Source of the DNA: Candidatus Obscuribacterales bacterium
Lineage (GTDB): Bacteria > Cyanobacteriota > Vampirovibrionia > Obscuribacterales > Obscuribacteraceae
DNA: 39,241 nt
Assembly: GCA_020050685.1 (NCBI GenBank)
Contig: JAGVKG010000019.1
Span: 1-39,241, forward strand
Direction: 5' to 3'
The notes under the pieces were generated by a model, which was not told the origin of the DNA, did not search any database, and saw nothing but the letters and a program-made list of their open reading frames with translations. Below, one piece after another: positions 1 to 39,241 of this stretch (its first letter is position 1; each line of letters opens with the position of its first letter). The position numbers and the translations under genes are program-made.

Positions 1-46
1 CTAACAAGCCAGGCTTTCCTTTGCTGCAAAACTTACGCGACCATTC

Positions 47-3000
47 TTATGCCACCATCTCTGAGAAATCTTCTGCCACTTTGCGTGAAAAATGACACCA
101 TACCTGTAAACCATTGAAGGTTACAGAAGTTGCATCAGCATTTATCTGAATATATGCTGTTGCGACACTACTTGTCTGAGTTCCGATTGCTATTGCTTTA
201 ACAACCGTTGACTGAGTGACGGTAAATGGCGCACTATATAAAGTTGAGCTTCCGCTCGGAGTGGAACCATCAAGTGTATATCGAATTGTTGTGCCAGGTT
301 GGGCTGTTAATGTAACTGTTTGGGTTCCCGGATAAACTCCAGTACCTGGCGAGATCGTAGGCGGGTTCGTCCCCGCTTGATACCTATTCAGGAGATAGTT
401 TTCTACATTTACTCTTTCAGCAGTAGATAGGGCGCGATTGTAAACAAGATATTCAGCAATATGCCCGGTAAATGTGTTACCACCGCTGTAGCCTTTGCCA
501 ATGAAGCATCCTGTCCGCGTAACATTGGAAATATTGTTTAATGTTCCTTTTGCAACGATATCTCCATTCGAGTAAAGCGTCGCAAATCCTGCACCGTTAT
601 GAACGACTTCAATCAGCTTAAATGAATTTTGTGCGATTCCAGTGGTTGAAATAATGTTGCTTGGACTAGACACACCATTAACATCGAACTCTAATCCGTT
701 GGGAGAGATCTCTTCAATTTTCAGGTTGTTTGCGTTGAGTCCCGTTGCGTAGTCAAAGAAACGCCGTCCTGTAGTAACCGTCGTTGGATTAGCAACTATA
801 AAAATGCTGCAGCCCTGATTCCAATCTGAGAATCCATTTGGAAACTGCATATAGCTATTTGTGCCATCAAATGTCAAGGCTGGCAAATTATTGATTACGT
901 TTGTATTGAATATTGGTTGGTTTAACGCGGTCAATTGTGTTGCAGAATTGCTGCTCCCCGATAAATCCAACCAATTGCTAACGGTTGAACCATTCAATGT
1001 CACACCGATATCGGACTTAAGCCAAGTAATGAGGTTGGTACGAGATACATTTGCCGTTGTTGAATCAATTTGAATTGTTTCACTAGCAACTGTACTGTTC
1101 TGCGATCCGCGAAAAGCAGCTGCCTTTATCGTTTTTGTGCTAGTAATGGTGAATTGACCAGCGTACAGGTGTCGAGTCCCGCTTGTCACCGGATCAGTAT
1201 TATCGTCAGTATAGTAGATCGTTACATCTGGATCGGTTGATGTTATAGTTATCTGTTGCGAAGTGGCGTAGACACTTGTCGTTGGTGATATGACGGGAGT
1301 AGCAATTGCAACTCCATATCTGGCGTTCATGTATCCCTCTACTGCTTGTCTCTGTGCAGTTGTAAGAGCGGTATTATATACAAGCACCTCAGCAATGCGC
1401 CCGTTAAAGAAGTTCTGAGCGTTGTAAGCACTTCCCAGATAATTACCCGTTCTTACTACATTGGTAATGTTATTGACGCTACCTTGTCCGTCTTGAACAC
1501 CCGACTTGTAAACCGTGGCAGAACCATCTCCATTGTGGATGGCCTCCAGCAATTGGTATCCACCAGTGGAAAGTGCAGTATTGGATGTCACACTGCTTGT
1601 TCCCCCAGCTGATGTGTTCACGTCCAATTCAAATGTGCTATTGCTACGCTCTGCCAACTTAAGATTGTCGTGTGCTGCTGCAGTTGCAAGATCAAAGAAA
1701 CTCGCACCACTGATAATGCTGGTCGGTTTTGTGACTACAAATACACTGGCACCAGCGCTAAAATTGGAAAGACCTATCGGAAGTTTCATAAACTCCGTAT
1801 TACTCGAAGTGAATGTCACGGTTGGCTTGTTCAAGATCTGCGAATCTGAGCTAACATAGCCTGGTTGATCTGCACCAGTCGCTTGAACTGCGTTGTAACC
1901 CAGGCCAGAGAGATCGAGCCATTGACTAATCTTGTTGCTTCCGTCGTAAGTCAAGCCAGTGTCTGGTCTCAACCAAAGCGTTACTTGATCGCGGCTTACG
2001 TTGGCAGTTAAGCTATCAATCGTAATCCTTACACTAGCAATCGGACTCGTAGCAGACGGAGATGAACGAACGGCTATTGCCTTGACTGTTGTTGAAATTG
2101 TGATTGGAAATGGTGTGCTATACGTTTGTCGTGAACCCATCGGATCATTAGGATCTGTGCCATCTGTTGTGTAATAAATTGTCATCGTTGCTGGGGAAAC
2201 AATTGGGTCTGCGGTAATTGTCACATTGAGAGAGCCTGATTGAATGCTCGTACCCGGTGTGATGAAAGGAGGGCTAACTGGTAGTGCGTACCTAGTGAAT
2301 AAATAACCCTCTACTGCTTGTCGTTCCGAGGTGCTCAAATTGCGGTTATACATGATGATTTCTGCAATCTCACCGGTCAGATAATTAGTACTAGTGCCGC
2401 TGTAATCGCGAGCAAGGTAGTTATTAGTTCTAGTAACGTTCGGAATATTGTTCATGGTGTTTTGCGCACCCTGGGTACCATTTGTTAAAAATGTGCCAAT
2501 CCCAGCACCATTATGCATGGCTTCGATAAGCTGATAGGTTGATGCTGTAAGGGCATTTGTTGAAAGTACAGTACTTGCTGTACCACTACTAAGATTTACA
2601 TTGAACTGGGCTCCGTTGGGCGCGCTTTCAGATATTGCAATATTGTCGTGGCTGGGAGAGGTAGCAAACTCGAAGAAGCGTTTCCCGCTCCCAATGGTGG
2701 TAGGGTTGGTAACCACAAATATGCTCGCACCTGCAGTAAAGTTGGACAGTCCTTGCGGCAATTGCATAAAATCATTTGTTCCATCAAAGCGTACCGTCGG
2801 TAGACTATTTGGCCCATTTTGTAGGGTGGGCTGATTTGTGCCAGTTGCTTGCGTAGCGTTGTTTCCATTGCCAGACACGTCTCCCCATGCACTTACTCCG
2901 GTACCGACACCTCCTGATGTGACACTATTGTCTGACTTCAGCCACATCATCATTCCGCTCCGGCTCACATTTGCGGTCAATGGATCAATCTGAATATTGG

Positions 3001-5485
3001 CCGTTGTAACACCACTGAATGCTGTTCCTCTATAGGCAATCGCTTTTATTGTCTTTGTGGATGTGATTGGGAATGGGCCATTGTAGGGGGTTGACATACT
3101 ATCTGGCGGATTACCATTGTCCGTGTAGTAGATAGAAACACCTGGATCGGCCGTTATGCTTACCAGCACCGAGGAAGATGATTGGACACTGTTTCCTGGT
3201 GTAATTGTCGGTGGACTAATAAAAATGGCATAGCGACTATAAAGATAACCTTCAACAGAGGCACGCTCTTGCGCACTCAAAGCACGGTTGTACACAATAA
3301 ATTCTGCGATTTGTCCATTAAATAGATTACCTGCACTATAGCCCTTGCCAATAAAGCAGCCAGTACGAGTCACGCTTGGAATATTTATAAGCGAACCTTG
3401 TCCTACTTGAGTTGAATTAGAAAAGATTTGTCCGCTGGCATTTCCAGAATGAATTGCTTCAATTAGCTGAAAGCTTGTAGTACCTAAACCAGTGCTTGAG
3501 GTAATCGCGCTTGGGGTAGCAACACCGTTTACATCAAACTCTAGTCCAGAAGGGTTAATCTCCTCAATCTTGATGTTGTTTGAATTTAGTCCAGTAGCAA
3601 AATCAAAGAAACGAAGGTTTGTTGTAATCACAGATGGCTTTGTCACCAAGAAGATGCTACAGCCATTCCAATCGGCAAAGCCATTTGGGAACTGCATATA
3701 ATCGCTCGAGCCGTCAAATACGATTGCTGGTAAACTGTTGGGAAAACCCGTGCTTGTGTTGACTGTGGGTTGATTTGCACTGGTTGCTTGGGTTGCATTG
3801 TTGCCACTGCCGGATAGATCGGTCCACTGACTAACAGTGGATCCATTCATGATCACGCCATTATCCGACTTGAGCCAAATTGTCATGTCAGTTCGAGGAA
3901 CATTTTGTGTCTGTGTGTCAATCTGAATTTTGGCAATAGCGATAGGACTTGTTGTGTAAGATGCACCAGTAGCAACTGCCTTTATCGTCTTCGTTGATGA
4001 TATTGAAAATGACCCTTCGTATAGTTTTTTGGTTGGACTTATTATTGGATCTGAATCATCATCCGTGTAGTAAATTAGTGCACCTGAAGTAGCAGATATG
4101 CTTACTCCTTGTGGGCTTGTTGAGAAGACACTATCTCCGGGCGTAATTACGGGTGCTGCTAATGTTGGAGCTGTGCCGATGTCATATTTGCTCTTAAAGT
4201 AACCTTCTATTGCGGCTCGCGCATCGCTTGAAAGTGCCGAATTGTAGACCAGGATTTCGACTATCTGCCCATTGAGGAAAAGTGTGCCGTTGAAATCCTT
4301 GCCAATGAAATTACCAGTTCGAGTTACGTTGTTGATATTGCTAAGGTTCCCTGTTGCTGCTTGCGTACCATTAGAATACAAAGTGGCATTGCCGGCACCG
4401 CTATGAATTGCTTCGAGAACTTGGTAAGAACCCGTACCTAATCCAGTAGACGATGTAACATTGCTGGCAGTTGTGTTGTTATAAGAGTAAAGACTGAACC
4501 CAGTTGTCGCCTGCTCGCGGAAGCTAATGTTATTGCTCGTTTGTCCGTTACCAAAATCGATGAACCGAACTCCAGTAGTAATTGATGTAGGTTTTGTCAC
4601 CACAAAAATGCTTGCTCCAGAGGTGAAGTTTGCAAACCCAGATGCAAGCTTTAGCCATTGATTTGTTCCATTAAAACTAATGGCTGGAAGTCCATTCAAA
4701 ACATCGGCAGAAACTGTCGGCTGACTTGCGCCGGTTGTTTGAAATGCATTATTTCCATTCTGAGATTGGTCTGTCCACTGACTGACACTTCCAGCGCTTG
4801 ATACTACTCCGACATCGGAGCGTAACCAAAGCAAGAGATTGCTGGCTCTTTGGGGAACGCTCGTCATTAAGACCACATGATCGAATGTCGCTGTGCTTAG
4901 GGTTCCAATGACATTACTGCTTACTGCAAACCCTGTGTAATAAACAGTGGAGAATGTAGTAATTTCTGAACTTCCTACTAAAGTCCAGGAAATTGAATCT
5001 GTTGAATAATAACCTGCAAAACTATTACCACTTCTAACTAAGCGTAAATACACAGGAGCTGCAACAGATGCGCCCAGTGTAGTTGTAGCCAGAGCGCCAG
5101 CTTCTGTACGTGTGGTAAATATCACGCCGTTTTGTGGAGTGACTGCGATTGTTGCCTGAGCAGCATTGGCATCAAGAGACGCTCGCATCATCAAGCCACT
5201 GGGAGCGAACGCATTTGTATTTGTTTGTGTGGCAACGCGTCCCACCATTTCAACGTTGCCTGTTGTTGGCGTATTGACAAAACAGAAACTATCGCTCGTC
5301 CCGCCAACGCCGGAACCAGCTCCATAAATAGTATAAGTACCTGAACTAACAGTAAAATTTTGTGAGGCGCCAGGGCTTCCAATTTCTGCCTGTGTAAAAG
5401 TTTGTGCATAAGCAGGACTGGCAAAAATGCCAATCCCAACTAATAAAACTAGAATTGCCCACAAGTGAGTGCGGATTTTTGACAC
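47..5485 (-). CDS. Giant secreted LamG / chitobiase-C-terminal repeat protein
   Basis: This is an 1812-residue exported protein of probable surface or adhesive role. Residues 1-28 form a signal peptide ending AYAQ. Residues 29-208 look like a single concanavalin-like beta-sandwich. Five tandem units follow, each a LamG-like domain opening with a conserved Trp-Leu-[KR]-[SP]-Asp motif (Trp at 220, 537, 848, 1171 and 1488) and closing with a short chitobiase/hexosaminidase C-terminal-type domain (IYYTDD...STKTIKA). The unit period is 311-323 residues. A sixth Trp (1796) falls on this period, but the frame ends 16 residues later, so the gene may be truncated. Start is GTG, with GAGGGA about 8 nt upstream; no in-frame ATG fits the signal peptide. 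LamG and CHB modules are known in carbohydrate or surface binding; no catalytic domain is visible, so the ligand is unknown. Confidence 0.85.
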   Translation of the reverse strand: MSKIRTHLWAILVLLVGIGIFASPAYAQTFTQAEIGSPGASQNFTVSSGTYTIYGAGSGVGGTSDSFCFVNTPTTGNVEMVGRVATQTNTNAFAPSGLMMRASLDANAAQATIAVTPQNGVIFTTRTEAGALATTTLGASVAAPVYLRLVRSGNSFAGYYSTDSISWTLVGSSEITTFSTVYYTGFAVSSNVIGTLSTATFDHVVLMTSVPQRASNLLLWLRSDVGVVSSAGSVSQWTDQSQNGNNAFQTTGASQPTVSADVLNGLPAISFNGTNQWLKLASGFANFTSGASIFVVTKPTSITTGVRFIDFGNGQTSNNISFREQATTGFSLYSYNNTTASNVTSSTGLGTGSYQVLEAIHSGAGNATLYSNGTQAATGNLSNINNVTRTGNFIGKDFNGTLFLNGQIVEILVYNSALSSDARAAIEGYFKSKYDIGTAPTLAAPVITPGDSVFSTSPQGVSISATSGALIYYTDDDSDPIISPTKKLYEGSFSISSTKTIKAVATGASYTTSPIAIAKIQIDTQTQNVPRTDMTIWLKSDNGVIMNGSTVSQWTDLSGSGNNATQATSANQPTVNTSTGFPNSLPAIVFDGSSDYMQFPNGFADWNGCSIFLVTKPSVITTNLRFFDFATGLNSNNIKIEEINPSGLEFDVNGVATPSAITSSTGLGTTSFQLIEAIHSGNASGQIFSNSTQVGQGSLINIPSVTRTGCFIGKGYSAGNLFNGQIAEFIVYNRALSAQERASVEGYLYSRYAIFISPPTITPGNSVQSSSSVLVSITADPGVSIYYTDNGNPPDSMSTPYNGPFPITSTKTIKAIAYRGTAFSGVTTANIQIDPLTANVSRSGMMMWLKSDNSVTSGGVGTGVSAWGDVSGNGNNATQATGTNQPTLQNGPNSLPTVRFDGTNDFMQLPQGLSNFTAGASIFVVTNPTTIGSGKRFFEFATSPSHDNIAISESAPNGAQFNVNLSSGTASTVLSTNALTASTYQLIEAMHNGAGIGTFLTNGTQGAQNTMNNIPNVTRTNNYLARDYSGTSTNYLTGEIAEIIMYNRNLSTSERQAVEGYLFTRYALPVSPPFITPGTSIQSGSLNVTITADPIVSPATMTIYYTTDGTDPNDPMGSRQTYSTPFPITISTTVKAIAVRSSPSATSPIASVRITIDSLTANVSRDQVTLWLRPDTGLTYDGSNKISQWLDLSGLGYNAVQATGADQPGYVSSDSQILNKPTVTFTSSNTEFMKLPIGLSNFSAGASVFVVTKPTSIISGASFFDLATAAAHDNLKLAERSNSTFELDVNTSAGGTSSVTSNTALSTGGYQLLEAIHNGDGSATVYKSGVQDGQGSVNNITNVVRTGNYLGSAYNAQNFFNGRIAEVLVYNTALTTAQRQAVEGYMNARYGVAIATPVISPTTSVYATSQQITITSTDPDVTIYYTDDNTDPVTSGTRHLYAGQFTITSTKTIKAAAFRGSQNSTVASETIQIDSTTANVSRTNLITWLKSDIGVTLNGSTVSNWLDLSGSSNSATQLTALNQPIFNTNVINNLPALTFDGTNSYMQFPNGFSDWNQGCSIFIVANPTTVTTGRRFFDYATGLNANNLKIEEISPNGLEFDVNGVSSPSNIISTTGIAQNSFKLIEVVHNGAGFATLYSNGDIVAKGTLNNISNVTRTGCFIGKGYSGGNTFTGHIAEYLVYNRALSTAERVNVENYLLNRYQAGTNPPTISPGTGVYPGTQTVTLTAQPGTTIRYTLDGSTPSGSSTLYSAPFTVTQSTVVKAIAIGTQTSSVATAYIQINADATSVTFNGLQVWCHFSRKVAEDFSEMVA

Positions 5486-5557
5486 AGGAATCCCTCGCTC
5501 CCCCGCCGTATAAAGGAAGAGACATTAACTTCGCCCATCAATTACCCTACTTCTACC

Positions 5558-5586
5558 GTTATAGCTCGACAACCAATTTCGGTCAA
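5558..5586 (-). promoter_or_regulatory. Sigma-70 promoter of the giant LamG gene
   Basis: On the minus strand, TTGACC (5586-5581) and TATAAC (5563-5558) are separated by exactly 17 nt. This predicts transcription from about 5551 and a leader of about 66 nt before the GTG start at 5485. Confidence 0.65.
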
Positions 5587-5683
5587 CAGCACTTTTGAAT
5601 GTACATTATGTAACATTGCTGGAAGCAACCGTTCGGTGGACACACAGGGACTTAATAAAACTCTGTAAGTGAATTCTAATGCA

Positions 5684-5785
5684 ATGAAGATTTGTAAAAC
5701 ATGTTTGGATAAAGAGTCGCACAAACTGCTAAGAGAGTGCATTTGGTGTCATAGCTCATGTTGGAGTTACGGCTTGATCAGATGA
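5684..5785 (+). CDS. Possible 33-residue double-CxxC miniprotein
   Basis: This short frame lies in the 321-nt gap between the giant gene and the hydrolase, on the opposite strand to both. It starts ATG and ends TGA. It encodes MKICKTCLDK..., with two Cys-x-x-Cys pairs about 14 residues apart (CKTC and CIWC), the pattern of a minimal zinc knuckle or ribbon, plus a further Cys near the end. There is no clear Shine-Dalgarno sequence and no clear promoter. It could be a chance frame or the remnant of a longer zinc-finger gene. The rest of this gap, apart from the giant gene's promoter, shows nothing recognisable. Confidence 0.25.
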   Translation: MKICKTCLDKESHKLLRECIWCHSSCWSYGLIR

Positions 5786-5806
5786 CAGGCGGCTTTTGAA
5801 AGAACT

Positions 5807-6850
5807 TTACGGTGCTGGATCGAGGTTCGATTCGGAAGAGGGAATTATGCTTGATCCACTTGCAGTATTCTCCTGCGCAAGCTGACCTCGATATGCCACG
5901 CTCTCGGATAGAAATGTATCCATCGCCTGAAGCGCTGGCGCTGGAGTGTAAGCCGATTCTAAAAGCAAGTGACCGTTGCCGTTCAAGAGACAAAATGTTT
6001 TTTTGTCTGAGCCAAGTTTGGTCATGAATTTTGGAATCGCATTTGCTTTGTAAATTTTGTCTTCCGATCCGGCAATAATCAGGACTGGCAAATTGCGCGG
6101 GAATCGCTTGAGGTTCTTCAGTGATTTTGAATTTGTTTTCAGACTCGCTAAAGCCTCAACAATGGTCATGCCTTTGCGTACCAATGGATCTTTGAGGTAA
6201 TCGTCGATCACGCGCTGGTCTTCTGATAGGTACCTTCCAATGTACGGCTCAAGGGACACTTCCTTAAATGGATTAGTAATGCCGCGAGCCACATCAAATA
6301 TCGCCTTCGGAGTTATATGCAAATACGGCGTGATGCATGGGCTGGAAAGTACCAGTCCATCAATCAATTGTGCATATTTCTGTGAGCTTGTATTGGCAAT
6401 GGCGATTGCCAGATTTGCCCCCAGGCTTTCTCCCATAATGTAAATTGGCAAATTGGGATTAGCTTCGTGCAGGGCGACAAGTAGCTTCTCGATATCATCC
6501 TGACTTTGCTTGTAGTTCATCTTGCTCTCAGGTTTGTCTTTAAAGTCGCCAGCCAGCCATCGACCAAATCCACGCATATCCAAGGAATAGACAACAAAAC
6601 CTTCGCTTGCAAGACGATTCGCCAACGGGCTAAAGCTGCCGCTATGCAAGGTCGCCCCATGAACAGCTATAACTATTGCCTTCGTGGCAATCTGGGTGTC
6701 CTGCCACTGCCGAACGGGCAGCATTAAACTCTGGACGGCTTTGGGATTAGTGTCCTCAATAACCTCAGCCAAACTGGCGGGTATGCAAGCCAGGCTGATA
6801 AAAATGCTAGCAATTATTGAAACGGCAACTGTGCGCTTGGTTCTATCCAT
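5807..6850 (-). CDS. Secreted alpha/beta hydrolase (lysophospholipase/monoacylglycerol-lipase type)
   Basis: This 347-residue serine hydrolase belongs to the alpha/beta-hydrolase group that includes monoglyceride lipases and lysophospholipases (Hydrolase_4/S33-like). An N-terminal hydrophobic segment (about residues 8-28, ending SLAE) predicts export. Fold landmarks are visible: the oxyanion-region HGATLHSG (64-71), the DMRGFGRW strand (91-98), the nucleophile elbow GESLGA with Ser142, an Asp at 264 in GSEDKIY, and His294 in GNGHLL. The triad is complete. ATG start, with a GGGGG-rich purine stretch about 12 nt upstream. The C-terminal 35 residues are Ser-rich and lie outside the fold. The substrate cannot be read from sequence; ester lipids are likely. 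Confidence 0.85.
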   Translation of the reverse strand: MDRTKRTVAVSIIASIFISLACIPASLAEVIEDTNPKAVQSLMLPVRQWQDTQIATKAIVIAVHGATLHSGSFSPLANRLASEGFVVYSLDMRGFGRWLAGDFKDKPESKMNYKQSQDDIEKLLVALHEANPNLPIYIMGESLGANLAIAIANTSSQKYAQLIDGLVLSSPCITPYLHITPKAIFDVARGITNPFKEVSLEPYIGRYLSEDQRVIDDYLKDPLVRKGMTIVEALASLKTNSKSLKNLKRFPRNLPVLIIAGSEDKIYKANAIPKFMTKLGSDKKTFCLLNGNGHLLLESAYTPAPALQAMDTFLSESVAYRGQLAQENTASGSSIIPSSESNLDPAP

Positions 6851-7149
6851 AAGCTCTGGGTTTCCCCCTTCTACTTATTCCGTTGACCTCGGCTTCCGCT
6901 TGGCAAGTCCATTAGACCTATACCAACCCAGAAGGAAGTCCAAACCTCGTATTTTGTTGCCGATTTATCAGACAACTTAATCTAATGAAATAAATGGCTC
7001 CCCGTGGGGCTTTTGAGCGGTTGAGGGCCAAATTATGTTCGCAAATTCCGGTCTTAACAGACGTCTGGATATATGCCTTGGATAAGCGAGCTAGGTAGAT
7101 GCATTAAGTCTGAGCCCAATGCATTTTTCAATTTAGTCGTTGGTAGAAG
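6851..7149. other. Gene-free stretch between hydrolase and unknown gene
   Basis: About 300 nt without a supported gene. It should hold the hydrolase promoter, but no clear -35/-10 pair was found. The only structure seen is the short GC-rich hairpin at 6997-7010. Confidence 0.4.
6997..7014. terminator. Weak GC hairpin, possible terminator
   Basis: The bases GCTCC and GGGGC can pair (with one G-U) around a four-base loop at 6997-7010, followed on the plus strand by TTTT. It lies about 140 nt beyond the stop of the minus-strand gene ending at 7150, and no plus-strand gene ends nearby, so its role is doubtful. Confidence 0.3.
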
Positions 7150-7965
7150 CTATGCTGTTTGTACGTTAAATCCGACAGCTACATTTTCGCCAAGCTTTAA
7201 CTCTTCGTGATGATGACCGAACAATTCGTCTTCGGTCATCTTGCCGGAAGCGACGCGAACCAAATCGCCGAACAGTTCGCGTGCTAAAGATGGCAACATT
7301 TCGTAGCCAATTTCTTGACCGGAACTTTGCCAAACCACTTTGTCATCGCTATACGATGTGGTGATGTCCATGAATGGCGGAAAGTCTTGTTCCTTCATCA
7401 CGTTGTTTCGAAAACCTAAGATGTTGGCTGCCGGCATGAGGAAAACGGAAACCTTGCCATGGTAACCGCGCAAGATCAATGCCCAATATCGTGTGGCTAA
7501 GTGGCCGCGAAAAACAATGTCTTCACGATTAGGAACGGCTGTATGTTGTGAATAAGCATCCGGCCAATTTGGCGGCTCGCAGCTCACAACTAAGTCTGTG
7601 CCCATAGCACTTTGGTTGAAAGTTTTTGCGCACTCAGCGAAGCAATCAAATAGTGCATCCACCCATTTGTGTAATTGGCGTTTGGCATCGTCTTTTTGCT
7701 TTTGAGTCTGCGAACTTGATGCACCAAGCACATCTTCGCTCAAGCTATTCAACCAACTCATGGTTTCTGCCTGACGACGAGGCTGAAGTTGAGCAAGAAT
7801 TTGTTGAGACAATGCGGCCGTGTCCGACGGAGGTGGACTATATTCTTCATGCTGGCGTTTATCGAGGGGGGCCCATTTATCTTCGAAGGAACCACCACTT
7901 TTTTGTTGTTCGTCGTCGTCGTAAATCACGTTTGCATTCCCCCGCACTTGACCAAAACTGCTCAT
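7150..7965 (-). CDS. Hypothetical protein, 271 aa, cytoplasmic
   Basis: Function not recognised. The protein has no signal peptide or membrane segment. Residues 1-60 are polar and low in complexity (acidic, with a PPPS stretch), so probably disordered. The remainder (about 65-260) looks like one mixed alpha/beta domain with aromatic-rich segments such as TRYWALILRGYHGKVSVFLM (about 157-176), reminiscent of a beta-sheet core. ATG start, with GGGA about 8 nt upstream. It is divergent from the radical SAM gene at 8122 and shares its upstream region. No catalytic motif could be identified. Confidence 0.7.
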   Translation of the reverse strand: MSSFGQVRGNANVIYDDDEQQKSGGSFEDKWAPLDKRQHEEYSPPPSDTAALSQQILAQLQPRRQAETMSWLNSLSEDVLGASSSQTQKQKDDAKRQLHKWVDALFDCFAECAKTFNQSAMGTDLVVSCEPPNWPDAYSQHTAVPNREDIVFRGHLATRYWALILRGYHGKVSVFLMPAANILGFRNNVMKEQDFPPFMDITTSYSDDKVVWQSSGQEIGYEMLPSLARELFGDLVRVASGKMTEDELFGHHHEELKLGENVAVGFNVQTA

Positions 7966-8121
7966 CCATTATCCCAGCTTGGTATGGCTGGAACTGCAGA
8001 GAATAACATGAGTCTTTACACTTCATCAGGTGTCAAAGGTTAAATTCTCTTGACAATCGGGTGATCAAAAAGACTCTGCGGGGGAATAAGTACCATAGCT
8101 AAATTGACGGAGGTTTGCGCG

Positions 8122-9096
8122 ATGCAGAATTTTCTCGAACTTGAGGCTGGCACAAGAGAGAGCAAGGCTCTTTTGAGCCTGCTTTGGCTAGAAATTACGC
8201 AGAAATGTAATCTGAGTTGTGTACATTGTTACGCAGAATCGAATCCTTACAAGCCACTATCGGCAGGAATGCAATTGTCAGATTGGTATCGACTCATTGA
8301 AGAGGCTGCAAAATTAAAGTGTCAGATGATTCAATTCATTGGGGGAGAACCAACCGTTCATCCGGATTTGCCAAGATTGATTACTGCTGCTAAAGCAAAG
8401 AATATTCCGGTCGTTGAGGTCTATACAAACGGCACATGCTTTACCAACGAATTAAGGACATGCTTCATTGAAAATAGGGTTGACCTTGCTTTTTCTGTTT
8501 ATGCCGATTGTGCTGATGTGCATGACCAGGTAACCCAGGTTTCCGGTAGCCAGAAAAAGACATTGGAAGCTATAGAGTGGTCAGTAAACAACTCCCTTAT
8601 GACGCGAGTAGGCGTAATAGATACAGGAATTAATAGCTCTCATACCGACAGTGCCGTGCGGATGTTAAAGGCAATAGGGGTGAAAAATGTTGGAGTAGAT
8701 CGAACGAGATTGATCGGCAGGACTCAACTCTCTTGTGATGAAGAAGCACTTATGAGTGAATTGTGCGGCAAATGCACACCTGGCAAATTGTGCGTCACTT
8801 CTGCTGGTGATATCTTCCCCTGTGTCTTTTCAAGATTCTATAAAGTTGGTGATGCTAAGGAAGGTCTAAGGGCAGCACTTGATGGCAGCCAATTGGAGAA
8901 ATTTCAAACAGCCCTTAATAGCCATCGTTGCGAAGTGAGCGGATGTGCTCCTGATGAGGAAAACTCTGATTATTGCAATCCTGATAGACCTTCGCCGTGT
9001 AATCCGGATCAGCGCTGTAATCCAGACATTTCATGTCGCCCTGATGCACAATGTCAACCGAGGACTTGTAATCCAGGTAGAACTGGTGAAGAATAA
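8122..9096 (+). CDS. Radical SAM protein with SPASM-like region and Cys-x-Pro-Asp tail
   Basis: This is a 324-residue radical S-adenosylmethionine enzyme. The cluster-binding motif CNLSCVHC supplies Cys29, Cys33 and Cys36, followed by the GGEP motif (74-77) typical of SAM binding. A later Cys group (215, 218, 224, 234, 270, 275) resembles a SPASM/twitch auxiliary Fe-S region. The last 50 residues carry seven C-x-P-[D/R/G] units (Cys at 275, 285, 293, 299, 305, 311 and 316). The start is set at ATG 8122 because a GGAGG at 8109-8113 sits 8 nt upstream; an in-frame TTG at 8104 lacks such a site. SPASM proteins often modify peptides, but no precursor gene was seen beside it. The substrate is unknown, and the tail could bind extra clusters or itself be modified. 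Confidence 0.88.
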   Translation: MQNFLELEAGTRESKALLSLLWLEITQKCNLSCVHCYAESNPYKPLSAGMQLSDWYRLIEEAAKLKCQMIQFIGGEPTVHPDLPRLITAAKAKNIPVVEVYTNGTCFTNELRTCFIENRVDLAFSVYADCADVHDQVTQVSGSQKKTLEAIEWSVNNSLMTRVGVIDTGINSSHTDSAVRMLKAIGVKNVGVDRTRLIGRTQLSCDEEALMSELCGKCTPGKLCVTSAGDIFPCVFSRFYKVGDAKEGLRAALDGSQLEKFQTALNSHRCEVSGCAPDEENSDYCNPDRPSPCNPDQRCNPDISCRPDAQCQPRTCNPGRTGEE

Positions 9097-9097
9097 T

Positions 9098-9117
9098 TTG
9101 TCGTATTTGACAATTTT
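9098..9117 (+). terminator. Possible intrinsic terminator after the radical SAM gene
   Basis: TTGTC (9098-9102) pairs with GACAA (9109-9113) around a six-base loop, followed by TTTT, starting 2 nt after the radical SAM stop codon. The stem is short and AT-rich, so this is tentative. It lies in the 24-nt gap between convergent genes. Confidence 0.4.
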
Positions 9118-9120
9118 AAG

Positions 9121-9492
9121 TCAAAAGGTTTGGACGGATGTATTTGACATATCGTGTACATCGATTTTCTTGCCCGTCATTTTTCCATGAATTATTACCA
9201 TTAAAGGACGAGATGAATTCCATGAAGCTATAAGAGATTTTGCGAGTTGATTACCACGTTTGTCTAGCACGTAGAATAGTCCATTAGTAATTAGTCCATA
9301 GCCTGATTTGCACTGTAGCGCTCTTTTGGAATCATAATTTGCCAAGGTTTTGTCTTGATCTAGCTTATCGTTGATGATCTGTGCACAATCTCGATATATC
9401 AGATATCCGCCATAGCTATTCATGCCGCTGTCCTGTGCTAGGGCCGGTAGCGAAAGCAGGGTTAAGAGTGCAAGGACAATTGGTATTCTCAT
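9121..9492 (-). CDS. Small secreted protein, 123 aa, unknown function
   Basis: Function not recognised. Residues 1-19 are a clear signal peptide (MRIPIVLALL..., cleavage after LALA), so the mature protein of about 104 residues is exported. It has two Cys (36 and 61), which could form one disulfide, and a Gly/Tyr-rich start. The C-terminal half (KRGNQLAKSLIA..., PLMVIIHGKMTG) looks like a small alpha/beta domain. ATG start, with GAGGTG about 8 nt upstream. It has its own promoter candidate just upstream, so it is probably expressed separately from nadB, which precedes it by 84 nt on the same strand. Confidence 0.7.
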   Translation of the reverse strand: MRIPIVLALLTLLSLPALAQDSGMNSYGGYLIYRDCAQIINDKLDQDKTLANYDSKRALQCKSGYGLITNGLFYVLDKRGNQLAKSLIASWNSSRPLMVIIHGKMTGKKIDVHDMSNTSVQTF

Positions 9493-9517
9493 CTGAAGTC
9501 ACCTCGTCTATCATTCA

Positions 9518-9523
9518 ATTATA
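9518..9523 (-). promoter_or_regulatory. Consensus -10 box upstream of the small secreted gene
   Basis: A perfect TATAAT on the minus strand, 26 nt upstream of the ATG at 9492. The -35 at 17 nt (TTTCGG) is poor. Confidence 0.4.
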
Positions 9524-9576
9524 ATGTCTGATACCGATGTCCGAAAACCGAAAAATACGCAGAGGCGAAGCCTAAT

Positions 9577-11226
9577 CTATCGTCTAGCTGCGGCTAACTT
9601 TGCAGTGGCAGCTGGTTGGGATTTGCTTGGTTTAGGTTCGCGGATGAAGCCGTAGCCGTTTTGTGATAGCCAGATTCGGTTGCGGAAGCGTAGATCGTTT
9701 TGTGCTGGGTAATCGAGGCGATAGTGAGCGCCACGTGATTCTTGTCTGATCAAGGCCGCTTTGGTAATTAGTTTGGCGACTGTCAGTAAATTTGCTGCCA
9801 CCATTTTTTCTTCTGTGTCGGCAGGGCCAAGTACGGTGTTTTGTGAAAGTGTTTGTAAGAGCTGCTTCAATCCTTCTTCGTTGCGCAAGAGTCCTGCGCG
9901 TTTGTAAAGTTCGTTGCGCAAGAGTTCGGTATCATTGATCATCTCGACTGCCTTGGCAGGTTTTGTCTCGAGTGTGACTTGTGGTAACTCTGTGACTGCT
10001 TCTGAGGCGAGGCATTTTGCTGCACGGCATGCCATGACACCAGCTTCCAGTAGCGAGTTGCTTGCCAGTCTGTTTGCACCGTGCAAACCGGTGGTGGCAC
10101 ATTCGCCGATGGCGTAGAGGTTATCGATTGAAGTCTTGCCGTCGCTTGTTGCCAAAATTCCACCCATGAAATAATGCGCTGCCGGTGCAATGGGAATTGG
10201 TTGGGTGAGCGGATCAATGCCGTAGTGTTTGCACAAATTGAGAACGTTAGGAAAATGGCTTTCCAATTTGTCTTTGCCAATTGGCCGCAAATCAAGAAAT
10301 ACGGAATCAAGATTTTGTTCTTGCATGACTTGGTTGATGGCACGTGCCACCACATCGCGCGTGGCAAGCTCGCCATCTTTGTGAAAGCGATTCATAAAAC
10401 GTTCGCCGTTACCGTCCAACATAATTGCACCGGCACCACGCACGGCTTCTGTTATCAACGCTGCCGGAGCACCTGCTAAAGATAATGCGGTTGGATGGAA
10501 TTGCACAAATTCCATGTCGGCTAATTTTGCACCAGCGCGATAAGCTATGGCAATGCCATCGCCGGTTGCTGTCCAAGGATTGGTTGTGCGTTTGAACGCT
10601 TGCCCTAATCCACCGGTTGCTAAAATTACATAGCTGGCAAGAATTGCCGAGCTATCACTTCCCTTGCGGAAGTATGCACCTACGCATTTTCCGTTTTTGA
10701 TAATTAGTTCTTCTGCCCAGAGGTTCTCGATAACAGAAATGTTTGGGTCTGCTTGAACACGATTGGCTAAAGTCTCGGCAATTGATTTGCCGGTGGTGTC
10801 CTTGCAGTGCAAAACGCGGGCTTGCGAGTGACCGCCTTCGCGCGCTAAGTCAAAGCCACCATCCTTGGTGATATCAAATTGAATGCCAAATTCATTTAGC
10901 TGTTCGATCAAAACCTTGCCATCTTGCAGGATGTCGCGAGCGGTTGTTCTGTCAACTAATCCGGCACCGGCATTCAGTGTATCTTCCAAATGTCTATCTG
11001 GCGAATCAAAAACATTATTGGAAAGTACAGCAGCCAAACCACCTTGAGCCCAGGCTGTATTTGATTCAATCAACTTGCCTTTGCAGGCAATCACAACTTT
11101 GAGACCAAACTTGGATAAGTTAAGTGCGGACAACATGCCAGCTAATCCTGAACCAATAATCAGCACATGTGTAGGCCTTGTGTTATTCAGTTGGTCTAAG
11201 TTGATATGTGTGTTTGCTTGACTCAT
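9577..11226 (-). CDS. nadB: L-aspartate oxidase
   Basis: NadB oxidises L-aspartate to iminoaspartate with FAD, the first step of de novo NAD synthesis in the cytoplasm; iminoaspartate passes to NadA. The 549-residue length is normal for the family. The N-terminal FAD-binding dinucleotide motif GSGLAGMLSA lies at about 26-35. The fumarate-reductase/succinate-dehydrogenase-type core is visible in the TNTAWAQGG-like segment (SNTAWAQGGLAAV), GGHSQARVLH, FVQFHPTAL, ITEAVRGAGA, the HYFMGGI active-site region and the GECATTGLHGANRLASNSL segment. The C-terminal helical domain is present (RQESRGAHYRLDYP). ATG start, with GAGG about 8 nt upstream. It is the last gene of the nadC-nadA-nadB run, 35 nt after nadA. 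Confidence 0.97.
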   Translation of the reverse strand: MSQANTHINLDQLNNTRPTHVLIIGSGLAGMLSALNLSKFGLKVVIACKGKLIESNTAWAQGGLAAVLSNNVFDSPDRHLEDTLNAGAGLVDRTTARDILQDGKVLIEQLNEFGIQFDITKDGGFDLAREGGHSQARVLHCKDTTGKSIAETLANRVQADPNISVIENLWAEELIIKNGKCVGAYFRKGSDSSAILASYVILATGGLGQAFKRTTNPWTATGDGIAIAYRAGAKLADMEFVQFHPTALSLAGAPAALITEAVRGAGAIMLDGNGERFMNRFHKDGELATRDVVARAINQVMQEQNLDSVFLDLRPIGKDKLESHFPNVLNLCKHYGIDPLTQPIPIAPAAHYFMGGILATSDGKTSIDNLYAIGECATTGLHGANRLASNSLLEAGVMACRAAKCLASEAVTELPQVTLETKPAKAVEMINDTELLRNELYKRAGLLRNEEGLKQLLQTLSQNTVLGPADTEEKMVAANLLTVAKLITKAALIRQESRGAHYRLDYPAQNDLRFRNRIWLSQNGYGFIREPKPSKSQPAATAKLAAARR

Positions 11227-11261
11227 GGCTTTGCCTCAGGGTTGAACACTTGGCCGATTGC

Positions 11262-12260
11262 TTAGACGATGGAAATCATTCTCTCGATTGCCAGTCGTGC
11301 TTTGTCTGCAGTTTCTTTTGGAACTGTGACTGGATAAAGATCATTTTTTAAGGACAAGTAAAGTTTTTCCAGAGTGATCATCTTCATGTACTTGCAGCTC
11401 ATCTCAGTGTCGATGGGCAGAAATTCCTTATCGGGATTTTCCTTTTTCAGTCTGTGCAGAATGCCAATTTCGGTGGCGACCACAAACTTTTTAGCAGTGG
11501 ATGTGCCGGCTTGGCGGATCATTTGTTCAGTCGATGCGACTTTCAAAGGACAAGTGCCGTTCTCGCGCACCACACGATCTAAATAAGGTGTGAGGCAACC
11601 ACATTCAGGGTGAATTAAAAGTTCCGCATCAGGATGTTTGGCGCGCTGTTCGTCGATGCGCGATGGTGGCACGGCTGCGTGCACGTGGCATTCGCCCATC
11701 CAAATGTGCATGTTCTTGCGTCCGGTCATTTTTTGTACCCAAGAACCGAGAAACTGATCCGGGAGGAAAAGAATTTCTTTGTCTTCCGGAATTGATTGCA
11801 CAATCTTGAGGGCGTTACCCGATGTGCAGCAGTAATCGGATTCCGCTTTGATTTCTGCCGTGGTGTTAACGTAAGAAACAACGACAGCACCGGGATATTC
11901 TTTCTTCCATTCTATTAATTGTTCAAGGTTAATTGAATCAGCAAGTGAGCAACCGGCTTTCAAATCTGGTATCAGTACCTTTTTGTTTGGGCAAAGAATA
12001 GCTGCAGTTTCCGCCATGAAGTGCACGCCGCAAAAGGCGATGACGTCAGCTTGGGTTTTAGCTGCTTGCTGTGAAAGTCCCAGCGAATCACCAGTGAAAT
12101 CGGCGATGTCTTGAATTTCGGGAATTTGATAATTGTGAGCGAGGATTACAGCATTTTTCTTCTTGCGAAGAATATTGATCTCGTCAATCAATTCATCTTT
12201 TGTAAGATTTGTTGGTGTTAGTTTTTCTTGAGCCGCTTGTGGGCTTACAACTGTGGTCAT
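11262..12260 (-). CDS. nadA: Quinolinate synthase A
   Basis: NadA condenses iminoaspartate with dihydroxyacetone phosphate to give quinolinate, using a [4Fe-4S] cluster. The 332-residue protein shows the family hallmarks: AVILAHNYQIPEIQDIADF near the N-terminus, GDSLGLSQQAA, FCGVHFMAETA, the cluster-region motif LKAGCSLADS, and later conserved segments MGECHVHA, HPECGC and EIGILHRLKKE with a Cys in MSCKYMK. ATG start, with AGAGGT about 8 nt upstream. It lies 27 nt downstream of nadC and 35 nt upstream of nadB, consistent with one transcript. All three structural genes of the aspartate pathway are present and intact. Confidence 0.97.
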   Translation of the reverse strand: MTTVVSPQAAQEKLTPTNLTKDELIDEINILRKKKNAVILAHNYQIPEIQDIADFTGDSLGLSQQAAKTQADVIAFCGVHFMAETAAILCPNKKVLIPDLKAGCSLADSINLEQLIEWKKEYPGAVVVSYVNTTAEIKAESDYCCTSGNALKIVQSIPEDKEILFLPDQFLGSWVQKMTGRKNMHIWMGECHVHAAVPPSRIDEQRAKHPDAELLIHPECGCLTPYLDRVVRENGTCPLKVASTEQMIRQAGTSTAKKFVVATEIGILHRLKKENPDKEFLPIDTEMSCKYMKMITLEKLYLSLKNDLYPVTVPKETADKARLAIERMISIV

Positions 12261-12287
12261 GATAAATACCTCTAGTTCGCTTGCTGC

Positions 12288-13235
12288 CTACGCGCAGGTA
12301 GGTTCATCGGCTACTTTCAAACTTATGTCGATATTGCGTGCTGAGTGAGTTAGCGCGCCAACTGAAATTGCATCTACGCCTTCAATTAGATAGTCTCTAA
12401 TCGTTGTCAGATTCATACCGCCTGATACCTCAATCAAGCTCTGTTTGTTGATGGTGCTTATTGCCTTGCGCACCATATCTGGTGGCATGTTGTCGAGCAT
12501 GATTATGTCGACACCGACTTTAAGTGCTTCTTCGACTTGGGCAATTGTTTTTGTTTCTACTTCGATGCGCTTGTCCGGATAAGCTTGCTTGGCGCGCGAC
12601 ACTGCGTTTGTGATGCCGCCGGCTGCAGTAATGTGGTTGTCCTTAATCATCACGCCATCAAATAATCCAAAGCGATGATTAGAAGCACCACCAACTTGTG
12701 TGGCATATTTTTCTAATGCGCGCATTCCGGGAGTGGTCTTGCGTGTATCGAGTATTTTGATTCCGTACGGCTTAGTGACTTCCACAAATTGATTTGTCAT
12801 TGTGGCGATGCCGGAAAGTCTTTGCAAAAAGTTCAGGGCTGTGCGTTCGGCTTTTAATATGGATACAGCCGGACCTTCGACAGTGGCAACCTGGGTTGGG
12901 ACGGATTGAATGAGATCCCCATCCTTTATATTGAATTGAACGGCAACGTTAGGATCAATTTTGGCAAACACTCGAGCAAAGATATTTGCGCCAGCAACAA
13001 TTCCGGCTTCCTTAAAGATAAGCGTCGCCTTGATGTCCTTGGTGGACGGAATCAAAAGGTCGCTGGTTAGATCGCGGTCTCGCGTCGGACCGAGATCTTC
13101 TAGCAGGGCAAGGTCGATGCAGTCATCAATTAGTTGATTGACCAGAGCCACAGGTGCTGAACCGGAAAGCCAGTAGTCCTGACCATTAATTGGTGGGGCT
13201 GTCTTGTTTTGGGTTTGGCTGGCTAAGAATGTCAT
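12288..13235 (-). CDS. nadC: Nicotinate-nucleotide pyrophosphorylase (quinolinate phosphoribosyltransferase)
   Basis: NadC converts quinolinate and PRPP to nicotinate mononucleotide, CO2 and pyrophosphate. The 315 residues include an N-terminal extension of about 25 residues before the usual start of the fold. Family landmarks: ALLEDLGPTRDRDLTSD, the ALNFLQRLSGIAT segment, the PRPP/quinolinate site KILDTRKTTPGMRALEK, GGASNHRFGLFDGVMIKDNH, the VEVETKT-like strand (IEVETKTIAQVEEAL), IMLDNM and the closing EVSGGMNL and SVGALTHS strands. ATG start, with GAGG about 8 nt upstream. It is the first gene of the nad transcript, with a promoter and palindrome about 110-140 nt upstream. Confidence 0.97.
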   Translation of the reverse strand: MTFLASQTQNKTAPPINGQDYWLSGSAPVALVNQLIDDCIDLALLEDLGPTRDRDLTSDLLIPSTKDIKATLIFKEAGIVAGANIFARVFAKIDPNVAVQFNIKDGDLIQSVPTQVATVEGPAVSILKAERTALNFLQRLSGIATMTNQFVEVTKPYGIKILDTRKTTPGMRALEKYATQVGGASNHRFGLFDGVMIKDNHITAAGGITNAVSRAKQAYPDKRIEVETKTIAQVEEALKVGVDIIMLDNMPPDMVRKAISTINKQSLIEVSGGMNLTTIRDYLIEGVDAISVGALTHSARNIDISLKVADEPTCA

Positions 13236-13347
13236 TTGAGTTGCCTCGCTTTTCGATCCTTTTATATATGTTTGAGATATGAGCCGGATCGTTCTGCTTG
13301 TCTACCGAGATACGTTGGTTCGGTTTTTGACTTAGCGTCTATTTTAC

Positions 13348-13375
13348 GTTATATGATATCATGACATGTAGGCAA
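13348..13375 (-). promoter_or_regulatory. Predicted promoter of nadC-nadA-nadB
   Basis: On the minus strand, TTGCCT (13375-13370) and TATAAC (13353-13348) are 16 nt apart. Transcription would begin near 13341, giving a leader of about 105 nt. The spacer contains a perfect 10-bp palindrome. Confidence 0.5.
13353..13362. promoter_or_regulatory. Palindromic operator candidate in the nadC promoter
   Basis: ATGATATCAT is a perfect 10-bp palindrome lying between the predicted -35 and -10 of the nad operon, the position expected for a repressor site. The nearby nrtR-like gene encodes the natural candidate repressor. The site was found by symmetry and position, not by matching a known NrtR consensus. 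Confidence 0.4.
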
Positions 13376-13421
13376 AAAGCCCAAAATTTAACTTAATAAC
13401 CGCTAATTTGGTAGGCGCACG

Positions 13422-13516
13422 GCGTTGTTTTAACGCAATCGCTTTTCAAGCGGAGGTGTATGTGTGACAGGAAGAAATTCAATGCCAATTGTGTAAGATT
13501 GACGCTGTTAGGCGTC
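13422..13516. repeat. Three short hairpins between nrtR and nadC
   Basis: Three perfect 5-bp stems occur in 95 nt: GCGTT/AACGC (13422-13436), CGCTT/AAGCG (13440-13452) and GACGC/GCGTC (13501-13516). They lie downstream of the nrtR stop and upstream of the nadC promoter. None is followed by a good T-run on either strand, so calling them terminators is not justified. Confidence 0.35.
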
Positions 13517-13549
13517 GAAAACTAAGCTCTGGCTTGCGTTTTAGTCAGT

Positions 13550-14224
13550 TCAAAATACAAATACTGGACGATCCGGCAAGCGCTCGAATTCTTCTTTATT
13601 GAATGAGTACAAACGAGCCGGACGCGATGCGGTTCCTTGTGTCACTTCATCTAGTTCGCGTAACACACCGGTATTCAAGAACTTCTTGCGGAAGTTGCGA
13701 TTGTCCACGTCTTTTCCCAGCACCGCTTCATATACTGTCTGCAATTCGCGCAGCGTGAATTTTTCTGGCAGAAGCTCAAATGCCGCCGGCGAGTATTCAA
13801 TTTTGTATTTCAATCGTTGCTTGGCATAACCAATGATGTTCTCGTGATCGAAAGCCAGGCGCGGCAATTCTTTCACCGGCCACCAAGCCACACCACTTGC
13901 ATCCGAGCTTGCGTGCAATTCAAATTCTTCTTGCGCCAAAAGCGCCATGTATGCCACCGTCACGACGCGACCTCTGGGATCGCGACCAACCTCGCCAAAG
14001 GTGTAAAGCTGTTCTAAATAAACATCGCGCACATTGGTTTCTTCCGAAAGTTCACGTGCCGCAGCCTTGTCCAAATTCTTGTCGCGCTCTTCCAAAAATC
14101 CACCCGGCAATGCCCAGCAAGATTTGAAAGGTTCGTACTTGCGCTTAATCAAGAGCACTTCCAGCGAGTCTTCGTGAATCGCAAAGACAACGGCATCAAC
14201 TGTTACTCGAACATCACCAGGCAT
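13550..14224 (-). CDS. nrtR: NrtR-family Nudix/winged-helix regulator of NAD metabolism
   Basis: The 224-residue protein has the NrtR layout: an N-terminal Nudix domain (about 5-140) and a C-terminal winged helix (about 150-215; FTLRELQTVYEAVLG, NFRKKFLNTGVL, RPARLYSF). Known NrtR proteins repress NAD biosynthesis or salvage genes and respond to ADP-ribose. The Nudix box GGFLEERDK...ARELSEETNV is imperfect: one residue longer than usual between GGF and RE, Asp or Lys where the first Glu normally sits, and Asn in place of the terminal Gly, so hydrolase activity is doubtful while ligand binding may remain. It sits directly upstream of nadC on the same strand, which supports the assignment. ATG start; the ribosome binding site is weak. 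A housekeeping ADP-ribose pyrophosphatase is the alternative. Confidence 0.82.
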   Translation of the reverse strand: MPGDVRVTVDAVVFAIHEDSLEVLLIKRKYEPFKSCWALPGGFLEERDKNLDKAAARELSEETNVRDVYLEQLYTFGEVGRDPRGRVVTVAYMALLAQEEFELHASSDASGVAWWPVKELPRLAFDHENIIGYAKQRLKYKIEYSPAAFELLPEKFTLRELQTVYEAVLGKDVDNRNFRKKFLNTGVLRELDEVTQGTASRPARLYSFNKEEFERLPDRPVFVF

Positions 14225-14314
14225 GGCGCAGAATCATTGTGGTTATAGGTTTGGTCGCTAAGTTAGTCATTGAATTGTCCAGATTAACATACCGAATCCA
14301 ATTTTAGATGTCAT

Positions 14315-15661
14315 TCATTGCGGAATGACGGGAACCTGTTGGCTCGCGCTTTGCTTTGGCAATTGTACTTGAGGAACTACGGTGTTTGGCGAAAGCACGA
14401 GCGTGAAATCGTATGACGCGCGCTCAGGCGAGACGACCAAAGGCCAGCGTGCAAGCAAGGGAATGTTCTTGCGCAAATTCTCCGTGGTTTGCTGATCGGC
14501 TCTGGCACTGATGTCGATAATTTCCTCGTGTTGGCAATCAGCCATGCCGGCTTGCCATTTGTAGCGCACCTTGTAACCGGCATTTTCCAAAAGCAATTCC
14601 AATTGTTTGACAGATTCTTCCTGCCCGCGCGGATATCTAATTGAAACGCGCACCGGCCTGCCGTCGGCAGCCAAGGCACTTGGCTCGAGCGGCGAGGTGG
14701 CAAGAGGAATTTCCGTGTCCATTAAACGGTCGAAAACAATTCGGCAGCCATCCAAATCTGGCACCCAATAACTGACGCCGCCTATCATGTCCCCTTGTCC
14801 GGGAAGCATGGCGGTTTGCACTTGGCTCGGTTCGATGTCTTTGACGAAGGAAAGCACCTGAGCCATTTCATCGACGGTCAAGTCGGTAACGATGTTGTCG
14901 TGCACAAAGCTGTAAAGCTGAGGCAACTTGAGCAGCACCTGCGGCTCCTTCAATTTATGAGCGACTTGGCGCAAAAACCATTGCTGACGCTCGATGCGTC
15001 CGATGTCGCCGCGAGCATCATGGCGGAAACGAACGTAGCCTTCGGTTTGCGCCGGATCGAGAACTTGCAAGCCTGGTTCCAAATCGATATTCAAGCGTGC
15101 GGTGCGATCGTGATAGTGCATTTCCTTTTCCACCAGCACTTCCACCGGGCCGAGAAACTCGCAGAGCTTTTTTAGTCCGGCAGTATCAATGACGATGTGT
15201 CGGTCAACTTGTGTGGAAAAAGATTGGGCAACGGTAGCGACAGAAAGTTCCGGCCCGCCCATGGCGTGGGCGGAATTGATTTTTGTCAGACCGTGGCTGC
15301 CGACTTCTACGCGGCTGTCGCGCGGAATGCTGATTAAGCTAACTTTGTTGGCATAGGGATCGAGATGTACGACAATCATCACGTCAGATCGGGTGCCGAT
15401 AAAGCGTTTGCAGTCAGGGCCGTTGGAATCTACGCCCATGACAAGAATGGTGATTGGTTTTGTCAGGTTGGGAAGAATGGGCAGGGAGGACTTCGGCGCT
15501 TGGAAGGTTGCCACTTGGGCTTGTGGCGGCTGCGAGCGCGCCGTGGAAAATTTCATAGTGAAAAGGTAGCTGGACATGCCGACGGCAACGCCGACGAAAA
15601 CCGACGTGATTGCCTGCCAGAAGAAAATTGGCGTCGAATAATATGATCCGCTGCTGACCAA
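14315..15661 (-). CDS. LytR-CpsA-Psr (LCP) family cell-wall polymer transferase
   Basis: LCP proteins transfer undecaprenyl-linked glycopolymers onto peptidoglycan or glycans at the outer face of the membrane. This 448-residue member has one N-terminal transmembrane segment (about 13-35) with the rest outside. The LCP domain (about 68-250) shows ILVMGVDSN, the GTRSDVMIVV strand, SLISIPRDSRV, KINSAHAMGGPEL, and the basic-residue patch YVRFRHDARGDIGRIERQQ that binds the lipid pyrophosphate. A LytR_C-type domain follows (about 335-430; VSIRYPRGQEESVKQLELLLENAGYK). The C-terminus is Gln/Pro-rich. Start is TTG with AGGT 6 nt upstream; no ATG precedes the membrane segment. It diverges from the protease gene at 15834. 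Confidence 0.92.
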   Translation of the reverse strand: MVSSGSYYSTPIFFWQAITSVFVGVAVGMSSYLFTMKFSTARSQPPQAQVATFQAPKSSLPILPNLTKPITILVMGVDSNGPDCKRFIGTRSDVMIVVHLDPYANKVSLISIPRDSRVEVGSHGLTKINSAHAMGGPELSVATVAQSFSTQVDRHIVIDTAGLKKLCEFLGPVEVLVEKEMHYHDRTARLNIDLEPGLQVLDPAQTEGYVRFRHDARGDIGRIERQQWFLRQVAHKLKEPQVLLKLPQLYSFVHDNIVTDLTVDEMAQVLSFVKDIEPSQVQTAMLPGQGDMIGGVSYWVPDLDGCRIVFDRLMDTEIPLATSPLEPSALAADGRPVRVSIRYPRGQEESVKQLELLLENAGYKVRYKWQAGMADCQHEEIIDISARADQQTTENLRKNIPLLARWPLVVSPERASYDFTLVLSPNTVVPQVQLPKQSASQQVPVIPQ

Positions 15662-15833
15662 CTTTTACCTACAAAACAAACCGAGTATCTCAATCTTATA
15701 ATGCCCCATTTTTAGCTATACTGAACATCATTTGGCGTTTCGGAGACAAATTAAGGTAAATAATTCGGTTGAGGACTGCAAGCATTCTTGAGATGTCAGG
15801 GAAGACGTCAAGGGTCTTGTAATAGTAAAGAAA

Positions 15834-17081
15834 TTGGCTAGCAAAGACCAAAGCAAAAGCACCGGACCAAGCGGCTTCATTGAACTCAATGGGCAGATGT
15901 TGCTTGTCGACTTTGGCAAGGTTTTTTTGGACGGCACGCCAGTCGGTTTCCTCTATGAGGATGGTTTGTTGCAAGCAAGCGCCGGACCTTTGGCTAAGTC
16001 GCATGGCATGAAGCCGATTGATGAAGTTCCCGGTTGTCGCTTCCGTGGCATCGACACTAAGGGCACGGCTTTGGAATTGCCCGGACCGATTCCCGGACCG
16101 ACCGGTACACTTTCTTATAACAACGTGCCACTAAATGTGGTGTGCGGGCGCATTGCCAATTCCGACCACCGGCTGCTTGGTTTTTATGACGACGAAGGCA
16201 ACATGATCTTGCGGGATGAGCGAAAGCCGGGGGAAGATATCCGCTTGGACGAGCATAGCCAACTGGTTTCGATATTCAAAGGCAAGTCGAGCCACGGTTT
16301 GCCCTGGCACCACGAATTTGTTCGGCCGCTTTATCGCAAGGACAAACCTTATTCGGAAAATGAGATCATTCGCTACTTTCAGGATTATGATGCGCTGTCC
16401 GGCTCGCAGAAAAAATATGTGCTTGATTGCTTGCGGTTGTGGTCTTGCTCCGGACTTTTGCAAATTGTGCGCAAGAGCGAGGGCAATGCGGCGTTAGGAA
16501 ATGTAAAACATGGCGCGGCTGGTGTCACTGGTGTGCGCACCGGCATGGCTACTTTGGACAGAGAGGAATTTGAAAAGGAAATTGTCCTCTTCAAAAAATT
16601 TGGCGCAGTCTTCACCGGGCCATCGCCTTTGCGTTCGCATTTGGAAGTGCGGATCAACTTGGTTGTTACCCATGAGTTTGGCCATCAGTTGGAGTTTATT
16701 CTTTCCAATGCAGCGCAAAAGCGCATTGTGGAATTGTACGAAAAGCGTTTGGCGCTCGCCAATAAATTGCATCCTTTGCCGAAGGGTTACGAAGGAGCGT
16801 CTGAGCTTGTCACGCCGCAACAAGTAGAGAAAAGAGTTTTCATCTCTGGATATTCGCGTGCAAGCGAACACGAATATTGGGCCGAAGCCGTGGCAGCCTT
16901 TGCCGTGAAAGAAAGTCGGCAACTGTTGAAGCAAATTGATCCTGAACTTTATGATCTTTTGCGTACTGTTGTGATGGAACCGGAGAGCGTGATAAGACCA
17001 GTGTTTGTTGATACCATTCTGGCTTTGCAAGCCAGTTTGCGAATTGGTGGCGAAATTACGGATGATTTGCTCAATGCATAA
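15834..17081 (+). CDS. Predicted zinc metallopeptidase, gluzincin-like (HEFGH)
   Basis: A 415-residue protein with a zinc site HEFGH at 280-284 and a downstream glutamate in SEHEYWAEAVAAF (Glu351) placed like the third ligand of gluzincins; the arrangement resembles the ATLF-like (anthrax lethal factor-type) family more than thermolysin. Residues 1-230 match nothing recognised and include a Gly/Pro-rich segment (LPGPIPGPTGT). No signal peptide is visible. The frame opens just after a stop at 15791, and the only usable start is a TTG at 15834 with a poor ribosome binding site, so the true start is uncertain. The 3' end overlaps the next metalloprotease gene by 8 nt, which implies co-translation. 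The substrate is unknown. Confidence 0.75.
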   Translation: MASKDQSKSTGPSGFIELNGQMLLVDFGKVFLDGTPVGFLYEDGLLQASAGPLAKSHGMKPIDEVPGCRFRGIDTKGTALELPGPIPGPTGTLSYNNVPLNVVCGRIANSDHRLLGFYDDEGNMILRDERKPGEDIRLDEHSQLVSIFKGKSSHGLPWHHEFVRPLYRKDKPYSENEIIRYFQDYDALSGSQKKYVLDCLRLWSCSGLLQIVRKSEGNAALGNVKHGAAGVTGVRTGMATLDREEFEKEIVLFKKFGAVFTGPSPLRSHLEVRINLVVTHEFGHQLEFILSNAAQKRIVELYEKRLALANKLHPLPKGYEGASELVTPQQVEKRVFISGYSRASEHEYWAEAVAAFAVKESRQLLKQIDPELYDLLRTVVMEPESVIRPVFVDTILALQASLRIGGEITDDLLNA

Positions 17082-19062
17082 TAATCATAGTCGAATTGCA
17101 TTTGCCACCACTTTTCTCTTGGTGGCTGGTTTGTTGATCTGGTCGCCAAATGTCCTTTCTCAATCGACAAAAAATACCACGCAAAGTGCTGGACAGAAGA
17201 AGCCGGTTTTAAAAGCAATTGATGTATCGAAAGCGAAATTGGACCTGCCACCGGCACCACCACCCAATCCCCTGAGCAAAATATCTGGTGCGCCGATTGC
17301 TCCACCGAAACAACCATTTTCCGATTCGCAAGGGCAACAAGTGCAAGCGCCTCAAGCTCAGCATGCTGCACCACAAGGACAAGCTTGGGGGCAAGCACCG
17401 CAAATGCCACCACAACAATATCAAGGGCAATATCCGCAACAAGGTTGGGGACAGGCGCAACCGGCATATGCGCCGCAAGCGCAATACGGGCAGCCTCAAT
17501 ATAACCAACAACAATATGGGCAACAAGGTTGGGGGCAAATGCCACCACAATCGCCATACCCGCAGCAGTATCAACAGCAAACTCCGCAGCAAACATGGGG
17601 ACAAGGGCAATCTGGTTTTGGGCAGCAACCACAATATGCCCAGCCTCAATATAACCAACAACAATTCGGACAACAAGGTTGGGGACAAGCGCCTGCACAA
17701 ATGCCACCACAAGCGCAATATCCGCAACAGTATCAACAGCAATATACACAGCCTCAATACAACCAGCAGTATGCACAGCAAGGGTGGGGACAAGGGCAAT
17801 CTGGTTTTGGGCAACAACCACAATATGCGCAACCGCAATATGGTCAACAACAATTTCGTCAAGGCTGGGGCCAACAAGCGCCCCCACAATCACAATATCC
17901 ACAGCAATATCAAGGGCAAGGTTGGGGACAATCTGGTTATGCGCAGCAAGGGCAACCTCAATATCAGCAGTCGCAGCCTCCTCAATTGGCCAATCAGGCT
18001 CCTTTAGTTACGCCTACGCCAACAGGATTTGGTCAGGCAAATAGTCCGGAAGAACAAAAGATTATGCGTTTGGAATATTTGGCTTTTGGTTCTACATATC
18101 CGGAGCATGAATTGTCCGATCGCATTGATCATTTGGAAAAGGAAATTATTGGAAAGCTGAGTCAAGCTGCCACAAGCGAACGTTTGGCAATGCTTGAATC
18201 GGCAATTGAAGGCAAAGGTGCTTTTGGAGCAGATCAAACCAAAGCTGTCGCCACAAGTGGTGGCAAGGCTTCTGAATCGAAAGTTAATCCTGAAAGTCGT
18301 TCGGAAGTTGAAGCTGAAAATAAATACAAATCTACAACTGGCTCTGCGTCTGATTTTGAAATGGTAGTGAAAGCAATTCCGGTAAATGCAAAAGCCGGCG
18401 ATTATTTTGATGCCATAACAAAATTTCCAGGCGAAACGGTTGCCCGCTGGGAGACGTTCCCTATTTTTATTCACTTGCCAGATCAATCTCCGGAATCCTG
18501 GCAACAAAGTCTCAAATCCTCAATGCAAAAATGGGGACAATACATTCCCTTGCGTGCAGTTGCCCAAGGTGAACCTGCCGATATTGAAGTTACATGGGTA
18601 AATCATTTGCCGCCGCGCATATTGGGAATGACACGATTGCAAGTAACCCATGGCAAATTGCAAGTAACAATTTCTCTGCTCAGACCAACTTATTATTTGC
18701 CGGAAGTACCGGAGCGCACTTTGCAAGGAGCATTTTTGCATGAGTTCGGACACGGACTCGGTATTTTCGGACATAGCAAAGTCAAAGGTGACATTATGTT
18801 TGCCACCGAAGTGCCAATGAAAAAGGAAGCTGCACCGCCAAAGAAATTGAAAGTGCCTGGACGTTTACCAATTGGTGGTCTGCCAGTTGGCGGATTATCA
18901 CTCAATAGATTACCGGCAATCTCCATGCCTTCATTGACGACACAAGAGACGATTAAATACGGCAACATCACGCCACGCGATATAAACACGCTGCGGAAGA
19001 TCTACGAAACTCCGACTTACCCGCGCGGCTTCGAAACCCCACAACCACTTGAGTGGCCGTAA
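17074..19062 (+). CDS. Secreted metzincin-like protease with Gln/Tyr/Gly/Trp-rich region
   Basis: A 662-residue exported protein. Residues 1-30 are a signal peptide. Residues about 85-305 are a low-complexity Pro/Gln/Tyr/Gly region with eight [AGT]-Trp-Gly-Gln units and repeated QYNQQQ blocks, prion-like in composition. A charged linker leads to a matrixin-like domain (about 455-640): PIFIHLP, the HEFGHGLGIFGHS zinc motif starting at His556, and the Met-turn GDIMFA near 574. The third His is one residue further than in the classic HExxHxxGxxH. The start is set at ATG 17074: it gives a clean signal peptide and overlaps the stop of the upstream protease gene, while an in-frame ATG at 17005 would add a non-signal leader. 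It is probably a surface or matrix-tethered protease. Confidence 0.82.
   Translation: MHNNHSRIAFATTFLLVAGLLIWSPNVLSQSTKNTTQSAGQKKPVLKAIDVSKAKLDLPPAPPPNPLSKISGAPIAPPKQPFSDSQGQQVQAPQAQHAAPQGQAWGQAPQMPPQQYQGQYPQQGWGQAQPAYAPQAQYGQPQYNQQQYGQQGWGQMPPQSPYPQQYQQQTPQQTWGQGQSGFGQQPQYAQPQYNQQQFGQQGWGQAPAQMPPQAQYPQQYQQQYTQPQYNQQYAQQGWGQGQSGFGQQPQYAQPQYGQQQFRQGWGQQAPPQSQYPQQYQGQGWGQSGYAQQGQPQYQQSQPPQLANQAPLVTPTPTGFGQANSPEEQKIMRLEYLAFGSTYPEHELSDRIDHLEKEIIGKLSQAATSERLAMLESAIEGKGAFGADQTKAVATSGGKASESKVNPESRSEVEAENKYKSTTGSASDFEMVVKAIPVNAKAGDYFDAITKFPGETVARWETFPIFIHLPDQSPESWQQSLKSSMQKWGQYIPLRAVAQGEPADIEVTWVNHLPPRILGMTRLQVTHGKLQVTISLLRPTYYLPEVPERTLQGAFLHEFGHGLGIFGHSKVKGDIMFATEVPMKKEAAPPKKLKVPGRLPIGGLPVGGLSLNRLPAISMPSLTTQETIKYGNITPRDINTLRKIYETPTYPRGFETPQPLEWP
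17596..17828 (+). repeat. Direct DNA repeat in the Gln-rich coding region
   Basis: A 44-nt block at 17596-17639 recurs at 17785-17828 with a single A/G difference, offset 189 nt (63 codons, in frame). It encodes the WGQGQSGFGQQPQYA unit, so the low-complexity region expands in frame by duplication. Confidence 0.8.
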
Positions 19063-19095
19063 GTAGCCGGGTTCACCGAATATTTAGTTCTAGGA

Positions 19096-20571
19096 CTAGA
19101 GACGTCCGCCGGAAGTGAATGGGAATTCAAATGAGGCGTTGCCGACCATTACTTGCAAAACTGAATCATCGATTGTAAATGGTTCAAAGTAAATCTTGCC
19201 TGCTTTTGATTCTCCTGGTGCCAAGGTCGTTGGTTGCATGGCTGTTTGACGCATGTCGTTTGCGCGTGCGGCACCGACTGCTTCGATAGCGTCAGCTTGG
19301 CGGTACAAGCGCTCGCGGGCAACAATGTCGGGAATGCTTGTGTTAACGACACCGTAACTTGTGTAAGTTTCGTACGGCAATAAACCATAAGGTGATGGTG
19401 CCCAATTTAGTGTACCAACTTCTGAGTAGCTACTGATGATATTCATCCTTTGCATATTGCCCATGAAGCGTTTCCAATTGGCTTGCGAAATCGCTTTGTC
19501 TTCAATTTTTTGCGCAATTGCTTCTGGTGTCAGTCGAAATAAGTCTTTGTATTTTGGTTTCATGGCGAAAAGGTGAATTGGTCCCAAACCAATGGTGATT
19601 GGTCTGTCTGTTTGGTTTGTCATAATTACGGTGCAACTAATTCTTGGACCTTCATTTTGTACTGACGAGGCAATTTGTAAGCCGCCGATGTTCATGTATT
19701 TAACTGTGTAAACATCATCAAATGTTTGTTTGCATCGCGGTGATCCTTTATCCCACTGAAAAGTTACACCACCAGTAATTGGTTTATTCGGATCATAGTT
19801 AACGGCTAGTTCTTTCAGAGCCATGGACCGAGCAAGCAAACCGGCTGCTTGATCGGGCTTGCCCAATTTTTGATAGAGAACAGCTTCATCTCTGAGCAAA
19901 TCGGCCACAACTAAATCGTCTCTATCCGGACTTGCCACCATTGTCGTCATTGCTTGTTTGTACAATGGCTCTGCATCATCATAAAATCCTTGCTTATCTA
20001 AAAGCCGTGCTTTTGTATAAATACTTTTTGCTGTATCGGCGTGATTTGGTCCAAGAAGTTTTTGTCGCAGGTCGAGCGATTGCTTGCATATTGCTTCTGC
20101 TTTTTTCCACTTCTGCTCATCTGTATAAATGCGAGCCAAACCATCGGCGGCTTGTGCGCTTTCTGCAGAGTCTTTGCCAAAAAATTGTGAGCCTTGCGTC
20201 AAAACTTTGTTGTAGAGCCATTCGGCATCATCGTACTTGAGTTTCTTGATGTAGACTTCCGCCATCGCTAATCGCGCTTGATACAAACGTTTGTCTTCAC
20301 GCCCATTTTTCTTTGATTCTTCAATTGCGGCTTGCAGTTTTTTTTCTGCTAGATCAAAATTGCGATCTTGTAGCGCCTTCAAACCAGCTTTGTAATTGCG
20401 CCCCCAAGGACTATCTTCAATTGTTATGCCACCTTTCAGCGGATCTTCGCCCGTAACATTATCAGTCGTCTTTTTGTCATCATTTTTCGGCGCATCCTCA
20501 GCAAATGCCGGACCTGCATGAATGGCTAGACATAATGCCAGTGCAGCCAATTGAAGTTTTGAGAGACTCAT
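19096..20571 (-). CDS. Secreted tetratricopeptide-repeat protein
   Basis: A 491-residue exported protein. Residues 1-25 form a signal peptide (ALALCLAIHAGPAFA). Residues about 60-260 are a run of kinesin-light-chain-type TPRs (for example RLYQARLAMAEVYIKKLKYD, SAQAADGLARIYTDEQKW, DTAKSIYTKARLLDKQG). A C-terminal beta-rich domain of unknown function (about 275-490) contains ISCTVIMTNQTDRPITIGLG. The start is ATG 20571, with GAGGAG 8 nt upstream; an upstream in-frame TTG at 20598 would spoil the signal peptide. TPRs mediate protein-protein contacts, so a periplasmic or surface scaffold role is inferred. It converges with the metzincin gene, 33 nt away. Confidence 0.85.
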   Translation of the reverse strand: MSLSKLQLAALALCLAIHAGPAFAEDAPKNDDKKTTDNVTGEDPLKGGITIEDSPWGRNYKAGLKALQDRNFDLAEKKLQAAIEESKKNGREDKRLYQARLAMAEVYIKKLKYDDAEWLYNKVLTQGSQFFGKDSAESAQAADGLARIYTDEQKWKKAEAICKQSLDLRQKLLGPNHADTAKSIYTKARLLDKQGFYDDAEPLYKQAMTTMVASPDRDDLVVADLLRDEAVLYQKLGKPDQAAGLLARSMALKELAVNYDPNKPITGGVTFQWDKGSPRCKQTFDDVYTVKYMNIGGLQIASSVQNEGPRISCTVIMTNQTDRPITIGLGPIHLFAMKPKYKDLFRLTPEAIAQKIEDKAISQANWKRFMGNMQRMNIISSYSEVGTLNWAPSPYGLLPYETYTSYGVVNTSIPDIVARERLYRQADAIEAVGAARANDMRQTAMQPTTLAPGESKAGKIYFEPFTIDDSVLQVMVGNASFEFPFTSGGRL

Positions 20572-20684
20572 TAGACAACTCCTCAAGAACGAACCCAATA
20601 GTTGATTCTTACCACGACGTCATTTCTATAACCGATGGATTGAGAGATGTTGAGATTGTCAGTCTGGTATTTTTTCAGTCGAAA

Positions 20685-21377
20685 CTAAAACGAAGGTGGG
20701 GCAAGATAGAAAGGATTATTTGCAAATGTTGACCATTCGTTCAATCTGCTCTTGTCCATGTCACCGAGTGGGTTATTTACATGGTCCCATACCCATTTTT
20801 TTAGCACTGCTGGATCTTGACTGTGAGGCGGAGGATCATTCATCTTCAATGCTAGCGCTAGTATCTTTGCCGGATTTGAGCCTATCTTATCTACGATGTC
20901 TATTTCTTGACACATTCTCACTGGATCCTTGGCCCATCGGAGAAAGTCTTTATCGCTCATGTCTGCCAATTCTGGTGACAAGTTGGTAGCGAGAAAATCT
21001 TCGCAGGCTTTCTTGTTGTTGATATCCAGACCGTTTGCGGCAGGTGGTTTGAGAGGCTGTCCGAATCTTTGGGCAACTACAGCTACTGCGGCCGGATTCT
21101 TACTCAAATCCTCGACAATTTGATGTTCAAGCAATACTTTTGCAAGGTTAGGGTCAACCGCCCCATAATCACCTTTCTGAAGATGATCTAGAAGCTCACT
21201 CGATGTTCCCTTGAACACATCAATCGAGCCTGGGCGCTGATATCCGTTGAGCATCTGACCCAACATGCCCATAGGATTACTAAGCAATCCATCTGCAATT
21301 AACTTACTACCAAGATCGTTGCCTTCCTGATCAAACTTACCTTGTACCGTAGGCTTTAGGTGCTTATCCCATCCCAT
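20685..21377 (-). CDS. Hypothetical protein, 230 aa, helical
   Basis: Function not recognised. No signal peptide or membrane segment. The sequence is mostly helical and polar (LSNPMGMLGQMLNGY, HQIVEDLSKNPAAVAVVAQR), with repeated Asn-Pro and Asp-Pro turns, so it may be a bundle of short helical hairpins. ATG start, with GGAAGG about 8 nt upstream. It lies between rsmI and the TPR gene on the same strand but over 100 nt from each, so it is probably its own transcription unit. Confidence 0.65.
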   Translation of the reverse strand: MGWDKHLKPTVQGKFDQEGNDLGSKLIADGLLSNPMGMLGQMLNGYQRPGSIDVFKGTSSELLDHLQKGDYGAVDPNLAKVLLEHQIVEDLSKNPAAVAVVAQRFGQPLKPPAANGLDINNKKACEDFLATNLSPELADMSDKDFLRWAKDPVRMCQEIDIVDKIGSNPAKILALALKMNDPPPHSQDPAVLKKWVWDHVNNPLGDMDKSRLNEWSTFANNPFYLAPPSF

Positions 21378-21438
21378 AGTGCCTTCCCCGAAACAAAACC
21401 ATTTCCCGCCAATACCTAGTTAGATTTCTACCCTGAAA

Positions 21439-21466
21439 GTGAGTTTTCTAACGAAAAGAAACTCAC
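21439..21466 (-). terminator. Inverted repeat downstream of rsmI, possible terminator
   Basis: GTGAGTTT (21439-21446) and AAACTCAC (21459-21466) form a perfect 8-bp stem around a 12-nt loop, 28 nt past the rsmI stop. On the minus strand only TTT follows, so termination would be weak. Confidence 0.45.
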
Positions 21467-21493
21467 ATTAGACAAGATACTCAATCCGTATGA

Positions 21494-22351
21494 TTACTGC
21501 TGGTTTTGTAGAGCAATACCGAGCTTGTAAATTTCTTTTTGATTCCAGTTGAATTCGCGGGCAAGGGCGACGGAGGCCTCTTTTAGGTGGTCGCCGTTTT
21601 TTAGGCGTTGGGATAGTTCGGCGATAACGGTTGATTCGTCGGCTTTTTCTACAGCTTTGGGTGGGGCACCGTTTATGACTAAGACAAATTCGCCTTTGAG
21701 TGAAGATGTTTTGGCTTTGTCTAATATGTCAGACAAGTCGCCGCGAATGAATTCTTCGAATTTCTTCGTGATCTCGCGAGCAAGGCAAGCTTTGCGATCG
21801 CCGAATACGGAGAGAATTGCTTCGATGGTCTTGCTGAGATCATGTGGTGCAATGTAGAAGACCAAAGTTCTTTCTTCGTCTTTTAGATCCTCTAGACGTT
21901 TAGTACGATCTTTTGCACGGTCCGGCAAAAAGCCTTCGAAGACAAAACGATCGCAAGGTAACCCCGAGCCGACAAGTGCTAAGAGAAAGGCACTCGGTCC
22001 GGGGATTGGTATCACTTGCATGCCGCATTCAATTGCCTGCGTCACGATCTGATGTCCAGGATCTGATACCAGTGGTGTGCCGGCATCTGATACCAGCGCA
22101 ACTGCGGCACCACTTGCAGCCATCTCTTGCAGGAGCGCCAGGCGAGAAGCTTCGTTGAACTCGTGGCAGCTCACTTGCCTTTTCTTGATACCAAAATGGT
22201 TGAGTAACTTAATAGTGACACGCGTATCCTCCGCAAGTACTACCTCCGACTCCTCAAGAGCCTCTTTTGCCCTAGGTGTCAGGTCGCCAAGGTTGCCGAT
22301 TGGTGTCGCGATTATGAACAGTCTTGCTGACAACCTACTCTTCCTTGCCAA
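21494..22351 (-). CDS. rsmI: 16S rRNA (cytidine-1402-2'-O)-methyltransferase
   Basis: RsmI methylates the 2'-O of C1402 in the decoding centre of 16S rRNA. The 285-residue protein is of normal length for the tetrapyrrole-methylase-fold family. Landmarks: FIIATPIGNLGDLTPRA at the N-terminus, VVLAEDTRVTIKLLNHFGI, SDAGTPLVSDPGHQIV (SAM site), IPIPGPSAFLLAL, GLPCDRFVFEGFLP and ACLAREITKKFEEF. Start is TTG at 22351; no in-frame ATG lies upstream and the ribosome binding site is poor. It diverges from the DNA methyltransferase gene at 22642. The C-terminal helical tail (about 235-285) fits the family. Confidence 0.95.
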   Translation of the reverse strand: MARKSRLSARLFIIATPIGNLGDLTPRAKEALEESEVVLAEDTRVTIKLLNHFGIKKRQVSCHEFNEASRLALLQEMAASGAAVALVSDAGTPLVSDPGHQIVTQAIECGMQVIPIPGPSAFLLALVGSGLPCDRFVFEGFLPDRAKDRTKRLEDLKDEERTLVFYIAPHDLSKTIEAILSVFGDRKACLAREITKKFEEFIRGDLSDILDKAKTSSLKGEFVLVINGAPPKAVEKADESTVIAELSQRLKNGDHLKEASVALAREFNWNQKEIYKLGIALQNQQ

Positions 22352-22641
22352 GAAATAAGCGACGCTGTAAAGCCTGTCTGGTTCTGATATTTGAGAAGGC
22401 GTTTAATCTAGTCATCGCTCTGGGTACTACTTTACTACGGTGAGTTTTCTACAGGTTTTGCACAGTTGTAGAGAATTTAATTCGAGAGTTTAGCAGGTGG
22501 GTATTGCATTTAATAGGGAAGTCCTACAACCTCCCCAAAATGGGTGATTTGACAACCGGGCGTCCTCTTAATTGATTAAAAGTCGCATTGCAGGCTGATT
22601 TTAACAAATCCAATTTAAAGACGATCCCCGAAAGCAGGCAC

Positions 22642-25023
22642 ATGTCGCACTTTTCCGAAAGACAACGAATTATCAAAAGCTTGCAAAGCTTTCGCTTTGT
22701 TACTGCTTCTGCAATACTGCGTAACATAGATCATATAGATCACCTATCTGCGAATATGCACCATGCGGATCATATTGGCGAATTATGTGATCAATATGCA
22801 CTCAAGGTATTGATCGAATGGTTGGCCATCAAACATGACTTTCCTGTATATGCGGAACTTATTGATCATGATGATCCCAAAGTGGAATTATCGAGCGCGC
22901 AGGCACCAGGGATCAGCCAGACATGGATTCAATTAACGAATGCATATCCGATTGGATCAGAGCTTGAGCAAATCGCTAGTGACAATCAGCGAAACAGCAT
23001 ACGCAAAGAGGCATTCGAGTGCTTAGAATCCGGCAGTTTTGGTGCACTGCCGGTCAGTCTGGAATTGCTCGGCACTCTTTATGAAGTCTTTAGCAGCGCA
23101 CCTTTAAATATAAGCTTGGCAGGCGAGATCTATATACAAAAGAGTTCCAAGAGGAAGCTTTTGGGCCAGTTCTATACACCACCATGGGTGGTTCACTATT
23201 GCTATGACATAGCGTTCAAAAAAGACTTAAACAAATTCATTAGCGCGAATAAATCCGGCTCGAAAGACTCACTAGGTGGCAAAAGCACTTTTTGTGAACC
23301 GCTTAAGATTTTGGATCCGGCATGCGGTGGTGGCAATTTTTTAATTGGTGCTGCAAGTTGGTTTGCCAAAAATTTGAATCATGCTGATCTATATACATTG
23401 ATCAAAGACTCGTTGTTCGGAATTGAAATTGATGGAGCCGCGGCCGTTCTTTGTCGAATTGCTTTGGTGCTATCCGCCGCAAAATATATAAAGCAAGTAG
23501 CTCGTGTTGACGGCGATCAAGTTGCAAGTAAGTTGGTTTTTGAACTTGTGCAAAGTTTGAATCGACACATTGTGGTTGGCGATAGTCTGATAACCGGATT
23601 CGTTATTAATTCATTAGATTCACTTGGAGATTGTGATCAGCGCGACGAGAATCATTCGTGGTTGTTATCCGGCGAGTCGTTTGATCTCGTTGTTACCAAT
23701 CCTCCTTATATAAGTTATGGATCGCGAAATCAGATTCGCCTAAATGACGATTGGCAAAAATGTTTGAAGGCGGTGTTTCCAAATTCCGCTGAATACAAAA
23801 TTCGACTGCACTCAATATTTCAAGAAATTGCCGTGCGCTATGTGAAACCGGACGGCAACGTTGTCTTGTTTTTGCCGGATGCATTTTTGACTGGAAGATA
23901 CTATGAAAAATTGCGCCAGTTGCTATTGCGCGAATGTCGAATTGAAAGTTTGACAGAGTTGCCGGAAGCAACAATGGCAGAAGCTGTAGTTGGACGATGG
24001 TGCGTGGCAAACTATCGAAAAAAAGAAAATAAGAACGGCAATAGATCTTCTGCGCAAAATGAGGATTTAGATTATTCAGTTGATGTTCTTTCTCTCAATC
24101 CGGCGAGAAAGTATCAGTTGCCGATTAATCATTTGGTATCAAAAGACAGAAGTCGATTCCGTTTAACTTTCAATGAAATTGATCATGGAATTTGGCAGAC
24201 GGTAGACGAGCTTGAACCACTCGGTTCTGTGCTTTGTGGTCACACAGGTATTCGAGCAAAAATTGGACAACTTGGAATAATTGCCGATCGCAAGCGTGGT
24301 ATCAATTGGAAAAAAGGAATAACGTCTGGAGGTCAGGTTAGTCGCCACCAAGTTGATTGGAAAGGTGATTGGCTAAATATTGATAGTCAGCTCTTGTTTG
24401 CAGGCGGTCACGATCCGCACATAGTTGAGAAAGCCAAAATTTTGGTGCGCCAAACAGCAGATCGCGTGGTGGCAGCTTTGGATTTGGACTCTCTGTATCA
24501 CCTCAACAATGTTCATGCGTTTAACTTGCGGCAATCAGTAAAGTTACCGAGTAACCAGTCAACGTTTGCGAACAATAGTGAAAGCAAAAGCCTTCAACAG
24601 CATGGTAGCCTCCAAGACTATGCCGGTCTTCAATACTTTGAAGGTCTGATGAATTCCAGTTTTTGGTTGTATCTCTATCAGCTCAAAAGCCGTGAGTCCG
24701 AGCGAGCGCTGGCGCAAATTGACATTGAGATGCTCGAGTCCATGCCAATACCTAAGATGGACAAGGCTGAACAAGCTCAGGCAATTGTCAGTTTGGTGGC
24801 TCGATTACATGACAAAAACAAAATAAAGGATGACATGAGCTCATTTTTAATTGAAAGAGCAATAGATCGTCTCGTCTATGACCTGTACAATTTGAATAAT
24901 CAACAGGTGCTGCACATTGAAAGCAGCTGCCTGCCAAAATTAGCATATTCGGGTAAACTGCCTACTCGATCGGAAGCCTTGAAACTGGCAGAATCTTTTC
25001 TTCTTAGGAAAGTGAACGTATGA
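22642..25023 (+). CDS. N6-adenine DNA methyltransferase, Eco57I/TaqI-like
   Basis: A 793-residue protein that should methylate adenine at an unknown DNA site. Gamma-class order is clear: motif X KLLGQFYTPPWVV (GQFYTPP 175-181), motif I LDPACGGGNFL (225-233) and catalytic motif IV TNPPY (353-356). Residues about 500-790 resemble the target-recognition region of TaqI/Eco57I-type enzymes. The N-terminal 170 residues show no clear nuclease motif, so it may be a solitary methyltransferase; a degenerate type IIG fusion is an alternative. The start is set at ATG 22642 (AGG 7 nt upstream); an in-frame TTG at 22588 adds 18 unremarkable residues. TTGACA at 22549 may be part of its promoter, but the -10 is poor. 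Its TGA overlaps the ATG of the next gene (ATGA), implying translational coupling. Confidence 0.88.
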   Translation: MSHFSERQRIIKSLQSFRFVTASAILRNIDHIDHLSANMHHADHIGELCDQYALKVLIEWLAIKHDFPVYAELIDHDDPKVELSSAQAPGISQTWIQLTNAYPIGSELEQIASDNQRNSIRKEAFECLESGSFGALPVSLELLGTLYEVFSSAPLNISLAGEIYIQKSSKRKLLGQFYTPPWVVHYCYDIAFKKDLNKFISANKSGSKDSLGGKSTFCEPLKILDPACGGGNFLIGAASWFAKNLNHADLYTLIKDSLFGIEIDGAAAVLCRIALVLSAAKYIKQVARVDGDQVASKLVFELVQSLNRHIVVGDSLITGFVINSLDSLGDCDQRDENHSWLLSGESFDLVVTNPPYISYGSRNQIRLNDDWQKCLKAVFPNSAEYKIRLHSIFQEIAVRYVKPDGNVVLFLPDAFLTGRYYEKLRQLLLRECRIESLTELPEATMAEAVVGRWCVANYRKKENKNGNRSSAQNEDLDYSVDVLSLNPARKYQLPINHLVSKDRSRFRLTFNEIDHGIWQTVDELEPLGSVLCGHTGIRAKIGQLGIIADRKRGINWKKGITSGGQVSRHQVDWKGDWLNIDSQLLFAGGHDPHIVEKAKILVRQTADRVVAALDLDSLYHLNNVHAFNLRQSVKLPSNQSTFANNSESKSLQQHGSLQDYAGLQYFEGLMNSSFWLYLYQLKSRESERALAQIDIEMLESMPIPKMDKAEQAQAIVSLVARLHDKNKIKDDMSSFLIERAIDRLVYDLYNLNNQQVLHIESSCLPKLAYSGKLPTRSEALKLAESFLLRKVNV

Positions 25024-26360
25024 ATTCCAGACCACTATCGATTTTGTTCGTAGCTTGTATGGCATTTTGTCTCAATGCAGTTGGACCGGCGCGAGCCCTT
25101 CCGGTTATTGGCGGACTGGGCGGCGATGCCAAAGCGAAAGCCGATAGTGCCGCAAATCAAATTCGTGATAAGTGGGCCTTGGTTGTCGGGGTCGGTCATT
25201 TTCAAGATTCATCCATCGGCTCGATGGAGGTTGGCGTAAAAAATGCTCTTGAGTTTGCTCGTGTTTTGAAAAATCCTGATATTGGCAAATTTCCAACTGA
25301 TCATGTTGCCTCTCTCCTTGGAGCACGTGCCACCAAATCCAGTATCGAAAATATTATTGCCAAGAACTGGCTTGCAAAAAAGGCCCTTCCATCCGATTTG
25401 GTTTTACTCTACTTCTCGACAAAACTAATTATTGATACCGATGGCAAAGGCGTATCGCTTTGCGCCTTCGATACTTTGTCGTCAGAGCCGGCGCTGTCGG
25501 GTATAGATTTGGAAGAACTTTTGACTGATGTTCGCCGCAGAATTCAAACACCAAATGTGGCTCCCAATATTGTTTGTGTTTTAGACACGGCACCGGCCAA
25601 TTCTAGTGAAATGCAAGCCACTCAAAGCCTGGTGGAAGAAATCTCCAAAAAATCAGGAGTAACTATTTTTGCTGCATCGCGTTCACTCGGTTCATCATTG
25701 GGAACGACTGCTACGCATAATTCACTTTTCACCTATTACATTTCTGAGGCACTTTCAAACAGCGCTGGACAGATGCCACTATCGGCGGTGGCAAAGTATG
25801 TGGCGGCAAAAATTGAAGAACAGACCAAACCGGTTGGTGATTATAAGCAGGTGGCAGTGCTTGCTTGCCCGGATGCGAATAAGCAGATGACTGCTTGTGT
25901 TTTGGGTGTACCGACTATTTTGAAAAAGAGTTTTTCTATGGGACATCCAATGAATCACTTGATGGTGGACAGACCGGATTTAGTTGTCTCAAGAAGATTG
26001 CTAGCCCAAGCGCCAACAAAAAAGACTCCGTCAAAAACAGAAGTTGATGACGACGATGATGATGCCGGTTCTGGGCATGCTGACTTCAGTGGCTATATCA
26101 CTAAAATGAAACAGGACATCCAATCGAAATGGCAGCCACCAAAAGGCTTTGAAGACGAGCAAGTGACCACAGTTTTCACGATCAAGCGCGATGGCACCAT
26201 TGTCGATCCGCAAATCACGCAAGGCAGCGGCAAAGATGCAGTCGATAAGTCTGCTTTGGAGGCATTGCAAAAGGCCTCTCCATTAGCACCGCTGCCTGCC
26301 GGCGCACCAAAGTCTGTGCAAATGCGTTATCAGTTTCAATGGCATGTGAAGCGTCAGTAA
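25020..26360 (+). CDS. Secreted pseudo-caspase with TonB-type C-terminal domain
   Basis: A 446-residue exported protein (signal peptide about 1-27). Residues about 50-290 carry the caspase/peptidase C14 fold pattern: WALVVGVGHFQDSSIGSMEV, the VKNALEFARVL helix, DLVLLYFS, NIVCVLDT and NSLFTYYISEAL. Both catalytic positions are lost. The usual YFSGHG reads YFSTKL (131-136), with Lys at 135 where His should be, and the usual D-x-C-H-S-G reads DTAPAN (189-194), with Ala191 for Cys. An Asp-rich linker (343-348) leads to a TonB C-terminal-type domain (about 355-445: IQSKWQPPKG, FTIKRDGTIVDPQI). Proteolysis is therefore unlikely; a scaffold or sensing role is inferred. Its ATG overlaps the methyltransferase stop codon. 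Confidence 0.85.
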   Translation: MNSRPLSILFVACMAFCLNAVGPARALPVIGGLGGDAKAKADSAANQIRDKWALVVGVGHFQDSSIGSMEVGVKNALEFARVLKNPDIGKFPTDHVASLLGARATKSSIENIIAKNWLAKKALPSDLVLLYFSTKLIIDTDGKGVSLCAFDTLSSEPALSGIDLEELLTDVRRRIQTPNVAPNIVCVLDTAPANSSEMQATQSLVEEISKKSGVTIFAASRSLGSSLGTTATHNSLFTYYISEALSNSAGQMPLSAVAKYVAAKIEEQTKPVGDYKQVAVLACPDANKQMTACVLGVPTILKKSFSMGHPMNHLMVDRPDLVVSRRLLAQAPTKKTPSKTEVDDDDDDAGSGHADFSGYITKMKQDIQSKWQPPKGFEDEQVTTVFTIKRDGTIVDPQITQGSGKDAVDKSALEALQKASPLAPLPAGAPKSVQMRYQFQWHVKRQ

Positions 26361-26393
26361 GTTAGCCGAATTGAGTAACCGTTAGTCAAAAGT

Positions 26394-26411
26394 AAACCGT
26401 AATTGCGGTTT
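26394..26411 (+). repeat. Perfect hairpin between the pseudo-caspase and Yip1-like genes
   Basis: AAACCG (26394-26399) and CGGTTT (26406-26411) form a 6-bp stem with a 6-nt loop, 34 nt after the pseudo-caspase stop. No T-run follows, so a terminator role is only possible. Confidence 0.35.
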
Positions 26412-26474
26412 GCGGTATTGGTGTCTGGGTATAACTGGGCCGAGCGTAAGTTATTTATAGAAGATAGGGTTTAA

Positions 26475-27056
26475 ATGCCAAATCAAAAGAAGCCTGGCGC
26501 AGGCTCGCATTCGAAAGACTCGGCTGCAATTCAATCCGTCAAAAAGTATTGGCTCTTGCTCAAAGAGCTGACTATGCATCCGGAGCGGTTTTACGCTAAT
26601 CGCAAGCCTCAAACTGAATGGAAAGTCATGTCTATGTATGTTTTGCCGTCTGCCATCGTGCTGGCTCTTGCTGCCGGACTGATTCAGCGTAATTGGGTCA
26701 TGGGTCTGGCACATTTTGCCAGTGCTTACCTTGGGCTGGCTCTTTTAACAGTAATTGAACGTTACATTATTATGTTTTTTGGCGAGAAGCGGAGCTTTGA
26801 GGAAACGGCTGACCTAATTTGCACAACCGCACCAGCTTTAATCCTTGGTTGTATTCCTCAATATGGCTTGCCTATGGCTTTATTGTTGTCTGGTTATTGG
26901 AATTATCGGGGTCTTGTGCGGCAGTTCAAAATGGACCCAAATGCGGCACTGGCCGCGGTCGGACTGCCCATTACCTTGACCGGTTTGACCATGTTTGTCC
27001 TAGTGCTAATCATCGGTCCCTGGATTGGAGCCGCCCAAACCTTTGCTAACCAATAA
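26475..27056 (+). CDS. Yip1-like integral membrane protein
   Basis: A 193-residue membrane protein with a polar N-terminus and five hydrophobic segments (about 52-66, 74-93, 115-129, 131-143 and 156-185). The order LLKELTMHPERFYANRK, then membrane segments, and YWNYRGLVRQFKMDP before the last segments, fits the bacterial YIP1/Yip1-domain family, whose function in bacteria is poorly known. ATG start, with AGGG about 8-9 nt upstream. It follows the pseudo-caspase gene by 114 nt, so co-transcription is possible but not certain. Confidence 0.7.
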   Translation: MPNQKKPGAGSHSKDSAAIQSVKKYWLLLKELTMHPERFYANRKPQTEWKVMSMYVLPSAIVLALAAGLIQRNWVMGLAHFASAYLGLALLTVIERYIIMFFGEKRSFEETADLICTTAPALILGCIPQYGLPMALLLSGYWNYRGLVRQFKMDPNAALAAVGLPITLTGLTMFVLVLIIGPWIGAAQTFANQ

Positions 27057-27082
27057 TTGCGGTTAACTACGTAAAAACCACA

Positions 27083-27111
27083 TTGACGATCGCCTGCCCA
27101 GAAAGTAATCT
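27083..27111 (+). promoter_or_regulatory. Promoter of the 141-aa gene
   Basis: TTGACG (27083-27088) and TAATCT (27106-27111) are separated by 17 nt. Transcription would start near 27118, and a small AGGGC-AAAA-GCCCT hairpin (27124-27137) lies in the leader before the ATG at 27170. Confidence 0.55.
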
Positions 27112-27169
27112 GACAACAGATGGAGGGCAAAAGCCCTAACCCAATCGGAGTCAACGGAGAAGGCATATC

Positions 27170-27595
27170 ATGGCTAATAGTGGTACACCTGAAAAGCAAG
27201 CATTAACCGGGAATACGGACAAGACCAGCGAGTTTAATGTCGCTCAGAACGACGCTTCAGCCAGAGCTGGACTTGAAGCGAACAAGCATCCTCTCGAAGG
27301 TCAGTCAAAGGTTGCTCAGCGTACAAACGATGCGACCCAGAATAAGGACGTTATCGATGTAGCTAAGGTTACCGATGCTAACAAGGTTCTCGCCCAAAAC
27401 ATTCTTGAGTCAGCCGCTCGTATCGCCGAACTGCAACAACGGTTGACGAGAAATCCCGAAAACTACTATTCGCAACAAGCCGACAATTTGCTCAAGGCTA
27501 TGGGACCGCAGTCCCCTGAATTCCAACTGAAGGACGCTACAGCCCAAAGAGCTGTCGAACATCTATACAAGGTTCTTAACGGTCAATTCAGCTAG
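27170..27595 (+). CDS. Hypothetical small soluble protein, 141 aa
   Basis: Function not recognised. No signal peptide or membrane segment. Residues 1-60 are polar, rich in Ala, Asn, Gln, Lys and Thr and probably disordered. Residues 65-140 look helical (NKVLAQNILESAARIAELQQ, then a second helix region ending KVLNGQFS). It is a well-defined transcription unit: promoter at 27083, ribosome binding site GGAGAAGG just before the ATG, and a strong terminator 22 nt after the stop. This suggests an abundant, independently expressed protein. Confidence 0.7.
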   Translation: MANSGTPEKQALTGNTDKTSEFNVAQNDASARAGLEANKHPLEGQSKVAQRTNDATQNKDVIDVAKVTDANKVLAQNILESAARIAELQQRLTRNPENYYSQQADNLLKAMGPQSPEFQLKDATAQRAVEHLYKVLNGQFS

Positions 27596-27616
27596 ATGAG
27601 AATCCTCAAAACCGCG

Positions 27617-27647
27617 AACGCCGGGCGCTTTTAGCCCGGCGTTTTTC
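27617..27647 (+). terminator. Strong rho-independent terminator
   Basis: A perfect 10-bp GC-rich stem (AACGCCGGGC with GCCCGGCGTT) around a 7-nt loop, running straight into TTTCT, 22 nt after the stop of the 141-aa gene. Confidence 0.95.
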
Positions 27648-27655
27648 TATTTATA

Positions 27656-27664
27656 TGCTAAAAT
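27656..27664 (+). promoter_or_regulatory. Extended -10 element upstream of rpsT
   Basis: TGCTAAAAT (TG at 27656-27657, TAAAAT at 27659-27664) lies 40 nt before the rpsT start, immediately after the preceding terminator. No good -35 is present, as is usual for extended -10 promoters. Confidence 0.35.
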
Positions 27665-27703
27665 AACCATTCCGTCGTTTATATATATATGAGAAGGTAA
27701 GTC

Positions 27704-27967
27704 GTGCCGAAAATTAAGTCTGCTATTAAGCGCGTTGAAGTTGCCGAGCGCAACCGTGATCGTAATCGTTCCTGGAAGTCCGCTGTTAAAAGCGCTAAGA
27801 ACGAAGTCGTCAGTGCAGCCAAGGCTGCCGATGCCAAGCAAGGCAAGTCTGCATTGGAAGCTGCTTATTCTGTGATTGATCGAGCCGTGGCAAAGGGTGT
27901 TCTGCATAAGAATACTGCTGCCAGAAAAAAATCTCGATTGGCGCTCTTGTTTGCGCACACAAAATAG
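27704..27967 (+). CDS. rpsT: 30S ribosomal protein S20
   Basis: S20 binds 16S rRNA early in assembly of the small subunit. The 87-residue highly basic helical protein has the family pattern: MPKIKSAIKRVEVAERNRDRN at the N-terminus, the AYSVIDRAVAKGVLHKNTAA loop and helix, and the KKSRLALLF end. Start is GTG at 27704 with GAAGG 7 nt upstream. It is monocistronic by position: a terminator precedes it and a new promoter for murC begins 12 nt after its stop. Confidence 0.95.
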   Translation: MPKIKSAIKRVEVAERNRDRNRSWKSAVKSAKNEVVSAAKAADAKQGKSALEAAYSVIDRAVAKGVLHKNTAARKKSRLALLFAHTK

Positions 27968-27978
27968 TTTCATTGCAT

Positions 27979-28008
27979 TTGATTTAAGTTCCAAATTTAA
28001 GCTATATT
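27979..28008 (+). promoter_or_regulatory. Promoter of the murC-murB-ddl cluster
   Basis: TTGATT (27979-27984) and TATATT (28003-28008) are 18 nt apart. Transcription would start near 28015, about 110 nt before murC, right at the 5' edge of the hairpin at 28017-28041. Confidence 0.55.
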
Positions 28009-28016
28009 AATGCAAG

Positions 28017-28041
28017 AGAAGGGGAGGCAATTGCCCCTTCT
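28017..28041 (+). repeat. Hairpin at the predicted 5' end of the murC transcript
   Basis: AGAAGGGG (28017-28024) pairs perfectly with CCCCTTCT (28034-28041) around a 9-nt loop. No T-run follows. Its place at the very start of the leader suggests a 5' stabilising stem or regulatory structure. Confidence 0.5.
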
Positions 28042-28124
28042 AAATGTCCATATGATTCTTGCAAAAGCACTTGGCAAGATGTCGTCGGAAGAGTAGCGCT
28101 GAACTAGTAAGGTAGGAAAGTACT

Positions 28125-29582
28125 TTGGAATTGGATATGACCAGCGTGGCTGGAAAAGAGCACATCCAAAGAGAACCGGCGAAAGTAGATTTAAATAGCC
28201 TTTCTGGTTCAGTTCACTTAATCGGTATCGGTGGCATAGGCATGTCGGCTTTGGCTAGGCTTTTGCTGGCCAAAGGCATTTCCGTTTCTGGCTCGGACAG
28301 AGAAGAAACGTCAATCACCAAAGAGCTTTCTAGTCTTGGTGCCAAAATCATGATTGGGCACAAGGACGCCAACTGTGATGATGCCGGGTTAATCATCGTT
28401 TCAACCGCAATTACTGATAGCAATCCTGAGTACGCGCAAGCACTCAAACGCGCAATTCCGGTTTGGCACCGCTCACAACTTTTAGCTTACTTGTCCAAGG
28501 GCTCCAAGCTCGTTGCCGTCTCCGGAACGCACGGCAAAACAACAACAACAGGAATTATTTCCGAGGTTCTCCTCGATGCAGAACTTGATCCTTCGATAGT
28601 AGTTGGTGGCATATTTGGCCGCATCAAAGCCAATGGTTATTTGGGCGGCGGCGATATTTTTGTGGCTGAGACGGATGAGTCGGACGGCACACATTCTCGT
28701 GTTCAATCTCACATAGCTGTGATTACTAATATTGAAGCCGAGCATTTGGAGAATTATCCAGGCGGGCTTGAGCAGATTCGCGACAACATGGTGTCCTTTG
28801 CCAGTGGTGCGCAGAAGTCGACCGTAATTTGTTTGGATGATGCTGGCTGCCGTTTAATTCGCCCACGCTTGCAAGGATCCGTAGTTACTTACGGCTCTCG
28901 CGGATCCAATGCCGACTATGTTTACAGTGATGCGCCAAATGGTGGCATGAAAGTTTGCCAGGGTGAAACTGAACTTGGCACTATTGACCTGAAAGTTCCT
29001 GGTGTGCATAACAAACTCAATGCGCTTTGTGCGCTGGTTGTCGGGCTTGAGCTTGGACTGAGCTTTGCTCAGATTGCCTCCGGCCTCTCAGCGTTTGCTG
29101 GAGTCAATCGTCGCTTCCAAGTAATTGGTCAGAGCGAAGGTGTCATGGTTGTTGATGATTATGCTCATCACCCAACCGAAGTTCAGGCAACTTTAAATGC
29201 TGCCAACCAATTCAAATCCGCAATCAATGGCAATGGTGTCTTTAAGGCAAAGCGAGTTGTGGCAATTTTTCAGCCGCATCAACCGGGCAGGCTTCGCGAT
29301 TTATGGGAAGAGTTTTGCTCAAGCTTTGAACAGGCAGACCTTGTTTTGGTGACGGACATTTACGTAGCGCGAGGTAGCGCTATCGAAGGTATCACTGCAG
29401 ACAAATTTGTTGCGGCAATGAAGCATGCTAATGCTAAACATTTACCGGGACCGGTCTGCGAGTTACCAGCTAAGGTTTGTGCTTATCTTCAGCCAGGCGA
29501 TCTTGTGCTGACCATAGGTGCAGGTGATATAACTAAATTAGGTTTACCGCTTTTGGATCAGCTTAAGCACCAGAAGCAGTGA
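28125..29582 (+). CDS. murC: UDP-N-acetylmuramate--L-alanine ligase
   Basis: MurC adds L-Ala to UDP-MurNAc with ATP, the first amino acid of the stem peptide, in the cytoplasm. The 485 residues show the Mur-ligase plan: a Rossmann start with HLIGIGGIGMSALARLL, the ATP loop SGTHGKTTTTGII, EADESDGTH-like VAETDESDGTH, the NIEAEHLENY segment, GVHNKLNALCAL, the FAGVNRRFQ motif, and the C-terminal DDYAHHPTEV and FQPHQPGR motifs. Start is TTG 28125 with AGGA 7 nt upstream; ATG 28137, 4 codons later, is an alternative. It is the first gene of murC-murB-ddl. Confidence 0.96.
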   Translation: MELDMTSVAGKEHIQREPAKVDLNSLSGSVHLIGIGGIGMSALARLLLAKGISVSGSDREETSITKELSSLGAKIMIGHKDANCDDAGLIIVSTAITDSNPEYAQALKRAIPVWHRSQLLAYLSKGSKLVAVSGTHGKTTTTGIISEVLLDAELDPSIVVGGIFGRIKANGYLGGGDIFVAETDESDGTHSRVQSHIAVITNIEAEHLENYPGGLEQIRDNMVSFASGAQKSTVICLDDAGCRLIRPRLQGSVVTYGSRGSNADYVYSDAPNGGMKVCQGETELGTIDLKVPGVHNKLNALCALVVGLELGLSFAQIASGLSAFAGVNRRFQVIGQSEGVMVVDDYAHHPTEVQATLNAANQFKSAINGNGVFKAKRVVAIFQPHQPGRLRDLWEEFCSSFEQADLVLVTDIYVARGSAIEGITADKFVAAMKHANAKHLPGPVCELPAKVCAYLQPGDLVLTIGAGDITKLGLPLLDQLKHQKQ

Positions 29583-29601
29583 GTGTTCCTTAGTGGCAGT
29601 C

Positions 29602-29620
29602 GGGCAGGGAAACCCCGCCC
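29602..29620. repeat. REP-like GC-rich hairpin between murC and murB
   Basis: GGGCAGGG (29602-29609) and CCCCGCCC (29613-29620) form an 8-bp stem with one A-C mismatch and an AAA loop, followed by CTACAGG. It resembles intergenic palindromes dispersed in many bacterial genomes. It fills the gap between the murC stop (29582) and the murB start. Confidence 0.5.
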
Positions 29621-29633
29621 CTACAGGATGACA

Positions 29634-30542
29634 ATGGAAGAGATTGCCAACGCTTCTTTAGCTCGCTACACAACCCTCAAGATTGGGGGCGAGGCAAAGC
29701 GTCTTTGTAATCCTGCGACTGTAGCCGAATTGCTTGCCGTAATGGAATCCGTGCGCGCGGCAACTGAGCCTTGGTATGTTTTAGGGGGCGGATCGAATTT
29801 GCTCGTTGCCTCGTCCGGCTTTTCCGGCACTGTCATTCGTACTTGTGAGATGAAGCAAATTTCTCAAGCCGAGCCGGATGTAATTGTCGCCGGAGCCGGC
29901 ACGCGTTTACCGCACTTGGCTCGCTTTGCTGCAGAGCGCGGGCTCTCTGGTTTGGAATTTTCTGTCGGCATACCTGGCACCGTCGGTGGTGGCGTGGTTA
30001 TGAACGCTGGTGCTCATGGCAGTTGCATTGCCAACGTTGTGGAAAGTGTTACGGTATTTGATACTAAATCGTGGGACCTGGTTACTTATTCTCATTCTGA
30101 TCTTGCCTTTCAATATCGTCATTCGGCAATTGATCCTGCCCGGCATATTGTTCTTGAAGCCCGTTTCCGACTGACGCCTGCTGATGCTGAGGAAATTAAG
30201 GCGCAAACCAAGCATAATGAAGATTACCGCTGGCAAACTCAGCCGCTCAATTGGCCTAACGCGGGTAGTACTTTCAAAAACCCTTTCCCCGATAAAGGGG
30301 CTGGATTGCTTCTTGACAAGTCGGGAGCAAAGCAGCTCAAAGAAGGTAATGCCCAGGTTTCAGCGGTGCATGCAAATTTTGTAATTAATGTAGGCGGGGC
30401 AACATCTTCTGAGGTAACCGGGCTCCTGGCTAAAATGCAGGACGCGGTCTACCAAAACTTTCAAGTTCTTTTACATCCGGAGTGGAAGAGACTCGGCTCT
30501 TTTAGCGAGAGTGAGTGTAAGATATGGAATGGGGACGGATAA
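29634..30542 (+). CDS. murB: UDP-N-acetylenolpyruvoylglucosamine reductase
   Basis: MurB reduces UDP-GlcNAc-enolpyruvate to UDP-MurNAc with NADPH and FAD. The chosen frame gives 302 residues. Motifs: LARYTTLKIGGEAKRL at the N-terminus; the FAD-binding LGGGSNLLVA, GLSGLEFSVGIPGTVGGGVVMNAGAHG; the active-site-region FQYRHS; and the C-terminal NAGSTFKNP and AGLLLDKSGAKQLKEG segments. The start is ATG 29634, with AGGA 5 nt upstream; ATG 29628 is nearly as good. A GTG at 29583 would run the frame through the REP-like hairpin and is unlikely. The order of reactions (murB before murC) is not the gene order. Confidence 0.95.
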   Translation: MEEIANASLARYTTLKIGGEAKRLCNPATVAELLAVMESVRAATEPWYVLGGGSNLLVASSGFSGTVIRTCEMKQISQAEPDVIVAGAGTRLPHLARFAAERGLSGLEFSVGIPGTVGGGVVMNAGAHGSCIANVVESVTVFDTKSWDLVTYSHSDLAFQYRHSAIDPARHIVLEARFRLTPADAEEIKAQTKHNEDYRWQTQPLNWPNAGSTFKNPFPDKGAGLLLDKSGAKQLKEGNAQVSAVHANFVINVGGATSSEVTGLLAKMQDAVYQNFQVLLHPEWKRLGSFSESECKIWNGDG

Positions 30543-30559
30543 AAGGAGATGCCTGTTTA

Positions 30560-31783
30560 ATGTCTCACGAAGTAAACTCTAAAAAGATTCGAGTCGCGGT
30601 GCTTTTTGGTGGACGCTCGGCCGAGCACGAAATATCGCTGCAATCTGCAAAGAGCGTGGTTAATGCTCTGGATAAGAATAAGTATGAAGTGACTTTGGTT
30701 GGCATCGGCAAGAATGGCCAGTGGTATCTCAATGATGCATCGCAATTTTTGCTTGACTCGGAAAACCCCAAGCTTATTAAATTGAATGGCTCGAATCAGC
30801 CAGTTGTTCTTCTACCTGGTCATGGCAGCAATCAATTGATTAGCCTAAATGGCGAGAAGAAAGCCATTTCGATTGACGTTGTTTTCCCTGTGCTTCACGG
30901 AACATATGGCGAAGACGGTACAATGCAAGGGCTCTTGAAGTTGGCCAACGTACCTTTTGTTGGACCATCTGTGCTGGGCTCGGCAATTGGCATGGACAAA
31001 GACGTGGTTAAGCGTTTGCTGCGCGATGCCGGCATTCCGGTTGCCCGCGGTTTTGCCTATCAGCGTCATGAAAAAATCAATCTTGATACGGTGATCAAAG
31101 AACTAGGATTGCCTTTGTTTGTCAAACCGGCAAATCTGGGTTCATCCGTTGGTGTTCATAAGGTGACCAGTAAAGTCGAGTTGGCACCAGCCATTGAAGA
31201 TGCTTTTCGTTATGACAGCAAAATCCTGATTGAAGAAAATATCTCCGGGCGCGAAATCGAATGTGCTGTTTTGGGTAATGAAGAACCTGCCGCATCGCTT
31301 CCTGGTGAAGTGATACCACAGCATGAGTTTTATTCGTACGAAGCAAAGTACATCGATAAAAATGGCGCGACATTTGCTATTCCGGCAAAGGTCGATTCTC
31401 AGACAATCAAAGCAATACAAGAACTTGCGCTCAAGACTTTCAAAGTTCTTTGCTGTGAAGGAATGTCCCGCGTGGATATGTTCTTGACCAAGGACAACAA
31501 GTTGATTATCAACGAAATTAATACCATTCCGGGCTTCACCAGCATAAGCCAGTATCCGAAACTCTGGGAAGCTACAGGTCTGCCGTACCCCGAGCTTTTG
31601 GACAAACTTATTGACTGCGCCATTGCCAGATTTAAACGCGAGCAAAAATTGCAAACCACATTTGCTTCCCCGGCAGAGACAATTCCGGAATTCTTAGATA
31701 AAGTTGCAGAAAATGTTAGCAAATCGCAATCATCGCCTGAAGTTCTGGTGCGGGCAAAGTCTAGAGACAAGACTTCCGTCTAA
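30560..31783 (+). CDS. ddl: D-alanine--D-alanine ligase
   Basis: Ddl makes D-Ala-D-Ala for the peptidoglycan stem, in the cytoplasm with ATP. The 407-residue ATP-grasp protein shows AVLFGGRSAEHEISLQSA, VLHGTYGEDGTMQGLLKL, the FVGPSVLGSAIGMDKDV segment, FVKPANLGSSVGVHK, the EENISGREIE loop and RVDMFL...IINEINTIPGFT, all typical of Ddl. A tail of about 40 residues beyond the fold is extra. The start is ATG 30560, with AAAAGGAG upstream (spacing 11 nt, rather long); ATG 30524 overlaps the end of murB and has no ribosome binding site. It is the last gene of the mur cluster. Confidence 0.95.
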   Translation: MSHEVNSKKIRVAVLFGGRSAEHEISLQSAKSVVNALDKNKYEVTLVGIGKNGQWYLNDASQFLLDSENPKLIKLNGSNQPVVLLPGHGSNQLISLNGEKKAISIDVVFPVLHGTYGEDGTMQGLLKLANVPFVGPSVLGSAIGMDKDVVKRLLRDAGIPVARGFAYQRHEKINLDTVIKELGLPLFVKPANLGSSVGVHKVTSKVELAPAIEDAFRYDSKILIEENISGREIECAVLGNEEPAASLPGEVIPQHEFYSYEAKYIDKNGATFAIPAKVDSQTIKAIQELALKTFKVLCCEGMSRVDMFLTKDNKLIINEINTIPGFTSISQYPKLWEATGLPYPELLDKLIDCAIARFKREQKLQTTFASPAETIPEFLDKVAENVSKSQSSPEVLVRAKSRDKTSV

Positions 31784-31877
31784 CCAAGCAATAGCACAAA
31801 CATCTTTCATCCACAGGGCTTAAGACAGAGGTCCTCTTCCTGGCATGCGGTGCTAGGATGAATGTGGGAGAGGTCTT

Positions 31878-32495
31878 ATGATGACGATTATCAGATCCCC
31901 AATTCTCATCGGAGCGCTCTGGCTAGCCGTGGTTGGCTTTGGGCTCATTGTTATGGCCAAGTATGAGGCGTCTCCGGGAATATCCGGCATGCCGCCTGCG
32001 GACTTGCCTCAAGAGCTTGCGTCTTATCGAAGCGCCGGCAAGTTTACATTGGTAATGTTTGCTCACCCGCGCTGCCCCTGCACGCGCGCTAGCGTGAGCG
32101 AATTGGCGGGGCTTATGACTCGCTGCCACAACAAGCTTGAGTCGATTGTCTGTGTTCTCAGCCCACGCTCAATGCCCAAGGGCTGGGAGCGAACCGACAT
32201 ATGGGAAAAGGCTGCTGGAATTCCTGGCGTCCAAGTCATACCTGATCTTGATGGGATGAGGGCGCGGCAATTCAATGCGCCCACATCTGGACAAGCGGCT
32301 CTTTATGATAAGCAAGGAAAGTTGATTTTTGCCGGTGGTATCACTTCGGCACGTGGTCGAATTGGCAATAGTCAGGGAGTAAAGATTATTACATCGTTGG
32401 TTAACCAAGAGTCCCCGGCAATCGAGCCAAATGCTGGGCAGGCAACATTGGTATTTGGTTGCCCCTTGCATGATCCACTGCCCAAGCCACGTTAA
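31878..32495 (+). CDS. RedB-like membrane-anchored thioredoxin-fold protein
   Basis: A 205-residue protein anchored by one N-terminal membrane segment (about 8-26), with the rest outside. The sequence FTLVMFAHPRCPCTRASVSEL places a CPC pair (Cys66, Cys68) where thioredoxin-fold proteins carry CxxC, and the downstream IPGVQVIPDLDG and AALYDKQGKLIFAGGIT strands fit the fold. This matches the RedB family known from planctomycetes and others, whose role is not well defined. ATG start, with GGGAGAGG upstream. It lies 10 nt before the histidine kinase gene and very likely shares its transcript. Confidence 0.75.
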   Translation: MMTIIRSPILIGALWLAVVGFGLIVMAKYEASPGISGMPPADLPQELASYRSAGKFTLVMFAHPRCPCTRASVSELAGLMTRCHNKLESIVCVLSPRSMPKGWERTDIWEKAAGIPGVQVIPDLDGMRARQFNAPTSGQAALYDKQGKLIFAGGITSARGRIGNSQGVKIITSLVNQESPAIEPNAGQATLVFGCPLHDPLPKPR

Positions 32496-32505
32496 GGGGT
32501 GGACT

Positions 32506-35310
32506 ATGGTAAAAGTGCAATTGTCTCCAAATGAAGATTCTGTGAAGGCACGCACGGAAAAGCTCTTTCAGATGCAGCTTGAACGAGTGCACGTTCGCAC
32601 AGACAAGTTGTTTGCCGGTTTGATGATCTGCCAGTGGCTTGGTGCAATTATTGCCGCATTCCTAATTTCACCTTTGGCATGGCATGGCACAGAAAGTGAG
32701 ACTCATATTCACGTCTGGGCAGCTATTTGGCTTGGTGGCATAATCACAGCCTTTCCTGTTTATTTGGCGCTGAAAAAACCGGGCATGGCATACACTCGGC
32801 AAGTAATTGCAATTGGCCAAATACTAATGTCTGCCCTCCTAATTCACCTTACCGGCGGCAGAATTGAGACGCACTTTCACGTCTTCGGTTCCTTGGCCTT
32901 TCTTTCATTTTACAGAGATTGGCGGGTCTTGCTCACGGCATCGGCAGTGGTGGCAATGGATCATGCTTTGCGTGGTATTTACTTTCCCCAGTCTGTTTAT
33001 GGTGTTTTGCAAGTTGAGCCATGGCGCTGGCTTGAGCACACAGGTTGGGTGCTGTTCATCGATACTTGGCTGATTATTTCAATTCGCCTCAGCCTTGAGG
33101 AAATGAAAAAGATAGCCGGACGCCAGGCGGAACTGGAAAGCACAAATGCACAGGTGGAATCTAAAATTATTGAGCGCACATCCGAGCTGGAAGCGGAAGT
33201 GGCTCAGCGCAAACAGGCAATGAAAGAAGTTGAAAGCTTGAAAGAATCGCTGGAAGAGCGCGTTATGGAATTGGCATTGAATAATCGCAAGCTTAGTTCT
33301 TTAGCAAATGAGCTTGAACGCGCGCGCAACCAGGCATTGCAAGCATCGCAATTGAAGACGCGATTTCTTGCCAATATGAGTCACGAAATTCGCACGCCGC
33401 TCAATGCGGTCATCAGTATGAGCGATTATCTTTTGCGAACCAATTTGAATCGGGAGCAAAAGGACGTAGCCGAAATCGTGCACAAATCGGCTGACGCTTT
33501 GTTGGCAATTGTCAGTGATGTTCTTGATTTGGCGAGAATTGAAGCCGGCAAGACGGAGCTGGAAATTGTCGAAATTGATTTATTGGAGCTTGTGGAAGAA
33601 AGTGCCGAAATAGTTGCTAATCGCGCCAGGCAAAAGAAGCTCTCTTTGTCGACATACATTGCACCTGATGTACCTCAATTAGTACGGGGAGATCAAGTGC
33701 GCTTAAGGCAAGTTCTTCTTAATTTATTGAGTAATGCTGTCAAATTTACCGATCAAGGTGAGGTGGTCGTTAAGGTTGTGGTGGACAAAAGTGACAAATC
33801 CGATCAGGGTGTCTGTTGCATTCGCTTCACCGTTTCCGATACTGGCATTGGATTATCGGAGCAAGCATTGCAATCGTTGTTCCAGCCTTTCACTCAAGCC
33901 GACACTTCAATTAGCCGCCGCTTTGGTGGCAGCGGCTTAGGTCTGACCATTTGTAAGCAGTTGGTTGAACTGATGAATGGAGAAATTAACGTAGAAAGGC
34001 GAGAGCGCGGAGCAACATTCTCATTTTGCGTGCCGCTCGCTTGCTCTGCGAAAACAAAGCAGTTGCTGGGCGCCGGATCAGAATTGGCGGACTTGAGGGT
34101 GTTGATCATTGGCGGACCGACCGGAGCCGGTGAAACACTTGCTGCCTATGTAACTTCCTGGGGAATGCGCAGCTTGCCTGTCGCCGACATCACCAAGGCA
34201 CTGGCTGTAATGCGCAAGGCTTCCGCGGAAAATGATCCATTTGATGTGTTAATTACCGAACTGACAGCAGAAGGAACGGATCTATTAGCTTTCTGTGAAT
34301 CAATGCGCAAGTTTCCTGAGTTTGCCAAAATTAAGCTAATTGTTTGTACGGCTGACGATAAGTATGGGCAAGGTGAGAATCTCTTGACCCAAGGTGTTGA
34401 TGCTTATTTGATCAAACCATTCCGTCAATCGCGTTTGTTTGATTGCATCGCCATGCTGGTTGGAAAACATCTTGTCTCGACGGATTTTGTTCCTCCGATG
34501 ATTGAATCTGTTACTTCCCGTAAGGCTATATTGCCGGATGCTCAACCGCGAATTTTGATTGTGGAAGACAATGTAGTCAATCAACAAGTTGCTCTAATTC
34601 TCTTGAAAGAACTTGGCTATGAAGCCTCGATTGTTGATAGTGGTAAGCAGGCAATTGAAGCAGTTATCCATAATAACTATGCTCTGATCTTGATGGATTG
34701 CCAGATGCCGGACATGGATGGCTTTGAAGCAACACGACAAATTCGTCGTCTTGAACCGATGACTGGGCGTCGCATACCAATTATTGCCTTGACGGCGCAA
34801 GCCCTTCAAGGCGATCGAGAACAATGTCTAGCAGCCGGCATGGATGATTATCTTAGTAAACCAATTACAAGCTTGCGTCTGAAGGCGATAATTCAACGCT
34901 GGTTATCTCAACCAATTGAATCCTCTGCCCATGATTCTGCTGTGGCAGCTAAGAATGGCAATGGTGTCGCCCACAGTGCTACTTCTCCGATTGATTTTTC
35001 AGCACTCAAGGAAATGTATTCTGAGGATGGCGCGGTGAAATTGATTGAACTTTTCTTGTCGTCTGCTTACACGCTGATTGATCAGATGGAGCAAGCTATG
35101 GCTAAGCAAGATGCCAACGAAGTCAAATCAATTGCTCATGAGCTCAAGGGATCGACAGTGTCGCTCGGGATCGACAAGATGGCGACACTCTCGTTAGATT
35201 TGGAAAATGCAGCGCGCATAGAAGATTGGTCAAAGGCTCACGACGTGTATAAACAATTGAGTGACGAATTTAAGCGAGTATCAGCATACGGCAGTACCGT
35301 ACTTGGCTGA
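32506..35310 (+). CDS. Hybrid sensor histidine kinase with two receiver domains and HPt
   Basis: A 934-residue membrane phosphorelay protein. Domains in order: N-terminal membrane sensor (about 35-195, four to five segments) with paired His-x-His motifs (His67/69 and His123/125); coiled coil (about 200-275); HisKA with phospho-acceptor His293 ([10 protein letters not shown]); HATPase_c with N-box [14 protein letters not shown] and GGSGLGL; a degenerate receiver (about 530-650) lacking the acceptor Asp ([10 protein letters not shown]); an intact receiver (about 680-800) with Asp731 in [11 protein letters not shown]; and HPt with His878 (AHELKGS). So phosphate should pass His293 to Asp731 to His878. 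The start is ATG 32506, with GGGGTGGA just upstream; an in-frame ATG at 32431 lies inside the RedB-like gene. No dedicated response regulator is seen in the window. Confidence 0.92.
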
Positions 35311-36324
35311 TTAGTCTTGGCCGCCCCCGAAACACTGGCGAATGCGGTGCCAGAGTGCCGAGAAAGTGTTGGCAATGCCGTCGAGAATTCCTCTTATCCT
35401 CAGCTGATCTGCAAAGCCTTCAGACTCGACAACTTTTGAGGACAAGCGAGCAAAGGCTCTGTGTTTAGATGTCTCAGTTGGTTTCGGTTCTGCGACTGCT
35501 TGATCTTCATCTGGAAAGCGAAAGTCCGGATTGTATTTCTTGTAAATTTTGTAGAGTGCAAATTTGACTGTTTTTGCTGTTTCCGGACGGTGATTGGGAT
35601 TGTGCGAGGTCATTAGTTTGATCAATTCATCCAACTGATCATCGGCTTTTGGATCAACTAAACGCGGCGAAACTGATGCCAGAGGTTTGGGACGAATGCC
35701 GGTGACCAGATGACTAATGGTGGCACCGAGCGAATAAATGTCGGAGCGCGTTTCTGGCTTGCCAAAATATTGTTCTGGTGGTGAGTAACCGGCGGTAATC
35801 ACACGAGTGGCTGCTTCTTCCGGCATGAAAGTTCTAGCAATGCCGAAATCGATGAAGACAACTTTTCCCTCAGGTGTCAGCATCAAATTACTTGGTTTGA
35901 GATCGCGATAAATAATTGGTGGTGTCATGTTGTGCAGATATTCAAGAACTTCGCAGCATTGAATAGCAATCCATGTTGCATGATCGGAAGTGAATGGTCC
36001 ACCGGTGCGCACCATCACATCTAAATTCTTGCCGGGCACATAGTCCATCACTAAAAAGTAGCGACCGTCGTCCGATGCATGACTGTCGAAGACGCGGACA
36101 ATTCCTGGATGATTCAATTGGCCGAGAATCTTTGCTTCGCGTTTGAAAAGACGCACTGCTTCGGCGTGCTTTTGAGGATTGTCGTATTTGTTGGTTAGCT
36201 GCTTGATCACACAAGTGTGATTGTTGTTCTCTTTGTCCTCAGCCAGATAAACAGTGCCCATGCCGCCTTGTCCAAGCGGCTGGCAAAATTTATAGCGAGC
36301 AAACCAATCCGTTGATTCAGTCAT
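35311..36324 (-). CDS. Hanks-type serine/threonine protein kinase
   Basis: A 337-residue eukaryotic-type kinase. Catalytic landmarks are intact: glycine loop LGQGGMGTVYLAED, Lys41, the catalytic loop IIYRDLKPSNLML (HRD is YRD, Asp141), DFG (159-161), the AGYSPPEQ activation-segment end, and RSDIYSLGATI. The kinase domain ends near 265. The remaining 70 residues are polar with no transmembrane helix, so it is probably soluble. ATG start, with a weak ribosome binding site. Its stop codon directly abuts the histidine kinase stop codon (35308-35310 and 35311-35313), a zero-gap convergent pair. Targets are unknown. Confidence 0.92.
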   Translation of the reverse strand: MTESTDWFARYKFCQPLGQGGMGTVYLAEDKENNNHTCVIKQLTNKYDNPQKHAEAVRLFKREAKILGQLNHPGIVRVFDSHASDDGRYFLVMDYVPGKNLDVMVRTGGPFTSDHATWIAIQCCEVLEYLHNMTPPIIYRDLKPSNLMLTPEGKVVFIDFGIARTFMPEEAATRVITAGYSPPEQYFGKPETRSDIYSLGATISHLVTGIRPKPLASVSPRLVDPKADDQLDELIKLMTSHNPNHRPETAKTVKFALYKIYKKYNPDFRFPDEDQAVAEPKPTETSKHRAFARLSSKVVESEGFADQLRIRGILDGIANTFSALWHRIRQCFGGGQD

Positions 36325-36433
36325 CTGAAACCAATTGCAGAAATTCTCTAGGCAATATTTTCATACCCGATTGCCGGGCAGTTAACACTAGACAGCAAGG
36401 AGTATATTGAGAAAGACCTTGCCTTAAATCTAC

Positions 36434-36462
36434 TTGACAACTATCAATTTAGAGCTTATATT
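36434..36462 (+). promoter_or_regulatory. Strong sigma-70 promoter of the 452-aa gene
   Basis: TTGACA (36434-36439) and TATATT (36457-36462) are separated by exactly 17 nt. Transcription would start near 36469, giving a leader of about 90 nt that includes a small GC hairpin near 36511-36526. Confidence 0.75.
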
Positions 36463-36560
36463 ACAGGCATTCAAGGCGGGTTTCTTACTATTGGCAATTT
36501 AATTCATGACCGGGTGCCCAGGCGCCCCAGCATTAATTTGGCCATCCGGGAAAGTTAGTA

Positions 36561-37919
36561 ATGGCAGATATTGGCACAGACAGCGGCAAATCGAAACAAC
36601 CAGTGGAAAGTGTTCGCCACGCAGGCGATGCTAAGCACGACAAACCGGCTTTGGTTGACCTTTCTAAACCTGATGCAAATCGTGGTGTTGTCGGTGCAAA
36701 AGAGTCCAAAGACAATGCCAGGGAAAAGCTGATCGATAACCATCAACTGGTAATTTCGATGCTTGATCTTCCTTGTAATTTAGCAAGCAATATTTCCAAA
36801 GAGTTTGATAAACAAGGCAGGGCGTTATCTGGAAAAAACACACCGGATGCGCAAGCCCGCGCGATTGGCGGTGGTGCCTCTGAAGCGATTATTTCCATGG
36901 CATCGCAAATGATGTTGGCACCCTATAAAGATCAAACGCAGTTTTTAAAGAATGCGGTGGTCTGGCACGGCATCGCCGAATCCGGCTTTGATCCCAAGGT
37001 TACGGCCAAACTCGATCCGCGAGTTGCTTATGCACAGTCACTCGTACCTTTTGTGCAAGATGTGCAAAAGCGAGGCGTGTTGCCGGTTACACAAGACATG
37101 GCAAATAAAATTGGTGATAGCATAACTCACTCAACTATTTACGATCAGGCAAAATTTGCCACCAACCTCGCTACTATGTTTTTGGCACTGCCAGGCAAAC
37201 AAGCCAAAGCGGCAAATCTCGCTGGTGAAATTGTAAAAGATGCTGAGGTCGTTGGCACTGGTGCCAAGGAAGCGGTGACTGTTGCAAAAGTGACTGAAGA
37301 GAGCTTGGTTAAAGAAGCAGCTCAGCCTCACCCAAGTAAAGAATTGACTCTGCCACTAAGTGAGCATGGAGCGACGCTCAAGGTGGGCGCCAAAGGCGGA
37401 GAAATTACTCGCGCTGATGGTCGGGTTTACAAATACGATCAACATGGCAATAAGCTTGAACGCTATGAAGCGGCAACAGGCAAGACTACGCCGGCAACTG
37501 CGGAAGAACGACAAGAAATTCACAAATTGCTTTCTCAAAGTGAGGGTGACTCAAAACATGGAAGCGCTCTCCTTGAAATGGAGCGAGCAGGCACTGGTGC
37601 CGTGAGTGAAAACGGGACAATCAAGTTGCCAGATGGCACCAAACTAAATCTTAACGACAGTGGAAGTCGAATTGAAATTTCCAAAGCAGACGGGACTAAA
37701 TTCACTTACTCAATAAACTCGCAAACTATTGAGCAAGTAGAGCCAGCTAAAGGCATTCTCTTTCGTGGTGATCCACACAGATCAGATATTTTGCATATCC
37801 TTGCTGAGAACGACCAGATGATTACGGCAGAAAGGCTAGAACAATTCGCGGCAAAAAACCGTGAGGTGGATTGGCGCCCAAACCAATCAATAGACGAGGA
37901 TTATTACTCTTCTTATTAG
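36561..37919 (+). CDS. Hypothetical protein, 452 aa, with beta-repeat C-terminal half
   Basis: Function not recognised. No signal peptide. Residues 1-60 are charged and probably disordered. Residues 60-225 are helical with Ala-rich amphipathic stretches (GGGASEAIISMASQMM). The C-terminal half has repeating beta-hairpin units of the type [DN]G-x-x-[YF]-x-Y-[DS], as in ITRADGRVYKYDQHGNK and SKADGTKFTYS, recalling YD/RHS-like repeats without matching them firmly. The end is acidic and Tyr-rich (EDYYSSY). ATG start, with GGGAAAG about 10 nt upstream, driven by a strong promoter. A surface, secreted or scaffold role cannot be decided from sequence. Confidence 0.7.
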   Translation: MADIGTDSGKSKQPVESVRHAGDAKHDKPALVDLSKPDANRGVVGAKESKDNAREKLIDNHQLVISMLDLPCNLASNISKEFDKQGRALSGKNTPDAQARAIGGGASEAIISMASQMMLAPYKDQTQFLKNAVVWHGIAESGFDPKVTAKLDPRVAYAQSLVPFVQDVQKRGVLPVTQDMANKIGDSITHSTIYDQAKFATNLATMFLALPGKQAKAANLAGEIVKDAEVVGTGAKEAVTVAKVTEESLVKEAAQPHPSKELTLPLSEHGATLKVGAKGGEITRADGRVYKYDQHGNKLERYEAATGKTTPATAEERQEIHKLLSQSEGDSKHGSALLEMERAGTGAVSENGTIKLPDGTKLNLNDSGSRIEISKADGTKFTYSINSQTIEQVEPAKGILFRGDPHRSDILHILAENDQMITAERLEQFAAKNREVDWRPNQSIDEDYYSSY

Positions 37920-38001
37920 AGTAGTGAGGTCTTTCAAATTGCTCCGATTTTGCGCCCGATTTCTTTTGTATGTATGGGTTGAATTTATTGCATATATGGA
38001 T

Positions 38002-38025
38002 GGCTCGGTTTCGGAAACCCAAGCC
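38002..38025 (+). terminator. Hairpin downstream of the 452-aa gene, doubtful terminator
   Basis: GGCT/AGCC and GGTTT/AAACC pair with a small bulge around a CGG loop. No T-run follows directly. It lies 82 nt past the stop and 22 nt before the ssb promoter. Confidence 0.3.
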
Positions 38026-38046
38026 AGGCCAGGAAAAAGATTTTTG

Positions 38047-38076
38047 TTGACATACGCATGTATGGCATGCTAATTT
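38047..38076 (+). promoter_or_regulatory. Promoter of ssb with an internal inverted repeat
   Basis: TTGACA (38047-38052) and TAATTT (38071-38076) are 18 nt apart, with an extended TG at 38068-38069. The spacer contains CATAC-GCAT-GTATG (38051-38064), a 5-bp inverted repeat. Transcription would start near 38083, about 92 nt before the ssb ATG; a GTGGA/TCCAC hairpin occurs in the leader near 38131-38145. Confidence 0.65.
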
Positions 38077-38174
38077 AGAGTCATCTCCCCAATTGAATGA
38101 TTACAAATTGCCCTCGCCAATTCTTGAGAGGTGGACTGACTCCACGTCTTGGGGGCCTAGACTTGGAGGTGTTT

Positions 38175-38702
38175 ATGAGTCTTGCCAATATTTCAATCGT
38201 TGGGAATCTTGTTCGCCCACCTGAGCAAATGTGTTTTTCCTCGGGTTCTGTAAAGACAACTATGGTTGTTGCTGTCAACAATCGTGGCAAGGCTGGCCGC
38301 ACTCCAGGGAATGCAGACTTCTATAAAGTAGAAGCTTGGGGAAAGCTTGCCGAACTTACAAATAAATATCTGTCTAAAGGCAATCAAGTTACTGTGACCG
38401 GCCGATTGGTTTTGGATCACTGGACGGACAAGCATGGCAAGGACAGAGTGACACCAATTGTGGAAGCTCAGCAATTAGCTTTTCCGCAAAGAATGAAAGT
38501 ACTTTCTGATGGACAAGAAGAATCTTTCGACCCGGAATTTTCCGCCAATCCCATATCTGGCGAGATAGTCGTCGCATCCTCAGATGATGACGAGGACGAA
38601 GACGACTATGAAGACAACGATAAAGAACTAGAAAGAGGTGATGATGAGATAGCGCCAGGCACAAGAATAAGAGCAGAACCTAGAAGGAGCAAGTCAGCAT
38701 AG
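38175..38702 (+). CDS. ssb: Single-stranded DNA-binding protein with atypical tail
   Basis: SSB coats single-stranded DNA in replication and repair. The 175-residue protein has the OB-fold core at about 1-105: SLANISIVGNLVRPPE, YKVEAWGKLAEL, KGNQVTVTGRL and the DRVTPIVEAQQL strand. A long acidic segment follows (about 133-160, Asp/Glu-rich), but the C-terminus is basic and ends SKSA. It lacks the usual acidic tip ending Ile-Pro-Phe that recruits partner proteins, so it may be a second, specialised SSB. The start is ATG 38175, with GGAGGT 4 nt upstream; an in-frame start at 38097 would add 26 residues that do not resemble SSB. Confidence 0.92.
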   Translation: MSLANISIVGNLVRPPEQMCFSSGSVKTTMVVAVNNRGKAGRTPGNADFYKVEAWGKLAELTNKYLSKGNQVTVTGRLVLDHWTDKHGKDRVTPIVEAQQLAFPQRMKVLSDGQEESFDPEFSANPISGEIVVASSDDDEDEDDYEDNDKELERGDDEIAPGTRIRAEPRRSKSA

Positions 38703-38776
38703 AACATTGCATATAAATACGGATAATCATATTTAAAAACCCTCCACACACCACACCAAAGTGTTGAGGAAACAAT

Positions 38777-38808
38777 AAAAGGGAAGAGTTTGCAAACTCT
38801 TCCCTTTT
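38777..38808. terminator. Perfect palindromic terminator after ssb
   Basis: A 32-nt perfect palindrome, AAAAGGGAAGAGTTTG followed by its reverse complement, ends in CCCTTTT 75 nt after the ssb stop. It should terminate in both directions and isolates the toxin-antitoxin unit that follows. Confidence 0.85.
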
Positions 38809-38846
38809 GAATAATCACAATCAGGATAAGCAGCTATCCGCACTGG

Positions 38847-38865
38847 GTACACTAAATAAGTGTAC
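38847..38865. promoter_or_regulatory. Operator of the toxin-antitoxin unit
   Basis: GTACACT-AAATA-AGTGTAC is a perfect 7-bp inverted repeat with a 5-nt spacer, ending 1 nt before the toxin ATG at 38867. Position and symmetry fit autoregulation by the antitoxin or the complex. A TACACT inside it could serve as the -10. Confidence 0.6.
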
Positions 38866-38866
38866 A

Positions 38867-39241
38867 ATGGTAAAGTTCATGATTGCCAAAGTCATTTTTA
38901 CAAAAAAGGCCTCTGGGCAAATGAGGCAGGCTCCTGACTACATTACTCGAAAGCTATTGAATTGGGCGCAAGAAGTTGAAATCTTCGGCATTCAGGCTGT
39001 GCGCGAACACAAGGGATATCATGATGAGCCGCTTAAGGGGCAGAGGTTTGGAGAGCGATCAATTAGGTTGAGTAGACAGTGGCGAGCTATATATAGTCAG
39101 ATGAATAATGGTTCGATTGTAATTTACGTTCTAGAGGTAACACTGAGCTATCCCCCTAAAAATAGACAGATGAAATTGTACGAAGCCTCCGGATATGATG
39201 TCGCAGATAGGAGGCGTACAAATGTCAAGCAATCAAAAGAA
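38867..39241 (+). CDS. RelE/HigB-type toxin, runs past window end
   Basis: 125 residues are visible, with no stop before the window edge. The segment GYHDEPLKGQRFGERSIRLS followed by RQWRAIYSQ and IVIYVLEVTLSYPP is characteristic of the RelE/ParE superfamily branch that includes HigB-like toxins, which cleave mRNA at the ribosome. The N-terminus is MVKFMIAKVIF. It is preceded by a palindromic operator and a poor ribosome binding site. A second start with a strong ribosome binding site lies inside its 3' end (39222), so toxin-first order, as in higBA, is likely. Confidence 0.75.
   Translation, partial: MVKFMIAKVIFTKKASGQMRQAPDYITRKLLNWAQEVEIFGIQAVREHKGYHDEPLKGQRFGERSIRLSRQWRAIYSQMNNGSIVIYVLEVTLSYPPKNRQMKLYEASGYDVADRRRTNVKQSKE
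39222..39241 (+). CDS. Start of probable antitoxin, cut by window end
   Basis: ATG at 39222 is preceded by GGAGG with good spacing and begins MSSNQK in the +1 frame relative to the toxin. Only 20 nt are visible, so its family (an HTH-type HigA-like protein would be expected) cannot be seen. Confidence 0.5.

Follow-up and report, generated by a model that had tools for sequence, protein, structure and literature searches.

A widespread family of radical SAM proteins with a twitch-like domain and a C-terminal Cys-x-Pro tail that may serve as their own substrate

Introduction

The 39,241-nucleotide stretch of Candidatus Obscuribacterales DNA considered here (hereafter, the window) contains a gene for a radical SAM protein that ends in a series of Cys-x-Pro (C-x-P) units. 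What is such a tail for? An earlier note on this DNA had suggested that it might hold further Fe-S clusters or metal, act as a substrate in cis, or present cysteines for cross-linking. Several known systems bear on these proposals. The maturase PapB forms links between the Cys and the Asp/Glu of C-X3-D/E units in its substrate, and Cys-Xn-Asp with n = 0-6 is tolerated (PMC9413430). Auxiliary cluster I of CteB binds a Cys of the substrate peptide at an open site, and open sites are present in SkfB and MoaA as well (PMC6231123). Borosins illustrate that an enzyme can bear its own fused core peptide, and most RiPP aspartyl methyltransferases require a peptide that is already cyclised (PMC11285071).

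Results

A radical SAM protein with half of a SPASM domain

The gene (8122-9096, forward strand) encodes 324 residues from an ATG at 8122 that is preceded by GGAGG at 8109-8113; a TTG at 8104 is a possible but less likely start. Neither a credible promoter nor a credible terminator was found near the gene, and Rfam returned no match there. Pfam (Radical_SAM, 1.5e-13), the CxxxCxxC motif (C29/C33/C36; 8206-8229, forward strand) and the predicted barrel fold all identify the product as a radical SAM protein. Further along lies a half-SPASM/twitch motif, C215-x2-C218-x15-C234 (8764-8823, forward strand), which includes G229-x4-C234 and C224, the full pattern being C215-x2-C218-x5-C224-x9-C234. 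The first half of the SPASM signature (C-x9-15-G-x4-C) is thus present, whereas the second half (C-x2-C-x5-C-x3-C ... C) is absent and the C-x-P tail stands in its place. The SPASM-like region described in the earlier note is therefore real but incomplete, Pfam SPASM scoring 20.9 bits against a cutoff of 21.5, and its statement that the tail is not the ordinary second half of a SPASM domain is borne out. No RRE domain was matched by Pfam in the protein, in which just 28 residues precede Cys29; an RRE is not present in every known RiPP radical SAM maturase.

Every NCBIfam radical SAM match of the window protein and four relatives fell far under its curated cutoff, and the family described below is without a curated NCBIfam model. 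The protein is not a member of the PapB family (model NF047865, 50.2 bits against a cutoff of 340). In MoaA (GTP 3',8-cyclase), the substrate is bound by the free iron of a cluster with three Cys ligands in a CX2CX13C motif. The CX2CX15C of the window protein resembles this motif, but the similarity is confined to the core (62.9 bits against a cutoff of 284) and MoaA has no C-x-P tail.

Twitch domains of the MoaA/SkfB/BtrN type combine a beta-hairpin and a helix with 3-4 Cys that bind one auxiliary cluster. The AlphaFold model of the window protein has a mean pLDDT of 85 and includes a hairpin (residues 222-232) and a helix (256-273), and the three half-SPASM cysteines are invariant in the family. 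The order after the half-SPASM is helix, linker and C-x-P tail. Confidence is high as far as the end of this helix at about residue 273 (255 in the model of a Streptomyces relative), and pLDDT drops to ~35-55 in the tails of both models, being below 50 across most of residues 281-324 of the window protein. Its best PDB fold match is SkfB (6efn), and the top matches, SkfB, SuiB, EpeE and CteB, are all RiPP maturases; they support a shared fold and not a shared function. SkfB, the sporulation killing factor sactisynthase, has a twitch-type C-terminal domain with a flexible end and a possible open auxiliary-cluster site (PMC6231123), and it differs from the window protein by its N-terminal RRE, its separate precursor and its lack of a C-x-P repeat.

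Purifying selection on the C-x-P tail

Translation confirmed the seven C-x-P units noted earlier at Cys 275, 285, 293, 299, 305, 311 and 316 (in order CAPD, CNPD, CNPD, CNPD, CRPD, CQPR and CNPG), with the described spacings of 10, 8, 6, 6, 6 and 5 residues; the codon of Cys275 lies at 8944, and 8944-9093 corresponds exactly to the interval from residue 275 to the last residue. When the residues of the tail were shuffled 20,000 times, a mean of 1.2 and a maximum of 6 units were obtained, and never 7. No tandem repeat was found in the tail at the DNA level, indicating that the C-x-P repeat is maintained at the protein level.

Comparison with the closest orthologue in the genome set (L004; 62-64% identical overall), which belongs to a different genus within the family, divided this region into two parts. 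The variable linker (residues 269-284; 8926-8973, forward strand), which carries Cys270 and the CAPD unit of Cys275, shows 12% identity and a pN of 0.56. Residues 285-324, in contrast, are 75% identical with a pN of 0.164, against 65% and 0.235 for the core, synonymous sites being saturated in this comparison. Purifying selection is thus stronger on the tail than on the core (pN 0.16 versus 0.24). All six Cys and all six Pro of the units at 285-316 are retained in the orthologue, and four of the six Cys codons show synonymous change, whereas the Cys275 unit is missing and Cys270 is likewise unconserved. The conserved feature is therefore not the seven-fold tail of the earlier note, even though all seven units exist in the window protein, but the six units of a predicted disordered segment (residues 285-318, CNPD CNPD CNPD CRPD CQPR CNP; 8974-9075, forward strand). 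The genome also encodes, on a separate contig, a 49% identical paralogue that likewise has the tail.

Fusion of the tail and search for a separate precursor

RiPP radical SAM maturases generally have a separate precursor gene alongside; for the family of the window protein, no conserved one was found. The tail was fused to the enzyme in all intact members and was never found as a separate peptide, and a search with the tail only across 53 genomes of the window's order yielded three fused copies as its sole credible matches. The only further C-x-P-rich match, an ORF with CSPDSD repeats considered as a separate tail peptide, was rejected as antisense to a gene for a SESGEQ-repeat protein. In agreement with the earlier note, which had seen no precursor gene nearby, no conserved small ORF was found around the three closest loci, where conservation extends to no gene besides the radical SAM gene and a single gene for a secreted protein, or around 17 Streptomyces-type loci, where no upstream small ORF was common to more than two. 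Gene calls in these neighbourhoods were made by a simple script and compared with the deposited annotation where available. A small-ORF family that seemed associated with the methyltransferase genes in an unfiltered search consisted of low-complexity shadow frames and disappeared after filtering.

In two records the fusion is interrupted. In a Streptomyces-group genome (L147, about 6400-8750), a C-x-P radical SAM gene is split by a transposase gene/IS at the junction of core and tail; the tail lies beyond the insertion element and is followed by the methyltransferase gene. In gene 78 of Mycobacterium phage prophi68-1 (L192, 2071-2931), an in-frame TGA, either a nonsense mutation or a recoding event, occupies the Cys position of the first C-x-P unit; the deposited ORF ends ahead of the tail, which is intact past the TGA (GPNCNPQCTPQTICAPTHCVPVRGHCGPNEP).

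A widespread family

A single-sequence scan of genome contigs returned no relatives, whereas an alignment-based scan found them in Dyella, a deltaproteobacterial MAG and Streptomyces. The tail was scored on a set of 60 intact relatives. These came from Actinomycetota, from Gamma-, Beta- and Alphaproteobacteria, from a deltaproteobacterial MAG, and from plasmids and prophages or viral contigs, so that the C-x-P tail design is retained across at least three bacterial phyla plus some prophages. The earlier note had missed that such a tail marks out a whole family, unnamed and widespread. Of 150 Streptomyces genomes, 30 contained a member. Further members were found in 28 plasmid records (among them records of Amycolatopsis, Embleya, Paraburkholderia and Rhizobium), two Mycobacterium abscessus prophages and 13 viral contigs, and were sparse in the window's order (2/53 genomes) and in the Dyella family (3/97). 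PADLOC matches that might have suggested anti-phage defence reflected generic radical SAM similarity to viperin, and carriage by prophages is not in itself evidence for a defence role. A subfamily on viral contigs (L180-L182) shows a second conserved C-terminal extension past the C-x-P units, LSPxRSVRYxxPxxxxTDC, and has in common a downstream gene of 126-150 residues.

C33, C36, C215, C218 and C234 are invariant in the 60 members, with the spacing C215-x2-C218-x15-C234 exact in all of them, while C29 is present in 59 and C224 in just 11. Each member has between 2 and 9 C-x-P units, which account for 270 of the 289 cysteines located past Cys234 (93%), compared to 56 units in shuffled sequences. 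The search profile contained the tail, hence some bias is possible in these counts, but the tail was not needed for a match since the same profile also pulled a tail-less outgroup. These tail-less relatives, from 39 genomes, have LSCxDC and were set aside as non-members. A single origin of the C-x-P clade received weak support (SH-aLRT 59).

Unit number and spacing (3 to 29 residues across the family) differ between subfamilies while the C-x-P unit itself is constant; the cysteines thus change position as whole units and not at random, random variation being one of the outcomes that the earlier note had set against its own proposal. Inside close groups the tail is stable, as in CTPPQFLPMCGPCGPCVPSVGHCDP. 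The residue following the Pro is acidic in 39 of the 45 units of the window's clade but in only 31% of all units, so that C-x-P-[DE] is not universal. In the deltaproteobacterial relative, seven units of 9 residues differ from one another by 0.3 residues on average and yet by 6 of 27 bases; near-identical as protein and divergent as DNA, they are repeated units each under selection, a pattern compatible with repeated cores. Two related radical SAM genes (L115 and L154) have CPQxC units amid their C-x-P units; NRPS, desaturase and TauD-like genes surround the former.

Neighboring genes

About 15 actinobacterial loci have a gene for a methyltransferase of 370-420 residues immediately downstream and co-directional. 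Its nearest model is TIGR04188, the graspetide-type aspartyl methyltransferase, under whose cutoff it falls (265.7 bits versus 380). The Streptomyces relatives resemble graspetide-type cassettes in this respect, but no ATP-grasp or precursor gene was noted next to their methyltransferase gene. At nine other loci the downstream gene belongs to one of two phosphotransferase-like kinase families, with an AAA-type ATPase gene between the radical SAM and kinase genes at two of the nine; the cassette of L183 and L199 consists of the radical SAM protein, an AAA-type ATPase weakly similar to mad3/AriA models, and the phosphotransferase-like kinase.

At the window locus, neither a methyltransferase nor a kinase gene adjoins the radical SAM gene. 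The adjacent gene, convergent with it (9121-9492, reverse strand), encodes a small predicted secreted protein of 123 residues from a 'GYLxxRxC' family that has no Pfam match. A secreted-protein gene adjoins the radical SAM gene at all three closest loci, and two of the six copies of this family in the genome (the window copy and L214-L218) sit by the two C-x-P radical SAM genes; a link between the two kinds of gene is putative. Elsewhere in the window, 17005-19062 (forward strand) encodes a putative metalloprotease-like protein with an HExxH region and a long, low-complexity N-terminal repeat region rich in Gln, Tyr and Pro.

Discussion

The reading that we tentatively favor, at a little short of an even chance, is that this radical SAM enzyme with its twitch-like domain modifies its own C-x-P tail, probably by forming Cys thioethers. 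It is suggested by the invariant fusion, the missing precursor, the flexible tail, the variable core-like units and the RiPP-type partner genes, taken together with the precedents of PapB, CteB and the borosins. All intact members have a fused tail that is enriched in C-x-P; selection acts on the tail itself; the number and spacing of its units vary freely, unlike those of fixed ligands; and it is disordered in two AlphaFold models. The aspartyl methyltransferases of RiPP pathways mostly need a cyclised precursor, and yet the tail was the only candidate precursor found. The top fold matches being RiPP maturases points the same way, as does the resemblance of C-x-P-[DE] in the window's clade to the Cys-Xn-Asp/Glu substrates of PapB. 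Of the three options in the earlier note, the evidence thus favors an in-cis substrate with cross-linking, auxiliary-cluster ligation being the less probable option.

What the sequences and models show is the architecture and its conservation, the invariant fusion, the absence of any conserved precursor gene, the predicted disorder and the partner genes found in relatives; the auxiliary cluster and the self-modification are our inferences, as are the kind of bond and a release of the tail, if there is one. A small radical SAM enzyme with a twitch-like domain and a RiPP-maturase-like fold would have, in the flexible tail at its C-terminus, the peptide on which it acts. One auxiliary Fe-S cluster would be expected at its C-x2-C-x15-C motif, and a tail cysteine could reach a free or labile site of that cluster. 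A residue close to each Cys (most probably, in the window's clade, the Asp/Glu of C-x-P-[DE]) would then be activated by the 5'-deoxyadenosyl radical and bonded to the thiol, unit after unit, as in ranthipeptides. In relatives, the adjoining methyltransferase or kinase may tailor the tail further.

The maturases of freyrasin (PapB) and of other ranthipeptides (SCIFF) are radical SAM enzymes with a C-terminal auxiliary-cluster domain, as proposed for the window protein, and in each of the six Cys units of the PapB substrate the Cys precedes an acidic residue in C-X3-D/E (PMC9413430), compared to C-x-P-[DE] in the window's clade. These maturases differ by their full SPASM domain and their separate precursor peptide, whereas the window protein has the Cys units in its own C-terminus. 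For the modification of a core fused to its enzyme, the precedent is found in the OphMA-type precursor-methyltransferases of borosins (PMC11285071), which differ in chemistry and fold, the modification of the C-x-P tail being putative.

Other features argue against self-modification. The acidic residue at +3 is not universal, the window gene has no methyltransferase or kinase gene beside it, there is no RRE or leader-like region, and the tail is conserved in close pairs rather than hypervariable as in many RiPP cores. The position of the tail also counts against it and bears on the main alternative, namely that the tail is a relaxed second half of a SPASM/twitch domain, whose auxiliary cluster, begun by C215/C218/C234, would take its remaining ligands from the foremost one or two C-x-P cysteines, the extra units being spare ligands or a second cluster and the substrate lying elsewhere. 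The first C-x-P cysteine is found 39-58 residues (median 42) past Cys234, where SPASM/twitch proteins keep cluster cysteines, and the repeat begins past the last confident helix, where the twitch protein SkfB puts two of them (PMC6231123). The minimum of two units per member would suit a pair of ligands, the actinobacterial members have just three fixed half-SPASM cysteines, and at the corresponding place the tail-less outgroup carries ...LSCxDC... or CSLCELRYVCFDC. We nevertheless find this serious alternative less likely than self-modification in view of the number of units (2 to 9), their widely varying spacing and tandem expansion, a Pro at +2 that is no rule among cluster ligands, the four cysteines (C215, C218, C224 and C234) already available in the window's clade, and a tail that AlphaFold does not place. 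No characterized family in which such a tail ligates clusters was found, nor did the open-licence literature yield a matching paper on a C-x-P, Cys-rich or fused-precursor tail of a radical SAM protein. Self-modification and cluster ligation may each hold in part.

That the tail is instead an unmodified, flexible thiol- or metal-binding strand, aiding a separate reaction through metal storage, electron entry or redox switching, would agree with its being disordered, rich in Cys and Asp, and variable in copy number. Such a strand would leave the strict C-x-P grammar and the RiPP-type methyltransferase and kinase partners unexplained, and the CxC/CxxC patterns typical of metallothioneins are rare in the tail, making this an improbable role. 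Adjacent partners and tails both differ by subfamily, and the convergent secreted protein recurs at all three closest loci, as might be expected if the tail served for docking or as a scaffold, bringing in a partner protein or a substrate encoded elsewhere in the genome. However, no partner is common to the whole family, equal Cys units are rare as docking motifs, and the convergent secreted-protein gene is not co-transcribed and has four further family copies elsewhere in the genome; we regard docking as improbable too.

Returning to self-modification, we consider it possible, although somewhat doubtful, that the family as a whole constitutes a widespread and undescribed one-gene class of modified-peptide systems, in which a radical SAM enzyme cross-links its own variable C-x-P core units in cis, a methyltransferase or kinase tailors them in some lineages, and prophages and plasmids carry the gene. 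Were the tail to bind clusters, auxiliary-cluster ligands could come from a repeat of variable length, with consequences for the debate about what SPASM/twitch clusters do. Were it the substrate, the family would be a radical SAM counterpart to the fused-precursor borosins and would explain how such enzymes work with neither a precursor gene nor an RRE. Self-modification, if true, would represent a new kind of one-gene modified-peptide system, and many actinobacterial, proteobacterial and prophage genes annotated as 'radical SAM protein' would be open to peptide discovery.
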